NCBI RefSeq assembly: GCF_000238775.2 | Contig: NZ_AFEJ02000001.1 | Coordinates: forward strand, 930,001 to 994,000 | Length of the DNA stretch: 64,000 bases | DNA from: Acaryochloris sp. CCMEE 5410 | GTDB taxonomy: Bacteria > Cyanobacteriota > Cyanobacteriia > Thermosynechococcales > Thermosynechococcaceae | Direction of reading: 5' to 3' | Program-made: the position numbers and the translations under genes | Shown here: piece after piece, positions 1-64,000 of the stretch | Layout of the letters: every line of letters starts with the position of its first letter | How positions within the stretch are numbered: the stretch's first letter is position 1 | The notes under the pieces: model-generated | Told to the model about the DNA's origin: nothing | The model's database searches: none | Seen by the model: the letters and a program-made list of their open reading frames with translations, nothing else

Positions 1-335
1 TCAGCACTGATCGTTAAGGATGAGATAGCATCTTCATGGGCTTGCAGGGTTTGGCGCAAGTTACCAATACGCAAATTCCATAGCTCAACCTTGCCATCAT
101 AGCGGCCACTGGCCAAGGTTTCACCATCGGGACTGAGTGCGATCGCATAGATCCATACACTCTGATTTTTCAATGTTTGAAGCGTCTTGTGAATGGTTGA
201 CATGGATTCAGACGGCACAGCTGGATAAGCAACCGTTCGACCCAGTTGTTCATGGGCTTTTAGGGCATATAAAGTGGCTGCAGTAGAGAGCAAAAGAAAC
301 ATAACCCAGTTGCGTTTTTGAGTAGATTTAGCCAT
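1..335 (-). CDS. WD40-repeat protein, N-terminal part (runs off window)
   Basis: The reading frame opens with ATG at 335 (MAKSTQKRNWVMF...) and continues past base 1, so only about 111 residues are visible. A short basic start is followed by a hydrophobic stretch (VMFLLLSTAATLYAL), suggesting a membrane anchor or signal sequence. From about residue 65 the sequence IYAIALSPDGETLASGRYDGKVELWN is interrupted by no stop and matches the WD-repeat pattern, with the SPDG turn and terminal W-N. A second repeat begins near the window edge. The family forms beta-propellers used for protein-protein contacts. The specific partner cannot be told from this fragment. Confidence 0.75.
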   Translation of the reverse strand, partial: MAKSTQKRNWVMFLLLSTAATLYALKAHEQLGRTVAYPAVPSESMSTIHKTLQTLKNQSVWIYAIALSPDGETLASGRYDGKVELWNLRIGNLRQTLQAHEDAISSLTISA

Positions 336-391
336 CTTGCCTTTCCTAGTGAGTACTTGAGGGTGATTGAGCGATGGTGAAGAACCATCAG

Positions 392-973
392 CTAGTCTTT
401 TTTGGAGGCTGTTGCCTCTGGTGCTTTCGATTGAGACGATTGCGCTTTCGATTTATCAAGGACATAGTTTTCGCGAATAACTCGAATCACAAATAAAGCC
501 GTAATTATTCCAGTTATCAATAGAGAAGGAGGAGTAACCCAAGTCCAATGCCCCCACATTTTGTCGATCACATGCCACAGCAACAAGAACATTGCTAAAT
601 AAGTTAACTTGTGAAGTTTTTTCCAGCTTTTTTTGAGCTTTTTTACACTCCAGTCATTAGAGGTAATCGCTAATAGAGTAAATATGAGAAAAGTAAAAAT
701 ACCTTGACAGTAAATCCAGTAAGTTTGGATATCTAGAAAGTCAAGTTCTCTCTTAGAGACCATCCAGTAGCCATGGATAACAGACAGTAAAAAGGCAATA
801 ATTCCGAGCAGTCGACGCTGAATTAGTAATTTTTTAGGAATACCTGTTGTTTTCGTAGATGGAAATACAACCCTTAAGATGGTGGGTAATAGAGTGACGA
901 CATACAGCAGAGCAGCACTAAACCCAGCCCAGTTAGCAAGAGGGGGATAATCAAGCCTAAACATAGAACTCAT
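392..973 (-). CDS. Ferric-reductase-like haem b membrane protein
   Basis: 193 residues with several hydrophobic segments separated by short basic loops. Histidines placed inside two of the helices (VIHGYW near residue 66; KLHKLTY and LLWHVIDK near 120-138) fit the haem-ligating pattern of the ferric reductase-like transmembrane domain, as in YedZ/MsrQ. The C-terminal 25 residues are polar and rich in Ser, Lys and Ala. No flavin or NAD domain follows, so it would act as a membrane electron relay needing a partner. The partner is unknown: no msrP-like gene is adjacent, although a sulfite-oxidase-family gene lies at 13334-14386. Confidence 0.7.
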   Translation of the reverse strand: MSSMFRLDYPPLANWAGFSAALLYVVTLLPTILRVVFPSTKTTGIPKKLLIQRRLLGIIAFLLSVIHGYWMVSKRELDFLDIQTYWIYCQGIFTFLIFTLLAITSNDWSVKKLKKSWKKLHKLTYLAMFLLLWHVIDKMWGHWTWVTPPSLLITGIITALFVIRVIRENYVLDKSKAQSSQSKAPEATASKKD

Positions 974-1446
974 TGCGTGAAGAGGTCAGTAAAATTGATG
1001 CTTTTCACCTTCTAGTTACATAATTGAAGGTTATAAAAGAGGATAAATTGATTTAAAACAATAAAAAAGAAAAGTAATCAACAAAGATAAAATCAATATC
1101 ATTTACCTGATTGATTGTTTAGTTTTCGATGAAAATAGTTTGAAGACAATTAAATAAGACTGTTAAAAATAAATTTAAATCAGTTCCTAAAATGTATCGG
1201 CCATACCATAAGATCGAATTGATTAGTCTTCTTATCTATCTGAATTGAATAAGTAAAATACGCAAATTCTTTAAAACTTCTTGTGATAATTTTTTTAGTA
1301 GATCATTTATCTGTATTTCTCTACCAAAGATTACCGTCTTAATAAAAATTTTATGTTTTCTGCAATTTAGTCAGTTGATGTTTGAGAATTTGAGGCTTCC
1401 AAAAAAAACTTGGTTAATAGGTTATTATCGTCAAACAATAATCTCA
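974..1446. other. AT-rich intergenic region
   Basis: This stretch is very A+T-rich with many stops in all frames. I see no gene, tRNA or clear hairpin in it. It probably contains the promoter for the minus-strand gene that starts at 973. Confidence 0.5.
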
Positions 1447-1808
1447 AAGAGAGATTTATCAGTCCTGAATCTAGGAGAATGCGTGAAAAGTGAACAGCGT
1501 CTCAGAGTTCAGGCCACCCGCCTGACCATGAGTTGAATCATGCAGATATAAATCATCGCCTCTGACGAATTGGTTAATCGCTCGTAATCTTTTATAGGTG
1601 GGCCACTACTAGAGAGCCATACTGACTCGTGAGTAGGAGGATTGCGATTATCTTAGTCCCAAGCGTTTCGATGCTTATAGAAATGAGTGAGGCCACTGTC
1701 TACGCTGTGATGACTCGCGTAATGCTAAGGCGATTGACTGCCTAGAGATTCATTGTATAAATGACCTCCTAGCCCCAGCGCCCCACTAGCTGATAAATCA
1801 ACTCTCTT
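1447..1808 (-). mobile_element. Decayed IS5-type insertion sequence relic
   Basis: The ends form an imperfect inverted repeat: AAGAGAGATTTATCAG at 1447-1462 and its near complement at 1790-1808. Between them the minus strand at 1509-1589 encodes DYERLTNSSEAMIYICMIQL followed by MVRRVA and a stop. That is the characteristic C-terminus of IS5-family (IS427-like) DDE transposases, where 'SSEAMIYIAMI' is common. Upstream the frame is broken and most of the transposase is gone, so this is an internally deleted remnant about 360 bp long. Family assignment rests on recognising the C-terminal motif. Confidence 0.6.
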
Positions 1809-1827
1809 AAAGCCAAGAGATCAGCCA

Positions 1828-2190
1828 TTAGGAAACCAAAGTCTCTAATTTTGCCAGAACCTCGTCAATAACATCATCGGGGGATCGTTCAACAAAAATA
1901 GCACCCCGAGAGATGCAATCGATTGATTTAATTTGATTCACAAGCACAACTCCCCGAATTTTCATTGGAGGGGTTAATTCAACTTCAAAAGGCCAACCCT
2001 TCTGGCGACTCGTGATTGGGCAAACCAAGATTAAGGTAGAAACTTTATTGTAAGCCGCAGGAGAAATGATGAAAGCAGGGCGGTAAACCTGTTCTCGTCC
2101 AGATTGAGGTTTAAATTGGAGATTAAAGATGTCTCCTCTGTCTGGAATAGTGCCACCAATTTTACCAAACCTTATCTCCTTCAGGTTCAC
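1828..2190 (-). CDS. MazF/PemK-type mRNA interferase toxin
   Basis: 120 residues from a GTG start at 2190. The order of motifs is that of MazF/PemK: PDRGDIFNLQF near residue 15, RPAFIISPAAYN near 37-48, VCPITS near 56-61 and a final segment GVVLVNQIKSIDCISR. Family members are ribosome-independent or -dependent sequence-specific RNases. The frame appears intact. The start overlaps the 3' end of the upstream antitoxin remnant, the usual coupling of mazEF operons. A shorter start near the PDRGD motif is not available as ATG/GTG in frame. The partner antitoxin is frameshifted and truncated, so the toxin is orphaned, weakly expressed or neutralised from elsewhere. Confidence 0.8.
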   Translation of the reverse strand: MNLKEIRFGKIGGTIPDRGDIFNLQFKPQSGREQVYRPAFIISPAAYNKVSTLILVCPITSRQKGWPFEVELTPPMKIRGVVLVNQIKSIDCISRGAIFVERSPDDVIDEVLAKLETLVS

Positions 2191-2357
2191 ACCAGTCTAC
2201 TTCCTGGTGCTGTAAATCAGGAGATACACCTTGGAGAAGTTCCTGTAGAGAATAAGTAGGTCTCACTGGAGACAAGACAATCTTATTGCCTTCTGTGGAA
2301 ATGGAAATGGTTTTCCCTGCTTTTGATCAGTTTTTCAGCTAGGTCATTGTTGGGTAA
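2162..2357 (-). pseudogene. MazE-like antitoxin, truncated and frameshifted
   Basis: Reading the minus strand gives NLPNNDLAEKLIK and then, in another frame, AGKTISISTEGNKIVLSPVR followed by PTYSLQELLQGV and a terminal GDKVW. This matches the middle and C-terminal (toxin-binding) part of MazE antitoxins. The frame changes at an A4 run (T4 at 2321-2324 on the plus strand); three A residues would restore one frame. The DNA-binding N-terminus (the ...WGNSLAVRIP... region) is missing, because the sequence upstream passes into the terminator of the atp genes. It overlaps the start of the toxin gene. Confidence 0.65.
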
Positions 2358-2360
2358 ATT

Positions 2361-2399
2361 CCATAAAAAAGAACTGAGCCCTGCTAGTGCAAGGCTCAG
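2361..2399 (-). terminator. Intrinsic terminator of the atpD-atpC unit
   Basis: CTGAGCC at 2374-2380 pairs with GGCTCAG at 2393-2399. On the minus strand the stem is followed by TTCTTTTTTATGG. It lies 23 bp after the atpC stop codon. Confidence 0.8.
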
Positions 2400-2421
2400 A
2401 ACAGTCAACAACCAATGAAAC

Positions 2422-2838
2422 TTAGATATTAACGACTTCGCCAGAGGCTTGCAGTCGAGCACGGGCGCGTTTGAAGTCACGTTGGGCTTCATAACGCTCT
2501 TGCTTATCTCCGCTTTGCTCGGATTGATCTAATCGAGCTTGGGCGGCCGATAGAGTGGAACGGGCTTCTTCTCGATCAATGGTGTCACCGCGCTCAGCAC
2601 CGTTCACCAAGATCACCACTTCATCGTTTTCAACTTCAACAAAGCCACCCATCAGAGCGATGGAAACCCAGTCTTTCCCAGGGCGAACCCGCATGACCCC
2701 GACATCAAGGGCCGAGAGTAAGGGTGCGTGACCGGATAGGATACCGAGTTGCCCCGTGGTGCTGGGCAGAATGACTTCTTCAGCCGCAGAGTCCCAAACC
2801 GTTTTGTCGGCAGCAATGACTCGTACTGTTAGTGACAT
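2422..2838 (-). CDS. atpC: ATP synthase F1 epsilon subunit
   Basis: 138 residues, the usual length. The N-terminal beta-sandwich ([20 protein letters not shown], then [16 protein letters not shown] near residues 31-46) and the C-terminal helical hairpin rich in Ala, Arg and Gln are complete. Epsilon is part of the rotor stalk and inhibits ATP hydrolysis in the dark. It lies 9 bp downstream of atpD on the same strand, the atpD-atpC pair kept separate from the main atp operon in cyanobacteria (called atpE there in plastid-style naming). An intrinsic terminator follows. Confidence 0.95.
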
Positions 2839-2847
2839 AATGCCTCC

Positions 2848-4377
<1,530 letters not shown>

Positions 4378-4479
4378 CTAAACCTATCATTTAAGGGACT
4401 CAACGTAAACTTTCTTTTCGGAATCCTAAATTTATCGTTGAGTATTTATCCTCATCTTCTATCTGGGTCGGATTTGAAG

Positions 4480-6046
4480 GTCAAAACGTTACTGCCCAGG
4501 CTGAAGCACTGGTCTAACAGGATTGTCAGCAAAAATACTTTTGAGTGCATCCAGTACAGGGATATCTTGCTTTCTCAAAGTTGAAATATAACCGCGAATG
4601 CGGCAGAACTGCTGGGCACCTGCCAAGGAGCGAAAACATCCCGATATCTTCTGCTTCAACTTCATCATGCGGATATCGCGCTCAGCCTGATTGTTATCAA
4701 AAGGCACCTGAAAATCATACATAAACGCCAAGACAGCAGCTTGGTGCTTTCGAAGTCGGTCGAGCAAGTTTTTGGGTGTACTCTGCTTCTGCTTGCCTCG
4801 TTTCTTGGGTGCATTTTCATCGACGGTTGGCATTGGATTATGCTTGAATCCATCGGCTAACACTTGGCGATACCGCTGCTCAAACGCCTCGACTTGTCTC
4901 GCATCGAGAACGCTTAAGTGTTCAGCTTTTGCCCGCTCTACCTCAGCTTTGATATCTAGCAGCAGTGAGATCATCTCCTCAGCCCAAGGTTGTTTGTAGC
5001 GTTCAACAATAAATCGGAGTTCGCGCAAATGATGGGCATTGCATAAGCTATGCGTACAACCATAGCGGGCATAGCTCTTCCAACCATCATGAATACTCGT
5101 GCCCGTAAAGTTTGGCAGAATATCCATTTCGTCCATCGCTGCTGTGCCGCGTTTGGCATGGACAAAGTAGTAGGTTAATCCACTCGTACAAGCGACATGC
5201 AGCCACCACAACTTGCTGTTGACTCGCAACCCCGTCTCGTCAAAATGTCCCACAGCTGCTTGCTCAATAGCGTCTTTGATCTGGGCTTCAATCGGTTCTA
5301 ATTGCTGGGCACAGGTTGTACGGGTGTTGCACAGGGTTCCTTCAGAAACCTGACAACCCAAGAGGTCTTTAAGCAGTTCACGGGTGCGCTCAAACGGCAA
5401 CAGTTGAGCCTCCATCAAATACACCATCAAGCCTTTGAGATTACTGCCATACTGAACCACATTGGTGACATCGCTGGGGAATTTACCCCGGTTCAAGGTT
5501 TGACAGTGCTCACAATATTTGACTTCTGCTTGATGCTCGATGACCTGTAATGACAAGGAGGGCAGCTCATGAACCTGGCGCAGTTCATACTCAAGGACGG
5601 CGACCTCTGTTAACGAGGCACCACAGCCTTGACATTGAGTGACTGGATGTAACACTACGGCATCGACGGTTTCACGCCATTCCAAGGTACTACCGGGATG
5701 GCCTTTTTGACCCCCACTTTTACGCTTACTCTTACCCCGTAGACTTTTGGTCCGCTTCCCAAAGCCATCGCTTGAGGGTGGTTTACTACTGTTCCGACTA
5801 TCTTTGCCAAGATGCTCTTCTAGTCGCTCTATCCGTTTAATAAGAAGGGTGACCAGCTCAACAACTGCATCCTCTCCTTGATGGTAGATTGCTCGAATAT
5901 CAGATTCACTAATTTTCTGGTCAGAGACTTTCTTGTTCAACGAATGAGTACGGATTGACTGCTGGTGTGCTTAAAACATAGTCTCAGATAGAGTTATACC
6001 TTCATTCTCAACACAATGATTTAAGCCTGGGCAGTAACGTCAAAAC
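4480..6046 (-). mobile_element. Complete IS66-family element with 8-bp target duplication
   Basis: The element spans 4488-6038 (1551 bp). Its terminal inverted repeats start GTTACTGCCCAGGCT at 4488 and end with the complement at 6038. The octamer GTCAAAAC flanks it directly at 4480-4487 and 6039-6046. An 8-bp duplication is the hallmark of IS66 transposition, and identical copies point to a recent insertion. It carries a single transposase gene without the tnpA/tnpB accessory genes of larger IS66 members. It sits between atpD (start 4308) and the TrmB-type gene. Confidence 0.93.
4489..5940 (-). CDS. IS66-family transposase (TnpC type)
   Basis: 483 residues with an uninterrupted frame. The N-terminal part has a leucine-zipper-like helix (VVELVTLLIKRIERLEEHL), then the KDSRNSSKPPSSDG motif and a basic region typical of IS66 TnpC. 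A CxxC...CxxC zinc-binding region is near residues 103-146. The catalytic core follows: HFDETGLRV (first Asp), SIHDGWKSY with CNAHHLRELRFI (second Asp), and FDNNQAERDIRMMKLKQKISG (Glu). The stop codon TAA lies inside the left terminal repeat. The protein looks active. Confidence 0.93.
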   Translation of the reverse strand: MNKKVSDQKISESDIRAIYHQGEDAVVELVTLLIKRIERLEEHLGKDSRNSSKPPSSDGFGKRTKSLRGKSKRKSGGQKGHPGSTLEWRETVDAVVLHPVTQCQGCGASLTEVAVLEYELRQVHELPSLSLQVIEHQAEVKYCEHCQTLNRGKFPSDVTNVVQYGSNLKGLMVYLMEAQLLPFERTRELLKDLLGCQVSEGTLCNTRTTCAQQLEPIEAQIKDAIEQAAVGHFDETGLRVNSKLWWLHVACTSGLTYYFVHAKRGTAAMDEMDILPNFTGTSIHDGWKSYARYGCTHSLCNAHHLRELRFIVERYKQPWAEEMISLLLDIKAEVERAKAEHLSVLDARQVEAFEQRYRQVLADGFKHNPMPTVDENAPKKRGKQKQSTPKNLLDRLRKHQAAVLAFMYDFQVPFDNNQAERDIRMMKLKQKISGCFRSLAGAQQFCRIRGYISTLRKQDIPVLDALKSIFADNPVRPVLQPGQ

Positions 6047-6069
6047 TTAACCTACCAAACCGGATAGAG

Positions 6070-6897
6070 CTACACCCTTTCAGTTCGGATGGGCTCCGGT
6101 GTCCCTTGATTCCATAAAGTCTCAAAAGCAATGTTAAGCATTTCCCCTAACCCTGGATGAGTAATGCTTAGTGCCGTAAAGCTGGGCGTTCCCGATAAAG
6201 GATCTTGCAAAGATAGCAACGTAATCCGCTGGTCGAACAGCTGCATTTTGAAGGGCACCTTTTCCACGAAGCGGACATGCTGTCCCCAGTCTTGACACTG
6301 ACGAATAAAGTCCTGGCTACTAGGATCTTGCCAGATGTTGTGTTCATAGATGGTGCGGTAGCAAACGCCGCGCTGTAGTGGATCTTTGACAAGGTTGAGG
6401 CCATCTTCATGACTCAGTAAAGACGGATAGGTGAAGAAGACGCTGATCGACGATTGAGTGGATTGGGAAAGTTTGGCCCCACAATCTACAATGCGGTTGG
6501 GTTCGGATAAGACATCAATATAGGCCAACGGATCTTGAGTGTTGTGGCCTTTGGTATAGAGCGGGGAAAGGGCGGCAACCGCACGGTGAGTTTGCTGTTC
6601 TTGGCGCTGAAGTTCAGCAGAGAATTGCTTTTGTTTTTCTTGCAGCAGGGTGGGTAAGGCCTGGGACGGCTCCACGGCCTGGAAGATCCGCTGTCGGCCG
6701 GAATGACGTTCAAGACAGAGACCGCGATCGCACAATGATGCCAAGACATCATAAATCCGCTGCCGAGGCACTTGAGCACGGGTCGCAATCTGCGCAGGGG
6801 TAAAGTCCTGCCGATCCATCAGGGCTAGATAGACTGCGGCCTGATAGCGAGTTAACCCCAAATCTACGAGGTTTTCCAAGAACTGGGCATCGCTCAT
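6070..6897 (-). CDS. TrmB-family transcriptional regulator
   Basis: 275 residues. The N-terminal 70 residues form a winged helix (LVDLGLTRYQAAVYLALMDR, then TPAQIATRAQVPRQRIYDVLASLCDRGL), the pattern of TrmB regulators. A coiled-coil linker (LLQEKQKQFSAELQRQEQQTHR) and a C-terminal effector-like domain of about 150 residues follow. TrmB proteins are mostly archaeal sugar or metabolite regulators. The gene is divergent from a branched-chain aminotransferase gene with 67 bp between starts, and a 7-bp-arm palindrome lies just upstream of its start. It may therefore control that aminotransferase and itself; the ligand is unknown. Confidence 0.8.
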   Translation of the reverse strand: MSDAQFLENLVDLGLTRYQAAVYLALMDRQDFTPAQIATRAQVPRQRIYDVLASLCDRGLCLERHSGRQRIFQAVEPSQALPTLLQEKQKQFSAELQRQEQQTHRAVAALSPLYTKGHNTQDPLAYIDVLSEPNRIVDCGAKLSQSTQSSISVFFTYPSLLSHEDGLNLVKDPLQRGVCYRTIYEHNIWQDPSSQDFIRQCQDWGQHVRFVEKVPFKMQLFDQRITLLSLQDPLSGTPSFTALSITHPGLGEMLNIAFETLWNQGTPEPIRTERV

Positions 6898-6904
6898 TAG
6901 ATGA

Positions 6905-6922
6905 CACCACTAAAGAGTGGTG
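6905..6922. promoter_or_regulatory. Palindromic operator candidate in the TrmB/aminotransferase divergent promoter
   Basis: CACCACT-AAAG-AGTGGTG is a perfect 7-bp inverted repeat beginning 8 bp upstream of the regulator's start. A weaker repeat, GTTCA-TCC-TGAAC, lies near 6933-6945. Their place in a 67-bp divergent promoter suggests regulator binding. Confidence 0.55.
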
Positions 6923-6964
6923 CTATTTTAAAGTTCATCCTGAACCTTTTGCAAGTGCTGTACC

Positions 6965-7927
6965 ATGACACTCCTCACTCAACTGGATTCATCGACCACG
7001 GTTTCTGCTCCAGCATTTCTGCCCATCGCCTTTTTTGAAGGCGAGTTCTGCCCTTTCCCTGAAGCTCAACTTTCAATTGCGACTCACGCGCTTCACTATG
7101 GCACTTCAGTTTTGGGTGGGATTCGCGGAATCCCTTCTCCTAGTGACTCCAACCAGATTTTGATGTTTCGCCTAGCGGATCACTGTCGGCGATTGAGCCA
7201 AAGTGCTAAATATCTGAATACCAATATTGACCCCATCGAACTTGAAGCAACCTTTATTGAGTTTGTGCGATGTAACCAGCCCCAAACAACCTTCTATATC
7301 CGACCGTTGATCTATACCTCCAGCCTGGGCATTGCACCTCGACTCCATGATGTCAGTAAAGACCTATTGATCTATGGCCTAGAAATGGGAGATTACTTGC
7401 ACCAAGGCGGTGTGCGGTGTCGAATCAGCTCTTGGCTGCGACAAGAAGATCGCAGTCAGCCCCTACGAGGCAAGTCGAGTGCTGCGTATATTGCTTCAGC
7501 CCTAGCAAAAACGGAAGCAGTTGCTTCAGGGTTTGATGAAGCGATTTTGATGAATGCTCGGGGCAAAGTCAGCGAGGCATCAGCCATGAATCTGTTTCTA
7601 GTCAGAAATGGCCAATTGATCACCCCCAGCGTCGATCAAGACATTTTAGAAGGGATTACTCGAGCCAGTGTGATGGCGCTAGCCACCGATTTAGATATTC
7701 CAATTATTGAACGTCCTGTTGATAAGTCTGAACTCTTTATTGCAGATGAAGTGTTCCTTTGTGGCACAGCAGCCCAGATTTCACCAGTGTTGGAAATTGA
7801 GACCTACCTTCTCCCGGAACACCGTCCGGTGACTGAGCAGTTACGTGAATTACTGAAAAAGGTAATGTTGGGCTCAGAACAGCACTATTCAGAATGGCTG
7901 ACCAGGGTTCATATCGGCTCTGCTTAG
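6965..7927 (+). CDS. ilvE: Branched-chain amino acid aminotransferase (class IV)
   Basis: 320 residues. Class IV PLP-fold features are visible: ALHYGTSVLGGIRG near residues 41-54, the lysine in GKSSAAYIASALAK near 174 at the position of the PLP-binding Lys, and ARGKVSEASAMNLFLVRNG with the class IV Glu-x(2-6)-N-L-F signature. The enzyme moves amino groups between Leu/Ile/Val and 2-oxoglutarate. D-amino-acid transaminase or aminodeoxychorismate lyase share the fold, but length and motif order favour IlvE. It is divergent from the TrmB-type regulator. The next gene, on the other strand, is unrelated. Confidence 0.82.
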   Translation: MTLLTQLDSSTTVSAPAFLPIAFFEGEFCPFPEAQLSIATHALHYGTSVLGGIRGIPSPSDSNQILMFRLADHCRRLSQSAKYLNTNIDPIELEATFIEFVRCNQPQTTFYIRPLIYTSSLGIAPRLHDVSKDLLIYGLEMGDYLHQGGVRCRISSWLRQEDRSQPLRGKSSAAYIASALAKTEAVASGFDEAILMNARGKVSEASAMNLFLVRNGQLITPSVDQDILEGITRASVMALATDLDIPIIERPVDKSELFIADEVFLCGTAAQISPVLEIETYLLPEHRPVTEQLRELLKKVMLGSEQHYSEWLTRVHIGSA

Positions 7928-7961
7928 TATTTAGCCAGAGTCAGTGTACGGCCTTAACTGT

Positions 7962-8732
7962 CTACAGCTTGAAACTTTCATTGGCAGGTGTCAGAAGGGC
8001 TTGGTGTTGTGGGGCATATTGAAAGCCAATCATCCGATTCAACCTCAGCTCTTTTAACTCCTGAGCAATCGGATGATCACCCAAATCTAGTTGGGCATCT
8101 CTTGACCTTTGGCTCTGACATTGAAGTCGTTCACTGATGATCAGTTCACTCGATAGCATATATCCACCCCTGACTGTAATCGGCTGGATACGAGAACGCT
8201 GGGCATCCTGAAGTTCTCCTGCTCGCCCCCTCAACGTAAGGATATGTTGCTCACCTTCCTGAAGATGACACGAAGTCCAGCTCCCATCCTTCTCAAACAC
8301 GATCTTTGCCAAAAATTTGGGATAGCCGGCAAATTCAATCCCAGCTTTAAGGGCAATATCGGTAGTAACGGGCAGATGGCGGATATAAACCTGTGGAATG
8401 GTAGGAACTGGGTTGAGCGTTCCAGTAAAAAGAGGTGAAGGGTGATCCAAGGTCATTGGAATCCCAAGAGACACCTCATTGTACGGACCAATATCACAAT
8501 CTCGATATTCTAAAGCCGAAATAGTAAGCACAGAGTGCCAGGGAGTGACCCTTAGGGGTTGAATTCTGGGTGACGGTAACAACTTCCTCAGCCTATTCAC
8601 TGCAACCAGGAACTGAATAGAAAGCGTCGAAGCATCGTAATAAAAGACTGGCAGGTTAATCGTACCGCCTGCCCATGGAGCCTTCGCTTGGCGAATTTCG
8701 CTAAAAAAGTCTGAGCTGGATAGTCCACTCAT
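7962..8732 (-). CDS. Acetoacetate decarboxylase family protein
   Basis: 256 residues. YNEVSLGIPM near residue 83 holds the conserved Glu of acetoacetate decarboxylases, and EFAGYPKFLAKIVF near 133-146 holds the Schiff-base lysine (PK). The fold is therefore ADC-like. Cyanobacterial members are not shown to make acetone; homologues act on other beta-keto or carotenoid/pigment-like substrates, so substrate is left open. Transcription is convergent with ilvE, with about 35 bp between stops. Confidence 0.75.
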   Translation of the reverse strand: MSGLSSSDFFSEIRQAKAPWAGGTINLPVFYYDASTLSIQFLVAVNRLRKLLPSPRIQPLRVTPWHSVLTISALEYRDCDIGPYNEVSLGIPMTLDHPSPLFTGTLNPVPTIPQVYIRHLPVTTDIALKAGIEFAGYPKFLAKIVFEKDGSWTSCHLQEGEQHILTLRGRAGELQDAQRSRIQPITVRGGYMLSSELIISERLQCQSQRSRDAQLDLGDHPIAQELKELRLNRMIGFQYAPQHQALLTPANESFKL

Positions 8733-8840
8733 TTCGGCATCTCAAGATCAATTGTGTTTGCCCACACTCATCCCCCCCTTAATGAGGCTCCAAATTCACC
8801 CAGTCACCCTTTACGAAAGAATACCTGCTCAGATCAGACA

Positions 8841-9461
8841 TTAGCTATCAGTGATGAGAATGCCAGTAATCGCAGTATTGCCCATTGCCGTATTGTTGGC
8901 ATCAGGGTCCATCAGGTACACTCCATCTATCTGAGCCTGATTGAGGTTAATCTCGATCAGGTCAGTCTGCAACATGCGAGTCCCCTCAAAATGGGTGCCT
9001 TGGAGTTTGGCATTCCTAAGCATGGCATTTCGAAGATCTCCATGACTGAAGTTCACTCGCATCAGGTTGGCACTGTCTAAAATGGTGCCTCTTAAATTTG
9101 CACCCCCCAGATTGGCACAATACAGCATGGCATTACTGAGGTTAGCCCCACTCAGATTTGCTCCACTTAGATTGGCACCAAATAAGTTTGCACCTTTGAG
9201 ATTTGCACCTCTAAGATCAGCTCGATATAGGCAGGCTGCGCGCAAATCTGCTCGAAACAGTTTGGCCTTGCGAAGATCTGCACTAGCGAAATTTGCACCG
9301 CGAAGCAGTGCATTACTGAGATTGGCTTTAAACAAATTAATCGGAGTGGTTGGATTTTGAAGCCGCCAATCATTCCAAGTATCCGATCCCCTCAACAGCA
9401 TCTTTAATAGGTTTTCGGTCCCCGAGATGGAACCTCCCTTATTATTTGTCATCGTCTGCAA
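8841..9461 (-). CDS. Pentapeptide-repeat protein
   Basis: 206 residues. From about residue 45 the sequence is built of tandem A(D/N)Lxx units (for example SNALLRGANFASADLRKAKL), about 22 repeats that form a right-handed quadrilateral beta-helix. The first 40 residues and the C-terminal tail (GVYLMDPDANNTAMG...) lie outside the repeats. No signal peptide or membrane segment is seen. Such proteins are abundant in cyanobacteria and their functions are mostly unknown. Confidence 0.85.
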   Translation of the reverse strand: MQTMTNNKGGSISGTENLLKMLLRGSDTWNDWRLQNPTTPINLFKANLSNALLRGANFASADLRKAKLFRADLRAACLYRADLRGANLKGANLFGANLSGANLSGANLSNAMLYCANLGGANLRGTILDSANLMRVNFSHGDLRNAMLRNAKLQGTHFEGTRMLQTDLIEINLNQAQIDGVYLMDPDANNTAMGNTAITGILITDS

Positions 9462-9777
9462 ACCCTAGGAATTATTTAGTATCGAGATAAATACTTCTTT
9501 CAATATACCCTGCACTTTTAAAAGTCTTTCTCCAGCGCTAAGGGCTAGAAGCCTTGCTGGGCAAAGGCAAACACATCTTTTGGCGAAAAAGAATGAATAA
9601 AGTTGAGGTCTAGCGGATAGGACAATCTTTCTTAAACGAATAAAGTCTGCCCCAGGAATATGCCGTCTTCTGCGCTAAAGCGACCTCAAAATGGACGTTT
9701 ATTTATTCCCTAAAACATTGAACAAAGGTAACGATATGCTAATAAATTCCATGTATTTCCCAGATAAGGTTTGAACC
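9462..9777. repeat. Intergenic region with imperfect inverted repeat related to the 49030 MITE
   Basis: AGCCTTGCTGGGCAAAG near 9550 and CGACCTCAAAATGGACGTTT near 9690 resemble AGCCTTACTGGGAAAG and CGACCTCAAA...GACGTTT inside the MITE at 49030-49159. Around 9590-9612 and 9681-9710 there is also an imperfect inverted repeat (GAATGAATAAAG...TTGAGGTC and its rough complement). No gene is visible. I read it as an old, degraded dispersed element. Confidence 0.4.
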
Positions 9778-10464
9778 ATGAAACTGGTCATGTTCGATAT
9801 TGACGGCACTCTAACCGCGTCCAATGACCTTGATGACCTGGCCTTTGTTCAAACGGTGCAAGATATTTTTGGAATTAGGGATATCTCTGAAGATTGGGCC
9901 ACCTATACCCATGTCACGGATGCCTGTATTCTCCGGGAAATCTGTGAACGACAGATAGGACGTATACCTAATTCTGAGGAAATCGCGCTCTTTCAAAAAC
10001 AATTGCTGCAGCGACTTGCCCAAGGTGCCGTTCGGGAGGGAGGTGTTTTCCCCATTGCTGGAGCTGATGCCCTATTGGAGCAGTTGCAAGCGTCCCCAGA
10101 CTATCAATTCTGCTATGCAGGCGGCGCTTGGACTGCATCGGTTCAGTTTAAGCTGCAGTCGGCAGAGTTACCCTTTGCAGACATTCCCCATGCCTTTGCG
10201 GACGATCACGATTCACGAGAAGGCATTTGTCAGATTGCCCTAGACCGTGCCCAAGCGACTTACCAACAGATTTTTACCCATGTGATCTATGTGGGGGATG
10301 GCATTTGGGATGTGAGAGCCTCGAAAAACTTAGGATATCCCTTTATTGGCATTGCGACTGGTGAAGATGCCCAACGGCTTAAAGCCGAAGGGGCACCAGT
10401 GGTACTCCCCCATTATGAAGATCTGCAGGCATTTTGGGATGCGTTGGTTGCGATCGCACCTTAG
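9778..10464 (+). CDS. HAD-superfamily hydrolase
   Basis: 228 residues. Motif I is FDIDGTLTAS at residues 5-14 with both catalytic Asp residues. A helical cap follows (residues 17-90), then the motif III/IV region with VGDGIWDVRASKNLGY near 170-185 and the conserved GIATG. This is a phosphoglycolate-phosphatase-like member; the substrate cannot be told. It converges closely with the LysR gene (2 bp between stop codons). Confidence 0.82.
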   Translation: MKLVMFDIDGTLTASNDLDDLAFVQTVQDIFGIRDISEDWATYTHVTDACILREICERQIGRIPNSEEIALFQKQLLQRLAQGAVREGGVFPIAGADALLEQLQASPDYQFCYAGGAWTASVQFKLQSAELPFADIPHAFADDHDSREGICQIALDRAQATYQQIFTHVIYVGDGIWDVRASKNLGYPFIGIATGEDAQRLKAEGAPVVLPHYEDLQAFWDALVAIAP

Positions 10465-10466
10465 TT

Positions 10467-11336
10467 TCACCCCGCCATCGACTCCCAATTATGGCTCGTG
10501 GCAAATCGACAAAACTGTTCAACCACCTCAGAACACTGAAGCCGCCACTTAATACCAACTCGCCGCTGAAAGTCAATATCGACCACTGGCAGATAAACAA
10601 TGTCCGTCAGCCCCCGCCAAAAGGGCATCACACTCAGCCCCAGCCCAGCTTTGACCAAGGAAATCACCCACTCCTCGTGACTAGCTCGATACACGACTTG
10701 GGGACAGATTTTTTGAGCCTCTAGCAGTTGACACTCTTGCTTAAAAAATTCACAGTTCACTCGATCGATATAGGGTTGACCATCGAGTTCAGCCAACCGC
10801 ACCGAAGTTCGCTGTGCCAAGGGATGACGGACCGGAACGGCGAGCAGCAAAGGTTGAGTAAATAAAAGGGTTGAGGTTTGGGCATCATCCTGTGGTCCCA
10901 ACACCGTAATTGCCACATCAATTTCGCCCTGGGTAAGTTTGTCTTGTAACGCATCAGCAGGATGGTCATACAGTTCCAAGGTCACATGAGGGTACTGTTG
11001 CTGAAAACTATGGACCAACTCGGCTAGCTCACTCACCCGCAAGGTACTCAGCACCCCTACCTTCAGCGTCGGTCGATCATTAAAGCCCTTGAGTTCATGG
11101 AGAGCCGCTTGGTACTGAGCCATAATCACCGTGGCCCGCTCCTTAAAGGCTTGTCCCGCTGCGGTTAGAACCGTCCGCCGTCCACCCCGCTCGAACAAAG
11201 CCACCCCTAGCTCCTGCTCTAGCTTTTTAATTCCTGCTGATAGAGACGGCTGAGAAAGATAAAGTCGCTCTGCCGCCCGCGAAAAGGTACCCGTTTCAGC
11301 AATGGTTAGAAAATATCGAACTTGGTAGAGATCCAT
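10467..11336 (-). CDS. LysR-type transcriptional regulator
   Basis: 289 residues. The N-terminal winged HTH (MDLYQVRYFLTIAETGTFSR, then LSQPSLSAGIKKLEQELG) is followed by a two-lobed effector domain. The gene is divergent from a peroxiredoxin-MAPEG pair with about 120 bp between starts, the usual arrangement of a LysR regulator with its target. A thiol- or peroxide-related signal is thus plausible by context only. The Cys residues in the effector domain (NCEFFKQECQLL near 193-202) resemble the region of OxyR cysteines but are not in its exact motif. Confidence 0.9.
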   Translation of the reverse strand: MDLYQVRYFLTIAETGTFSRAAERLYLSQPSLSAGIKKLEQELGVALFERGGRRTVLTAAGQAFKERATVIMAQYQAALHELKGFNDRPTLKVGVLSTLRVSELAELVHSFQQQYPHVTLELYDHPADALQDKLTQGEIDVAITVLGPQDDAQTSTLLFTQPLLLAVPVRHPLAQRTSVRLAELDGQPYIDRVNCEFFKQECQLLEAQKICPQVVYRASHEEWVISLVKAGLGLSVMPFWRGLTDIVYLPVVDIDFQRRVGIKWRLQCSEVVEQFCRFATSHNWESMAG

Positions 11337-11456
11337 ATATAGAAAATATCTATAGATTCAATACTAAAAATAGTCTTGCTCTATACTTTAACCTACTCCA
11401 GGATAGAGACAGCTAATCGAAACTGCTATTCACACCCTCTACCCAGGACTAATCCG

Positions 11457-11996
11457 ATGATGACTTTCGCTCAATCCACTTCCCCCAAATTACTGATGGG
11501 CCATACAGCCCCACCCTTAGTGGTTCAGACCTTGGATCACGGGCTGTGGCGGTTGGCCGATCAAACCCCTGAGCACTATACGATGGTGGTTTTCTATCGC
11601 GGGCTCCATTGCCCCGTCTGTGAGCAATACCTGACGGAACTCGACCAAAAGCTGTCAGCCTTTGCCCAACTCGGCGTCCAGGTGATTGCCTTGAGTGGTG
11701 ATGGCATAGACAAAACCCAGCAACTCAAAGCCCAGGCAAACCTCCAACAGCTATCCCTCGGTTATGGCTTAACTCCCGAGCAAATGCGGGATTGGGGCCT
11801 ATACCTGAGTCAAGGCCATTTTGAACAGGAGCCAGCGCTGTTTAGTGAACCCGCTGTGTTTCTGATTCAGCCAGATGGTCGGTTGTACTTCGCCAATATT
11901 GGCACCCATCCCTTCTCTCGCATCGATTTCGATTCTCTGTTGGCTGGCTTAGCCTACGTCATTCCCAATAACTATCCTTTACGAGGTACAGCGTAA
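11457..11996 (+). CDS. Peroxiredoxin-like thioredoxin-fold protein
   Basis: About 179 residues from ATG at 11457 (MMTFAQSTSPK). The upstream in-frame codons lack a ribosome site and overlap the regulator's promoter. The AhpC/TSA fold is seen as VVFYRGLHCPVCEQYLTEL near residue 50, with a CxxC pair in place of the usual single peroxidatic Cys. VIALSGDG, then PAVFLIQPDGRLYFANI, follow. It likely reduces peroxides or disulfides. It is co-directional with a MAPEG gene 55 bp downstream and probably controlled by the divergent LysR protein. Confidence 0.78.
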   Translation: MMTFAQSTSPKLLMGHTAPPLVVQTLDHGLWRLADQTPEHYTMVVFYRGLHCPVCEQYLTELDQKLSAFAQLGVQVIALSGDGIDKTQQLKAQANLQQLSLGYGLTPEQMRDWGLYLSQGHFEQEPALFSEPAVFLIQPDGRLYFANIGTHPFSRIDFDSLLAGLAYVIPNNYPLRGTA

Positions 11997-12050
11997 AGCA
12001 ATCTGTCCCTTATCTATCTGCAAACGTTTAATCATCTTAAGGAGCGCATT

Positions 12051-12458
12051 ATGAACTCTGCCCTTTTCTATCTGGCTGCCAGCGGTATGCTCTGTGTACT
12101 GCTGTGGGTTCCCTATATTCTCAATCGCGCTTTTGTCTGGGGCATTCCGGCCTTTGCCAGTAACTATCCCACCCGAAAATTCCCCGCAGAATCCCCCGAT
12201 ATTCCAGTCTGGGCCCAACGAGCCCAACGCACTCATCTGAATATGGTGGAGACCCTACCCGCATTTGCCGCCGTTGTGATTGCAGCCCATTTAACCGAGG
12301 CCAATCCTGGTGTGATTACAGCTTGGGCTGCCACGTTCTTCTGGGCACGAGTGATGCATGCCAGCGTATATATCCTAGGGGTTCCTTACTTGCGAACTCC
12401 CACCTACTTAGTTTCTTGGGCAGCTGTGCTGATGATTGGGGCTCAGGTCGTTTTCTAA
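12051..12458 (+). CDS. MAPEG-family membrane protein
   Basis: 135 residues with four hydrophobic segments (starting near residues 5, 70, 90 and 113). ERAQRTHLNMVETLPAF-like text (AQRAQRTHLNMVETLPAFAA near 56-75) is the MAPEG signature, shared with microsomal glutathione S-transferases. AAGGAG precedes the ATG by 6 bp. Linked with the peroxiredoxin gene, it suggests a small lipid-peroxide or xenobiotic defence unit. Confidence 0.85.
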   Translation: MNSALFYLAASGMLCVLLWVPYILNRAFVWGIPAFASNYPTRKFPAESPDIPVWAQRAQRTHLNMVETLPAFAAVVIAAHLTEANPGVITAWAATFFWARVMHASVYILGVPYLRTPTYLVSWAAVLMIGAQVVF

Positions 12459-12483
12459 CCGTCTTTCAATAGATGCACATCAA

Positions 12484-12518
12484 AATGTGTAGCCCCCACG
12501 GATTGAGGGCTACACATT
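12484..12518. terminator. Long perfect stem-loop between convergent genes
   Basis: AATGTGTAGCCC (12484-12495) pairs perfectly with GGGCTACACATT (12507-12518). Neither side has a long U-tract (ATTTTG on the minus strand), so it may be a weak bidirectional terminator for the MAPEG gene and the small gene at 12595. Confidence 0.6.
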
Positions 12519-12594
12519 CAAAACAATAAGACACTGATGCTGGCAAGTTTCAGTTCAGCATAAAAGTGAATCGAATTAATTTAAGACGTCAGAT

Positions 12595-12807
12595 CTACTG
12601 ACCGACATCCTGCCAGAGAGTCCCTTCATGGGGGACAACGCCTTCGTGAACCACTGCGTTAGCATTCGCAGTATTTTCTTGAAGAGAAGAGCGCGTTAAG
12701 GTGTAACCCACAACAAAGGCAGAAAAGCCAACAGCCAGAATCGAGAAAGCGGCAAGGGAAGCGCCAAGGATTCGATCAGACGAGGAAGACTGGGTATGCG
12801 AATACAT
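12595..12807 (-). CDS. Small single-span membrane protein, unknown
   Basis: 70 residues from ATG at 12807 (MYSHTQSSSSDRIL). A TTG start ten codons upstream is possible. One strong transmembrane segment (ILGASLAAFSILAVGFSAFVV) is followed by a polar tail ending HEGTLWQDVGQ. I do not recognise the family. Size and layout resemble small thylakoid accessory proteins, but no motif supports a name. Confidence 0.5.
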   Translation of the reverse strand: MYSHTQSSSSDRILGASLAAFSILAVGFSAFVVGYTLTRSSLQENTANANAVVHEGVVPHEGTLWQDVGQ

Positions 12808-12888
12808 CTCTTTAAAGCCCAAGATTGAATATTTCAATCTTTATTTTCTCAGCTTATTCCGTATAAATCGATACCCTTTATAAAAGTT

Positions 12889-13041
12889 TTACTCTTCTGG
12901 GACTTGGCTAATTTGAAAAGGCTGAATGAACTGATCTGTTAAGGACAAAGGCAAATCGGTATTATGTGATACAAAACCATGCCCAATTCCGGCAAAAAAT
13001 CCGATCAAAGTAGCATAAATTAAAGGTGATCTGCTGTTCAT
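12889..13041 (-). CDS. Small hydrophobic protein, unknown
   Basis: 50 residues from ATG at 13041 (MNSRSPLIYATLIGFFAGIG); the frame stays open 20 codons further upstream. One probable membrane segment is followed by a polar tail (SLTDQFIQPFQISQVPEE). It lies about 80 bp upstream of the other small membrane protein on the same strand, so they may form a unit. No family recognised. Confidence 0.4.
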   Translation of the reverse strand: MNSRSPLIYATLIGFFAGIGHGFVSHNTDLPLSLTDQFIQPFQISQVPEE

Positions 13042-13333
13042 ACGGGATGTCGAGAAGTGGAAGAAACAAATAGAAAGCCTATAAAGGCCAGCCATCACCA
13101 CTGCTAAATCTTGGGCTTTTGAAATGCATTGGATAGAAGCTCAAACTTACTGATCACAGCAGGTTTGTTCGTTATGTTACTTAATTTAGCAATTCTTAGT
13201 AGAGGGATTCTGTAACGGTTCTTACGGTTTGATAGTTTCAATGGCAATACTATGCGGAAAATGCAATTTAATAATTCAAAAATTGCATTTTCTAGAAATT
13301 GAAATTATTTTCAAGTTAATTATTCTGATCCAT

Positions 13334-14386
13334 TTAAGAATCTAGATTGACTGAAATTTTTAAGATTCCAGCACTACCATCTTTGCCATTTTTATCCTGA
13401 ATTTTTTGCGTTTCTGTTCGCGACCTCGCCTGGGCCAGCAGCTTGTACGTCCCTGGTTGAGTTGGCTTCCAGAGATATCGCCAGAGGGTCCATTCATGGG
13501 GAGAGCTGGGCTGGTTGATTTCAGCTTCCGTCCAAGTCTGCCCATTATCCGTACTAATTCTGACCCATTCCATGGGCTGGGCCTGGTCAATCGCCACCCC
13601 CGCAATGGTAACTCCTCTCTGCCATCCGTCCTCTCCTGTACGAGGTAGATCGACATGGTAGTTTTTATTCCAGACTTTCTCCTCTTGGACCTGCTGAGTG
13701 ATGGCATGGGTGGCAATTTTGGCAGTATTCGACCAGCCCTGACGTTCCCAATATCCTTTTTTGGGGGTAGCAATCGCCTCAATCTCCGTTAGCCATTTCG
13801 GTTGCTTTTGGCCATACCGGCCCGGAATGATAATCCGCAGAGGAAAGCCATGGGCTTTCGTTAGGGGTTTCCCATTCATCCGATGCACGAGCTGTACATC
13901 TGGTCTCATCAAATCGGCAATGGGCAAAGTCGTCTCATAGGAGTCAGCCGCATGAAGCATAAACTCAACAGCCTTATCCTGTATCCTCACTTGTTTAAGA
14001 AAGGGCAATAATGGCGTCCCCGTCCATAGGGCATTGCCGATTTGCTTTCCTCCAGTACGATTGCCAATGCACTCCATCGTTAAATAGAACTCCGTTTGGG
14101 GAGCCGCTAGAATATCGGCAAATTTTAGGGTCAGCGGTTGTTCCACCAGCCCTGTCAACTGCAGCTGCCATGTGTCCAGATTGACGTCTGGAGGGGATGC
14201 ATAGGATTGCACATAAAACTCACCAACTGGAGTTATTCGATGATCCGGTAAGGGCCGCTCAAATTGACGTAGATCAGCAGAGAACAAAAGGTGCAAGTGC
14301 TGATGGTTTACACATCCTGGTAGGAATGTTGCACATATCCCACCGGATGCTTGCAAAAGTCGCTTTAATACCTGACGTCGTTTCAT
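13334..14386 (-). CDS. Molybdopterin-dependent oxidoreductase of the sulfite oxidase family
   Basis: 350 residues. The N-terminus MKRRQVLKRLLQASGGICAT has a twin-Arg-like signal, with GC near residue 25, so Tat export to the periplasm is likely. The Mo-cofactor domain contains TMECIGNRTGG near residue 103, where Cys would ligate Mo, and GFPLRIIIPGRYG with KWLTEIE. A C-terminal Mo-co dimerisation domain (VRISTDNGQTWTEAEI...WTLWRYLW) completes it. It resembles periplasmic YedY/SorA-type enzymes. The substrate may be sulfite or a sulfoxide. Confidence 0.82.
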   Translation of the reverse strand: MKRRQVLKRLLQASGGICATFLPGCVNHQHLHLLFSADLRQFERPLPDHRITPVGEFYVQSYASPPDVNLDTWQLQLTGLVEQPLTLKFADILAAPQTEFYLTMECIGNRTGGKQIGNALWTGTPLLPFLKQVRIQDKAVEFMLHAADSYETTLPIADLMRPDVQLVHRMNGKPLTKAHGFPLRIIIPGRYGQKQPKWLTEIEAIATPKKGYWERQGWSNTAKIATHAITQQVQEEKVWNKNYHVDLPRTGEDGWQRGVTIAGVAIDQAQPMEWVRISTDNGQTWTEAEINQPSSPHEWTLWRYLWKPTQPGTYKLLAQARSRTETQKIQDKNGKDGSAGILKISVNLDS

Positions 14387-14688
14387 ACGCTGCTGCCCCC
14401 TTCAATCCCTGATGATTCTATGCAATTGCCTGGCTCTAGCTTAAAGGAACAATCTAAGGACAACCTGAGAAAGTATAGTTGGCAAACCAAGGAATCAGGC
14501 TAGGGCGGGTAGTGGTTTGCATGGGAGCTTTCGCACTGACTTCATCTTTAATTTTGGCATGTTCAGATTTAGTCCGTTGCTGCGATCGCACATTCCACTA
14601 CAGGATAAGATGACAAACGATCAGTAGCTTGACAGGGTTCATTAATCCCTAAGCTCAAACGATTACAACCTATACATTCAAGCCCTAT
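14387..14688. other. Intergenic region
   Basis: About 300 bp holding the probable promoter of the molybdoenzyme gene and one HIP1 site (GCGATCGC near 14582). No gene or RNA is recognised. Confidence 0.5.
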
Positions 14689-14935
14689 TCAATAGATCTT
14701 ATTGGAGAGGACGCACCGCCAGGCGTTACCACGTCGGTTAGCCCCTTCGACAAAATACATTGGTACCTCTCGCTCAACATCGATCAGAAGCACTGGTGCA
14801 TGTAAGACTTGTCTGTGGAGTAAGTCTTTTTGGGCAATTTATTAACAGATCATCTGCAATTCGGCGTTCTAAATACTTATTCGCTGCTCTATCACCATGA
14901 GCAAAGCGACCCGTAACACGTGACTCAGGTTGAGG
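14689..14935 (-). pseudogene. Broken minus-strand gene, family unknown
   Basis: The minus strand reads TGRFAHGDRAANKYLERRIA in one frame. After a frame change it reads KDLLHRQVLHAPVLLIDVER, then EVPMYFVEGANRRGNAWRCV, ending at a TGA at 14689-14691. The two blocks look like genuine coding sequence (charged/hydrophobic rhythm) but have no common frame or start. I do not recognise the family. It abuts the protease gene that starts at 14980. Confidence 0.4.
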
Positions 14936-14979
14936 TGCCGCTTGCTGAATATGAGCTGTTTTTTATCGAGAAGATATCA

Positions 14980-15798
14980 ATGACAAGGTTCCGTTTTTCA
15001 GCCTTTGTACTCGTCATCCTCAGTGCCTCTTTAGGGGGCTGTTCATTTTTGAACCAAACTTCAGCAGGGGATAACAGTCGTGCAAACCTGGAATCATTTT
15101 GTGAGGAAGCAATTAACAAAGGCGAAAGGACCAATCGCCCCCAACCAGAAGCACCGATTATTCTAGGTACACGTCCTGAACAAGCCTGGGTCCGTCCAAG
15201 CTTCAAAGGTCCTGATGGGCGATTTGGTGCGGGAACGGCTTTCGTTGTGAGTCAAGATAATGCCGTTTTCTTACTAACGGCACACCATCTGTTTGGCCCA
15301 GCAGGAGGGTTAGACCGCGAATATGGATGGTCAGAAATGCCAAAACTCGTCTCTGGTGCTTCAGGAGAGAACCCTCTCGGCAAGGTTTCAGTCATCACAG
15401 GGAAAGCACTCCCGGTCAAGGGGGCTCGCGGCATGAAGGGAACTCAAGTAAATGCAGACCTCGCGATCTTTCCAGTCCAATCGGAAAGCCAAGTGCACGC
15501 TATGCCCCTTGCACAAACCCTGCCTCAAGTGGGTGATGACGTATGGCTAGTGGGTGAAGTCATCGGTAGCTCTGAATATCGGCATAAAGCTGTCGTGGAT
15601 CAAGTTTCGAAGGAAGGCATATACTACCGTTTTGATAACAAGATTGAACTCCGGGCAACGAGTGGTGCCCCCATCGTGGATGCGAAGGGACAGGTCGTAG
15701 CGATGAATCTTGGCGGCGGAGAATATCAGGGGGCCATTATGGGGATTGGCAACCCAGCACCTGTTATGAACTGCCATTTACAGGCCGCTTGGCGCTGA
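14980..15798 (+). CDS. Trypsin-like serine protease lipoprotein
   Basis: 272 residues from ATG at 14980 (MTRFRFSAFVLVILSASLGG). A start 20 codons upstream exists but would spoil the signal peptide. LSASLGGC is a lipobox, so the protein is probably a lipoprotein. The chymotrypsin fold shows VFLLTAHHLFG (His), NADLAIFPV (Asp) and ATSGAPIVD, where Ser sits in TSGAP instead of the common GNSGGP. AMNLGGG follows. It may be an extracytoplasmic quality-control protease. Confidence 0.75.
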   Translation: MTRFRFSAFVLVILSASLGGCSFLNQTSAGDNSRANLESFCEEAINKGERTNRPQPEAPIILGTRPEQAWVRPSFKGPDGRFGAGTAFVVSQDNAVFLLTAHHLFGPAGGLDREYGWSEMPKLVSGASGENPLGKVSVITGKALPVKGARGMKGTQVNADLAIFPVQSESQVHAMPLAQTLPQVGDDVWLVGEVIGSSEYRHKAVVDQVSKEGIYYRFDNKIELRATSGAPIVDAKGQVVAMNLGGGEYQGAIMGIGNPAPVMNCHLQAAWR

Positions 15799-16192
15799 TA
15801 GATTGAACTATTGCCTAGGCAGAAACTGACCTAAATTGAACTTGGCGGATTACTTCGCAACTGTGGGGATCTGCTACAGGGACACTTCACTGCATGCTCT
15901 CGGTACATTAACGGTTTAAAGCCATGTCTTCATTAATTGGACATAGTCTAGCGGGGTTAACGGTGGGGGTTACCCATAAGCAATTCCACTTTCTAATAAC
16001 CACCTGGACAAAGCTGCTGTGGATAGTCTGGTTAGTGGTTGTTGCGATCGCACCTGACTTTGATTACGTCGTCCCTTTCCTACATCCCAGTGCCCATGCA
16101 GGCTTGCGGATTACTCATTCCCTTTGTTATGCCCTGCTGTTACCCTCGCTCACGGTTATTGGTTTGAGGGTTTTGGGATGCGATCGCAAATC

Positions 16193-17698
16193 TCTCCTCA
16201 AGGGGGCGTAAGCACAGAATCGGGGATGTATGGCTCAAAGAAAAACGGGTCAAGGACAATAGATCCTGTACCCGAATCAAAAACTTGTCATGAGCCTAAC
16301 ATCGCAATTGCCAACCGTACTAGAGCATCACGAATTTCTAGAACAGGTCGAAGCACTCAAAGAATCACCCAGCCTGAGTCAGATGGTTTATATCGTTCTG
16401 CAAATGGGTTTGTATTTGGCTCGATGGCTTCTGGAGGATGAACTCTCACGGCGAGCAAAACAGTATTTGAATGGCCTAGGTGTAGCACCTGCGGAACCCG
16501 CTTGCACTCGAAGGGATGGGAATCTCGTCAGATGCAGACACTGGTGGGAAATATTTACTGAAAGCGACGGGTGGGTCGTTGTCCAAAAGGGTGTCCAGGT
16601 AGTCTATCAGCTCCTCTGGACCAATCCATTGGGATTACCTCTTACCAGCACAGCAGTAAAGAACTGGTGCGTCTAGGCTGCTTGTTAAGTCTATTTATGC
16701 CCTATGAACTGGCCAGTTGGATGCTGAGTCAGTGGAGTGGTTTATCCGTCAGTTCATCAAGCTTGTGGAATTGGGTGCAAGTCATGGGCAACAAAGCTTA
16801 TCAGGAGCTAGAGGCTCAACTCAAAGCTCAAGCATCAGGTGAACAGGCTCCTAGTGAAGCGATTTCAGAGGTGTTGTCTGCTCTGCCTTTGGCCATTGCT
16901 GCTGACGGTGTGATGGTGCCCTTTCGCCCCACTCCGAAAACCCCCAAGGGAAAAATCCAGTGGCGAGAAGTTAAAGTCGCTATCTTAGCCCGCCTGGGAA
17001 CACGGCTCACCCGAGCTAAAAAGAGTGTCCCCCAACTACTGCGTCGAAGACTGGTAGCAGTATTGGGCGATATCGACCAGTTCATCCCCTTACTGCAACT
17101 CGAAGCCCGCAAACAAGACTTTGAATCGGCCCCAAGCGTCATCTGGTTGAGTGATGGGGGGCGAGGCTTCTGGCGAGTCTACCGCACCTTGTTCTCTCAC
17201 TGTGCTGTGGCAGTTCTCGATTTTTTCATGCAGCAGGCCATCTTGCACGAGCAACAAAAGTGATGTTTGGGGATGTTCGCTCTGCTCAAGCCCAAGCCTG
17301 GTTTCGGCGCTGGCGACACCAATTGCGACATGGGCAACACCTATTAGTATTGCGGTCCTTGACGATGTTGATTCACTCACAATTGTTTACGGGCAAATCT
17401 TTTACGACGTTGCTCCAGGTACAGGCTTATTTCCAGCGCCATCTGCGACACATCCAATATCGCCACTTTGAACAACTACAGATACCGCTGGGGTCAGGAA
17501 TGGTCGAAAGTGCTTGTAAGTGGCTGATTCAACAGCGCTTTAAGGGGGTTGGTATGCGCTGGAGTGAGGATGGTTTCAATCATCTACTCATGCTGCGGCT
17601 TGCCTGGGTCAATCAACGGTTTGACTCCCTATTCCCAGGGGTAACCATTCCGAAGTCTAAGGCATCCCCGATCCATTAGCTACGCCCTCTCCTCAAGG
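16193..17698 (+). mobile_element. ISKra4-like insertion sequence, copy 1
   Basis: The element covers 16204-17687. The ends are GGGCGTA...ATCGGGGATG and its imperfect complement. TCTCCTCAAGG is repeated directly at 16193-16203 and 17688-17698. A nearly identical copy is at 47272-48756. Both inserts leave a duplication of 9-11 bp. Family name is from recognition of the transposase. Confidence 0.85.
16290..17679 (+). pseudogene. ISKra4-family transposase, copy 1, inactivated
   Basis: The reconstructed protein starts MSLTSQLPTVLEHHEFLEQV, has a zinc-ribbon-like CSTCGTRLHSKGW segment, a DDE core (AADGVMVPFRP; VIWLSDGG; ending GSGMVESACKWLIQQR and FKGVGMRWSEDG), and stops at 17679. Compared with copy 2 it lost one A at 16457-16460 and one base at the T-run 17221-17226. 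It also has TGA at 16559-16561 where copy 2 has TGA too. Three defects make it non-functional as read. Confidence 0.8.
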
Positions 17699-18119
17699 CT
17701 ACGGCACAATTGGCATTGGCAAGTTTATCCCATATGGGCTTAGACCTTTTGGTTGGCGTCACTGGTCTGCCCATCCTGTGGCCTTTCAGCAGCCATGTAT
17801 TCAAGCTCCCTTTCGGTCTACTTCCGAGTGCGGGTAAACCCAGTCTGTCCAACTACTATTTCTACTACAACTTAGGTATTGAAATGGGCGTTCTGATTCC
17901 CTTAAGTTGCGGTTTACTTATCAGCCAATATAAAAGACTTTCTCTGTGTAGATGGGTCATCATTGGTCTACTGCTGACCGTATCCGCCTATTTCATGCAT
18001 TGGGCCTATGGGTTAAGTCGCTAGCTGCCTTCTTTGAGTGCTGGCGATTTCACTCCCCCAATCAGCCACTACAATGCAAAGTTCCAATTCAGGTCAAGAA
18101 TTTTCTGCTCCCTTTCCTC

Positions 18120-18632
18120 ATGGAACTCCATCTTGTTGATCAGAATCCAGCTGTAGTCAAAGCTTGGCAAACCTCATTTGCCAATGTTGAGGGGGTATTT
18201 ATTCACCCAGGAGATATCCTCTCGATCGCGGAGGATACGATTGTTTCCCCAGCCAATAGTTACGGATATATGGATGGCGGAATTGATCATTTATATATCA
18301 AGTTCTTCGGATTAAAAATACAGACAACACTGCAAAAGGCTATCGATAAAAGATCAGAAGGATATTTACCCATTGGTTGTGCTGAAATCATACAAACGGA
18401 TCATCCTCGCATACCGTATATGATTGCTGCACCAACCATGGTGACGCCAGAAGCAATCCCATCGAAAAATTGTTTTTATTCAATGATGGCCATCTTGAAT
18501 TTGGCTTCACAATATCCACAGATTTCGAAACTCTTCTGTCCAGGTCTGGGAACAGGCATCGGTTGTGTTAAACCCAAGCTTGCTGCCCAGGAGATGGTCA
18601 TGGCTTACCGAAAGTGGCTACATCCTTCTTAA
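18120..18632 (+). CDS. Macrodomain (ADP-ribose-binding/hydrolysing) protein
   Basis: 170 residues from ATG at 18120 (MELHLVDQNPAVVKAW). IVSPANSYGYMDGGIDHLYI near residues 41-60 is the macrodomain ADP-ribose loop (the usual NAAN replaced by SPAN/SYG), and LFCPGLGTGIGCVKPKLAA near 140-158 is the second loop. Such proteins remove ADP-ribose from proteins or nucleic acids, or process ADP-ribose-1''-phosphate. No ADP-ribosyltransferase gene is next to it. Frame extends further upstream into the split hydrolase gene but without a credible start. Confidence 0.82.
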   Translation: MELHLVDQNPAVVKAWQTSFANVEGVFIHPGDILSIAEDTIVSPANSYGYMDGGIDHLYIKFFGLKIQTTLQKAIDKRSEGYLPIGCAEIIQTDHPRIPYMIAAPTMVTPEAIPSKNCFYSMMAILNLASQYPQISKLFCPGLGTGIGCVKPKLAAQEMVMAYRKWLHPS

Positions 18633-18706
18633 ACTTGACAACCTTTAGTTCCATCGGAAGCGCTGCAAGGGATAAGATACTTGAGTGCTTCTTAAGCATT
18701 AAGAAT

Positions 18707-19405
18707 ATGACACAACTATTGCCTGTCAAAAAGATAATTTTCCTGACTCTTGGCCTTATCAGCATAAGTCAAGCTACCGGACAAAATCCCGCACCAGCGA
18801 TAGCACAAAACGCTTCATTAATCCCTTCGGGGTCTACCCAAAAACAGGCTGATTTATTGCTTTATGGGGGGCCTCGAACCAGATCTCCATTAGTCCAATG
18901 GTATCTCGAAGAACTAGCCGTCTCCTATCAGTATATTTCTCTAGATATCCGGGGCCAGGAACAGCGGCAACCTGAATTTTTAGCCATCAATCCTATGGGA
19001 AAAGTTCCAGCAATGGTAGATGGAACTTTTAAATTATGGGAGTCTGGTGCCATTCTCCTGTATTTAACTGACAAATACGGAAAAGAGCCTCAATCTATCG
19101 AAGAAAGAGCCCTCTTAAACCAGTGGGTGATCTTCGCCAATGCCACCTTAGGACCAGGACTCTTTCGCGAAGATCGACGAGAACGGGAAATGCCCAGATT
19201 ACTGGCACCTTTAAATGACATCGTTGAACAACAGCCCTTTATCCTTGGCTCTGAACTCAGTGCCGCAGATGTAGCGGTAGGTTCATACTTGTACTATGCC
19301 AAACTCGGGCTATCTCTAGATTTTAGCGACTATCCAGCAGTCGAGACCTATCTCAATCGCCTCTCAAAACGACCGGCATTTATCAAGACCATGGGGCAGC
19401 GATGA
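18707..19405 (+). CDS. Glutathione S-transferase with N-terminal export signal
   Basis: About 232 residues from ATG at 18707 (MTQLLPVKKIIFLTLGLISI). The first 35 residues look like a Sec signal peptide with a possible cut after AIAQN. GST_N then begins: LLLYGGPRTRSPLVQWYLEE, with ...NPMGKVPAMVDG and LWESGAILLYL as the glutathione site. The C-terminal helical domain follows (SAADVAVGSYLYYAKLGL). Cytosolic-type GSTs are rarely exported; a periplasmic or lumenal location is inferred from the leader. Confidence 0.78.
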   Translation: MTQLLPVKKIIFLTLGLISISQATGQNPAPAIAQNASLIPSGSTQKQADLLLYGGPRTRSPLVQWYLEELAVSYQYISLDIRGQEQRQPEFLAINPMGKVPAMVDGTFKLWESGAILLYLTDKYGKEPQSIEERALLNQWVIFANATLGPGLFREDRREREMPRLLAPLNDIVEQQPFILGSELSAADVAVGSYLYYAKLGLSLDFSDYPAVETYLNRLSKRPAFIKTMGQR

Positions 19406-19452
19406 AATCGCACTAATCGGCACTGGCCATGAATCCCTCAGTGGTGGCTCAC

Positions 19453-20163
19453 CTAATTTATTAGTGATTTAAGAGCTGGATCCGTAAAGTCATGGATACA
19501 GTATTCAGCTCCCGCCTGTTTCAGTTCCACTTCAGAGTGGGTGGTGAGGACACCCCAGCATCGCATTCCCGCATTTCGTGCTGCTTGCGTACCTGCGATC
19601 GCATCTTCAAATACCAAACATTGATCCGGTGAAACCCCCAATCGTTCTGCCACCAAAAGATAGCACTGTGGATCGGGTTTACCGCGTTCTACATCCGTTT
19701 CAATCACCTGGGCCGCAAAGAAGTCTCCAAGCTGGTCTTGAGTCATCAACAAATCCACATTTTCCCGACAAGCCGAAGTTCCCAAGCCTAACTTTAAACC
19801 TGAATTCTGAGCCTGTTGCAAGAATGGAATTAATCCTGGCATCCACTGAATCTCATCCTTAATCAGAGAGCGATAAACGGCTTCCTTCTCAGCCCCCCAA
19901 CGCTGGATATCAGCGGCGGCAACCGGGCGTCCTAGTAATTCCGGCAATAGATCTTCATTCCGTTTGCCTCCCATTTGCTCTAAACGGTCTCGGCTAGCCA
20001 CGGCTAATTCTGGAATCGTCGCACTATACTGCAGCCAAGCATCCAGATGGTAGGGCATCGTATCGCAAAGAACCCCATCCATATCGAAGATCAGAGCTTG
20101 CAAGGGCAATGCAGAATTTGCAACGGCTTGATTTTGAGTAGAAACAGACGCTTGTTCATTCAT
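19453..20163 (-). CDS. HAD-superfamily phosphatase, beta-phosphoglucomutase-like
   Basis: 236 residues. Motif I FDMDGVLCDTMPYH near residues 26-39, motif II LGTSACRENV near 127, motif III KPDPQCYLL with GKP, and motif IV VFEDAIAGTQAARNAGM near 185-200 define HAD subfamily IA. The N-terminal 20 residues are a polar extension. Phosphoglycolate phosphatases and beta-phosphoglucomutases share these motifs; the substrate is undetermined. Confidence 0.85.
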   Translation of the reverse strand: MNEQASVSTQNQAVANSALPLQALIFDMDGVLCDTMPYHLDAWLQYSATIPELAVASRDRLEQMGGKRNEDLLPELLGRPVAAADIQRWGAEKEAVYRSLIKDEIQWMPGLIPFLQQAQNSGLKLGLGTSACRENVDLLMTQDQLGDFFAAQVIETDVERGKPDPQCYLLVAERLGVSPDQCLVFEDAIAGTQAARNAGMRCWGVLTTHSEVELKQAGAEYCIHDFTDPALKSLIN

Positions 20164-20251
20164 CGAGCAAAGGATCCAAAACTGAACACACCGTAGAAAA
20201 CATGCTAACTTTTATAAAGTTTATTTAAGCATTCTGCCTGCCCCCTGCCCT

Positions 20252-20719
20252 ATGACTTTGTCAAAACTCTTGTACTGGATCTATACCTTTATCCATCCAG
20301 TCCTGATGTGGACACTGTTTGGTATCTGTATCTATGCCATGACCTTAGGGCTGAAGGTTCGCACCACCCGCACCACCCCCGACAAAGATCTGCGCAAATC
20401 TCTGATTAAACAGCGCTTCAATGTCAAGCATCATCAAATTGGGGCAATCCTGTTATCAATTATGGTCCTCGGCTCCATTGGCGGAATGGGGGTTACCTAT
20501 GTCAATAACGGCAAGCTGTTTGTAGGAGCCCACCTATTGGCAGGGCTGGGAATGACTGGGCTTGTAGCCATCTTGGCAAGTCTCACGCCTCTGATGCAGC
20601 GAGGCAATCAAACCGCTCGTGACGTCCATTTATGGCTGAGTGTATTGATTTTGGGCCTCTTCGGTTGGGAAGCGGTTACCGGCATGCAGATTGTGCAACG
20701 GATTATCGAACAGGGCTAG
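20252..20719 (+). CDS. DUF4079-family membrane protein
   Basis: 155 residues with four hydrophobic segments and a cytosolic basic loop (KVRTTRTTPDKDLRKSLIKQ). The sequence HPVLMWTLFGICIYAMTLGL and HHQIGAILLSIM with later histidines (GAHLLAG, DVHLWLSV) suits a cytochrome b561-like four-helix protein. The DUF4079 name is from memory of the cyanobacterial family. It is followed after 55 bp by a DoxX gene on the same strand. Confidence 0.7.
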   Translation: MTLSKLLYWIYTFIHPVLMWTLFGICIYAMTLGLKVRTTRTTPDKDLRKSLIKQRFNVKHHQIGAILLSIMVLGSIGGMGVTYVNNGKLFVGAHLLAGLGMTGLVAILASLTPLMQRGNQTARDVHLWLSVLILGLFGWEAVTGMQIVQRIIEQG

Positions 20720-20774
20720 AAACCCTTACCGCAACGTAATATTGTTAACATAAGTTCACCTATCCACCATAGAT

Positions 20775-21248
20775 ATGACCTCTACAGCAAGTTCTAATCG
20801 TTGGCTCACGCTTTTATTCCAGTCCACCTCGGACACAACCGTTTGGTTCCAAGTAGCCTTGACGATTTTGCGGGTCGTCGTCAGCTTTTTCATGATTCAC
20901 AATGGTGTGGATAAACTAGGCGATGTGGAGGGGTTTGCCACCAACGTGGTTGCCAATGGCATGGGCCTGCCTTTCCCTGTATTTCTCACCTACTGTTCTG
21001 CCTATGCCGAAATTATCGGGTCCATCCTGCTGATTTTAGGTCTATTGAGTCGCCCCGCAGCTTTGTCTTTGGTCTTCACCATGGTGATGGCGATTTACTT
21101 TCACATCAAAGTTGATGGCCTCCAAATTGGATCCTTTGAAACTGCCACCCTCTATGCCTGTTCCTTTCTCTTTTTCCTGGTCAATGGTGGCGGTCAATAT
21201 TCTCTCGATGCTTTGATTAGCAATCAACTAGGCGGCTCTAAAGAGTAG
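20775..21248 (+). CDS. DoxX-family membrane protein
   Basis: 157 residues with four membrane segments. The DoxX pattern is VVSFFMIHNGVDKLGDVEGF near residue 34, GLPFPVFLTYCSAYAEIIGS near 63, GLLSRPAALSL, then a last helix. Family members are poorly defined and have been linked to membrane redox complexes and thiol stress. It is probably cotranscribed with the preceding DUF4079 gene. A bidirectional terminator follows. Confidence 0.85.
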   Translation: MTSTASSNRWLTLLFQSTSDTTVWFQVALTILRVVVSFFMIHNGVDKLGDVEGFATNVVANGMGLPFPVFLTYCSAYAEIIGSILLILGLLSRPAALSLVFTMVMAIYFHIKVDGLQIGSFETATLYACSFLFFLVNGGGQYSLDALISNQLGGSKE

Positions 21249-21273
21249 TCCCAACTCTACCCAGTAAAGATTC

Positions 21274-21309
21274 AAAAAGCCCTCAGTTATCGACTACTGG
21301 GGGCTTTTT
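21274..21309. terminator. Bidirectional intrinsic terminator
   Basis: AAAAAGCCC(T)CAGT pairs with ACTG(G)GGGCTTTTT around a short loop. Both strands carry a U-tract. It separates the convergent DoxX and dnaB genes. Confidence 0.9.
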
Positions 21310-21315
21310 ACCGCA

Positions 21316-22677
21316 TTAACCCATACCTTCGGGTTTAGCCAAATTGAAGAAGCGGGTCAGTTTCGGCTCAAACAACAGTTTGACTGTCCCTACCGGGCCA
21401 TTCCGGTGCTTGGCAATATTCAGTTCGCAGATACCTCGCTCAGGGCTATCAGGATCATAGTAGTCATCCCGATAGAGCAGCATAATCAAATCCGCATCCT
21501 GCTCAATAGAACCTGATTCCCGCAGATCCGACATTAACGGTCGCTTATTAGTCCGAGACTCCACACCCCGGCTCAACTGAGAGAGAGCAACCACGGGCAC
21601 ATTTAGTTCCCGAGCCAGTCCTTTCAGTGCCCGAGTAATCTTAGAAATTTCTTGCACCCGGCCATCTGAGGCATCACCTCCACCCATCAGCTGGAGATAA
21701 TCTAAAAGAATCATACCTAAGCCTTCAGGATGTTCTGACTGCAGCCGCCGCGCATTCGACCGCAGTTCGGTAATGCTGGGGTTCGGGGCATCGTCAATAT
21801 AAATTGAGAGCTGAGAGAGTTTACCAATCGCTCGGCTTAGGGGTTCCCACTGGGTCTGATTGATGCGTCCGGCCCGCAGGTAATTACTGTCGATGCCCGC
21901 TTCTCCGGCTAGCATCCGCTGGACGAGCTGCTCTTTGGACATCTCTAAACTGAAGATGGCAACGCCCAGATTATGAATTTCACAAATTTGTCGGGCAATT
22001 TGTAGGGCTAACGCTGTCTTACCCATGGCAGGACGACCGGCCACAATAATTAAATCCGACCGCTGGAAGCCCTGGGTCATGGCATCCAAATCGTAGAAGT
22101 TGCAGGATAAACCGGGTAAAACCTGCCCTAAAGATCGCTGTTCTAAATCAGCGAAGGTACTCGCCAAAATATCTTCTGTGGCGACTAGGCCTTGCCGCAC
22201 CCGATCTTGCGTGACGTTAAAAATTTGCTGTTCTGCTTCGTCCAGGACCGTTTCTAAGGTCTTGGAGGTGTCGTAGGCCAATTGCATGACCTCCGTCGCC
22301 CCTTTGATCAATTGTCGCCGCAGAAACTTGTCTTTAATCAGAGCGGCATATTGATCGATATTAATAGCACTGACCGTACGGTCCACTAGCTGGGCTAGCT
22401 TACCTTGCCCACCGACTTTATCGAGGAGTTCATGATCCTGTAGCCAAGCGGTGACACACATCAAGTCAGTGGGACTGCCTTGACCATGCAGATTCAGTGC
22501 GGCGCGGTAAATTTCTTGATGAGCGCTGAGATAAAAGGTCTCAGGCCGAAGCAAATCTGCAACTCGGCCAATTGCTTCTGGGTCCAGCAGAATACCCCCC
22601 AGAATGGATTCCTCGGCTTCAACATTCTGAGGGGGTAAGCGATCGCTAGCGGGTTGGAAATCTAGCTCGTAAACCAT
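21316..22677 (-). CDS. dnaB: Replicative DNA helicase DnaB
   Basis: 453 residues. The N-terminal primase-interacting domain (LPPQNVEAEESILGGILLDP) is followed by the RecA-like helicase: Walker A GRPAMGKTALALQ near residue 216, IFSLEMSKEQLVQR, LLDYLQLM (Walker B) and SDLRESGSIEQDADLIMLLYR. No intein is present. It is 70 bp downstream of rplI on the same strand, a conserved pairing. Confidence 0.96.
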   Translation of the reverse strand: MVYELDFQPASDRLPPQNVEAEESILGGILLDPEAIGRVADLLRPETFYLSAHQEIYRAALNLHGQGSPTDLMCVTAWLQDHELLDKVGGQGKLAQLVDRTVSAINIDQYAALIKDKFLRRQLIKGATEVMQLAYDTSKTLETVLDEAEQQIFNVTQDRVRQGLVATEDILASTFADLEQRSLGQVLPGLSCNFYDLDAMTQGFQRSDLIIVAGRPAMGKTALALQIARQICEIHNLGVAIFSLEMSKEQLVQRMLAGEAGIDSNYLRAGRINQTQWEPLSRAIGKLSQLSIYIDDAPNPSITELRSNARRLQSEHPEGLGMILLDYLQLMGGGDASDGRVQEISKITRALKGLARELNVPVVALSQLSRGVESRTNKRPLMSDLRESGSIEQDADLIMLLYRDDYYDPDSPERGICELNIAKHRNGPVGTVKLLFEPKLTRFFNLAKPEGMG

Positions 22678-22747
22678 AGGTATGCCAACAGGTAAATCCC
22701 TTTAGTTAGAGGATAATCTTACTCGGGAGGTGCCAGCACCCTAGCAT

Positions 22748-23206
22748 TTATTCAGGAACAACTTCCACTTTGACGGTAGCAATGACTTCTGGGTGGAGCT
22801 TAATATCAACGGAGTAGGTTCCCAGCTTGCGGATATCAGGGATATCAATGCCCCGTTTGTCGATTTCGAAACCGCTGATATTGGCGATAAGTTCGGCAAC
22901 GTCAGGAGAGGTTACCCGACCGAACAGCATATCTTCTTCGCCGGCCTTTTGTTCAATGCGGAAGGTGCCAATAGTTTGAAGGGCGACCTTTTGTTTTGCG
23001 GCCTCGTCCTTAATGCCTTCTAGACGCTTGAGTTCTTCGGCTTTGCGATGCTCAATCTGCTTGAGCACACCAGGAGTAGCTCGGTAAGCGATTCCTTTCG
23101 GAATTAAATAGTTGCGGGCATATCCAGGCGCAACTTCAACTAGGTCTCCTGAATAACCCAGTTTTCTAACATCTTCATTTAAAACGAGCTGAACGCGTTT
23201 TCCCAT
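22748..23206 (-). CDS. rplI: 50S ribosomal protein L9
   Basis: 152 residues. VQLVLNEDVRKLGYSGDLVE and VAPGYARNYLIPKGIA are the N-terminal L9 signature. A connecting helix and the C-terminal domain (FGRVTSPDVAELI) are complete. It binds 23S rRNA at the L1 stalk base. It leads the rplI-dnaB unit. Confidence 0.96.
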   Translation of the reverse strand: MGKRVQLVLNEDVRKLGYSGDLVEVAPGYARNYLIPKGIAYRATPGVLKQIEHRKAEELKRLEGIKDEAAKQKVALQTIGTFRIEQKAGEEDMLFGRVTSPDVAELIANISGFEIDKRGIDIPDIRKLGTYSVDIKLHPEVIATVKVEVVPE

Positions 23207-23348
23207 AGCCCTAAGTGCGTCGATACATAAATTTCAGTGAAAGCACTTGATCATACCTAACTTAGAGGTGCTTTGGCAATGTCAATTTTCGAGTGCCTAA
23301 GAACCCCTGATAGGTAGGGTTCGATAATCAGGTGATTTTAAAAATGGT

Positions 23349-23378
23349 TGCGTAGGTGCAATGTAGATGTGCTAGAAT
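23349..23378 (+). promoter_or_regulatory. Candidate promoter of the tRNA-Tyr/tRNA-Thr genes
   Basis: TAGAAT at 23373-23378 lies 22 bp before the tRNA-Tyr 5' end and fits a -10 box. TTGCGT about 19 bp upstream may be a weak -35. Confidence 0.35.
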
Positions 23379-23399
23379 CCAAAACTGTTGACAAAGTAG

Positions 23400-23481
23400 G
23401 GGTCGGTGCCCGAGTGGTTAATGGGGGCGGACTGTAAATCCGCTGGCTACGCCTACGCTGGTTCAAATCCAGCCCGGCCCA
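23400..23481 (+). tRNA. tRNA-Tyr (GTA)
   Basis: 82 nt. Acceptor GGGTCGG pairs with CCGGCCC, the anticodon arm GGCGGACTGTAAATCCGC places GTA in the loop, the variable arm is long (as in bacterial tRNA-Tyr) and the T-loop is TTCAAAT. CCA is not encoded. Confidence 0.95.
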
Positions 23482-23494
23482 TTGTCTTCGATTT

Positions 23495-23566
23495 GCCCAT
23501 GTGGCTCAGTGGTAGAGCACACCCTTGGTAAGGGTGAGGTCACCGGTTCAATCCCGGTCATGGGCT
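23495..23566 (+). tRNA. tRNA-Thr (GGT)
   Basis: 72 nt. Acceptor GCCCATG pairs with CATGGGC, D-arm GCTCAGTGGTAGAGC, anticodon arm ACCCTTGGTAAGGGT with GGT in the loop, T-arm CCGGTTCAATCCCGG. CCA is not encoded. It follows tRNA-Tyr by 13 bp. Confidence 0.96.
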
Positions 23567-23950
23567 TTAACTAGAAAATTGGCAGCATTTCTCTAGAACG
23601 TTTCAATCTCGTGCGTTGAGGTGAGAATCATCACAATGCAGGACGCTGCTCTAATGAGAGATAATTTCCATCTCTTTAATTTTCTGACATCTATTGATAA
23701 CAAAGCTAGCATGGCGATATTTAGAATCGTCTTGTTACCGAGTACACTCCACACCCTAATGGCATAATTCCTTACCAAAGAATACTCAAAGGCTGGTGAA
23801 GTCTACAACCTGGCTTGGATGAAGGCGATTAAGGCGGGCAGGTTAGCTCTGGCTACCAATGGCATCTCCTCAGTCATAAACAGTGCTGTCAATCTTTTCA
23901 TACAGATCTAATCAATACATTTTTAATTTTGGCAATCGAGAGGTGGTTTT
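23567..23950. other. Region between the tRNA genes and the 23951 gene
   Basis: No convincing gene. A minus-strand frame of 61 codons at 23593-23778 has no recognised similarity or ribosome site. The last bases (GAGAGGTGG before ATG 23951) form the ribosome-binding site of the next gene; the promoter of that unit must lie here. Confidence 0.45.
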
Positions 23951-24688
23951 ATGAAGCTTAATCAGCTTATCGCTGTCATGCAGTCCGTGAAAAAAAGAGC
24001 TGCAGACGAAAAGACAAAGATCTACAAACAGATTCAAAAACCTGAGCTATTTCAAGGTTTGTCACGGACCTACTCACCGAAGGATGAAGAAGGCCACGTC
24101 TATCCCCCCGAGTCTCAAAAGGTCACATATAAGGCGGGAGACTCGCTAGAAGCCTTTTCAAGGGCCTGCCAAGATTTATTTGACAGTGCTTTAACCCAAG
24201 ATGAAGCCAATACCTCAGCAAGGGCCAACATCACCTTGGATGACGGTACAGTGATTGCGCCTGATGTCCCCGTTACATACTTGATGTTCCTAGACAAACA
24301 GTTGACTGATATCAGGACATTTATCAGCCATATCCCGATCTTGCCCATTGATGAAGACTGGGAATATGACTCTAACCGAGGGTTTTATGTCACTCGCCCT
24401 CGCGAAACCACTAAGACCAAGAAGGTACAAGAATTTGTGATCGCTGCTGAGGCAACCGAACATCACCCAGCCCAAGTCAAAGAGGTCACCAACGATGTAG
24501 TTGAAGGGACTTGGGCTTTGGTTAAGTTCTCTGGTGCTTTACCACAGTCAGAACTAGATGAAATGCGACTTCGACTGGATGCACTTCAAAAAGCTGTTAT
24601 CAAAGCTAGAGAGGAAGCCAATAGCATCGAAATAACCCGAAGAACTATATCGAATAACATTTTTGACTATTTATTTGGGCAGCGTTAG
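23951..24688 (+). CDS. Conserved protein of unknown function, leader of the permuted tRNA-like unit
   Basis: 245 residues, no signal peptide or membrane segment, presumably cytosolic. A helical, basic N-terminus (MKLNQLIAVMQSVKKRAADE) is followed by LSRTYSPKDEEGHVYPPE near residues 37-54, TYLMFLDKQLTDIRTFISHI near 110-129, PIDEDWEYDSNRGFY near 133-147 and a KFSGALPQSELDEMRLRLDA stretch near 193-212, ending in an amphipathic helix. From memory it resembles an uncharacterised family found in actinobacteria and phages (possibly DUF7873); this was not checked. No nuclease, ligase or ATPase motif is evident. The tRNA-like units begin 28 bp after its stop and one terminator closes the set, so cotranscription is likely. 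Confidence 0.75.
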   Translation: MKLNQLIAVMQSVKKRAADEKTKIYKQIQKPELFQGLSRTYSPKDEEGHVYPPESQKVTYKAGDSLEAFSRACQDLFDSALTQDEANTSARANITLDDGTVIAPDVPVTYLMFLDKQLTDIRTFISHIPILPIDEDWEYDSNRGFYVTRPRETTKTKKVQEFVIAAEATEHHPAQVKEVTNDVVEGTWALVKFSGALPQSELDEMRLRLDALQKAVIKAREEANSIEITRRTISNNIFDYLFGQR

Positions 24689-24716
24689 ATTGAACAAGAG
24701 CATAGATTTAGATTCA

Positions 24717-24804
24717 GTATCAAAAAAAGTGATTGGATGGTTCAAATCCTCCCTCTCGCATCCTTAAGCGAGAGTATGCTAATGGGTAAAGCAGCTTTTG
24801 ATAC
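24717..24804 (+). ncRNA. Permuted tRNA-like unit 1 (3' half before 5' half)
   Basis: The upstream half (24725-24760) has an anticodon-stem strand AAAAG, variable region TGATT, T-arm GGATGG-TTCAAAT-CCTCC (one bulged T) and acceptor strand CTCTCGC plus A. Seven bases later (TCCTTAA between), GCGAGAG at 24768-24774 pairs perfectly with that acceptor. Then come TA (positions 8-9), D-arm TGCT-AATGGGTAA-AGCA with GG and A14/A21, G26, and CTTTT, which pairs with AAAAG. Outside the halves GTATCAAAA (24717-24725) matches TTTTGATAC (24796-24804). No clean seven-base anticodon loop can be assigned. CCA is not encoded. Confidence 0.7.
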
Positions 24805-24875
24805 ATTAAGGCTAAAAAATTAAACTCAGTTTATTGCTCTAGTCTTAATCTAAAATCCACTCTTGTGAATCAACC

Positions 24876-24984
24876 AAAGCTCAACAACACATGGGATATA
24901 CGAGTTCAACTCTCGTCCCGCTCCCCAAATCTTGAGCGGGTAGTTTAATGGCAAAACACCCTTGTATTAAGCTGATTGAGCTTT
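24876..24984 (+). ncRNA. Permuted tRNA-like unit 2 (3' half before 5' half, CCA encoded)
   Basis: The upstream half has ATGGG (24891-24895), variable ATAT, perfect T-arm ACGAG-TTCAACT-CTCGT (24900-24916), acceptor strand CCCGCTC, C and an encoded CCA (to 24927). After AATCTT, GAGCGGG (24934-24940) pairs perfectly with CCCGCTC. It is followed by TA, D-arm GTTT-AATGGCA-AAAC and CCCTT, which pairs with ATGGG except for one U-U. Flanks AAAGCTCAA (24876-24884) and TTGAGCTTT (24976-24984) are exact complements. If the loop comes wholly from the downstream half it reads GTATTAA (ATT anticodon), but the splice point is unknown. Confidence 0.75.
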
Positions 24985-25028
24985 AATCGGACATAAACTA
25001 GTCACAAGTTAATGGCTCTAATGCATTG

Positions 25029-25062
25029 AACCCCGGCAGGCGGTATTTGCCGGGGTTTGTCT
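25029..25062 (+). terminator. Intrinsic terminator after the permuted tRNA-like units
   Basis: CCCCGGCA (25031-25038) pairs perfectly with TGCCGGGG (25048-25055), followed by TTTGTCTTT. It ends the unit that starts at 23951. Confidence 0.9.
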
Positions 25063-25217
25063 TTAGCCATACTCACATTCAGCGGTGGCATGATGACATG
25101 CCATCCCAATCTGGGTTAAGAGCATCTTCGAAACGCGTCCACGAATGCATAATCAAGGGTTAACGATAGTTTCGAACTTAGGTGCAATAAACTCCAAAGT
25201 ATGCCCCCAATTTCAGT

Positions 25218-26403
25218 GGCAGCAGCCCAGGGCTGTTTTAAGTTAGCAGCGAAAAAATAATATCGACCCGATTAGCCAGCTTAGTCATCGCGGTTTTGAG
25301 GGATTGATAGTCGTTTAGCCGCAGGATATTAATCCCAATAGTTCTAAGCACTGACCAATTGAGCAGTGCTTGTTCATCTTCGAGTCGATAATCATCTTCG
25401 CCAAAAACAACATCCTTCGGCCAATGCAACCGATTTTCAATGCCCCAATGTTCTCGGACCAGAGATTGCCAATGCTGGGGTGAGGTGGCAGCTGAACTGA
25501 TGTAATAGGCGGTATTGTGATACTCCTTTCCTTTGCGAGTACCCCATCGTTGGACACAAAGTACAGAGCGAATTGCTGTCCATTCTTGTAGGGCTATGCC
25601 GACAGGCTCATAAACCTGTATACACCGATGTTCATCTCGTCCTCTACTTTGGGCGGAGTGGATGTGCTCAGCCATGGGTTTAAGACACTCAAAGTAAGTC
25701 TGGAGGTGGTCGTAAAGTCTTCCCTGGTTGGATTTGACCGCCACGAGATAGTCATTACCCGAGGCCACAATCTTCTCAAGTGTTTTTTTGGGCGTGTAAG
25801 GCATCCATGGTAATCAGCAAGCCATCGAGTTGAAGGGTTTCCAACAGTGCCTGCACGACTTTGATTTCGCTATTATCCTCCTGAGTGAGGGCTTCGAGCT
25901 TGAGGGTGATGCCTGCTTCCACCGCAAATAAACTCACCAACCCTACAAAACGCTGCTTCCCCTTGGCATCTGTCAGCCCCTGACGAATCCGTTTGCCATC
26001 AATGGAGGCTGCATAATTATCGGGAGAGTGAGTCTGGGCTTTCGAGAGCATCCATGCTTCAAATTGGTGGCTCAACGCTTGGAAGTCAAGCCCCTTCATC
26101 ACTCGACGAAAGGTACAGTGAGACGGGACTTCGAGGCTCTCAAGCCCCAATAGCTCACTTAAAGGCTGGCGATAATCGCTCACAAAGGTTTCTAACGGAC
26201 GGTACCCTTGATATCCAGCAAGCATGCCCATCACCATCAATAGCAACAGCAGCCATAACGGATGAATACGGCCATGGGCACTGCGGAAATCCGGGACTTG
26301 CTTCAAAGTATCGATTAGATGGCTCATCGGTCTCTCTACTGTTGGTCAGTAGAACCATCCTATTTTTTCTAGGAGTAACGTAAAACAACCCTGGGCAGCA
26401 GCC
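25218..26403 (-). mobile_element. ISAs1-family insertion sequence (inactivated)
   Basis: Imperfect terminal repeats: GGCAGCAGCCCAGGGCTGTTTT from 25218 (first 20 bases GGCAGCAGCCCAGGGCTGTT) and a related complement ending at 26403. No clear target duplication is seen. It carries one transposase gene on the minus strand with a frameshift. Confidence 0.75.
25238..26327 (-). pseudogene. ISAs1-family transposase with frameshift at an A7 run
   Basis: The N-terminal part (to 25776) reads MSHLIDTLKQVPDFRSAHGR, ...VPSHCTFRRVM... and AASIDGKRIRQG, as in ISAs1/H-repeat transposases. The C-terminal part reads TLEKIVASGNDYLVAVKSNQ, REHWGIENRLHW and DDYRLEDEQALLNWSVLRTI. They are in different frames, joined at seven A residues (T7 at 25783-25789); six would restore one frame (HAQKTLEKIV). 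Otherwise the gene is complete. Confidence 0.85.
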
Positions 26404-26723
26404 TAATCAGAACCCTGAAATTCTTAGGAATTGATTACATCGCAAGATACTTATTTTTTACTAAAATTTCTCTTTAAAATATCGACAACCAGACTTTCCA
26501 GTTTACACAGCTAAACATAAATAGCGCCACTCTGTACTGCTATTATCAGTCAAAATTAGTTGATATAGATATTTTCACGAAGTGATAAATTAGCAAAAAA
26601 AGCTAGCCACACTTAGAACTAAGCAAACGAGTATTTATTTAGCTACACTCAAAGACAATTGCCATAAAATAGATAATTTTATCTAACTCTGGAAATCCAA
26701 GCTAGAGTATTTCTATCTGCTGA
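26404..26723. other. AT-rich intergenic region
   Basis: No gene or clear RNA structure is visible. It separates the ISAs1 element from the end of the FHA gene. Confidence 0.5.
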
Positions 26724-27200
26724 TTACAACATAATCGTCGTCGCTTCATTCTCATCTAATAGAGATGAGCAACCATATTGAGTAATCTGCGAAAAATCAG
26801 CCAAGGAATCCTCTTTAGTTATGATCTGACTAGATGAATAAAAAACCGCCTTGACCACCCCTCCAAACAAAATTCGATCGCCATTCACTAGAGTATGTCT
26901 TTGAACACGGCTGCCATTGACAAAAACACCATTAAAGCTCGATTTGCCTTCAACCACCCCATCAATCAGTTCATATTGATAAGTTCCTTGACTTAAATCA
27001 GATATCTTCTCCACAGTGGCATGGATACGGGAAATCATATCATTGGCTACAACAATATCACTGGATGAATCTCGACCAATGGTGTACTTCCAGTTCATTA
27101 ATGTGACTATTTTTTTAGGCTTTGTGTTAATAACAAGATAATGATGCTGCTTGAAGTGATGTGTTTGTTGATACATACTATTTCTGTATATGCATATCAA
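26724..27200 (-). CDS. FHA-domain protein
   Basis: 158 residues if ATG 27200 is used; internal Met codons at residues 9 and 35 are alternatives. The FHA domain spans about residues 35-120: YTIGRDSSSDIVV, then ISRIHATVEK (the GR...SR.H signature), SSFNGVFVNGSRVQ and LVNGDRILFG. It binds phosphothreonine peptides. The tail (LDENEATTIML) contains TT that could itself be phosphorylated. A second FHA protein with a kinase domain is encoded at 32102-33328 and may be a partner. A CRP-like site lies 72 bp upstream. Confidence 0.85.
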   Translation of the reverse strand: MICIYRNSMYQQTHHFKQHHYLVINTKPKKIVTLMNWKYTIGRDSSSDIVVANDMISRIHATVEKISDLSQGTYQYELIDGVVEGKSSFNGVFVNGSRVQRHTLVNGDRILFGGVVKAVFYSSSQIITKEDSLADFSQITQYGCSSLLDENEATTIML

Positions 27201-27616
27201 ATACCTAAGATCTTTCTTGAGATACTTAATATAATTGTTGTTCTATTACAATAATTTCTAGGGATATTGAACGTGATTTATATCACATTTCCCCGCAAAA
27301 ACTCTTAAGCCACCAAATATAGTCAGACCTCGCTTAAAAATAATTAATTTTATATTCGTTGTTAGAACTTAAAAAATTACTTAGACTAAAATCGTCAATT
27401 CAATATCTACAGAAATCCACCCAATTCTGGCCAAATCATAGTCAGAATTGAGCATGGTAACACTTAAGATAAACTGGCTTAAAAAATAACCCTGCATAGC
27501 TGCATTAACCTTGGCAGTTCATAAAGGAATCAATGTAACCCACAAATGCCAATCAAGAGACATGTCTGTCAATTATGGGCAGATTATCGTTGGGATTCTG
27601 ACACCATACGTAAAAT
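27201..27616. other. AT-rich intergenic region between the FHA and 27617 genes
   Basis: Apart from the CRP-like palindrome at 27272-27287 I see no feature. Plus-strand frames here overlap the 27617 gene and look accidental. Confidence 0.45.
27272..27287. promoter_or_regulatory. CRP-like (SyCRP1-type) binding site candidate
   Basis: CGTGATTTATATCACA fits TGTGA-N6-TCACA with one mismatch and is a near-perfect palindrome. It lies 72 bp upstream of the FHA gene start (27200), suitable for cAMP-receptor control. Confidence 0.45.
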
Positions 27617-27946
27617 TTAGCTTTGGTCACTGGCTGTTGGAGGATCAGGCACTTCAGGAGGCGGTACCTTTTGCAGATAAGGTTCAATGGGCACCACAGT
27701 TGTCATTTTGTTGAGAATGGCCTCAATTTCGCTCAGATATTCACATTGAAATCGATCCTGGGTAGATAGAACCCGCCGCAGAGCATCCACCACAATCTTC
27801 TCGCAAGCTTCTGCAGTTAACCCCATATCACTCTGATGCCCAACTATAAAGTGATGTAAGAAATATGCGTATCCTCCCGTCATTAATCCCTGTAGCAGCG
27901 TATTTTCTTGCCTGAGGGCTTCTAGTTCTTGTTCAAGATTTTCCAT
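27617..27946 (-). CDS. Conserved hypothetical protein with coiled-coil start
   Basis: 109 residues from ATG at 27946 (MENLEQELEALRQENTLLQG); ATG at 28003 would add 19 residues. A leucine-zipper-like helix opens the protein, followed by GGYAYFLHHFIVGHQSDMGL and a Pro-rich end (VPPPEVPDPPTAS). No membrane segment. Family not recognised. Confidence 0.6.
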   Translation of the reverse strand: MENLEQELEALRQENTLLQGLMTGGYAYFLHHFIVGHQSDMGLTAEACEKIVVDALRRVLSTQDRFQCEYLSEIEAILNKMTTVVPIEPYLQKVPPPEVPDPPTASDQS

Positions 27947-28128
27947 AGTACTTGGTGAGGGAAGGAGACAATTGACATCATGGTCCAATCCAAATTCTTT
28001 CATGAAAGCTGCTATGGATACCAGTATTAGTCCTTAGACATGCTGGTGATTGAGGATCTCAGGCCAAAATTGTGTTGCTTGTGTCAGTTCTGATTACGAT
28101 AGATAAGGCATGACGAATGGAATAAAAG

Positions 28129-28740
28129 ATGATCAAACGTTGGTTTGCGATCGCACTATTATCTCTAATCACTTGGCTAGGCCCCATCAGCATGGCCGCT
28201 CAAGCTCAAGACCTGGCCAAGGCCACCTTTGCGGGTGGTTGTTTCTGGTGTATGGAGAAGCCTTTCGATGTGATCGATGGCGTTGTTTCCACCACATCAG
28301 GGTATACCGGGGGCAAAAAAATGAATCCTACCTATAAAGAGGTATCGTCCGGGAAAACGGGTCATGCGGAATCCGTACAGGTGGAATATGACCCCAGCAA
28401 AGTCAGCTATGAAACCCTGCTAGAGACATTTTGGACCAATGTTGATCCCTTGGATGCCGGGGGACAATTTTGCGATCGCGGCGACCAATACCGCACCAAT
28501 ATCTTCTACCATTCAGACGAGCAAAAAGCTCTCGCCGAAAAATCTAAGGCTGAAATAGATAGCTCTGGTAAATTTGCGACGCCCATCGTCACGGAAATTG
28601 TCGGTGCAGAAACCTTTTATCCTGCAGAAGACTATCACCAAAACTATTATCAAACCAATTCCAACTGGTACCGCTTTTATCGATACAGCTGTGGCCGAGA
28701 TCAGCGGCTCACTAAACTCTGGGGAGAAGATAACAGCTAA
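28129..28740 (+). CDS. msrA: Peptide-methionine (S)-S-oxide reductase, exported form
   Basis: 203 residues. The first 27 residues (MIKRWFAIALLSLITWLGPI...) form a signal peptide. The active-site motif FAGGCFWCMEKPFD follows near residue 34, then GYTGG, GHAESVQVEYDP, CDRGDQYRTNIFYH and AEDYHQNYY, all MsrA hallmarks. It repairs oxidised methionine using thioredoxin-type reductant, here probably in periplasm or lumen. No msrB is fused. Neighbours are unrelated. Confidence 0.95.
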   Translation: MIKRWFAIALLSLITWLGPISMAAQAQDLAKATFAGGCFWCMEKPFDVIDGVVSTTSGYTGGKKMNPTYKEVSSGKTGHAESVQVEYDPSKVSYETLLETFWTNVDPLDAGGQFCDRGDQYRTNIFYHSDEQKALAEKSKAEIDSSGKFATPIVTEIVGAETFYPAEDYHQNYYQTNSNWYRFYRYSCGRDQRLTKLWGEDNS

Positions 28741-28764
28741 TCCAAATTCCCCTATCGAGGCAAG

Positions 28765-29364
28765 CTAGACATCGGCAGTCAGCCCGAGAAATTCAGATAA
28801 TCGTGCATAGGTTGTATCGATCACTCTATCGATCTCACTCCGTCTTTCCACGAAAGTGAAGGAAGCTGTTTCACTCGACTTCTGGATAATACTCACTCGA
28901 ATATGCGAGTAAATATTTTTACCAATCGGAAACCAACCAGATTTTTCTACCTGAATCACTTCGCACCTAGCAATATCCTGCAATCTGCCTTCTACTTTTT
29001 GGCGACGGAGGTAGCTGTTTTGTTCAATGACATATTGATCTTGAACTTTATCAAAATGGCATCGCAGAACCTTTCCCTGCAGAAGCCAAAGCCAGAATCC
29101 CAACACTGCAATTAGGCATCGAACCGGGATAAACGCCTGATGATTGAAAAAGTCATATCCACTGGAATCGGCCCAGAACAAATTGGAGAAGAAAGGCAAC
29201 AGCGAGAGCATTAGAATCCACAGTCCAATCCCACGCCCGGGGAAAGAGACATCTGCATCCAACATCAGGACTTGATCGTCTTTTTCAGTGACCCATAAGC
29301 CCACACGGGTACTCACTTGACGCATAAATGCCGCTTGGAACATACCCATTTGGTCTGAAAACAT
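28765..29364 (-). CDS. Membrane protein with PH-like cytosolic domain, unknown
   Basis: 199 residues. Two hydrophobic helices (GLWILMLSLLPFFSNLFW near residue 47 and RCLIAVLGFWLWLLQG near 82) are followed by a soluble domain of alternating strands (VLRCHFDKVQDQYVIEQ ... IARCEVIQVEK) ending in a helix, the layout of YcxB/PH-like domains. Family not named with certainty. It lies 88 bp downstream of the invertase gene on the same strand. Confidence 0.6.
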   Translation of the reverse strand: MFSDQMGMFQAAFMRQVSTRVGLWVTEKDDQVLMLDADVSFPGRGIGLWILMLSLLPFFSNLFWADSSGYDFFNHQAFIPVRCLIAVLGFWLWLLQGKVLRCHFDKVQDQYVIEQNSYLRRQKVEGRLQDIARCEVIQVEKSGWFPIGKNIYSHIRVSIIQKSSETASFTFVERRSEIDRVIDTTYARLSEFLGLTADV

Positions 29365-29452
29365 GAATGACTTTAATTTTTATCCTCGCCATTCCAAGGA
29401 TGCCCGATCATCAGAAAAGGACAGACAGGCGGCAAAATCGAGTTCAGCTCTA

Positions 29453-30808
29453 TCAGATTTCTGAGCTATCCTCTTCGTCAAAAATAAACGGAGCAATCTG
29501 CTCTGGATTGTCTTGGAGCAACGTCGCCAACAGAAAACTAGCAATGGTCCAAGTTTGATATTTCCGCGAAGATTTACCAACCAAACGTCCATTTTTACCG
29601 TCATAGTATTCAGGCCATTCGTCTTCTTCAAATCGGTAGGAAGCAGTCATCCAAGCCTGTTCACCTAATTTTTGGCGTTTAGTTTTAATGGCAGCCGCCA
29701 TCAGCATCCACAGCAAAACAGGCCAGCTACCGCCATTGTGATAGGACCAGGGGGTATTTTTAGGATCCGAGCCCGTGGTAATCCGCCACTCTAACCCATC
29801 CACCGCCGGAAAACAGATTTTCATGGGCATCCGCCCGACTAAATCGTCCCACTGTAGCTCAATTAAATCCATAATTTGTTGGCTCTGAGTCGAATCAGCC
29901 AGAGAAGTGATGATCGCCATTAAATTTCCCAAGGCAAAGAAGCGAAAATCCATTCGACTAGGGCCAAGGTTTCCAGCCAAACACCCTGCCCAGTCTGGCA
30001 TCCATTCTGTTAGCCAGTAAGGGATGGAATCAGGATAAATATTGAACTTATTCATCACTGACTCCCCAAATTGATCCCCCTTATAGCGGTGAATTTCATT
30101 GAGCTTGTCTAGATCCAGCCAATAGTAGTGGCGCACCCGAAATCTTAGTGCCTTCAAGCGTTCATCAATTTTTCGAATCCAGGCCGATCCTTCTGAAGTG
30201 GGGGTCAACAACTCCCTTGCAGATCGCAATGCCCCGTAAAACAACGCTTGGATTTCCAACGGATGGCCATCAATCCCCATGCGGCGATCAATCATACAGG
30301 CCGCATCAGGCACCAACAAAGTGGGGGACATCTCAAATTGTGGACTGAGACAAAGCTTGAAAATCAGATGCAACCCTTCCTGAAAATCAGATCGCTCCGC
30401 TAAAGCAGTATCTCCAGACGCTTTCACATAAGCCCGCAGGACGATAATCCACCACAAGCAAGAATCAATCGGTGTCACCCGACCAATCGCATGGTCGCCA
30501 AAGTCAGCCGTGAGATATTGACGATCTGCTTCCGATTGAACCTTAAAGCTGGCAGGCATCAGTCCTAAAGGAACCTCAAAGCCATCCACACGCCGAACCT
30601 GCTTTTGTAACCCTAAGGTCTCCACCAAAAAATTTTGAACAATATCATGTCGTTTTTGCAGCAAAAAGACGAAGGCGGAAGGGACAAAATCCCGCACAAA
30701 GCACTGATCGTAATTCAGGGCATCCGCTTCTGGATCCTGAGCAGCAATCGTGCCCACGGGCCGTTCCTGGTAGTAGATAATGGCAGACTCATGCAGCTTT
30801 TCTGCCAT
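29453..30808 (-). CDS. Alkaline/neutral invertase, glycoside hydrolase family 100
   Basis: 451 residues from ATG at 30808 (MAEKLHESAIIYYQERPVGT). GH100 features follow: DQCFVRDFVPSAFVFLL near residue 38 (general acid Asp), LMPASFKV, IGRVTPIDSCLWW, CMIDRRMGIDGHPLEIQALF and NTPWSYHNGGSWPVLLWML. It hydrolyses sucrose to glucose and fructose in the cytosol. The frame stays open another 25 codons upstream, but those codons belong to the end of an IS630 element inserted 20 bp before this ATG. Without the element an in-frame TGA would precede this start, so 30808 is the original start. Confidence 0.88.
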   Translation of the reverse strand: MAEKLHESAIIYYQERPVGTIAAQDPEADALNYDQCFVRDFVPSAFVFLLQKRHDIVQNFLVETLGLQKQVRRVDGFEVPLGLMPASFKVQSEADRQYLTADFGDHAIGRVTPIDSCLWWIIVLRAYVKASGDTALAERSDFQEGLHLIFKLCLSPQFEMSPTLLVPDAACMIDRRMGIDGHPLEIQALFYGALRSARELLTPTSEGSAWIRKIDERLKALRFRVRHYYWLDLDKLNEIHRYKGDQFGESVMNKFNIYPDSIPYWLTEWMPDWAGCLAGNLGPSRMDFRFFALGNLMAIITSLADSTQSQQIMDLIELQWDDLVGRMPMKICFPAVDGLEWRITTGSDPKNTPWSYHNGGSWPVLLWMLMAAAIKTKRQKLGEQAWMTASYRFEEDEWPEYYDGKNGRLVGKSSRKYQTWTIASFLLATLLQDNPEQIAPFIFDEEDSSEI

Positions 30809-30827
30809 TTGGAGAATCGGTAATTCA

Positions 30828-31972
30828 TACCAAATCCGACTCATTAACCCCCGAAATATCTCATCTGTCAAGCTGGCCACCAATGGTACTGCGTTAGAGC
30901 TTTAATGTCCGATTGCATGGTCATTAAAGTTCGACAGCGCTGCTCGAGAACATCTTCGAGGTCATCCAGGGTCTCAAAACACCGATTGGCCAGTGGTTCG
31001 TCCGCTAGCCGCCACAACCGTTCAGCGGGCTGTAGCTCTGGAGAATAGGGGGGTAAAACCTTCAGATGAATGCCAGGTGGCACCACCCGATTCTTACAGG
31101 TATGCCATCCGGCTCCATCGAGAACGAGAAGAATCTGTTTGTGCTTTCCCGCTCCAACTTGCTGAGCAAAGCTTTGTAGGGCTTGATTAAACCATTCTCC
31201 ATTGACCCGAGGCAGAATGAACCATTCGGTATTGCCAGTTGCGGGATGAACGAATCCATACAGATAGGTCCATTCATAGCGATGGTCCACCTCAGCAATT
31301 GGACGCTGACCCACAGGCGCCCAAATCTTTCGAATAATGGGTTTAAGGCCTAAACGATGTTCATCAAAAGACCAAACTTCGACCTGAGCATTAGGGTAGC
31401 GTCGCTCCAATTCTGCTTTGTACTCAGGCAGTTTTTTTAAAAGCGGCTTGGGCCTCTGGTTCACCTTTACGGTGGTGAGGACGTGGGCATTGCAGGGACT
31501 GCTCCAATCGCTTGAGATAGTCCCAACCTCGTTGGGGCCAAACCTTATCGACTCCTGTCATCTGAGCAATGACCTGGGCTACTTTAGGTCCGTTCCATAG
31601 ACCACCGTCGGCGGGTGGGTTTGTAGACGAGTCAACAATTGTGCACATTGGTCTTGAGTCAGAAGACTGCGAGATTGATGAGGTCGCTTATCTTTGCGTC
31701 GGTTGCGTAACCCATGGGCGCCATTGTGGTTATACTCCCTGACGATTTCTCGAGCGTAATCGTAGTTGAGACCGACCACTTGGGCTGCTTGAGTTAGCGT
31801 TGTTTGCTCACTGACGAGCCATAGTAGATGCCAGCGGCGCGATTCTACTGGGTCTTGGCTGGCTCGGTAATGAGACTTCAGCTCGTCAGGCGAAAAATGG
31901 GGTTTGAGATATAGTTTTCTTGGCATTCTCTAATTATGCATTATATCGGAGTTATATAAATCGGATTTGGTA
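30828..31972 (-). mobile_element. IS630-family element in the invertase 5' leader
   Basis: Element 30830-31970, flanked by TA at 30828-30829 and 31971-31972, the target duplication of IS630/Tc1. Terminal repeats CCAAATCCGA and TCGGATTTGG match exactly at the tips. Transposase reads toward the invertase gene. Confidence 0.88.
30868..31926 (-). pseudogene. IS630-family transposase in three frames
   Basis: N-terminal HTH part MPRKLYLKPHFSPDELKSHY with TLTQAAQVVGLNYDYAREIV runs to about 31600. A middle block reads DGGLWNGPKVAQVIAQMTGV and RGWDYLKRLEQSLQ. The C-terminal catalytic part reads VEVWSFDEHRLGLKP, QILLVLDGAGWH, LPPYSPELQPAERLWR (DDE/D). Two frame changes separate them: one near 31600 and one at an A7 run (T7 at 31432-31438) where six A would restore AAFKKLPEYKAELERR. 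Inactive as read unless slippage occurs. Confidence 0.82.
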
Positions 31973-32101
31973 TCAGACATCATGCCCCCTCAGCTAAAGC
32001 TGACCTTGATGGGAACAGGATTCCAAAACAGATGCTCCCGTTGGATAGTACTCAGGATACCCATCGAGCCGGAAGGATTATAATAACCGCGCAATCAGCA
32101 G

Positions 32102-33328
32102 CTAAAGACAGTTTTTCAGGGCTTGCTGCAGTTCTTTGGCACTTTGGAACCGATGATCCGGATGGGGATGGGTCACTTTTTCAATAATGGCTTTGATCTG
32201 AGTGGGAATGCTCAGGATATTGGCCAGTTCAATCCGATAGCCATGGCCCAGATTTTTGTAGAATTGCAGCGGACTTTGGCCTGTAATCAAAAACAAAAGG
32301 GTCGCACCGATACCGTAAAGATCCGATTGAATAGTAGGACGCCCTAATCCTTGTTCTGGAGCACTGTAGCCCTCAACAGCAATCCGGGTTCCAGGGACCA
32401 GACTTGCTTCTTTAACCGCACCAAAATCAATAATAAAAACTTGACTATCTCGATTTCGAACCAGAATATTACCGGGTTTCAGATCTCGATGAATAATCGG
32501 TGGATTATGACGATGAATATAGTCCAAAATGTCACAGGCTTGAATCATCCATGGCAGCACTTGATGGGGTGGCAACGGGCCATGTTGGTTCACCCACCGA
32601 TCTAAATCTTGGCCATGAATCAGCTCCATCACCAGATACTGTTTTTCGTTCTCGGTAAAAAAATCGTACAAGCGGGGAATACCAGCATGTTGCAAGGATC
32701 TCAACATCCGCGCTTCCCGTTTGAATAATTCCTGTGCTTTAGGAATTTTTTCCATATCGGCATTCATTTCCTTGAGCACCTGAAGCTGAGGTTTTCTACT
32801 CTGATCATCTAGGCGCCGCACCAAGAATGTAGTTCCCATGCCCCCCATACCAATGACCTTCAACACTTCGTAAGGACCAATTGTCTGGAGAACATTCAGA
32901 GATTGACCACAATGCACGCAAAAAAGGTTGCCAGGTAAATTCCCAAAATGGGAGCAGGAAGAACTCTGAGAGCGAGTGGTTGCGGATTGACGTTTGGCTT
33001 CAATCTCGTGGGGAAGTTGCTGCTGAAATCTCAAAATCGGGCCTGTCAATCCTAGCTGAATAATCGTGTCATTTTTAATTTCTGCCTGGTTCGTCAGCTT
33101 CCCGTTTACGAACGTTCCATTGCTGCCCAGACTCTTGATTTGCCAGGTAAAGGAGGACTCTATGCGTTTGATCAGGTGCAGTTCAAGATGATAACGAGAC
33201 ACCAGTATGTCTCTGAGAACAATGTGATTATCGGAAGAACGGCCAATATTAATTTGCTTAGACGTGGTGAATAGCCATTGTCTGATAGGAGCCTTATTAG
33301 TGGGATCAAGAAGGGTTAATGTAACCAC
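32102..33328 (-). CDS. FHA-domain serine/threonine protein kinase
   Basis: 408 residues. FHA domain (residues 1-105): INIGRSSDNHIVLRD, SRYHLELH, GSNGTFVNGKL. A short zinc-ribbon-like CSHFG...FCVHCG linker (about 124-140) follows, then a Hanks-type kinase: GMGGMGTTFLVRR (glycine loop), VLKEMN (Lys), HRDLKPGNIL (catalytic loop), IIDFGAVKE and GYSAPEQG. All catalytic residues are present and no membrane segment is seen. It lies 41 bp downstream of a PP2C phosphatase gene on the same strand, so kinase and opposing phosphatase are likely coexpressed. Confidence 0.93.
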   Translation of the reverse strand: MVTLTLLDPTNKAPIRQWLFTTSKQINIGRSSDNHIVLRDILVSRYHLELHLIKRIESSFTWQIKSLGSNGTFVNGKLTNQAEIKNDTIIQLGLTGPILRFQQQLPHEIEAKRQSATTRSQSSSCSHFGNLPGNLFCVHCGQSLNVLQTIGPYEVLKVIGMGGMGTTFLVRRLDDQSRKPQLQVLKEMNADMEKIPKAQELFKREARMLRSLQHAGIPRLYDFFTENEKQYLVMELIHGQDLDRWVNQHGPLPPHQVLPWMIQACDILDYIHRHNPPIIHRDLKPGNILVRNRDSQVFIIDFGAVKEASLVPGTRIAVEGYSAPEQGLGRPTIQSDLYGIGATLLFLITGQSPLQFYKNLGHGYRIELANILSIPTQIKAIIEKVTHPHPDHRFQSAKELQQALKNCL

Positions 33329-33369
33329 ATTGCAAAATTAATCAGTCAAGGATTATGAGTAGGGTCCCG

Positions 33370-35469
33370 TTAATAGGTCTGAGCAGATCGCTGAGGTTGG
33401 ACTCTCATCAGGATGGCAATGACCGTTATATTGTCGTGACCATTATGTTCATTAGCCAGCGTTACTAGCTCATTGACCCCTTGTTGCAAGGGAACTTGAG
33501 AGTTAAGCATGGGCAATAAGTATTGGTCACAGTGGACTTCCAGTAGGTGATTATCGGTTAATCCATCGGAACAAATCAACAATAAAGTATCTTCGGATGC
33601 CGTTAAGAGCTGGATATCTGGCTCTAATGCCTCATTCTCCCTAGGCCCTAAAGCTTGAGTGAGTTGATAGGCATCTGGCCGGGCATAAGCCACTGCAGGA
33701 TCGGTGCCTCGTTGAATCTCTCGTTGCCCCACCTCATGGTCCACGGTGATTTGCTCTAATCCAGATTGATGGGTCAAGCGATATAAACGACTATCACCGA
33801 CGTGAGCAATTTGAATATGCGTATCTTGCACCAGCGCCATCACTAAGGTGGTGCCCATCCGATTATTCCCCGCCTTCTCCTCATTCAGCTGAAAAAGAGC
33901 ATGGTTCGCTGCATAAATGGCGTCCTTCACCATCGCAGTATCAGGGAATTCAGTCTGCCAATGGGCTTGAAAATATTGCGTTAGGGTCTCCGTGGCCAAA
34001 GAACTCGCAATCTCTCCCCCCGCATGTCCACCCATACCATCACAGAGGATATAGAGGCCTTGACCAGACACTTGATTCTGATGGGGATTACAAATTTGTT
34101 GCAGTCGCTGATCAATCGCAAAATAATCTTCATTATGATGTCGATCTCGACCATCATCGGTTTGGCCCGCCGCCGCCAAATGAACCAACTGATTGGGTAA
34201 GATCAGGGTTGGCGCAGCACCCGTTTCAGCTCCTGAAGACTGGTGAACCTGGGTGGGAGTCGTAGAAGGCTGGAGGCTAGGCAGACGCTGACTTAATTCA
34301 TTTAAGTATTCCAGCAGCTCTGCTTGGGTAACATTTTCAGCCGATTGCAAATTATCCAACAAGGGCTGAAATTGCTCTAAAAGGGAGGCTCCTAATCCTT
34401 GCAATAAATCTAACCAGACATATCTTAAATCGTCCCAGGTCGGGGATTGGATGGAGGTACTCCCCTTTTCGGACTTGCCGGGCCAAAACTGACCAGGTTC
34501 AAATAGGAGTTGCTGAAGGCACAGGATTTGTCCCTGATCGACTTTCAAATTTTCTTTGTTGAGAACACTAGGCAAGCATTGCCAGGGTGCACAAACGACT
34601 GCAAAGTTCAGGGTTTGCTCTAACCAGTACAGAATTTGAGTGGGACTCGCCTGCCCCTCGGCAATGACTTCCTTTAATGAGGGTAAGTCAGCGCGGTTCT
34701 CTAATAAAATGACCGCCTGTTGTTCTGACTGCCAAGCATCATGAACATGAGGAAGTAGGAGAGGAAACTGTTGCCTCAAGGCTAAGTAGGGCTCTAGAAC
34801 GATCGGGAAAGGTAAAGGCTGCGCTTCCAAAAAACCTTTAATCGTTTCTGGTTGCCCCATGTCAGCGGGGTTGATGGCTCCCTCTAGCTGGTTCAGCATG
34901 ATCGCCAGAGGAGAAACCTGCAGTGGCTGCGTATCTAGAATCGTGAGTTCGAGATTGCCATTCTCTGCCAGTTTCGGGTCTTGAGGCACCATTGATGCCA
35001 ATAGCTGATATCGAGGATTCTGATCCAAAAAACTCTGGATAGCAGGAGACAGAGATGGAATCTTTGAGTCACTCGACTGCTCTAACACCGCTGTCGAGGA
35101 ACCAGAGAAACTGAGTTCCACAGTATCTATCTCTCCATCGGACTGATCACCCACTAAGCGTTCAATGGAGTCTAATAGCTCTTCTGTTGAAGGCTCCTCA
35201 TCCAAAAGGGCAACAGATTCTCCCATAGGAATCGTCTCGACTGCAGACAGCTCTGCCAGGGTGGGGGATGGGTCGAGGTTAGGAAGTGGGGTAATTAGCG
35301 TCCACCAGATTGTGCCGGTTAAATGATCACATTGGGGACAGTGAGTCACCTCAAAATCTACTAAATGTCCACAATTTGCACAGTGTTTTTGAGTCAGGGA
35401 AGTGCCACATTGTTGACAGAAACGATGATCGTCAATGTTGTGATAATTACACTGGGGACATTTAATCAT
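33370..35469 (-). CDS. PP2C-type protein phosphatase with zinc ribbons
   Basis: 699 residues. Two N-terminal zinc ribbons (CPQCNYHNIDDHRFCQQCG; CANCGHLVDFEVTHCPQC) are followed by about 400 residues without clear motifs, in part resembling a degenerate kinase-like module. The C-terminal PP2C domain starts near residue 440: GRDRHHNEDYF, LYILCDGMGGHAGGEIAS, AHVGDSRLYRL, LICSDGLTDN and GHDNITVI, with all metal-binding Asp residues. It would reverse phosphorylation by kinases such as its downstream neighbour. Confidence 0.92.
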   Translation of the reverse strand: MIKCPQCNYHNIDDHRFCQQCGTSLTQKHCANCGHLVDFEVTHCPQCDHLTGTIWWTLITPLPNLDPSPTLAELSAVETIPMGESVALLDEEPSTEELLDSIERLVGDQSDGEIDTVELSFSGSSTAVLEQSSDSKIPSLSPAIQSFLDQNPRYQLLASMVPQDPKLAENGNLELTILDTQPLQVSPLAIMLNQLEGAINPADMGQPETIKGFLEAQPLPFPIVLEPYLALRQQFPLLLPHVHDAWQSEQQAVILLENRADLPSLKEVIAEGQASPTQILYWLEQTLNFAVVCAPWQCLPSVLNKENLKVDQGQILCLQQLLFEPGQFWPGKSEKGSTSIQSPTWDDLRYVWLDLLQGLGASLLEQFQPLLDNLQSAENVTQAELLEYLNELSQRLPSLQPSTTPTQVHQSSGAETGAAPTLILPNQLVHLAAAGQTDDGRDRHHNEDYFAIDQRLQQICNPHQNQVSGQGLYILCDGMGGHAGGEIASSLATETLTQYFQAHWQTEFPDTAMVKDAIYAANHALFQLNEEKAGNNRMGTTLVMALVQDTHIQIAHVGDSRLYRLTHQSGLEQITVDHEVGQREIQRGTDPAVAYARPDAYQLTQALGPRENEALEPDIQLLTASEDTLLLICSDGLTDNHLLEVHCDQYLLPMLNSQVPLQQGVNELVTLANEHNGHDNITVIAILMRVQPQRSAQTY

Positions 35470-35698
35470 CCGTAAAAAATTAGTTTGCCTAGAATGGCGG
35501 ACAGTAACTATGGCAATGGTAACTAGTAATTAGAGGCTTGCACTCCGCTAAATTACGGAAGTTATTGTTACATTTGCTGTGACAAAATATAGCCTGTTAT
35601 TGAGTGATCCCACTATACAACTCACAATTATCTTCAACTGTAGATTGAAATTTGAAATGTTTTTGAGTATGCCAACGAATCAGGTTTGGTCCCTTGAG

Positions 35699-36295
35699 CT
35701 AGAGATGAGATAAATGGGTCAGGAATTGGAGTTGTTCAATTTCTGCGGGAGAAAGGTGGCGCCATTGGCCTGGCTGAAGATCCTGGAGTTGCAAATGTGC
35801 GATCGCAACCCGTACCAAACGTAAGGTTGGGAACCCCACAGCAGCCGTCATCCGACGAACCTGTCGATTTCGGCCCTCATAGAGCGTCATCGTCATCCAT
35901 GCCGTGGGGATATGCTTGCGAAAACGGACTGGTGGAGTCCGAGGGGGTAATAGAGGTGGCTCAGATAACAGTGAGGCTTGAGTCGGCCGCGTTCGATAGT
36001 TTCGGATCGTGACCCCCTGCTTAAGCTTTTGTAACGCAAGCTGATCGGGAATGTTCTCCACCTGAACCCAATAAGTCCGGGGATGTCGAAATTTAGGATT
36101 ACATAACTGATGCTGAAGACCACCATGATTGGACAACAAGAGTAACCCTTCACTATCCCTATCCAATCGCCCAACCGGATAAATATCTGGGATTGAAATA
36201 AACTCTTTTAACGTTGGATGCGACGTTTCTTGTCGATCCGTAAACTGGCTAAGGACCCCGTAGGGCTTATAGAACAAGATATGTTGCCAAGCCAT
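35699..36295 (-). CDS. rRNA pseudouridine synthase (RsuA/RluE type)
   Basis: 198 residues. [15 protein letters not shown] opens the catalytic domain; [17 protein letters not shown] near residue 38-54 holds the catalytic Asp; [10 protein letters not shown] and [15 protein letters not shown] complete the family motifs. No S4 domain is present, which fits RluE-type enzymes that modify 23S rRNA. Target base is inferred from the family. Confidence 0.9.
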
Positions 36296-36537
36296 TGCTG
36301 TCCGTTAGATTCCAATTTCACTGAATACATCTGACATTCCCTATAGGTATAGAACATCAGCGCTCGTTTCCAAACATCTCAAGTTATGGCATGAGCCCAG
36401 ACCATTTCTAGGCTCATTTAGTAAAGCTTAGTGACAGGTATAGTCTTAAGACCACCATTTATATCGTGCAAATACATCTCCTCACCCTAGAAATCACTTA
36501 GGATAGGCTGGTGATTAACGCGTCTCAAAGGCCATAG

Positions 36538-37512
36538 ATGGATCTGCTTCGCTCTCTTCCCCTGGGGCTCTACCTGGAACAACCCCGAACTTGGTTACAT
36601 CGGCTTGACCCTAGAGTAAAACTAGCTTGGCTGATGATGTTCCTGCTCACCCCATTGCTGGCAGATTTACCCTGGCGGTTTGGCTTAGTCTTGGGACTGA
36701 TTCTCCTAACCATTTCGGCAACCATTCCATTACGGGTCTGGCGCAAGCAAATTGGCTGGTTATTGTTGTTATGTCTATTAGTTTGCAGTATTACCACCCT
36801 AATGCCTGATGGCTTAGCAGTGTCCTATCAACCCAGACTCCCGAAGCAAGAACTAGCATTTACACAAGCCCCCACTACTCCCCCAGAAGACTCCCAACCC
36901 TGGTATCAACCCCTGATCTTCTGGCAGGGTTCAGAAGACAATCTTCCTCCCACCCTCCCTCAGCCCACAACCTATCAATATGTCCTCTTTCATCGTGGCC
37001 CCGTTAGAATCACTCGTCGATCCTTAGAATTGGGGTTACGGTTGGGGACTTGGCTATTCACCTTAATCTACGGAACAACCCTATATCTCTTGACAACGGC
37101 CCCGGAAGAAATAACCGTTGCCATTGAAGTTCTATTGCAACCCTTAAAGCGGTGGCGTATTCCTATCACTGAAGTCACCCTAACCTTAACCCTAGCGCTT
37201 CGCTTTATGCCCCTAGTTCTAGAAGAAATTCAAAATTTGATTCGAGCCATTCGGACTCGCGCCATTAATTGGAAAAAACTAGGGGTTCGGGGCGCCTTTC
37301 AACTCTGGCTGATGTTAGCGGATCGCCTCATTGAAAATTTGTTTTTACGAGCAGAGCAAGTGGCTAGTGCCATGACCGTACGGGGGTTTACCAGCCCAAA
37401 CCACCACCAAGTCAGATGGCATCAACTCCGAATTCGGCTAATGGATCAGTTGGCGTTAGTTTTAGTCGTCTTGGTTTGTGGCTTACGGATCTGGGTCGGA
37501 ACGCTTCCCTAA
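36538..37512 (+). CDS. ECF transporter T component (EcfT/CbiQ-like)
   Basis: 324 residues with five or six hydrophobic segments. LHRLDPRVKLAWLMMFLLTP near residue 21 opens the CbiQ family; a polar insertion of about 50 residues lies near 105-160. LALRFMPLVLEEIQNLIRAI and RAINWKK, then RAEQVASAMTVRGF near 270, are the coupling helices with Ala-Arg-Gly type motifs contacting the ATPases. No S component or ATPase gene is adjacent, so it probably serves a shared ECF module. It overlaps the region before the chorismate-binding enzyme gene by a 22-bp gap. Confidence 0.85.
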   Translation: MDLLRSLPLGLYLEQPRTWLHRLDPRVKLAWLMMFLLTPLLADLPWRFGLVLGLILLTISATIPLRVWRKQIGWLLLLCLLVCSITTLMPDGLAVSYQPRLPKQELAFTQAPTTPPEDSQPWYQPLIFWQGSEDNLPPTLPQPTTYQYVLFHRGPVRITRRSLELGLRLGTWLFTLIYGTTLYLLTTAPEEITVAIEVLLQPLKRWRIPITEVTLTLTLALRFMPLVLEEIQNLIRAIRTRAINWKKLGVRGAFQLWLMLADRLIENLFLRAEQVASAMTVRGFTSPNHHQVRWHQLRIRLMDQLALVLVVLVCGLRIWVGTLP

Positions 37513-37534
37513 ATCAATACCGTTAATATCCGAC

Positions 37535-38941
37535 ATGGACGAATTAAAGCCTTGGTATTGGCGATCGCAGCCACTACTCGAACGTAGCGGTACAGATATT
37601 TTTGCAGCCTTATTTGGAGAACAAGGGATCGCAACCCTGCTCGAAAGCCCTTATCCCCATCCCCTCGGTCAATACTCCATTTGCGCAGGTGGCCCTCGAA
37701 GTGAGGCTGGCGATTTACGCTTATGGACACCAGAATTAGGGCGAATCTTACCGTTCTTGGAACACCAGCTACAACTTAAAAAGCCTTTAGCCCCAGATGG
37801 AATCCCTGATGACTTGCCCTTTCAAGGTGGGTGGTTAGGGTGGCTGGGGTATGACCTCGCTTGGGAAATCGAACGTTTACCCCACCTTAAACCTGATCCC
37901 CTGCCATTCCCTGTAGCCTTTTGGTATGAGCCTGAAAACTTTGCAATTTTGGATCATCAACAGCAAATCCTCTGGCTTGCAGCCAGCGATCCCCACCATT
38001 TAGATCACCTAGAACACCAGCTAGCATCCTACACTCCACATCCAATCATTCCATCATTTAAGGCAATAGACTTTCAGTTTGTGACAAATCAAGTTGAGTA
38101 TGAAGCGATGGTACGACAGGCCTTAGCCCATATTCAGGCTGGAGACATTTTCCAGGCCAATCTCTCCACTCGTTTTTCGGTCAAGGCCGACGCCGATCCC
38201 TGGCAGCTCTACCAGCAACTGCAAACGATCAATCCCTCACCCTTTGCCAGCTACTGGCAAACTCCATGGGGATCGGTCGTCAGTTGTTCACCAGAACGGC
38301 TTGTTCGACTCAAAGGGACACAAGCCGAGACCCGCCCAATTGCCGGGACTCGCGCCCGGGGAATCACCCTCGAAGAGGATCAACAATTAGCTCATGCCTT
38401 AAAGAAGAACTTAAAAGAAAGAGCTGAGCATACCATGCTGGTGGATCTTGAACGTAATGACCTCGGTCGAGTCTGTAACTGGGGATCAGTTGCCGTAAAT
38501 GAATTTCTAGTCCTTGAATACTACAGTCATGTAATTCATCTAGTTAGCAATATTGTTGGTACCCTACAACCCAATCGTTCTGCAGTTGAGCTGATTCGAT
38601 CGGTCTTCCCAGGAGGAACCATTACTGGCTGCCCTAAGGTTCGTTGTATGGAAATTATTGAAACGTTAGAACCTTACCGCCGGAGCTTATTTTATGGTTC
38701 CTGTGGGTATTTAGACTATCGGGGGCAGCTAGATCTGAATATTTTGATTCGAACCTTATTGATTACCCCTATACATCCTCCTGGCAGCTCCCCTAACCGG
38801 TCTATCCCGTCTTCTATGATTTGGGGACAAGTGGGGGCTGGGATTGTGGCCGATAGTCACCCTGAACAGGAATGGTTAGAATCCTTGCAAAAAGCCAAAG
38901 CGCAGGTGGAAGCCATTCAAGCAATGGACTCGCAAATCTAA
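37535..38941 (+). CDS. Chorismate-binding enzyme: anthranilate/aminodeoxychorismate synthase component I
   Basis: 468 residues from ATG at 37535 (MDELKPWYWRSQPLLERS). The chorismate-binding domain contains GDIFQANLSTRF, SPERLVRLKG, the PIAGTRARG motif near residue 268, ERAEHTMLVDLERNDLGRV and VFPGGTITGCPKVRCMEIIE. PIAGT is the TrpE form (E. coli PabB has PIKGT), but overall length and lack of a clear Trp-inhibition motif suit PabB as well. It would supply folate (PABA) or tryptophan synthesis. Confidence 0.82.
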   Translation: MDELKPWYWRSQPLLERSGTDIFAALFGEQGIATLLESPYPHPLGQYSICAGGPRSEAGDLRLWTPELGRILPFLEHQLQLKKPLAPDGIPDDLPFQGGWLGWLGYDLAWEIERLPHLKPDPLPFPVAFWYEPENFAILDHQQQILWLAASDPHHLDHLEHQLASYTPHPIIPSFKAIDFQFVTNQVEYEAMVRQALAHIQAGDIFQANLSTRFSVKADADPWQLYQQLQTINPSPFASYWQTPWGSVVSCSPERLVRLKGTQAETRPIAGTRARGITLEEDQQLAHALKKNLKERAEHTMLVDLERNDLGRVCNWGSVAVNEFLVLEYYSHVIHLVSNIVGTLQPNRSAVELIRSVFPGGTITGCPKVRCMEIIETLEPYRRSLFYGSCGYLDYRGQLDLNILIRTLLITPIHPPGSSPNRSIPSSMIWGQVGAGIVADSHPEQEWLESLQKAKAQVEAIQAMDSQI

Positions 38942-39329
38942 AGTGATTATGTATATGTCGTTTCTTGGGAATGTGCTGTGTAACGGGTTTAGTGAAAGGA
39001 CAAGCAAATCTATTCAAAAAACAGTCGACATTTCGCAAAGGACGTCCAGTATAATAGACGACAATTTCAGAGTTACTAGACTTGGCGAAATTCACTAAGA
39101 AAGGACAATCATCCTTGAAAAGTGAGCGATCTTTTTTTACTTTGACAAAATAACCTCAGCTATTTCAATTCACTCCATTCTCAAGATCTATACCCAAGGG
39201 AAAAACTGACATTGCTTAAAACTGCCCTATTCTTTAGAAACAAAGCTATTTAGACAGGACCCACAGCATTGTTCTAGGGAGTAGTTATCGTTCTATAAAT
39301 CACTCCTACTGCTTTGGCCTCTCCCTTAC
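38942..39329 (+). promoter_or_regulatory. Intergenic region upstream of pipX with promoter-like boxes
   Basis: TATAAT at 39050-39055 with TCGACA 19 bp upstream is a possible sigma-70-type promoter. No GTA-N8-TAC NtcA box stands out. No gene is seen. Confidence 0.35.
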
Positions 39330-39605
39330 ATGCGAATGATCACTGAAACGTATCTAAATCATCCAACTTTTGGTCTACTCTACAGTCTTTGTGTGATTGA
39401 TGCTAAGAGTGCGTTGTACACCACGCTTTATGCCCAACGGTTATTTTTTTTAGTTTCAACATCTGCAGAGCAGTTAGAGTTTTCTCCCATTACTCGACAA
39501 GAGGCTAAAGTCGCCGTAGAAAGTCGTCTCAGACTCCTTAGGCGATCGGGTACTCGCCAAGACTACGACCAACTTCAGCTTGTTCACCAACAAACTTTTC
39601 AATAA
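39330..39605 (+). CDS. pipX: PipX, coactivator of NtcA and partner of PII
   Basis: 91 residues, the usual size. TYLNHPTFGLLYSLCVIDAK begins the Tudor-like domain; TTLYAQRLFFLVS and QEAKVAVESRLRLLRRSG cover the rest of the PipX core and C-terminal helices. It binds NtcA under nitrogen limitation and PII under excess. Its stop overlaps the start of pipY by one base (TAATG), the conserved pipX-pipY operon. Confidence 0.94.
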   Translation: MRMITETYLNHPTFGLLYSLCVIDAKSALYTTLYAQRLFFLVSTSAEQLEFSPITRQEAKVAVESRLRLLRRSGTRQDYDQLQLVHQQTFQ

Positions 39606-40291
39606 TGCCTTCTCCGCAGCCATTGACCCTCACGGATCGAGTCATCTCCATTCAACGATCCTTGCCGGGATCCGTTCGCCTGATTGCTGTATCCAAATAT
39701 ATGCCGACTGCATTGATCCGAGAGGCCTATGATGCAGGTTTACGCGACTTTGGCGAAAGCCGGGTACAGGAAGCGATTCAGAAACAAGCAGAGCTACAGG
39801 ATCTCTCAGAGCTCACTTGGCATCTCATTGGCCACCTTCAAAGCAATAAAGCCAAACTAGCGGTTCGTCACTTCGACTGGATTCACTCGGTAGATAGCTT
39901 AGCTTTAGCCCAACGCCTCAATCGGCTGGTTGCATCAGAGCAGAATTCACCTCAGTTATGTCTTCAAGTCAAACCTCTCCCAGATCCTGGCAAATTTGGT
40001 TGGACGTTTGCTGGTCTTAAAGCCGATCTACCTGCGTTAAAAGCCTGTGCCCATCTTCACTGGCGGGGATTAATGACGATATTACCGATGGGGTTATCGA
40101 GCCAGGAAATCTTAAATGCTTTTCATGAAACTCAACAGTTAGCTCAAGACATTACCCAGCAGTCCCCAGAGGATTTCACCTTACATGAGCTGTCCATGGG
40201 GATGTCCAATGATTATCAGTTGGCTGTTCAGGCTGGCGCCACAATGGTTCGAGTAGGCCGTCGTCTTTTCGGGGATCGGCCTCGGCCCTAA
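39605..40291 (+). CDS. pipY: PipY, YggS/PLPBP-family PLP homeostasis protein
   Basis: 228 residues. LIAVSKYMPTALIREAYDAG near residue 23 holds the PLP lysine; FGESRVQEA, WHLIGHLQSNKAK and LSMGMSNDYQLAVQAGATMVRVG are YggS signatures. It binds PLP without known catalysis and influences PLP and 2-oxo acid balance. Translationally coupled to pipX. Confidence 0.95.
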   Translation: MPSPQPLTLTDRVISIQRSLPGSVRLIAVSKYMPTALIREAYDAGLRDFGESRVQEAIQKQAELQDLSELTWHLIGHLQSNKAKLAVRHFDWIHSVDSLALAQRLNRLVASEQNSPQLCLQVKPLPDPGKFGWTFAGLKADLPALKACAHLHWRGLMTILPMGLSSQEILNAFHETQQLAQDITQQSPEDFTLHELSMGMSNDYQLAVQAGATMVRVGRRLFGDRPRP

Positions 40292-40791
40292 GCCATCCTT
40301 CTATATGGTGAGGCTGATGGCTTAACTCTGAACGCCATAGACAAGAAGGTCTTCACAAGTTTTTCCTGGGCGAATCACTATTCTATTCAAAGAGACCGTA
40401 TCTATCTGAATGACAATGCGAATAGGAAGCCTCTGTAAAAGATGACAATTTCATAGGTTATGTAAAGGAAATGATTTCTTAATTTAAACTTTAGTTTCAA
40501 CACTCGAATTGCTGATTTGCAATTAGATCATTGATGTATAATTCAATCTAAATTTTCCATACCATGGGATTTGTCGCAAAGAGCTGATTTTTTCTATAAA
40601 GATCAATCTTGGTAATTAAGGCGACAGTGGTATTGACAAATCAAACAAATCCAAGTTTGATGAGAAGATCTAAATTTAATAGAGATCTTTACGAATAAAA
40701 TTCCTTGATGACCTTAGATCGAACTATTGCTCGGTCTTCTTGAAATCAGGTTCTTCATACCCTCAAAACCTTCATAGATGGAGCCCAACTC
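40292..40791. other. Intergenic region between pipY and sepF
   Basis: TAAGCCATC at the pipY stop (40289-40297) pairs with GATGGCTTA (40316-40324), a stem-loop without a strong U-tract. The rest is A+T-rich and should contain the sepF promoter. No gene is seen in 500 bp. Confidence 0.5.
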
Positions 40792-41388
40792 GTGAGCAGT
40801 TTATTTGGCAGATTAAAGGATTTCGTCGGCATCCCAGAGTCGGATGACGATTATGATTACGTTGATGAATATGACGAAATTCAAAACGATGGGTATTCGG
40901 ATCATTCTTATTCAGCAGAGTACTCCGAAGAACCCGTTGAAGTGGGTGAAGCGTTGAACAGTCAATCTGAGAAAGAACAGGGGTCTCAAGTGAATTCTAA
41001 TACTAGCAATGTTGTAGGTATGCCCGGTGCCAGCCGCTTATGGGGATCTACCACTGAGGTTTTAGTGATGGAACCACGAGCATTCGAAGAAATGCCCCAA
41101 GTGATCCAAGCTTTACGTGAACGTAAGTCTGTGGTTCTCAATCTAACGATGATGGAACCTATTCAGGCTCAGCGAGCCGTGGATTTTGTAGCAGGTGCAA
41201 CTTATACCATTGACGGCCACCAAGAGCGTGTTGGAGATAGCATCTTCCTCTTCACCCCCAATTGTGTTCAGGTCAGCACCCATCTGGGTGTCGTTCATGA
41301 AGCACCTACTACACCTCATTTTTCACGTCCTACAACCACTGCATCTTGGAAAAATGATATGCAGATGAACCAGGCTATTGCCCAGTAA
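40792..41388 (+). CDS. sepF: Cell division protein SepF
   Basis: 198 residues from GTG at 40792 ([15 protein letters not shown], an amphipathic membrane-binding helix). An acidic, Tyr/Ser-rich linker (residues 18-80) is followed by the SepF core: [50 protein letters not shown]. It tethers FtsZ to the membrane. Located between pipY and proC, as in many cyanobacteria. Confidence 0.93.
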
Positions 41389-41504
41389 ATAGCCATCTCT
41401 GGCTACTTTGGGGTTTTCTCAAAACTCAATACAGCAAGGAATCTCGACTAAGCTTTGGTAGACTGGTGCATTGTTTCTGCCATCTTCAGCTTAGGGGTAT
41501 TCTA

Positions 41505-42320
41505 GTGAGTCAGTTTCGCGATCAGCTTGGCATCATTGGTGGTGGCGTTATGGCTGAAGCCATTTTGTCACGACTGCTTTCCCAAAAAATCTGTTCGCCA
41601 GAGCAGATTCAAGTAAGTGATATTTCCAAAGAGCGATTAGAGGTTCTAATCGGTCGCTATCAGATTCAGGGATCTACCCTTAATGATGCGGTTGCCTCCA
41701 ACGCTCAGGTCTTGGTGTTGGCCATCAAACCTCAAATATTTCCAAAGGTCGCTGATCCCCTCGCATCGTCCATACCCGCTGGATGTTTAGTCCTTTCTAT
41801 TTTGGCGGGGGTAACTTTGGGGACGTTAGAAGCAGCTTTTCCAGGATCCCCTGTGATTCGAGTTATGCCAAACACACCGGCTACAGTTGGGGCTGGAATA
41901 GCTGCGATCGCAGCAGGTAACCATGCGAATCAAACGCACCTAGATCTTGCTCATCAGCTTTTTAGCGCCGTTGGCCAGGCGGTTACCGTACCTGAATCAT
42001 TAATGGATGCAGTCACCGGGCTATCGGGATCAGGGCCAGCTTATGTTGCCTTGGTGTTGGAAGCTCTTACGGATGGAGGCGTTTCGGTCGGTTTGCCTCG
42101 CCCCATTGCCAATCAATTAGCCCTGCAAACCCTTTTGGGCACGGCCAAATTAGTGGATGAAACGGGACTACATCCTGCCCAACTCAAGGATCAGGTTACG
42201 AGTCCAGGTGGTACGACGATTGCTGGGGTTGCGGCTCTAGAGCAAGCGGGACTTCGATCAGCCCTGATCAAAGCTGTTCAGGCTGCTTATCATCGCTCCT
42301 GTGAGCTCGGCCGAGGCTAA
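41505..42320 (+). CDS. proC: Pyrroline-5-carboxylate reductase
   Basis: 271 residues from GTG at 41505 (SQFRDQLGIIGGGVMAEAIL), with GGGG about 7 bp upstream; a start 13 codons earlier would add a non-conserved leader. Rossmann motif GIIGGGVMAEA, VLAIKPQ, VIRVMPNTPATVGAGI and the P5C signature VTGLSGSGPAYVALVLEAL are present. It performs the last step of proline synthesis. Confidence 0.95.
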   Translation: MSQFRDQLGIIGGGVMAEAILSRLLSQKICSPEQIQVSDISKERLEVLIGRYQIQGSTLNDAVASNAQVLVLAIKPQIFPKVADPLASSIPAGCLVLSILAGVTLGTLEAAFPGSPVIRVMPNTPATVGAGIAAIAAGNHANQTHLDLAHQLFSAVGQAVTVPESLMDAVTGLSGSGPAYVALVLEALTDGGVSVGLPRPIANQLALQTLLGTAKLVDETGLHPAQLKDQVTSPGGTTIAGVAALEQAGLRSALIKAVQAAYHRSCELGRG

Positions 42321-42342
42321 ATCAAAATTGCCAGCTTCAACA

Positions 42343-43815
42343 TTATGGGGATTGTAAGGCCGGCGCTGTTAACTCGAAGGCCAAAAAATCAGCCAGCCAA
42401 TTTTTGATTTGATAGGTGGCTTGGCAATCATCCTCGTTGTATTCAACAATCGTATCGAGGAAATCGCGATCGCCCGTAGAAAGCCACTCACTATACCAGT
42501 AGATGGACTGGGCTCCATTCGCTTCGCTATTGCGCCATTGAAACCCTAGCCATCGCGCGATCAATTTCAAGGTATAACTTTCTACAGGCAGCACAACCGT
42601 GTGGGTCACATGAGCGTGCAAATCAATAAATCGCTCCAATAAAGGCTGAATGATCGTATCGGGGTTACCATACAAGGCTGCTAAGCGTTCAACGGTTTGA
42701 ACTTCGTAGGCACAAAAATGGTAAATCGGTGCTTGGGGATAGGCCAACACTAAATCCAAGAACTGCTGCCATGCCTGCTCTTCCTGGTGAGGTTGATCGG
42801 CTAAGAGGGGATAAAAGATCTCGGTTTGGTTTTCTCGATCGACGACTAATACCCCATGCAGATAGGCCAAATTGAGACTGGGTTCTGCTTCGATATCGAA
42901 GTAGAGTTCGATGGGAGCAGGGGAAATTTGGGTGGCTATTGCGCTAACTTCACTGGCCGCAAACACTACAGGAGCCTGCTTAGCAAATGCCTGGGCCTGA
43001 CAAATGAGTTTGTTAGCAACCTCTCGACCAAATCCCGTCACCTCAGCCAATTGGGTGGGATTCGCAATCGCTAAATCTTCTACGGTCGCTAAATTATGAG
43101 CTTGGAGGATGGGATAGCGGCTGGGGGTAACCCCTGGTAATAAGGATAAATGTTGATCTTGTTGAGCAATTTGATAGCAGTGGGATAGCCATCCACACAA
43201 GCTGCAGCGATTACTGACAATAAAGACCTCGGGCTCATGTTGGGTTTGGATTATCTCGACAAGTTCCAGAAGTAATTGATCTAGCTTCGGCTGATTAATG
43301 GGCAGGTTAACGGCATAGAGCCCTCGTTCCCGCAGGTACAGATAGGACTCCTCTGGCCAAACCCCTTGTATGGTCGCCAGCAGATAAGCATGAAAGGTTG
43401 CCAAGATTTGATATTCCAGCTTGGGACGTTTACTCAGGCGAATATCCGTCGGCACATATTGCCAATCTCCAAAATCTGAGGTTCCCTCGGTTTTAGTGAG
43501 GAGATCGGGAATACTTTGATAGGCAACGCCATTGCCTTGATCCATCCAGAGAACGCCCCGCCGAATATAGGGAGCGCCAGCCTGCATCAGGGCTAACGTT
43601 GCATGGGCCCCTGCTTGCCAGTCATATTTGGGATAGTCTGGTTGAACCCAGGATTGACGCGCGAAAAAGGTCTGTTGATGCTCAAGGCGATCCTGCCGAA
43701 GTTTGTTGAGAAAATCGCTAGGCGCAGACTTATGAGTTTTGTCTTCATAGACATCCAGATACGCTTGTCGATGACAACGCTGGTAACTCAGTAATAATTG
43801 GGCGGTCAGCAGCAT
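42343..43815 (-). CDS. TM0106-family RecB-like nuclease
   Basis: 490 residues. N-terminal RecB-like region: LLSYQRCHRQAYLDVY and a C-x2-C pattern (CSLCGWLSHC near residue 204-213) reminiscent of iron-sulfur nucleases. A helix-hairpin-helix segment (ATVEDLAIANPTQLAEVTGF) follows. The C-terminal RNase H-like domain contains IELYFDIEAEP near 304 and VEYNEDDCQATYQI near 465, the DEDD exonuclease residues. Its role in the cell is unknown; family members are common in cyanobacteria. Confidence 0.8.
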   Translation of the reverse strand: MLLTAQLLLSYQRCHRQAYLDVYEDKTHKSAPSDFLNKLRQDRLEHQQTFFARQSWVQPDYPKYDWQAGAHATLALMQAGAPYIRRGVLWMDQGNGVAYQSIPDLLTKTEGTSDFGDWQYVPTDIRLSKRPKLEYQILATFHAYLLATIQGVWPEESYLYLRERGLYAVNLPINQPKLDQLLLELVEIIQTQHEPEVFIVSNRCSLCGWLSHCYQIAQQDQHLSLLPGVTPSRYPILQAHNLATVEDLAIANPTQLAEVTGFGREVANKLICQAQAFAKQAPVVFAASEVSAIATQISPAPIELYFDIEAEPSLNLAYLHGVLVVDRENQTEIFYPLLADQPHQEEQAWQQFLDLVLAYPQAPIYHFCAYEVQTVERLAALYGNPDTIIQPLLERFIDLHAHVTHTVVLPVESYTLKLIARWLGFQWRNSEANGAQSIYWYSEWLSTGDRDFLDTIVEYNEDDCQATYQIKNWLADFLAFELTAPALQSP

Positions 43816-43923
43816 GCAGACACAATAATGGATTTCCCTGAAGGAATCTTAACAAATCCTTCTGGTCAGCCGATAAATTCCCTTGACTGATATCGAGCAG
43901 CACAATAGGCTGAGAGCGATGTA

Positions 43924-45282
43924 ATGGATACCGATGTTGTCGTGGCTCAGGTTATCTTTGAGGATGTCTATAAAAGTTTTCCGGCTCGTAAAGGTGATCG
44001 CACAGCCAATCCCACGTCCGTTGACCCCAATTTAAGTTCAACAACCTCCACTCAGCCTAAATCTAAGGACGATACCAAAAACGATACCGTTACCGTATTG
44101 CGCCGCATCAATTTTTCTGTTGAAGATGGGGAGTTTATGGTGCTGGTGGGTCCCTCAGGATGTGGGAAAAGCACGCTCTTACGCCTGATTGCAGGATTAG
44201 AGGACTTAACTGGGGGCAGTATCAGGATTGGCGATCGCAAAATCAATCACCTCCCCCCAAAAGCACGAGACATCGCCATGGTGTTTCAAAGTTACGCCCT
44301 TTATCCCCACATGAGCGTCTATAACAATTTAGCCTTTGGTCTCCGTCGTACCCAATCCCAGCGAGACCCTAAACGGCGCTCTATTTCTGCATCCCTACGC
44401 AGAAAACTAGAGTCTGGCTTAGTATCCGCGACCCGAATATTACCCAAGCCCTTCAGATATCGTTCCAAACGAGAAAAATTAATTGAGCAGACCGTCCATC
44501 AAGTTGCCGAAATCTTACAAATTGAGACTTTACTGGACCGCCTGCCCAAGCAACTCTCCGGGGGACAGAAGCAGCGAGTGGCTCTGGGGCGTGCCATGGC
44601 CCGTGATCCCCAAGTTTTTTTAATGGATGAACCCCTATCTAACCTGGACGCCAAGCTGCGAACTCAAACCCGAGCCCAAATCGTCAAACTCCAGCGACAA
44701 CTCGGAACAACAACGGTCTATGTCACTCATGACCAAACGGAAGCCATGACCATGGGGGATCGAATTGCCGTTATGAATGCTGGGCAAATTCAGCAAATTG
44801 CTAGCCCTTTAGAGCTGTATAACCAGCCGATCAACCGATTTGTAGCCCAGTTCATTGGTTCTCCCCCTATGAACTTTATCTCCGTCCAGGTTCAATCGTC
44901 TCGAAACTTACAACATCCACAATTCACCCTCACCCTGCCAGAAGTGTGGGAAACGGTCCTCCAGAATTATCAAGGCCAAACCCTAACCTTAGGGATCCGC
45001 CCAGAACATCTGGATCTGGCATCCTCCCATTCCAGCAATATTCCCACCCAGGTCGAATTGGTTGAAGCCTTAGGCCATGAGACCTATCTGTCTTTACAGT
45101 TGACCCAGAACCATCAAATGCCCCAATCACCGGTCCCATTAATTGCCCGAATCAATCCTTATCAGCAAGTCAGCCTTGGCGAGCAGTTATGGTTCTCAGT
45201 TCAACTAGATAAGATTCATCTGTTTGATCAACAGACTGAAGCGGCAATCCGCCCTAGCCAATTACCAGCCCCAACCCATTAG
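43924..45282 (+). CDS. ABC transporter ATPase of the UgpC/MalK type with basic insertions
   Basis: 452 residues, longer than the usual 360-380. Walker A VGPSGCGKSTLLRLIAG near residue 80, Q-loop VFQSYALYPHM, signature LSGGQKQRVALGRAMARDP, Walker B VFLMDEPLSNLDAK and switch TVYVTHDQTEAMTMGDR are intact. A C-terminal TOBE/OB domain follows (LGIRPEHL). Two insertions are notable: a polar one near residues 18-50 before Walker A, and a basic one (RRTQSQRDPKRRSISASLRR...) near 140-180 between Q-loop and signature. It probably energises sugar or polyol uptake; no permease gene is adjacent. Confidence 0.88.
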   Translation: MDTDVVVAQVIFEDVYKSFPARKGDRTANPTSVDPNLSSTTSTQPKSKDDTKNDTVTVLRRINFSVEDGEFMVLVGPSGCGKSTLLRLIAGLEDLTGGSIRIGDRKINHLPPKARDIAMVFQSYALYPHMSVYNNLAFGLRRTQSQRDPKRRSISASLRRKLESGLVSATRILPKPFRYRSKREKLIEQTVHQVAEILQIETLLDRLPKQLSGGQKQRVALGRAMARDPQVFLMDEPLSNLDAKLRTQTRAQIVKLQRQLGTTTVYVTHDQTEAMTMGDRIAVMNAGQIQQIASPLELYNQPINRFVAQFIGSPPMNFISVQVQSSRNLQHPQFTLTLPEVWETVLQNYQGQTLTLGIRPEHLDLASSHSSNIPTQVELVEALGHETYLSLQLTQNHQMPQSPVPLIARINPYQQVSLGEQLWFSVQLDKIHLFDQQTEAAIRPSQLPAPTH

Positions 45283-45537
45283 TTTTAGCTCCTTTCCCAT
45301 CGGTACTTTCTTTGACTCTGTGTTGTTGAATACGGAACTTGAAACGGGGTTCGATTAAGTTACCTCCCAGCATGGCCATACCTTACTTTTGGATGATGTG
45401 AAGCAAGTCGTTTGCTCGATAGGGCAGCTAACGCACCTGGGAACAATAGTAAGGAGAAGTTTAGTCGAGGGGGAAACAGAGCATGTCAATAACCATTAAC
45501 CAAGCTAGAATGTGTACTCACTCAGAAGGGTAATCCT

Positions 45538-45879
45538 GTGTTTGTCCGGTTAGCCAATCAACACCGTGAATTTGTTCGAGACTTAGTCATGAACCTCCAA
45601 GCCCTAGCTATTGTGCTAGAACGTCGAGGATACGTGGCGTCTTGCTATACCTGCGGTGGCCAAATGAACAGTGCCTCCTTCATGGTGAGTTTAGGAGAAA
45701 ATCATCTGATTCGGTTTTTAGTGTCCGACTATGGGATCACCTGGACCGAAATGCGAGATGACCGTGAACTCATGAAGTTGGAAGGGGCTGAAGCCATTAG
45801 CCAATTGCAAGAATTAGCCAACTTAATCAAATATGAGCAACCCGCCCAGAGCCCATCGTCTGTGCTGGCCGAGTCATAA
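45538..45879 (+). CDS. DUF1815 family protein
   Basis: 113 residues from GTG at 45538 (FVRLANQHREFVRDLVMNLQ). ALAIVLERRGYVASCYTCGG, SFMVSLGENHLIRFLVSDYG and TWTEMRDDRELM are familiar from the cyanobacterial DUF1815 family (from memory). A CYTC pair could bind metal or form a disulfide. Function unknown. Confidence 0.7.
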   Translation: MFVRLANQHREFVRDLVMNLQALAIVLERRGYVASCYTCGGQMNSASFMVSLGENHLIRFLVSDYGITWTEMRDDRELMKLEGAEAISQLQELANLIKYEQPAQSPSSVLAES

Positions 45880-46086
45880 TCCTTAATTTATTCACCTCAT
45901 TTGTCAAATTTGTCCCCATCTTGGACTTGTTCAGTCGATGATTTAGTCCAAATTCGTTGGTGAAATGTTACGCTGTATACCTAGTTAGCAGGGGGTAAAT
46001 TGTGTAGTCATCTTGATCATTCAAGATTGACTCAATGGCAAACTGTCATGTTTCAATTACCACCCATCGAGGTTGCACTGTAACGT

Positions 46087-46980
46087 ATGACCACTGCGAG
46101 TTCTGGCTGGCAACACCAGTTTATTCAAACTAATAAGATTCGGCTCCACTATGTCACCCAAGGTGAAGGCGATTTAGTTATTCTTCTCCATGGATTTCCT
46201 GAGTTTTGGTACTCTTGGCGGTATCAGCTTCCGGTTTTAGCCCGTCATTTCAAGGTTGTGGTTCCTGATCTACGGGGGTACAACGATTCAGACAAGCCGT
46301 CGAGTGGCTATGATATCGACACCCTCAGCGAGGATATTGTTGGTTTAATCCAGAACTTAGGTTATCGCTGTGCCCATATCGTTGGTCATGACACGGGCGG
46401 AATGATTGCCTGGAACTTGGCTCAAAAATTTCCCCAATATTTGCAGAACTTAGTTCTCTTGAATGCGCCTCATCCCCAGCGATTATTTCGAGAGTTTTCT
46501 AGCAACCTTGATCAGCTTCGCCGGAGCTGGTATCTGTTGGCTTTCCAGATCCCTGGGCTACCGGAATGGTTGATTCAATCCAATCTGCGCCAATTTCTCC
46601 AGGATTGGTTCCAGAAACAAGCCATTCGCAAAGCGGCCTTCTCTTCTGAGACCTTAGGGATTTATCAGGCTGCCCTAGAAAAACGCGGGGTCCTGTCTGC
46701 CGCGATTAACTATTATCGGCAGTTGCTGTCTCCCCAAGACTGGTTATCCAATTCGGATCGCAAACTATTGCCCATCCAAGTCCCTACTTTGGTGTTGTGG
46801 GGAGAAGATGACACGGTTTTAAGCCCCAACTTAGCACTGGGCTTTGAGCGGTTTGTACAGGCCCCATTTCGCCTCAAGTTTGTTCCTGAATGCGGCCATT
46901 GGATTCAGCAGGAAGTCCCCAAAATTGTGAATCGAGAGCTACTAGATTTTCTGCGTCAGAGTAAGCCCGCTTTTAGTTAG
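46087..46980 (+). CDS. Alpha/beta hydrolase, epoxide hydrolase-like
   Basis: 297 residues. Oxyanion motif HGFPEFWYSWRYQ near residue 36, nucleophile VGHDTGGMIAWNLA near 101 (Asp in GHDTGG), cap residues SAAINYYRQLL with Tyr pair near 208, acid WGEDDTVLSP near 240 and ECGHWIQQE (His). The Asp nucleophile and cap Tyr suit soluble epoxide hydrolases; haloacetate dehalogenases are the alternative. Appears intact. The next gene is cut by an insertion sequence. Confidence 0.82.
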   Translation: MTTASSGWQHQFIQTNKIRLHYVTQGEGDLVILLHGFPEFWYSWRYQLPVLARHFKVVVPDLRGYNDSDKPSSGYDIDTLSEDIVGLIQNLGYRCAHIVGHDTGGMIAWNLAQKFPQYLQNLVLLNAPHPQRLFREFSSNLDQLRRSWYLLAFQIPGLPEWLIQSNLRQFLQDWFQKQAIRKAAFSSETLGIYQAALEKRGVLSAAINYYRQLLSPQDWLSNSDRKLLPIQVPTLVLWGEDDTVLSPNLALGFERFVQAPFRLKFVPECGHWIQQEVPKIVNRELLDFLRQSKPAFS

Positions 46981-47262
46981 ATTAAAACCTTTTTAGCTAA
47001 TTGATTGGACTCAAGAAGCTATTTCAAAACAATGGATCGACAAGAAGCCTTACTTGCGTTGACTCAAGCAGGTCTTAAAGCAAATTACGCTGAAGGTCCT
47101 ACCGGTTGTTTCCTAGGTGGAGAAAGTATACAAAGTAAGGGAGAGTTTTCCATTTACACTAATAGCTTTATGATCTGGAAAAACTCTGAATCTTGGGTTG
47201 CTGCGCTTCCTGGTTTAGGAAACACGGATATTGAAATTGAATGCTCTACCCTGAAAGAAGCG

Positions 47263-48765
47263 GTTGAAGCTGGGCGTAAGCACAGAATCGGGGATGTATG
47301 GCTCAAAGAAAAACGGGTCAAGGACAATAGATCCTGTACCCGAATCAAAAACTTGTCATGAGCCTAACATCGCAATTGCCAACCGTACTAGAGCATCACG
47401 AATTTCTAGAACAGGTCGAAGCACTCAAAGAAGCACCCAGCCTGAGTCAGATGGTTTATATCGTTCTGCAAATGGGTTTGTTTTTGGCTCGCTGGCTTCT
47501 GGAGGATGAACTCTCACGGCGAGCAAAAACAGTATTGGAATGGCCGAGGTGTCCCACTTGCGGAACCCGCTTGCACTCGAAGGGATGGGAATCTCGTCAG
47601 ATGCAGACACTGGTGGGAAATATTGCCTGAAAGCGACGGGTGGGTCGTTGTCCCCACAGGTGTCCAGGTAGTCTATCCGCTCCTTTGGATCAATCCATTG
47701 GGATTACCTCCTATCAGCACAGCAGTGAAGAATTGGTTCGTCTAGGCTGCTTGTTAAGTCTATTTATGCCCTATGAACTGGCCAGTTGGATGCTGAGTCA
47801 GTGGAGTGGTTTATCCGTCAGCTCATCAAGCTTGTGGAGTTGGGTGCAAGTCATGGGCAACAAAGCTTATCAGGAGCTAGAGACTCAACTCAAAGCTCAA
47901 GCCTCAGGTGACCAGACTCCTTGTGAAGCGATTTCAGAGGTGTTGTCTGCTCTACCTTTGGCCATTGCTGCTGACGGTGTGATGGTGCCCTTTCGCCCCA
48001 CCCCGAAAACCCCCAAGGGAAAAATCCAGTGGCGAGAAGTCAAAGTTGCTATCTTAGCCCGCCTAGGAACACGGGGCACCCGAGCACAAAAGCGTGTCCC
48101 CCAACTACTACGTCGAAGACTGGTGGCAGTATTGGGCGATATCGACCAGTTCATCCCCTTACTGCACCTCGAAGCCCGCAAACAAGACTTTGAATCGGCC
48201 CCAAGCGTCATCTGGTTGAGTGATGGGGGCGAGGCTTCTGGCGAGTCTACCGCACCTTGTTCTCTCACTGTGCTGTGGCAGTTCTCGATTTCTTTCATGC
48301 AGCAGGCCATCTTGCACGAGCAACAAAAGCGATGTTTGGGGATGCTCGCTCTGCTCAAGCCCAAGCCTGGTTTCGGCGCTGGCGACACCAATTGCGACAT
48401 GGGCAACACCTATTAGTATTGCGGTCCTTGACGATGTTGATTCACTCACAATTGTTTACGGGCAAATCTTTTACGACGTTGCTCCAGGTACAGGCTTATT
48501 TCCAGCGCCATCTGCGACACATCCAATATCGCCACTTTGAACAACTACAGATACCGCTGGGGTCAGGAATGGTCGAAAGTGCTTGTAAGTGGCTGATTCA
48601 ACAGCGCTTTAAGGGGGTTGGTATGCGCTGGAGTGAGGATGGTTTCAATCATCTACTCATGCTGCGGCTTGCCTGGGTCAATCAACGGTTTGACTCCCTA
48701 TTCCCAGGGGTAACCATTCCGAAGTCTAAGGCATCCCCGATCCATTAGCTACGCCCGTTGAAGCT
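47263..48765 (+). mobile_element. ISKra4-like insertion sequence, copy 2
   Basis: Element 47272-48756, nearly identical to 16204-17687. GTTGAAGCT is repeated directly at 47263-47271 and 48757-48765 (9 bp). Ends GGGCGTA...TACGCCC are the same in both copies. Confidence 0.88.
47358..48748 (+). pseudogene. ISKra4-family transposase, copy 2, inactivated
   Basis: The frame runs intact through the zinc-ribbon part (RCPTCGTRLHSKGW) to a TGA at 47628-47630 (...LVGNIA-stop-KRRVGRCP...). It reopens and reads through AADGVMVPFRP to IWLSDGG, where five G (48225-48229) replace the six of copy 1 and shift the frame. The remainder (HAAGHLARATKAMFGDARSA ... GSGMVESACKWLIQQR) is in the third frame. Its A-run and T-run are correct where copy 1 is mutated. 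Confidence 0.8.
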
Positions 48766-49029
48766 ACATGCAATTTTTATGCTAAAGAACAACAAACAGA
48801 TAATTAACTTATACTGCCAACGGCTGAGGGCTTAACATTTCAGATTGAGCTATAACTCTCTCTACCAAGGAATTTGAAGCTCATCTAAAAAGTAAACTTT
48901 CAACTCGTTCGGAGTATAATCACTAGTACAGCGACTAAACTCCACCTATAAGCGTTATCCAGGGATGTTTACTCTATGTTCTTCATCGCTAACTAGAGTT
49001 GCTGTCATTGAGTTCTCTCTTATCTAAAT

Positions 49030-49159
49030 TAGACCTTATCGGAAACAGCTGAAAGCCTTACTGGGAAAGCGTTTTATTTTTGGAGAAAAATCGACCTCAA
49101 AGACTTACGACATAGACGTTTGAAGTTATTCTCACCCATTTTATTTCCGATAAGGTCTA
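49030..49159. repeat. MITE-like element with 16-bp perfect terminal inverted repeats
   Basis: TAGACCTTATCGGAAA (49030-49045) and its exact complement (49144-49159) bound 130 bp with no coding capacity. The terminal TA on each side suits a TA-targeting (IS630/Tc1-like) parent, though the TIR differs from that of the IS630 copy at 30830. The right end touches the aroB stop codon (49160). Confidence 0.8.
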
Positions 49160-50278
49160 TTATTGCTCTTTCATTCCTTTTAGAGCACTTACGATCACCT
49201 GCCCCGGCACCTGATCAGTGATGTCAACCTCACCCAGTTGAGTGGGCAAGATAAACCGGACTTTGCCATCTTTAACTTTTTTATCCGTCAGCAGCACCTC
49301 TGCTACCGCTTCAATGGCAAAGTCAGTAGGGAGTTCAGTGGGCAATCCGGTTTTCTGAATCAGTTGGTGCTGACGTTGCGCGTCTTCAGCAGACCACCAA
49401 TCTAGTTGGACGGCGATATCGGCAGCCGCCACCATGCCTAAAGCAACGGCCTCGCCATGATTAAACAAACGGTACCCCGTTAAACTTTCAATGGCATGGC
49501 CAATGGTATGACCGTAGTTAAGGATGGCCCGAAGCCCCGCTTCTTTTTCGTCCTGAGTGACGACATCTGCTTTGGCTTGAGCGGAGCGGGTGAGAATTTC
49601 CGTGAGGATGTCTGGTGGCATGTAGCGGTACTGATTGGTGCGATCGCAACCCTCCAACACCTCAAACAGCTCTAGATCCCAAATCACACCATATTTAATC
49701 ACCTCAGCCATTCCCGCCCTAAATTCTCGACTGGCCAGGGTTTTTAAGGTATCGGGATCGATCAAAACCAACCGAGGCTGATAGAACGCCCCAATCAAAT
49801 TTTTCCCTTTCGGGTGATTGACACCTGTTTTACCGCCAATGGAGGCATCCACCATAGCCAACAAACTGGTGGGGACTTGAACAAAGTTTATGCCACGCAA
49901 CCAGGTTGCTGCAGCAAACCCCGTCATATCACCAATCACGCCGCCCCCAAGGGCAACGAGGGTGGACGAGCGCTCTAGTTTTAGGTCCAGGGCATAATCG
50001 TAAATCTTCTGAATGGAGCGGGGGGTTTTGTAGCGTTCCCCCGCTGGCAAGAGAAAATGTTCAACCTGGAACCCCACCTGGGCTAAAGCCCCTTGGACTA
50101 TCTCCCCGTAGTGCTTCCAAATCTGAGGATTAGAAACGATCAGGACTTTTTGCCCCAACTTTACCGACTGCAGGGATCGATCCTGGAGCCAGGATCCCAG
50201 TTGGGCGAGACCACCGGATGCGATCGCAATTTGATACGGCTGTTGTGGTAAAGGGACGGGGATAAATGTCTGCTGCAT
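49160..50278 (-). CDS. aroB: 3-dehydroquinate synthase
   Basis: 372 residues. NAD-binding [20 protein letters not shown] near residue 112, [20 protein letters not shown] near 136 with the metal/phosphate residues, [17 protein letters not shown] (His ligands) near 258 and [11 protein letters not shown] near 276 define AroB. It converts DAHP to 3-dehydroquinate in the shikimate pathway. The MITE adjoins its stop. Confidence 0.96.
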
Positions 50279-50578
50279 GCCACTCCTGGAACTCCCTTGC
50301 CAGTGTGCCTTACAGGAACCCCTTCTGTCACTAGCAACTTTTTGGGGTGAGTTTTATTCCGCATTTAAACGATGGTTAATTTGACAAGTCAACCGACGGT
50401 GCAACTAAGTATGAGATTGTTGAAGAGAATCTCCATCTATTAAATACTTGTCAGAGAGTAGGGTACCTTAACCAAGAATAGGTATTGCCAAGGAGCAATA
50501 TCTTGGCTAATTCCACCGATTAACCATATTGCATTCCAAGTCTGAGAGATTTTGCTAAAACTCCTCCACCAAAAACTA
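50279..50578. other. Divergent promoter region between aroB and the M23 peptidase gene
   Basis: No gene is seen. TTGACAAGTCAA near 50390 is a short palindrome that could hold a -35 box. Otherwise unremarkable. Confidence 0.4.
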
Positions 50579-51814
50579 ATGCCTCGGCGATCTTCTCTCC
50601 ACGCTCGCTCCAAAAAGGGAAATCTCTCAACGGCAAGAGATTTAACCAGAATAGTGGGCGTAATCGTTGGACTATGCCTAGCTGTATTTCTCTTCACCCT
50701 CAGCGAGCACCCAAGCTTCGCTCAAAATTCGTCGGATCTGAATGAACTACAGGAGCGTCGGATACAAGTTGAGGAACAGCGTTCCAAAGTCACAAAACAA
50801 CGGCAGCAAATTGAGAATCTTGAAGGGGCAGCCAAAAAACGCCTAGGCGGACTAGAGCGCAATATTCAGTTTACGGAAGGCCAAATCAAAGAGAACGAAG
50901 CCAAGCTGAAGCAGGCCAACGAAACACTGCAGAAAATAGAAGCAGACTTGACCAAAGCCGAGACGGCCTATAAGGAGAAGCAGGGCAATACCGTAGCCCG
51001 TCTCCGGGTCTTACAACGACAACGAGATTCCAGTACCTGGGTGGCTCTCTTACAGAGCAAATCCATCGAAGAACTGCTAGATCGCCGATATCAACTGCAA
51101 CTCGTTTATAAATCCGATCGCACGTCCCTACTGGCCCTCAAAGATGAGAAAGAGAAGATTAACGACAAAAAGCTGTTAGCAGAGATCCAGAAAAACCAAA
51201 TTTCCCTGTTATCAGAACAACTCCTCTATCAAAAAGCCAATTTCAAAGCTCAAGCCTCTGTTCAAAGTCAATTGGTCACCCGGTTAAAAAGCGATCGACG
51301 CGCTTTACAGGCGGCAGAACAACAACTCTCCCGAGATGTGAACAATATTTCTCAGGTGATTGCCCAGCGCATCGCTGAACAACAAGTAGCGTTCCGCTCC
51401 AATGCACCTGGCGTTCAGCAAGTTTTTGGGACGGGGCAAATGGTCAGACCTGTTGTTGGCCCCATTACCAGCAATTTTGGCTATCGCTCCCATCCCATTT
51501 TTGGAACAGGTCGGTTTCATGCGGGGACTGATTTTGGTGCCCCCACTGGCGCACCCATTTTTGCAGCAGATAGCGGCACGGTGATTGTGGCTGAATGGTA
51601 CGGCGGCTACGGGAATGCCGTTATTATCGACCATGGCAATGGGTTAACGACCCTCTACGGGCACTGTAATGAACTTTATGTCACCGTCGGCCAGGGCGTC
51701 CAGCGAGGGCAAACCATTGCTGCAGTCGGTTCAACGGGCTTATCCACTGGCCCTCACCTCCATTTTGAAGTTCGAGTACAAGGCGAACCCACTGAGCCGT
51801 TGGCCTACTTGTAA
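50579..51814 (+). CDS. EnvC-like murein hydrolase activator / M23 peptidase
   Basis: 411 residues from ATG at 50579 (MPRRSSLHARSKKGNLSTAR). A signal/anchor helix (IVGVIVGLCLAVFLFTL) is followed by a long coiled coil (about residues 60-270: IQVEEQRSKVTKQRQQIENL ...). The C-terminal LytM/M23 domain has YRSHPIFGTGRFHAGTDFGA (HxGxD), YGGYGNAVIIDHGNGLTTLYGH and TGPHLHFEVR (HxH), so zinc ligands are kept. It likely acts in septal peptidoglycan splitting, directly or by activating amidases. Confidence 0.88.
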   Translation: MPRRSSLHARSKKGNLSTARDLTRIVGVIVGLCLAVFLFTLSEHPSFAQNSSDLNELQERRIQVEEQRSKVTKQRQQIENLEGAAKKRLGGLERNIQFTEGQIKENEAKLKQANETLQKIEADLTKAETAYKEKQGNTVARLRVLQRQRDSSTWVALLQSKSIEELLDRRYQLQLVYKSDRTSLLALKDEKEKINDKKLLAEIQKNQISLLSEQLLYQKANFKAQASVQSQLVTRLKSDRRALQAAEQQLSRDVNNISQVIAQRIAEQQVAFRSNAPGVQQVFGTGQMVRPVVGPITSNFGYRSHPIFGTGRFHAGTDFGAPTGAPIFAADSGTVIVAEWYGGYGNAVIIDHGNGLTTLYGHCNELYVTVGQGVQRGQTIAAVGSTGLSTGPHLHFEVRVQGEPTEPLAYL

Positions 51815-51817
51815 GCG

Positions 51818-53107
51818 CTATTCTGTAGAATTCAAACGCTGCTGCCATTCAGCATCAATGGCGTCTGCACGCTCATATTCCTGTTCTAGTAGGTCTTTTT
51901 CAGTGGTGTAGGCCAGATTCTCTGACGAAACCACTGACTGAGCCGCAAAAGTCTGGGCATAGTCAATTTTTTGTTGCAACGCTGCATCCGGTCGGGACAG
52001 GGTCACGGCACTAGCTTGGCGTTGCTGATTGCGCGCATTGATCTTGCTATTTCGTCCTTGAATCCAAAAGTAGCGGATCAGAGGAATTCCCAAGAAACCG
52101 ATACCGTAGGCCACTAAGACCCCAAAAATAGAATAGACGAACCCCACTAATCCACCAAGCTGAATCGCAATGGTGCCATCCCGTAGCAAAGACCATAGCA
52201 CTGCGGCTCCAACTAAATTTAAACCTCCTAGACCAATGGCTAAGAGGATTTGACCTGAACCAGCTTGGCTAAATTTCCAAGGATATTCTTGGAGATAGGT
52301 GGAACTCGCTCGTTGTTGACGGGCCTTCGCCGTCGTTTGCAGGGTCGGGAAATGATAGATGATTTCTCCCTGGGGACTGACTTCGGGACGGCCATCGAAA
52401 TGCGTCAATACCGGAATCACATAGTCTTCGTTCTCATGCTGACGATCAGACACCTCCAGATAGGGCGTGAGCTGTTCTCCTGTCACGGCCCCTCCATTGG
52501 TACGAATGACTGTCCCAATTTCCTGCCAGCGGCGATCCTCTAAATTGGCATTGGGATTACCATCCCCAAATAGGAACGAAAAGATGGCTTCCAAGAAGTT
52601 CATCTGATCCGGGTCTTTCGGTTGACGACGAGCATGCTGTCGATGGTAGCGAGGATTGGGGTTAAAGAACCAGAACAAATCCGGAGTAATCCAGAACCGG
52701 GGGATAAAACCACCGGAACGACGATTATCGGACCGATCGTCTTGGCTGTTTATAGCAATTAAGATGATTGCGATCGCAACAAAGATCAGCACAATCGACA
52801 ACACCAGAAAAATCCCGAAGGAGATGCGAATCAGGTAGAAAATAGCAGGCCAAATCTTGTCCCAAAGGGCCTGAAGACGCAGACGCCAGTATTTATTACG
52901 AAGAACTGAACGGAAATTTTTGGGGAACAGATAGGCAATATCTCCAGCTTCAGAGACTTGAAGATTGCCAGAAACTTCGGAAGCCAGAGCAAGCAACCCT
53001 CGCTCTGTTTGATCAATATCTAGACCCGCCTGAGTCGCAACGTCGCCAACGGTCACTCTGTAGTTGAGTTGCTCAACGGCAGTCATTATCTTGGAATTCA
53101 GGGGCAT
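51818..53107 (-). CDS. Conserved cyanobacterial membrane protein, unknown
   Basis: 429 residues. The N-terminus (TAVEQLNYRVTVGDVATQAG, LLALASEVSGNLQVSEAGDI) resembles a winged-helix repeat, and a second such unit occurs near residues 195-255 (RWQEIGTVIRTNGGAVTGEQ). Hydrophobic segments lie near 85-125 and 280-345. The last 90 residues are a charged, Gln-rich helical tail. I recall plastid relatives of this type but cannot name a function. Convergent with the M23 gene (3 bp between stops). Confidence 0.6.
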   Translation of the reverse strand: MPLNSKIMTAVEQLNYRVTVGDVATQAGLDIDQTERGLLALASEVSGNLQVSEAGDIAYLFPKNFRSVLRNKYWRLRLQALWDKIWPAIFYLIRISFGIFLVLSIVLIFVAIAIILIAINSQDDRSDNRRSGGFIPRFWITPDLFWFFNPNPRYHRQHARRQPKDPDQMNFLEAIFSFLFGDGNPNANLEDRRWQEIGTVIRTNGGAVTGEQLTPYLEVSDRQHENEDYVIPVLTHFDGRPEVSPQGEIIYHFPTLQTTAKARQQRASSTYLQEYPWKFSQAGSGQILLAIGLGGLNLVGAAVLWSLLRDGTIAIQLGGLVGFVYSIFGVLVAYGIGFLGIPLIRYFWIQGRNSKINARNQQRQASAVTLSRPDAALQQKIDYAQTFAAQSVVSSENLAYTTEKDLLEQEYERADAIDAEWQQRLNSTE

Positions 53108-53305
53108 GACCTACCTCATAAAGGAGCTGCCAAATGATGCAGCACGGATGGTTTTCTTCTCGACACCCTTCTTTCAGTATAAGAAACCCCTTCTAGCCAA
53201 AAGGTACGGTTTGAGGTTCGGCTTCCCTGTATCGCAGTAGACAGTCACACCAGACTTATTGATAATAGTCTTGAACTTTGACACCAGCCCCAACAGACCT
53301 GACTT

Positions 53306-53563
53306 GTGTGTGCCCTCCCCCGAACAACTGCCCATGTCCGTATTACCCACCAGTCCTGGCAACAGGGACAGATCGAAGGCGAAGTTGCTGCCAATGAATA
53401 CATCTGGCAGTTTCAGTGGTGTTTTCGACAAGGTGAGTTAAAAGTGTCGCCTTCTTTAGGTCGAGCCTTGATTAAGGAACCCCTGGGGCGATTCCTTGAG
53501 CAACAAGATTATCGATTAGAACCTGGTGGTGATTATTCCTTTACCCTACGCTGCAAAATCTAG
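53306..53563 (+). CDS. DUF3146 family protein
   Basis: 85 residues from a GTG at 53306. TTAHVRITHQSWQQGQIEGE, WQFQWCFRQGELKVSPSLGR and ALIKEPLGRFLEQQDYRLEP match the cyanobacterial DUF3146 family as I remember it. No known function, no signal peptide. It precedes, convergently, the cupB gene. Confidence 0.7.
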   Translation: MCALPRTTAHVRITHQSWQQGQIEGEVAANEYIWQFQWCFRQGELKVSPSLGRALIKEPLGRFLEQQDYRLEPGGDYSFTLRCKI

Positions 53564-53706
53564 GCGTAATCTCAAACAAATGAGATATTCCTCACACCAA
53601 AGAGAAGCATGGTCGCATTTTCAGCCAACATCAAGACCTCGGTATTCTCCTAATCCACCTTTACAGGCTGATAGTTACCTCAGCCTGTAAGGGAACAAGA
53701 AGTCGA

Positions 53707-54840
53707 TTAGGCATTCGCCTGTCGAATCCGAGATTTTGTAAAGCGATTCATCCAGCCCTCTAAATATTTGCGATTGGCTTTTTGTTCTTCCAAATCATCA
53801 GTGGTCAACGGATGAGGCGCTAGCCCCTGAAGGGCAGCAGTAGTCACGCAAAACATTGATTTTTGGAATGTTTCGCAAATTTGAATTCTCAAATCTTCTT
53901 CCTTCCGCAGACTTTTTTGATAAACCTCCGTTAAGTAATCCGGCAGATAGTGGCGCATATCTTGCATTAACAATGTCGGCGGAATCCCTGAACAGCCAAT
54001 GGGCAGCGGATCCGCATAAAGCGCTCCATAGGCAAAGTCACCTTGGAACATAGGAATTTGGTATGCCTGGGCATTGTAAGAAACCGTTCCCAGGAATGGC
54101 GTTCCCCTAAAGAAAACTGCCTCAACATAGGGAACAGCCGTATCCATCAAGAAGGTTAAGTTAGCAGACTTGGGAAGAATGTCATAATCTGTACCACCGA
54201 TATTGACGGTATAGGTAATGGGCCGACTTGCATCTGCGACTAGCCCTTGCAAAATATGGTCCACCACTTCCGGGATGGTTTTGATTTCACCAGCATCATA
54301 CCGATCAGAGAGATCGATAAAGATATCACTCATCACCCGCCAAAACTGTCCCAAGCCGCTGTAATAAGCCGACTGTCGGATTTGCTCAGGCAGGAAGTCA
54401 GGAAAAACCTTATCTAAGCCCAACATCAACGGATTAAGTTTGAACTTAGCTTTAATGACTGGCTTAATCGCCTCTAAAAACTCTGGCGAGTCTAAATAAC
54501 TATCTAACCCGCCCCCTCCATGCCAGAACATGCTTTTCATGCAATATTCAGCATATTCATAGTTAATCCGGTCATGCCAGAGAAACTTCAAAATCTTGCC
54601 CGGATTGATCTCACCATTAAAGTACTTAAATAGGGGGAAAAAAACTAAAAATTGGTGATCGGCAATATAGATGAGGTTGTTGGAATAGGCATCCAAAATA
54701 ATGCCATAGCTTTTGAGAATCCCCACCACTTCCAGGACATGTTCTGGGGAGTCTCTCAGCAGCGCTTCTCCCGCTTCTAGGCGATGAATGAACTCTGCCA
54801 ATTGGTGTTTAGAGGGTTCTATTTGAGGCGTGCTTACCAT
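53707..54840 (-). CDS. cupB: CO2 hydration protein CupB (ChpX)
   Basis: 377 residues. SKHQLAEFIHRLEAGEALLR, FFPLFKYFNGEINPGKILKF, YEYAEYCMKSMFWHGGGGLD and CSGIPPTLLMQDMRHYLPDY are typical of the ChpX/ChpY (CupB/CupA) family, including the His/Cys residues thought to bind zinc. It associates with the NDH-1 complex containing NdhD4/NdhF4 and hydrates CO2 to bicarbonate vectorially. Last gene of the ndhF4-ndhD4-cupB unit, 50 bp after ndhD4. Assigned to the CupB rather than CupA type from its association with the F4/D4 type subunits. Confidence 0.9.
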   Translation of the reverse strand: MVSTPQIEPSKHQLAEFIHRLEAGEALLRDSPEHVLEVVGILKSYGIILDAYSNNLIYIADHQFLVFFPLFKYFNGEINPGKILKFLWHDRINYEYAEYCMKSMFWHGGGGLDSYLDSPEFLEAIKPVIKAKFKLNPLMLGLDKVFPDFLPEQIRQSAYYSGLGQFWRVMSDIFIDLSDRYDAGEIKTIPEVVDHILQGLVADASRPITYTVNIGGTDYDILPKSANLTFLMDTAVPYVEAVFFRGTPFLGTVSYNAQAYQIPMFQGDFAYGALYADPLPIGCSGIPPTLLMQDMRHYLPDYLTEVYQKSLRKEEDLRIQICETFQKSMFCVTTAALQGLAPHPLTTDDLEEQKANRKYLEGWMNRFTKSRIRQANA

Positions 54841-54889
54841 AGCTGATGAGGGGTATAAGGAGGAACAAGTTGCAGAAACTAATTCAAAG

Positions 54890-56479
54890 CTACTCAGTAA
54901 TTTCTATCTGTGGGCTAGAGGCCACGATAGAGCTAGAAGCATTCGCCATCGATTGATCGGGGATATTGGTGATCATAATTTGAGGCGGTCTAGGATTGTA
55001 TGGAATCAAAGCAGCGATCTGAGTTTCGCTCCAACGCACAATAAAGTTGGGTTGAATCCCTAGCAGAAAGATGAGGGCCACTAAAATCGCTGCAGGAAGT
55101 CGATCAGACCATGTAACGGTTGGGATGCGATCTAACTCATCCGGTAAACGGCCAAAAAAGACCCGATTAATCATTAATAGGAAGTAAACTGCCGTCAATC
55201 CAGTAGCTATCATGCAAACTAGCGTTTGCACAGGAAAAATAGGGTAGCTTCCTCTAAAAGTGAGAAATTCAGAGATAAAACCTACCATGCCGGGAATTCC
55301 AGCACTTGCCATGACGCCTAGGATCATCATGCTACCAATCAGGGGTAAACCTCGCTCAGGATTGAGTAAGCCCCTGAGGAAAAACATATCTCGGCTGCCT
55401 GTCTTTTTATAAACGACCCCAACGAGCAAGAACAGTAAAGCAGAAATCAAACCGTGACTGACCATCTGGCAGACAGCGGCAATCATACTCAGTTCAGTGG
55501 AAGCTGCTGCCGCCAGCAAGATAAATGCCATGTGGGCAATGGAGGCATAGGCCACCACCTTTTTCATATCCTGTTGAGAGATGGCGCAAGAGGTCCCGTA
55601 AAGAGCACTCACCGCAGCCCAGATGGCCAACCAGGGGCCTAAATATACCCAGGCATCAGGCAAAAGACCCACACCATAACGAAGTAGGCCATAAGTACCT
55701 AACTTCAGCAGCACGCCAGCCAAAAGGACGGAAACAGGCGTTGAAGCTTCTACGTGGGCGTCAGGCAACCAAGTATGTAACGGGAAGAAAGGAATCTTAA
55801 TGCCAAATCCTAGTAGAATCCCCACCATCAAGATCAGTTGGAGTTTTAAGGTCAAGCCACTCGGGGTATCTGAGGCCCCCACAATAATGGCTCTTAACGG
55901 TTCATAGGCAAAGCTAGAGGCCCCTGACAACCAGACAATCCCTAGGAATGTGGCAAGCAGAACAATACCAGAGAAGGCTGTGTAGAGCAGAAATTTAGTG
56001 GCGGCGTAGGATCGACGGGCTCCTCCCCAAATGGCAATTAAGAAGTAAAGAGGAATAATTTCTAACTCGTAGAACAAGAAAAAGAGGAGAACATCTTGCG
56101 CTAGGAATGCCCCTGCCACACTGGAGTTAAGCAAAAGCATCAGGGCGTAATAGAATCTGGGCCGTTCGACCTCTGGATCGGTACTCCAAATAGCGATAAA
56201 GGTCAGGAGACTATTGAGACCCAGCAAGGGCAGAGATAACCCATCTACTGCTAAGTGATAGTTAAGACCAATGGCTTTAATCCAGGGAACAAATTCCCCA
56301 AATTGCATGGTCACTTGCTTGGGATTGAACAGAATCGCAATATAGACTGTCCAAACAAATACAAGACCTGCCACCACTAAGGCTACAGATCGAGCATATT
56401 TATTGGCATCAATGCTTTTGGGCAAAAGTGCCAATAGCAGAACTCCAAATAGGGGGAACCATACGAGGACACTGAGCAT
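54890..56479 (-). CDS. ndhD4: NDH-1 subunit NdhD (D4-type)
   Basis: 529 residues with about 14 membrane segments. LLFFLFYELEIIPLYFLIAI near residue 130 with the antiporter-like Glu, PFFPLHTWLPDAHVEASTPV near 225, and KKVVAYASIAHMAF near 310 (Lys) are the proton-channel motifs of the ND4/NdhD family. Position between ndhF and cupB identifies it as the D4 (CO2-uptake) paralogue, not the respiratory D1/D2. Start ATG 56479; gene ends 50 bp before cupB. Confidence 0.9.
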   Translation of the reverse strand: MLSVLVWFPLFGVLLLALLPKSIDANKYARSVALVVAGLVFVWTVYIAILFNPKQVTMQFGEFVPWIKAIGLNYHLAVDGLSLPLLGLNSLLTFIAIWSTDPEVERPRFYYALMLLLNSSVAGAFLAQDVLLFFLFYELEIIPLYFLIAIWGGARRSYAATKFLLYTAFSGIVLLATFLGIVWLSGASSFAYEPLRAIIVGASDTPSGLTLKLQLILMVGILLGFGIKIPFFPLHTWLPDAHVEASTPVSVLLAGVLLKLGTYGLLRYGVGLLPDAWVYLGPWLAIWAAVSALYGTSCAISQQDMKKVVAYASIAHMAFILLAAAASTELSMIAAVCQMVSHGLISALLFLLVGVVYKKTGSRDMFFLRGLLNPERGLPLIGSMMILGVMASAGIPGMVGFISEFLTFRGSYPIFPVQTLVCMIATGLTAVYFLLMINRVFFGRLPDELDRIPTVTWSDRLPAAILVALIFLLGIQPNFIVRWSETQIAALIPYNPRPPQIMITNIPDQSMANASSSIVASSPQIEITE

Positions 56480-56527
56480 TGGGTTAAGACAAACTCCTAA
56501 CTAAAGCGAAGAAATTAGATGGTGGGG

Positions 56528-58429
56528 CTATTGACTAAGGAGTTCAGACCAATAACCAACAATGGCAGACCAATCATCCCTGAGCAGTAGCCATAAAATG
56601 GCACTGATGCCGATCATGATCGTGAGCAAATAGGATTGAGATTGGCCGGAAACCCCGTATTTAAGGCCTTGTCCACTCAGCAAGGTGGCTTTACCTACGA
56701 AATTAACGATTCCATCAACAACATATTTATCCAGATAAGTTGTGAATTCAGAGGACAGGCGAACAATGGCCACTACGGTGTATTCGTACACCCGCTCGAT
56801 ATAGAAGTCATAGGCCAAAAGATCCTGAAAAAAGCGGAGGTAAAACGTGGTCGGTCGAGATAGAGAACGTCTCAGTTCAAACACAGAACCCAATATCACA
56901 CCGATCACGCCTGATGCCACCAAAATAGGGAGGCCGTAAGGGATGGAATATTCACTAAAGACGACATCAGATGGAAGAGGATGGAGCCACAGGGACCATT
57001 TCAATGGCATAAGCGGGAAAGCCAACACAGCCACAGTCATGGTCACCATCGGCAATGCCATCAGCCAGGGCACTTCAGGTACCCGTCGAGTCTTAGGTTG
57101 GCGTTGCCCCAGAAAGATTAACCGAAAAATCCGAGTGAGACTGATGGCGCTGGTGGTATTCACAAAGACAAGTAAAACAAACAGCCAAACGGGCATATTC
57201 CACCCCCCAGTTAGCCATTGCTGCATCATTCGGAAAAAGCCCATCGGCAGAATCACCACTAGACTGGCAGCACCCACGACAAAGGCAGTGGTTGTCGCCG
57301 GTAGCCGTGACCACAGCCCTCCCATTTCCGTCATGTCCTGACTATTCGTGCCCAGAATGACGGAACTGATGCTGAAGAAGAGAAGCGCTTTTGCGATCGC
57401 ATGGGTGAGCAGCAATGATAGAGCAATGTTTACTTGCCCTAAGCCCACGGCAATAAATACCAAACCCAAATAGGCACTGGTAGAATGGGACAATGCTCGC
57501 TTGATATCCACCTGAGCGATGGAAATCAAGGAAGCGCCGACCGCTGTGACGCCACCAATAATCAGTAAGGTATCGGAAGCAATCAAAGACAGGCTAAAAA
57601 TAGGCTGAAGCTTAATCAGAAAGTAAGCGCCAATGGAGACAACTGCAGTGTTCCGCATGACCCCTGCAGGATTCGGCCCTTCCATTGCCTCATCCAGCCA
57701 GAGATTCAAAGGGAATTGCGCACAATTCCCTGTTGGACCCGCAATTAGAGCCAGTCCGAGCAAAGCATCCGTTAGGGGAGGTAAAGCAGTGGCTTCACTC
57801 CAGGCCCTCAGGTCTGAAAAGGTTAGTCCAGCACCATAGCTGGTCAAGGCCACTAAACCCATTAAGAGGATAATGTCACCGACTCGCTTGGTTAGAAAAG
57901 CATCCCGAGCTGCCGTGACCACCAGCGGCTGTGCATACCAAAAGCCCACCAACAGGTAGCTAGAAAACGTCAACATTTCCAGCAAAGCATAGCTAAGAAT
58001 CAGCGAGTCGCTAATGGCGATGCCAGCAAGTGCTCCTTCGAAAAAGCCCATCAATCCAAAAAAGCGAGCAACGGACCAGTCCTTGTCCATATAGCCAATC
58101 GCAAAGACTTGGGTGAGTAAGCTCAAAAAAGTGACTAATTCTAAGGCACCAACACTAACAGGAGAAATTTCAATTGCAAAGGTTAAATTCAAGTCCGCAA
58201 CTTGAAGCCATTCATAGACCAGTTCCTGAGACGGTTGGCCTAGAACCTGTTTGAATACAATCGTGCCATGCAAGCAACTTAACAACGTCATCAAAATGTT
58301 GAAATAAGCGACTGGGCGGGGCCCACTTCGCCGGATTAACCCCAAGGACCAGGGGAGCGAGAAAAGAGCTCCTAGTAATCCAAAAAAGGGAATCCACCAG
58401 ATATGTTCGAGAAGAAATTGCGACAGCAC
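56528..58429 (-). CDS. ndhF4: NDH-1 subunit NdhF (F4-type)
   Basis: 633 residues with about 16 membrane segments. Key antiporter-like residues occur in SYALLEMLTFSSYLLVGFWY, QFPLNLWLDEAMEGPNPAGV (replacing the usual PxHxWLPDAMEGPTPVSA) and VDIKRALSHSTSAYLGLVFI. The altered LWLDEAMEGPNPAG motif and genetic link to cupB mark the CO2-uptake F4 variety. It leads the ndhF4-ndhD4-cupB unit, divergent from the ccm operon. Confidence 0.9.
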   Translation of the reverse strand: MLSQFLLEHIWWIPFFGLLGALFSLPWSLGLIRRSGPRPVAYFNILMTLLSCLHGTIVFKQVLGQPSQELVYEWLQVADLNLTFAIEISPVSVGALELVTFLSLLTQVFAIGYMDKDWSVARFFGLMGFFEGALAGIAISDSLILSYALLEMLTFSSYLLVGFWYAQPLVVTAARDAFLTKRVGDIILLMGLVALTSYGAGLTFSDLRAWSEATALPPLTDALLGLALIAGPTGNCAQFPLNLWLDEAMEGPNPAGVMRNTAVVSIGAYFLIKLQPIFSLSLIASDTLLIIGGVTAVGASLISIAQVDIKRALSHSTSAYLGLVFIAVGLGQVNIALSLLLTHAIAKALLFFSISSVILGTNSQDMTEMGGLWSRLPATTTAFVVGAASLVVILPMGFFRMMQQWLTGGWNMPVWLFVLLVFVNTTSAISLTRIFRLIFLGQRQPKTRRVPEVPWLMALPMVTMTVAVLAFPLMPLKWSLWLHPLPSDVVFSEYSIPYGLPILVASGVIGVILGSVFELRRSLSRPTTFYLRFFQDLLAYDFYIERVYEYTVVAIVRLSSEFTTYLDKYVVDGIVNFVGKATLLSGQGLKYGVSGQSQSYLLTIMIGISAILWLLLRDDWSAIVGYWSELLSQ

Positions 58430-59153
58430 GACTTAGTCAATTAGGGTTTGCAATGGTTGTTGATAGACTCTCAACTTCTTAAAACTGTAAATCTTTATCT
58501 GCTCAATACAGTCAGAAATTTCAGATAAAAATAGTCTCGAAACTCATAACTTTTTTTTCTGAAGTGGAAGTAGAGAAATAAGTAGGAAAAACTCTTTATA
58601 AAAATTGTTTCTAATTTATGACTATTATTGATTTATTTTTCATATATGTTTCATCGTATCAAAATATGGTAAATATCAATAAATATATTTTATTCAATAG
58701 TCTAAATAGATATGAATAAATCAATATCTTCTCTTTGCAGCAATAAACGGACCGCTTTTTCGGAAAAGAACCCTCCTCATTTGTACCTTTTTTACATCGC
58801 AGGGATAGTGCAGTCTATGTCCTCTCGATTTAGCTGCTATGGGCTTTTTCAGGGTTGCTGGCCATCCATTGATTTTCTTCAATACCCTACAGACAGATAT
58901 CTTATACTTCAGTATTTCGAATGAAATATCTCGAGCGCATTCATAGCTAAAGTTCAATTGACTATCAGTTTTATTTATTGATTCAATTTGAATAAATAAT
59001 CCACGTTTATATTGACAAAGCTGATCCCGGGTCTATATGCTGAGTTCTGCAAGCTTGAAAGTGCTTCCAAATAAAGCTGTTTACTGGCTTTCATGTAAGA
59101 ATTTTTGGGTAGCAAAATTACCTACTAATATTTAGTGTTCAATAACAGGAGAT
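58430..59153. promoter_or_regulatory. Divergent control region of ndhF4-D4-cupB and the ccm operon
   Basis: 724 bp, A+T-rich, with short frames on both strands at 58712-58957 that have no recognised similarity or ribosome site. It must contain both promoters. I could not identify a convincing CcmR/CmpR site by eye. Confidence 0.5.
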
Positions 59154-59468
59154 GTGGCAATGCCAATTGCGGTTGGGATGATTGAGACGAAAGGTTTTCC
59201 TGCTGTGGTAGAAGCTGCAGATGCGATGGTGAAGGCAGCTCGTGTAACGCTGGTGGGCTACGAGAAGATTGGTAGCGGCCGCGTCACAGTGATTGTAAGA
59301 GGAGATGTTTCTGAGGTTCAGGCTTCGGTTGCCGCCGGAACAGAATCAGTCAGAAGAGTAAATGGGGGAGAGGTTCTTTCAACTCACATCATTGCTCGTC
59401 CTCATGAGAACCTTGAGTATGTACTACCGATGAGTTACACGGAAGAAGTAGAGCAATTCCGAACGTAA
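59154..59468 (+). CDS. ccmK: Carboxysome shell protein CcmK (first copy)
   Basis: 104 residues from GTG at 59154, five bases after AGGAG; ATG at 59160 ([20 protein letters not shown]) is the alternative and matches other CcmK starts better. One Pf00936 BMC domain: [38 protein letters not shown] with the pore KIGSG, and [20 protein letters not shown]. It forms hexameric shell facets. First gene of the ccm operon. Confidence 0.95.
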
Positions 59469-59518
59469 CTGCGACCAATCATTAGGTGTGAATATTTACC
59501 CAGATTGAGTTCATAGAA

Positions 59519-59541
59519 GTCTTGCCTTTTTTGGGCAAGAC
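59519..59541 (+). other. Stem-loop between the two ccmK genes
   Basis: GTCTTGCC (59519-59526) pairs perfectly with GGCAAGAC (59534-59541) around TTTTTTG. No U-tract follows, so it is more likely an mRNA processing or stability element than a terminator; it could set the ratio of the two shell proteins. Confidence 0.6.
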
Positions 59542-59576
59542 ATCATTCGTAAAGCGAGAGAATGGAGTTATAAACT

Positions 59577-59924
59577 ATGTCGATAGCAGTTGGGATGGTG
59601 GAAACCCTCGGCTTCCCAGCAGTGGTCGAAGCTGCTGATGCCATGGTCAAAGCGGCTCGTGTCACCTTAGTTGGTTACGAGAAGATTGGGAGTGGTCGGG
59701 TTACGGTTATTGTTCGGGGCGACGTTTCAGAAGTTCAGGCGTCGGTTGCCGCTGGAACTGAGTCTGTCAAACGTGTGAATGGTGGACAGGTTTTATCTAC
59801 CCACATCATTGCTCGTCCTCATGAAAACCTGGAGTACGTGTTGCCTATGCGATACACCGAGGAAGTTGAGCAATTCCGCGAGAGTGTTAGTGGGCCCCGT
59901 GCACTCCCTATTCGTAAATCCTAG
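59577..59924 (+). CDS. ccmK: Carboxysome shell protein CcmK (second copy, extended C-terminus)
   Basis: 115 residues, ATG 59577. The BMC domain ([40 protein letters not shown]) is almost identical to the first CcmK; the C-terminus is longer ([19 protein letters not shown]), as in CcmK1-type paralogues. Differences are mostly synonymous or near residues 8-12 and 67-71, suggesting an old tandem duplication kept similar by selection or conversion. The two may form mixed or separate facets. Confidence 0.95.
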
Positions 59925-59936
59925 TCACAAATCTGA

Positions 59937-60224
59937 GTGAGAATCGCAAAAGTTCTAGGTACCGTAGTTAGTACCCAAAAAGCTCACAGCCTCCAGGGCA
60001 CCAAGTTCTTGTTGGTACAGCGAGTCGATCATGAAGGTCAATTACTTCCTGAATATGATGTAGCTGCTGACTGTGTAGGCGCAGGGGTTGATGAGTGGGT
60101 ATTAATTACTCAAGGTAGTGCAGCCAGGCAAATGCCTGAATATGAACGACGGCCATTAGATGCCCTAGTTATTGCCATCATTGATACGGTCTCGGTCTCA
60201 GGGGGACGTATTTACAGTAAGTGA
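59937..60224 (+). CDS. ccmL: Carboxysome vertex protein CcmL
   Basis: 95 residues from GTG at 59937 (RIAKVLGTVVSTQKAHSLQG). KFLLVQRVDHEGQLLPEYDV, DCVGAGVDEWVLITQGSAAR and VIAIIDTVSV are those of the pentameric Pf03319 family that closes shell vertices. It follows ccmK by 12 bp. Confidence 0.95.
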   Translation: MRIAKVLGTVVSTQKAHSLQGTKFLLVQRVDHEGQLLPEYDVAADCVGAGVDEWVLITQGSAARQMPEYERRPLDALVIAIIDTVSVSGGRIYSK

Positions 60225-60279
60225 TTCAGTCATAAATTCCGATGTTTGGATATTTTTTCCAACCTTCTAGGAGGTGTGA

Positions 60280-60345
60280 TTGCTTGAAACCTTACGTAAG
60301 ATTGTCGGCATCCTAGCTGACTCCTTAGGCTATTTGGACCATTAA
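60280..60345 (+). CDS. Possible 21-residue peptide between ccmL and ccmM
   Basis: A near-perfect Shine-Dalgarno AGGAGG (60269-60274) is followed five bases later by TTG at 60280. The frame encodes LLETLRKIVGILADSLGYLD plus H and then TAA. The Leu/Ile spacing gives an amphipathic helix, similar in character to carboxysome encapsulation peptides. It may instead be the remnant of a longer gene or a leader that tunes ccmM translation. No homologue known to me. Confidence 0.35.
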   Translation: MLETLRKIVGILADSLGYLDH

Positions 60346-60445
60346 GTTCCTGAGGTGTTGAACTTGATTTCTAAACCTAATTAGCCTTCACTTCTTTTGT
60401 CACTACTCACTCGCGATCGCGTTTTGTGTAGGGGAGTTTGTCATT

Positions 60446-62857
60446 ATGGTAATCCATAGCCCATCAACATCAGCATTCATGCAGGCAGGGAATTTACCCG
60501 AGCCACGGTTAAGTTCTTCTGCCTATGTTCACTCATTTGCAAAAATAATGGGTGATGTTCACGTGGGTGCAAATGCACTGATTGCGCCTGGAAGTACGAT
60601 TCAGGCCGATCAAGGACTTCCCTTTCACATCGGCGACAATGTCAATATCCAGGATGGAGCAGTCATCCACGCCATCGAGCCAGGGCAAGTTCGCGGTAAG
60701 GATGGCCAGAATTATGCCGTTTGGATTGGTAATAACAGTTGTGTCACCCATATGGCCCTTATACATGGGCCTGCCTTTATCGGTGACAACTGTTTTATTG
60801 GCTTTCGCTCGACAGTCTTTAACGCCAAGGTGGGTGATAACTGCGTGATCATGATGCACGCGTTAATTCAGGGAGTAGAAATTCCACCTGGCAAGTATGT
60901 GCCTTCTGGTGCCGTAATTACAAAACAAGAGCAGGCCAATCTTCTACCTGATGTATTGGAAAGCGATCGCAAATTCACTCAGCAAATCATTCATGTAAAT
61001 GAAGCCCTAAAAAGTGAAGTTTCTGGGGCTAGCACTCAAACCTCTATTCGTCCGGCCCGAGCCAACATCGGCCATTCTCAATCACACCGTTTTACTACTG
61101 ATACCAAGCCAATGAACCATACCACCCTAGATGCTGCAATTGTGAGTCAAGTTCGGTCACTCCTGGCACAAGGATATCGAATTGGCAGTGAACATGCCGA
61201 CAAACGCCGCTTCCAAACCAGCTCTTGGCAAAGCTGTCCATCCATTACTGGCACCAATGAATCGCAAGTATTGGCTGGGATAGAATCTTGCATGTCGGAA
61301 CATCAAGGGGAATATGTCCGGTTAATTGGGATTGATACCCAAGCCAAACAGCGGGTGCTGGAAACCATTATTCAACGTCCAGATGGTCCGGTGAAATCGG
61401 CCTCTATCAGTTCTGTGACAAAGACGATTAAAAATTACACCACTAGCCATATCAGCAGCAGCGGCAACATTGATGCAGAAACCATTGCCCATGTGCGCTC
61501 CCTCCTAGGTCAAGGCTACCGGATTGGCACTGAACATGCCGATGCTCGTCGTTTTCAAACGAGCTCTTGGCAAAGCTGCTCCCCCATTGCCTCGCAGCAG
61601 GAATCCCAAGTGGTTGCAGCATTGGAAGCTTGTATCGTTGAGCATCAAGGGGAATATGTCCGCATGCTGGGCATTGATACCCAAGCCAAGCAGAGGGTGT
61701 TTGAAGCAATTATTCAACGTCCCAGCGACAAGCCTAAAGCAGCCCCTCCAGCGTCCCGGCCTGCTTCTACTTCATCCTCAAGCAGCAGTTATGCCAGTCC
61801 AAGTTATGCCAGCAGCAGTCCTAATAGTGGGGCTAGCGCAGGTTTAGGGGCGGATGCCATTGCCCAAGTCCGCTCTCTTCTTGCCCAAGGCTACCAAGTC
61901 GGTTCCGAGTATGCAGACAAGCGCCGCTTCCAAACCAGTTCCTGGCAAAGCTGCACACCCATCAATTCCCAGCAAGAATCTCAAGTCATTGCCGCTTTAG
62001 AAAGCTGTATTGCAGAACATCCTGGAAACTATGTTCGCCTAATCGGGATTGACCCGAAAGCCAAACGCCGAGTCCTAGAAGTCATCATTCAGCGTCCAGA
62101 TAGCAATAGTAAAGCCAGTCCATCAGCCCCTAAAGCGAGACCGGCAAGCTCCAGCTCTAGCTATTCCAGCAAAGTCGAAAGTAATAGTTCAAGCTACCGT
62201 CCTGCCCCTTCGGCTGGCCTGGATGGAACAGTTGTGAATCAGATTCGCTCTCTTTTAGCCCAAGGCTACCGAATTGGCACTGAATATGCGGACAAACGCC
62301 GATTCCAAACCAGCTCTTGGCAAAGCTGCACACCCATTGCCTCGCAACAAGAATCTCAGGTGATTGCTGGCGTCGAAGCCTGTTTGGCCGAACATCCCAA
62401 TGACTATGTTCGTCTGATTGGCATCGACAAGCGGGCCAAGAAGCGGATGTCTGAAACGATTATTCAACGTCCTGGTGGTTCAACTGCGACTTCATCTTCA
62501 GTGAAGACATCAAGTTCTCGCTCTTTTCAAGCGCCAGCGACCAAAAGCTCTCGAGGACGTGGATTTAGCCCCCGCAATGGTGGTGGCTTAGATGCTAATA
62601 CCGTAGCGCAAGTGCGATCGCTTCTAGCCCAAGGCTACCGAATTAGCACAGAATATGCGGACAAACGTCGGTTCCAAACCAGTTCTTGGCAAAGCTGTCC
62701 TCCTATTAAAACCCAGCAAGAATCCCAGGTGATTGCGGCACTAGAATCCTGCATGGCCGACCACCAAAAAGAATATGTCCGCTTAATTGGTATTGATACC
62801 AATGCCAAGCGACGCGTCTTAGAATCTGTGATTCAAAAGCCCGTGGCAGCGCACTAG
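60446..62857 (+). CDS. ccmM: Carboxysome scaffold CcmM with five Rubisco small-subunit-like repeats
   Basis: 803 residues. Residues 1-200 form a gamma-carbonic-anhydrase-like left-handed beta-helix with the zinc histidines in VIHAIEPG and THMALIHGP. Five SSU-like (SSUL) repeats follow, each with [12 protein letters not shown]-type, [11 protein letters not shown] and ESQV...YVRLIGID segments, starting near residues 228, 343, 468, 591 and 712, joined by Ser/Pro/Ala-rich linkers. The repeats bind Rubisco and nucleate carboxysomes by condensation. Each repeat keeps two Cys (WQSC and ESC/EAC). ATG 61111 ([11 protein letters not shown]) just before repeat 1 could start a short CcmM isoform, though no Shine-Dalgarno is seen. 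Confidence 0.96.
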
Positions 62858-62923
62858 ATGTCATGTCACAAGGGTCTTAGTCTGAACGATCTTGTCACTC
62901 TTAGCCTAAGAGCCTAAGGTTCA

Positions 62924-63481
62924 TTGCTGATGCAACTTTCCCCCCCGCAACCGGTTAGCACCTCGCAATTTTGTGTGATTGGGGATGTTACGATCCATCC
63001 CCACGCCAAAATCGCTCCTGGTGTGATCTTGCAGGCTGCCCCCCAAAGCAAAATTGTGATTGGCGCCAGCGCTTGTATCGGCATCGGAGCTGTTATTCAA
63101 GCCTTTGAAGGAACAATTACCGTTGAGAGTAATGCTGTCCTAGGGGCGGGGGTTTTGGTTCTTGGCAAGGCAACCATTGGTGTAAATGCCTGTATTGGCG
63201 ATTGCACCACCATCATCAATACCGATATTGTGACCCAACAGGTTATTCCGGAGGGTTCACTTATGGGGGATGCCAGCCGATCGACCATTGACGAGTCTGA
63301 AGAGGGTTCACATTTGAATGACGCTCTACCCTCTAATCCAGTCAATCCAGCTTGGCCCAGTCCTCCACCCATGCCGACTCCTGCGCCTGCGAGTAGTCCT
63401 CAGAGGCAATCCCAAGTCATTGGACGAGCCTATGTGACCCAGATGCTTCAGGTCTTGTTTGCTCGTAATTCACCGCCATAA
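62924..63481 (+). CDS. ccmN: Carboxysome protein CcmN
   Basis: 185 residues. N-terminal hexapeptide repeats (VIGDVTIHPHAKIAPGVILQ, IVIGASACIGIGAVIQAFEG) form a beta-helix that binds CcmM. A Pro-rich linker (NPAWPSPPPMPTPAPAS) leads to the C-terminal encapsulation peptide VIGRAYVTQMLQVLFARN, which recruits the CcmK shell. Two starts (MLMQ) are close together. Confidence 0.93.
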   Translation: MLMQLSPPQPVSTSQFCVIGDVTIHPHAKIAPGVILQAAPQSKIVIGASACIGIGAVIQAFEGTITVESNAVLGAGVLVLGKATIGVNACIGDCTTIINTDIVTQQVIPEGSLMGDASRSTIDESEEGSHLNDALPSNPVNPAWPSPPPMPTPAPASSPQRQSQVIGRAYVTQMLQVLFARNSPP

Positions 63482-63580
63482 TGCTTAAGCCAATCAACCA
63501 TTGCGGTTATTGCTAAACTGAACGAGACTCACTTGAGGATGTCTGGGTCCATTGTCTCCGTCTAGGTATTGCCCGCCGAT

Positions 63581-64000
63581 ATGATTCCTGCCTCAAAGTT
63601 AAAACGGAAACGCAGACCTGATAGTGCTTTGGGTCTGTTATCGACTCCCAGTTTCCCTGCGATTGTAGGAACCGCAGATGCGATGCTCAAGGCCGCCGAA
63701 GTGACCTTAGTTGGCTACGAGAAAATTGGGAGCGGATTATGCACAGTTATTGTGCGGGGCAATATTGCGGATGTGCGTCTAGCCGTAGAAGAAGGCAGTC
63801 GCTTAGCGGAGAAGCTGGGGCAAACCGTCTCCAAACTGGTGATTGCTAGACCCATGCCCAACTTGGAAGCCGTCTTTCCCATTGGCAGTCATCTAGTCGA
63901 AATCGCCCAGCAGCAACGGGGCTATTCCCGATTAAGCAACCAATCCATTGGCCTATTAGAAACTCGCGGTTTTCCAGCCATGGTGGGAGCCGCAGATGCC
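63581..64000 (+). CDS. ccmO: Carboxysome tandem-BMC shell protein CcmO, partial
   Basis: ATG at 63581 (MIPASKLKRKRRPDSALGLL) opens a frame that runs off the window after 140 codons. The first BMC domain ([40 protein letters not shown]) ends near residue 110, and a second begins at LLETRGFPAMVGAADA, so it is a tandem-BMC (trimeric) shell protein. The basic N-terminal extension is typical of CcmO. Confidence 0.92.
   Translation, partial: MIPASKLKRKRRPDSALGLLSTPSFPAIVGTADAMLKAAEVTLVGYEKIGSGLCTVIVRGNIADVRLAVEEGSRLAEKLGQTVSKLVIARPMPNLEAVFPIGSHLVEIAQQQRGYSRLSNQSIGLLETRGFPAMVGAADA

What the first reader, a model, noticed from the sequence alone, without database searches (positions are those of the whole stretch)
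24717..24804. Leader-trailer helix extends the anticodon stem of unit 1
GTATC before the upstream half pairs with GATAC after the downstream half, directly stacked on the anticodon stem AAAAG/CTTTT with a three-base AAA bulge on one side. In known permuted tRNAs a helix with bulges at this place is what the splicing enzyme recognises. Without splicing, the RNase P and 3' processing cuts would leave a two-piece tRNA held by acceptor and extended anticodon helices. No normal anticodon loop with U33 can be built, which favours a non-decoding RNA.
Basis: partly seen in the sequence, partly recalled or inferred. Interest (0 to 1): 0.8.

Follow-up and report, generated by a model that had tools for sequence, protein, structure and literature searches.

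The report
Paired permuted tRNA-like RNAs beside DUF7873
Next to an uncharacterised gene, this cyanobacterium carries two RNA genes built like tRNAs cut open and rearranged so that they cannot read codons; the same gene with one or two such RNAs recurs in distant bacteria and phages, which points to a little-known RNA-protein machine related to Y RNAs.

Summary
GTATC (24717-24721) pairs with GATAC (24800-24804), stacked on AAAAG/CTTTT with a 3-nt AAA bulge. In Nostocales relatives the same place reads GTGTC-UAU-AGGAG/CUCCU-GACAC: helix and 3-nt bulge kept, with compensatory changes. The helix is one segment of a longer leader-trailer arm, and a second unit lies at about 24862-25008.

Both units follow a DUF7873 gene (23951-24688). 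In 169 DUF7873 loci from cyanobacteria, actinobacteria, Chloroflexi and phages there are 244 strict permuted units just downstream on the same strand and none on the other (about 0.2 expected). Leader-trailer pairing covaries in both units (10 and 21 sd).

The topology matches Rfam YrlA (bacterial Y RNA), but below its cutoff. The neighbour gene is DUF7873, not Ro60, and the arm carries different conserved motifs. The acceptor loops keep a tRNA-gene 3' signature (discriminator almost never C, C74 in 75-95%, NCCA in 22-39%), unlike Ro60 Y RNAs, so two-piece maturation is likely but unproven.

BHB splicing is unlikely: no tRNA splicing endonuclease was found. I call it a new variant of the Y-RNA-like kind. 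Its function is inferred, not shown.

The parts
23951..24688 (+). Protein-coding gene, 245 aa, DUF7873 (PF25283); presumed protein partner
   Evidence: Pfam E 5e-96; no NCBIfam or PADLOC match; confident fold (pLDDT 94.5) without a clear structural relative
24697..24840 (+). Unit 1: permuted tRNA-like RNA, full extent including the outer leader-trailer helix (AGAGCA 24697-24702 / TGCTCT 24835-24840)
   Evidence: homologous to GGAGC/GCTCC in cyanobacterial relatives
24717..24721 (+). GTATC, 5' strand of the helix in the finding
   Evidence: GTGTC in Nostocales relatives
24722..24724 (+). AAA bulge
   Evidence: 3-nt bulge TAT/TAG at the same place in L026, L044, L046
24725..24729 (+). AAAAG, 3' strand of the anticodon-stem equivalent
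   Evidence: AGGAG in relatives
24736..24752 (+). Unit 1 T arm (GATGG TTCAAAT CCTCC); only 3 of 5 standard pairs in register, fold shows a bulged U
24753..24774 (+). Unit 1 acceptor stem CTCTCGC / loop ATCCTTAA / GCGAGAG, 7 of 7 pairs
24775..24793 (+). Unit 1 positions 8-9 (TA) and D arm
   Evidence: sequence
24795..24804 (+). CTTTT (anticodon stem 5' strand) and GATAC (trailer strand of the helix)
   Evidence: CTCCT and GACAC in relatives
24862..25008 (+). Unit 2: permuted tRNA-like RNA with outer helix CTTGTGA 24862-24868 / TCACAAG 25002-25008
   Evidence: (z -3.2); covariance model R1 match, 86 bits
24876..24884 (+). Unit 2 leader AAAGCTCAA, 9 bp with TTGAGCTTT 24976-24984
   Evidence: the same helix is predicted from the alignment alone, with 14-32 doubly compensated sequences at each of eight pairs
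24900..24916 (+). Unit 2 T arm ACGAG TTCAACT CTCGT, 5 of 5 pairs
24917..24940 (+). Unit 2 acceptor stem CCCGCTC / loop CCCAAATCTT (CCA follows the discriminator position) / GAGCGGG, 7 of 7 pairs
24976..24984 (+). Unit 2 trailer strand TTGAGCTTT
25029..25064 (+). Possible transcript end: AACCCCGGCA / loop of 9 / TGCCGGGGTT followed by TGTCTTT
   Evidence: read from sequence; loop too long for the terminator scan, which found none

Best explanation
The finding is part of one of two tRNA-mimicking noncoding RNAs encoded directly 3' of a DUF7873 gene. Each RNA is a circularly permuted tRNA body (T arm, acceptor stem, D arm) whose 'anticodon stem' is drawn out into a long leader-trailer arm with conserved internal loops. 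Most likely the host's tRNA 5' and 3' maturation enzymes (RNase P; RNase Z or exonucleases plus CCA addition) cut out the acceptor loop, leaving a two-piece RNA with a CCA end held by the acceptor stem and the leader-trailer arm. DUF7873 would bind the arms through the unit-specific internal loops, and the tRNA-like heads would dock, or compete for, a tRNA-binding enzyme, as YrlA does in the Ro60-PNPase particle. Shown: module, topology, covariation, 3'-end signature. Inferred: loop excision, protein binding, target.
For: 244 strict units on the same strand within 620 nt 3' of DUF7873 in 169 loci, 0 on the opposite strand, background 0.0013 per locus; association kept at 29-32% protein identity in Vibrio and Rhizobium phages. 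Leader-trailer covariation in both units and in the finding's own helix. The strong full-length unit-2 model match lies beside DUF7873 in 17 of 18 genomes (65-142 bits; other full-length matches about 41 or less). Sub-threshold YrlA matches in the same topology. Acceptor-loop signature in viral, mainly actinobacterial and cyanobacterial sets: discriminator C 0%, 0% and about 6%; C74 90%, 95% and 75%; NCCA 39%, 22% and 31%. Real tRNA genes on the same viral contigs have C74 93%. Ro60-linked Y RNAs have discriminator C 28%, C74 48%, CCA 1 of 25, mostly 5-nt loops.
Against: No expression, end-mapping or binding data. The window's own unit 1 has T at position 74 (ATCC) and a weak T stem, so it may be degenerate; unit 2 has CCA but C at the discriminator position. 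16 of 169 loci have no strict unit, and G272 gives only partial unit-2 matches. No conserved neighbour gene points to a target. The DUF7873 fold gives no functional clue. The 3'-end signature could be a relic of tRNA ancestry rather than active processing.
Confidence: 0.6

Rival explanations
1. They are ordinary Ro60 Y RNAs: capped, one-piece RNAs that serve the genome's Ro60 protein and merely sit beside DUF7873.
For: YrlA is the best Rfam match; the genome has a TROVE/Ro60 gene; DUF7873 and TROVE co-occur in cyanobacteria more than expected, 5 of 12 against about 1.2.
Against: 7 of 12 cyanobacterial DUF7873 genomes lack TROVE. Scores stay far below the cutoff of 69 bits. Ro60 loci carry their own Y RNAs with a different arm motif (GGTTACTTC type) and short loops. 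The unit-2 model finds its full-length match beside DUF7873, not beside Ro60.
Confidence: 0.12
2. Same module, but the RNAs stay one piece: the acceptor loop is retained and the tRNA-like head is capped as in YrlA.
For: Described YrlA RNAs act as one molecule (PMC8394870); most units do not encode CCA; loops of 4-5 nt occur in some cyanobacteria.
Against: Near-invariant C74 and avoidance of C at the discriminator match tRNA genes rather than Ro60 Y RNAs; loop length ranges from 4 to over 30 nt without a preferred tetraloop.
Confidence: 0.25
3. They are permuted decoding tRNAs, spliced at the leader-trailer junction as in red and green algae and some archaea.
For: Gene order 3' half then 5' half, and a bulged helix at the junction resembling the BHB situation (PMC3978253).
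Against: No tRNA-intron endonuclease in the genome; the arm continues as a covarying helix far beyond the anticodon stem, so no anticodon loop can form.
Confidence: 0.03
4. A tRNA decoy or sponge, carried by phages and islands, that occupies tRNA-cutting nucleases; DUF7873 stabilises it.
For: 73 annotated phage records carry the gene, some within tRNA arrays; two different tRNA mimics per locus.
Against: tRNA density close to the gene is hardly higher than further out in the same viral contigs (0.48 against 0.44 per kb); no defence-library match; common in Streptomyces chromosomes.
Confidence: 0.2

Closest known systems
Bacterial Y RNA YrlA (Rfam RF02553), partner of Ro60/Rsr
   Same: Terminal leader-trailer stem, T arm, acceptor stem closed by a loop, UA, D arm in the same permuted order; often two per locus (PMC8394870)
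   Different: Below the Rfam cutoff; partner gene DUF7873 instead of TROVE; RNAs lie 3' of the gene, 5' of it in the Ro60 loci looked at; different arm motifs (unit 2 AUCGACC / CUUAAACG); loop retains a tRNA 3'-end signature
Two-piece tmRNA from permuted ssrA genes
   Same: Permuted bacterial gene whose product works as two RNAs held by base pairing (PMC3978253)
   Different: No tmRNA match at the locus; about 145 nt; paired units with DUF7873
Circularly permuted tRNA genes of algae and archaea
   Same: 3' half precedes 5' half; bulged helix at the junction (PMC3978253)
   Different: No anticodon loop, no splicing endonuclease in the genome; non-decoding

Membership tests
Bacterial Y RNA (YrlA, RF02553) | Scores above the Rfam gathering cutoff (69 bits) | tested here: not met
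   31.3 bits for window unit 2, no match for unit 1; 24-31 bits in Streptomyces loci. Ro60-linked Y RNAs of these phyla also fall below it (30-43 bits), so the cutoff is narrow
Bacterial Y RNA (YrlA, RF02553) | Terminal stem plus tRNA-like T, acceptor and D arms in permuted order | tested here: met
Bacterial Y RNA (YrlA, RF02553) | Encoded beside Ro60/Rsr (TROVE) | tested here: not met
   Neighbour is DUF7873; TROVE lies 1.76 Mb away in this genome and is absent from 7 of 12 cyanobacterial DUF7873 genomes
Bacterial Y RNA (YrlA, RF02553) | Bound by Ro60/Rsr | not testable with these tools
   needs pull-down or binding assay
Circularly permuted decoding tRNA | Bulge-helix-bulge splicing by tRNA-intron endonuclease | tested here: not met
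   PF01974 absent from the genome, archaeal controls positive
Circularly permuted decoding tRNA | A cloverleaf with anticodon loop after religation | tested here: not met
   Leader-trailer helix continues through the anticodon region
Two-piece tmRNA | tRNA-like domain plus tag-coding domain | tested here: not met
   ARAGORN and Rfam find no tmRNA at the locus
Two-piece tmRNA | Acceptor loop excised so that the RNA works as two pieces | tested here: inconclusive
   3'-end signature like tRNA genes; no end mapping
DUF7873 (PF25283) | Pfam profile match above cutoff | tested here: met
   321.5 bits against 27

The most novel reading that the evidence does not exclude
A separate class of ribonucleoprotein: DUF7873 with two dedicated, two-piece, CCA-ended, non-decoding tRNA mimics per locus, spread across several bacterial phyla and phages, recognised by tRNA enzymes (perhaps even charged with an amino acid) and independent of Ro60.
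Probability: 0.4. Interest if true: 0.9.

Novelty: new variant of a known kind. Interest (0 to 1): 0.8.

Why it matters
It gives an unstudied protein family (DUF7873) a first molecular context, suggests that Y-RNA-like tRNA mimics are not confined to Ro60, and offers a candidate for naturally two-piece tRNA-like RNAs other than tmRNA. The module is common in culturable Streptomyces and present in sequenced phages, so function and processing can be tested directly. It also accounts for stretches without RNA annotation next to 'hypothetical protein' genes in several phage records.

Tried and rejected
Nucleotide search of relatives with the 311-nt locus: chance-level hits only; the RNAs are too diverged for plain BLAST. 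ARAGORN, and Rfam at its cutoffs, miss both units. Solved-structure sequence search: only two weak matches, E 0.04-0.05. Foldseek against PDB and viral models: no match with E <= 0.001; VIA-align best Z 7.2 (3kdq, rmsd 8.9), in the range its own note calls common. Conserved neighbour genes: none beyond shadow reading frames over the module itself and clade-local clusters. Enrichment of tRNA genes near the module in viral contigs: none worth noting. G3:U70 alanine identity pair: rare (3 and 7 of about 73). MAFFT with RNAalifold on unit 1 does not recover the arm because of indels, so the matched-versus-permuted energy test was used. Primary Y-RNA papers (Chen 2014, Wang 2018, Sim and Wolin reviews) are not held, so prior mention of DUF7873-linked RNAs there cannot be excluded; no held paper names DUF7873.

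Full report
Observation. The 88-nt segment folds at least as well as all but 1 of 200 dinucleotide shuffles. The permuted body is real: acceptor strands CTCTCGC and GCGAGAG pair 7 of 7 around an 8-nt loop, followed by TA and a D arm; the T arm is imperfect (3 of 5 in register). A 7-of-7 acceptor match with a loose T arm is not rare by itself (1.4 per random 64-kb strand), so the single locus proves little. Comparison does.

A second unit lies at about 24862-25008, with a perfect T arm, a perfect acceptor stem around CCCAAATCTT and a 9-bp leader-trailer helix (shuffle z -3.2).

Context. The gene that ends 8 nt before unit 1 (23951-24688) is DUF7873, a family of unknown function. A survey of cyanobacteria found it in 12 of 386 genomes, and nearly all of these loci carry one or two permuted units right after it. 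Scans of named genomes and viral contigs brought 160 further loci from Streptomyces, Kitasatospora, Actinomadura, Nocardia, Ktedonobacteria, other Chloroflexi, a deltaproteobacterial MAG and phages. With strict criteria (7 of 7 acceptor, 5 of 5 T stem, T8), 169 loci hold 244 units within 620 nt 3' of the gene on its strand, none on the opposite strand, against 7 in 3300 kb of background; 94 loci have two, 59 one, 16 none. With looser criteria the two units of a pair lie a median of 152 nt apart. Pseudanabaena, Gordonia, Arthrobacter, Rhizobium and Vibrio phage records have the gene as 'hypothetical protein', with units in stretches that carry no matching RNA annotation. The association persists at 29-32% protein identity.

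Leader-trailer arm. RNAalifold on a plain alignment of 51 unit-2 sequences predicts the helix on its own, with 14-32 doubly compensated sequences at each of its eight pairs. Energy tests that remove sequence stickiness give 21 sd for unit 2 and 10 sd for unit 1. In the helix of the finding itself, Nostocales read TTTCA-GTGTC-TAT-AGGAG / CTCCT-GACAC where the window reads ATTCA-GTATC-AAA-AAAAG / CTTTT-GATAC: homologous flanks, equal helix lengths, equal bulge, compensatory A-T to G-C changes on both sides of the bulge. The arm does not end at GTATC/GATAC; it runs on through conserved internal loops (unit 2 AUCGACC against CUUAAACG; unit 1 GUUCA against CUAUCGCUC in consensus), so no anticodon loop is possible.

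What it resembles. With relaxed thresholds the best Rfam match is YrlA, the bacterial Y RNA (window unit 2: 31.3 bits, E 5.7e-5; Streptomyces units 24-31 bits), and its consensus has this very topology. YrlA is described as a terminal stem that holds the Ro60 orthologue plus a tRNA-like domain that binds PNPase (PMC8394870). Here the partner gene differs. The genome does have Ro60, 1.76 Mb away, with its own permuted unit; 7 of 12 cyanobacterial DUF7873 genomes have none. Ro60 and DUF7873 co-occur more than expected (5 against 1.2), which may mean related roles. A covariance model of unit 2 finds its strong full-length match beside DUF7873 in 17 of 18 genomes (65-142 bits; other full-length matches about 41 bits or less); in G272 only partial matches were seen. 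So these RNAs are built on the same plan as Y RNAs but do not meet two of the membership criteria tested.

Maturation. In the units the base after the acceptor stem is never C in viral (107) and mainly actinobacterial (109) sets and is C in about 6% of 36 cyanobacterial units; the next base is C in 90%, 95% and 75%; NCCA is present in 39%, 22% and 31%. Real tRNA genes on the same viral contigs show C74 in 93%. Twenty-five units at actinobacterial Ro60 loci show discriminator C 28%, C74 48%, CCA in 1, and mostly 5-nt loops. This contrast suggests that DUF7873-linked RNAs are cut at the acceptor end like tRNAs and work as two pieces, whereas Ro60 Y RNAs stay capped. The window is a mixed case: unit 2 has CCA after a C, unit 1 has TCC. 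Sequences within each group are related, so the percentages are not independent samples. Splicing of the leader-trailer junction is unlikely: no tRNA-intron endonuclease was found; RtcB is present.

Protein. AlphaFold gives a confident model (mean pLDDT 94.5, pTM 0.72) of long helices and a beta hairpin, without a clear structural relative. No enzyme class is suggested.

Mechanism. Most likely DUF7873 binds the two arms and presents two tRNA-like heads to a tRNA-binding enzyme, either to recruit it (as in the Ro60-PNPase particle) or to compete with tRNA. That the RNAs follow the gene on the same strand is shown; loop excision is inferred from signatures; binding and target are inference.

Identity of the genome. 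It is unnamed, 8.09 Mb. That it is a cyanobacterium follows from its kin: G043, of the same class, has a DUF7873 contig of 606,137 bases, the length of the Scytolyngbya contig that carries L039. Acaryochloris is my guess from genome size and family.

Noticed in passing
L210 (G000:C1:2716500-2721500), near 1624 and 1785-1908: The same genome has a Ro60/TROVE gene with one or two permuted tRNA-like (Y-RNA-like) units upstream; Rfam scores them as tRNA with 35-43 bits, a likely source of false tRNA calls.
   Followed up: partly
386 cyanobacterial genomes: DUF7873 and TROVE co-occur in 5 genomes against about 1.2 expected, which hints at linked functions or shared mobility.
   Followed up: partly
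L229, L231 (Gordonia phage Phendrix, Arthrobacter phage Mimi): The module sits inside or beside large phage tRNA arrays and its RNAs are not annotated.
   Followed up: partly
window 25238-26327: Transposase gene (DDE_Tnp_1-associated domain) split into two overlapping reading frames just downstream of the module; probably a disrupted insertion sequence.
   Followed up: no
window 17575 and 48644: An identical stretch of at least 110 nt occurs at both places, probably copies of an insertion sequence.
   Followed up: no
window 23400-23566: tRNA-Tyr and tRNA-Thr genes lie about 385 nt upstream of the DUF7873 gene.
   Followed up: partly
L032/L033 (G423): DUF7873 matches in two pieces without a strict permuted unit; the gene looks broken, suggesting decay of the module.
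   Followed up: no
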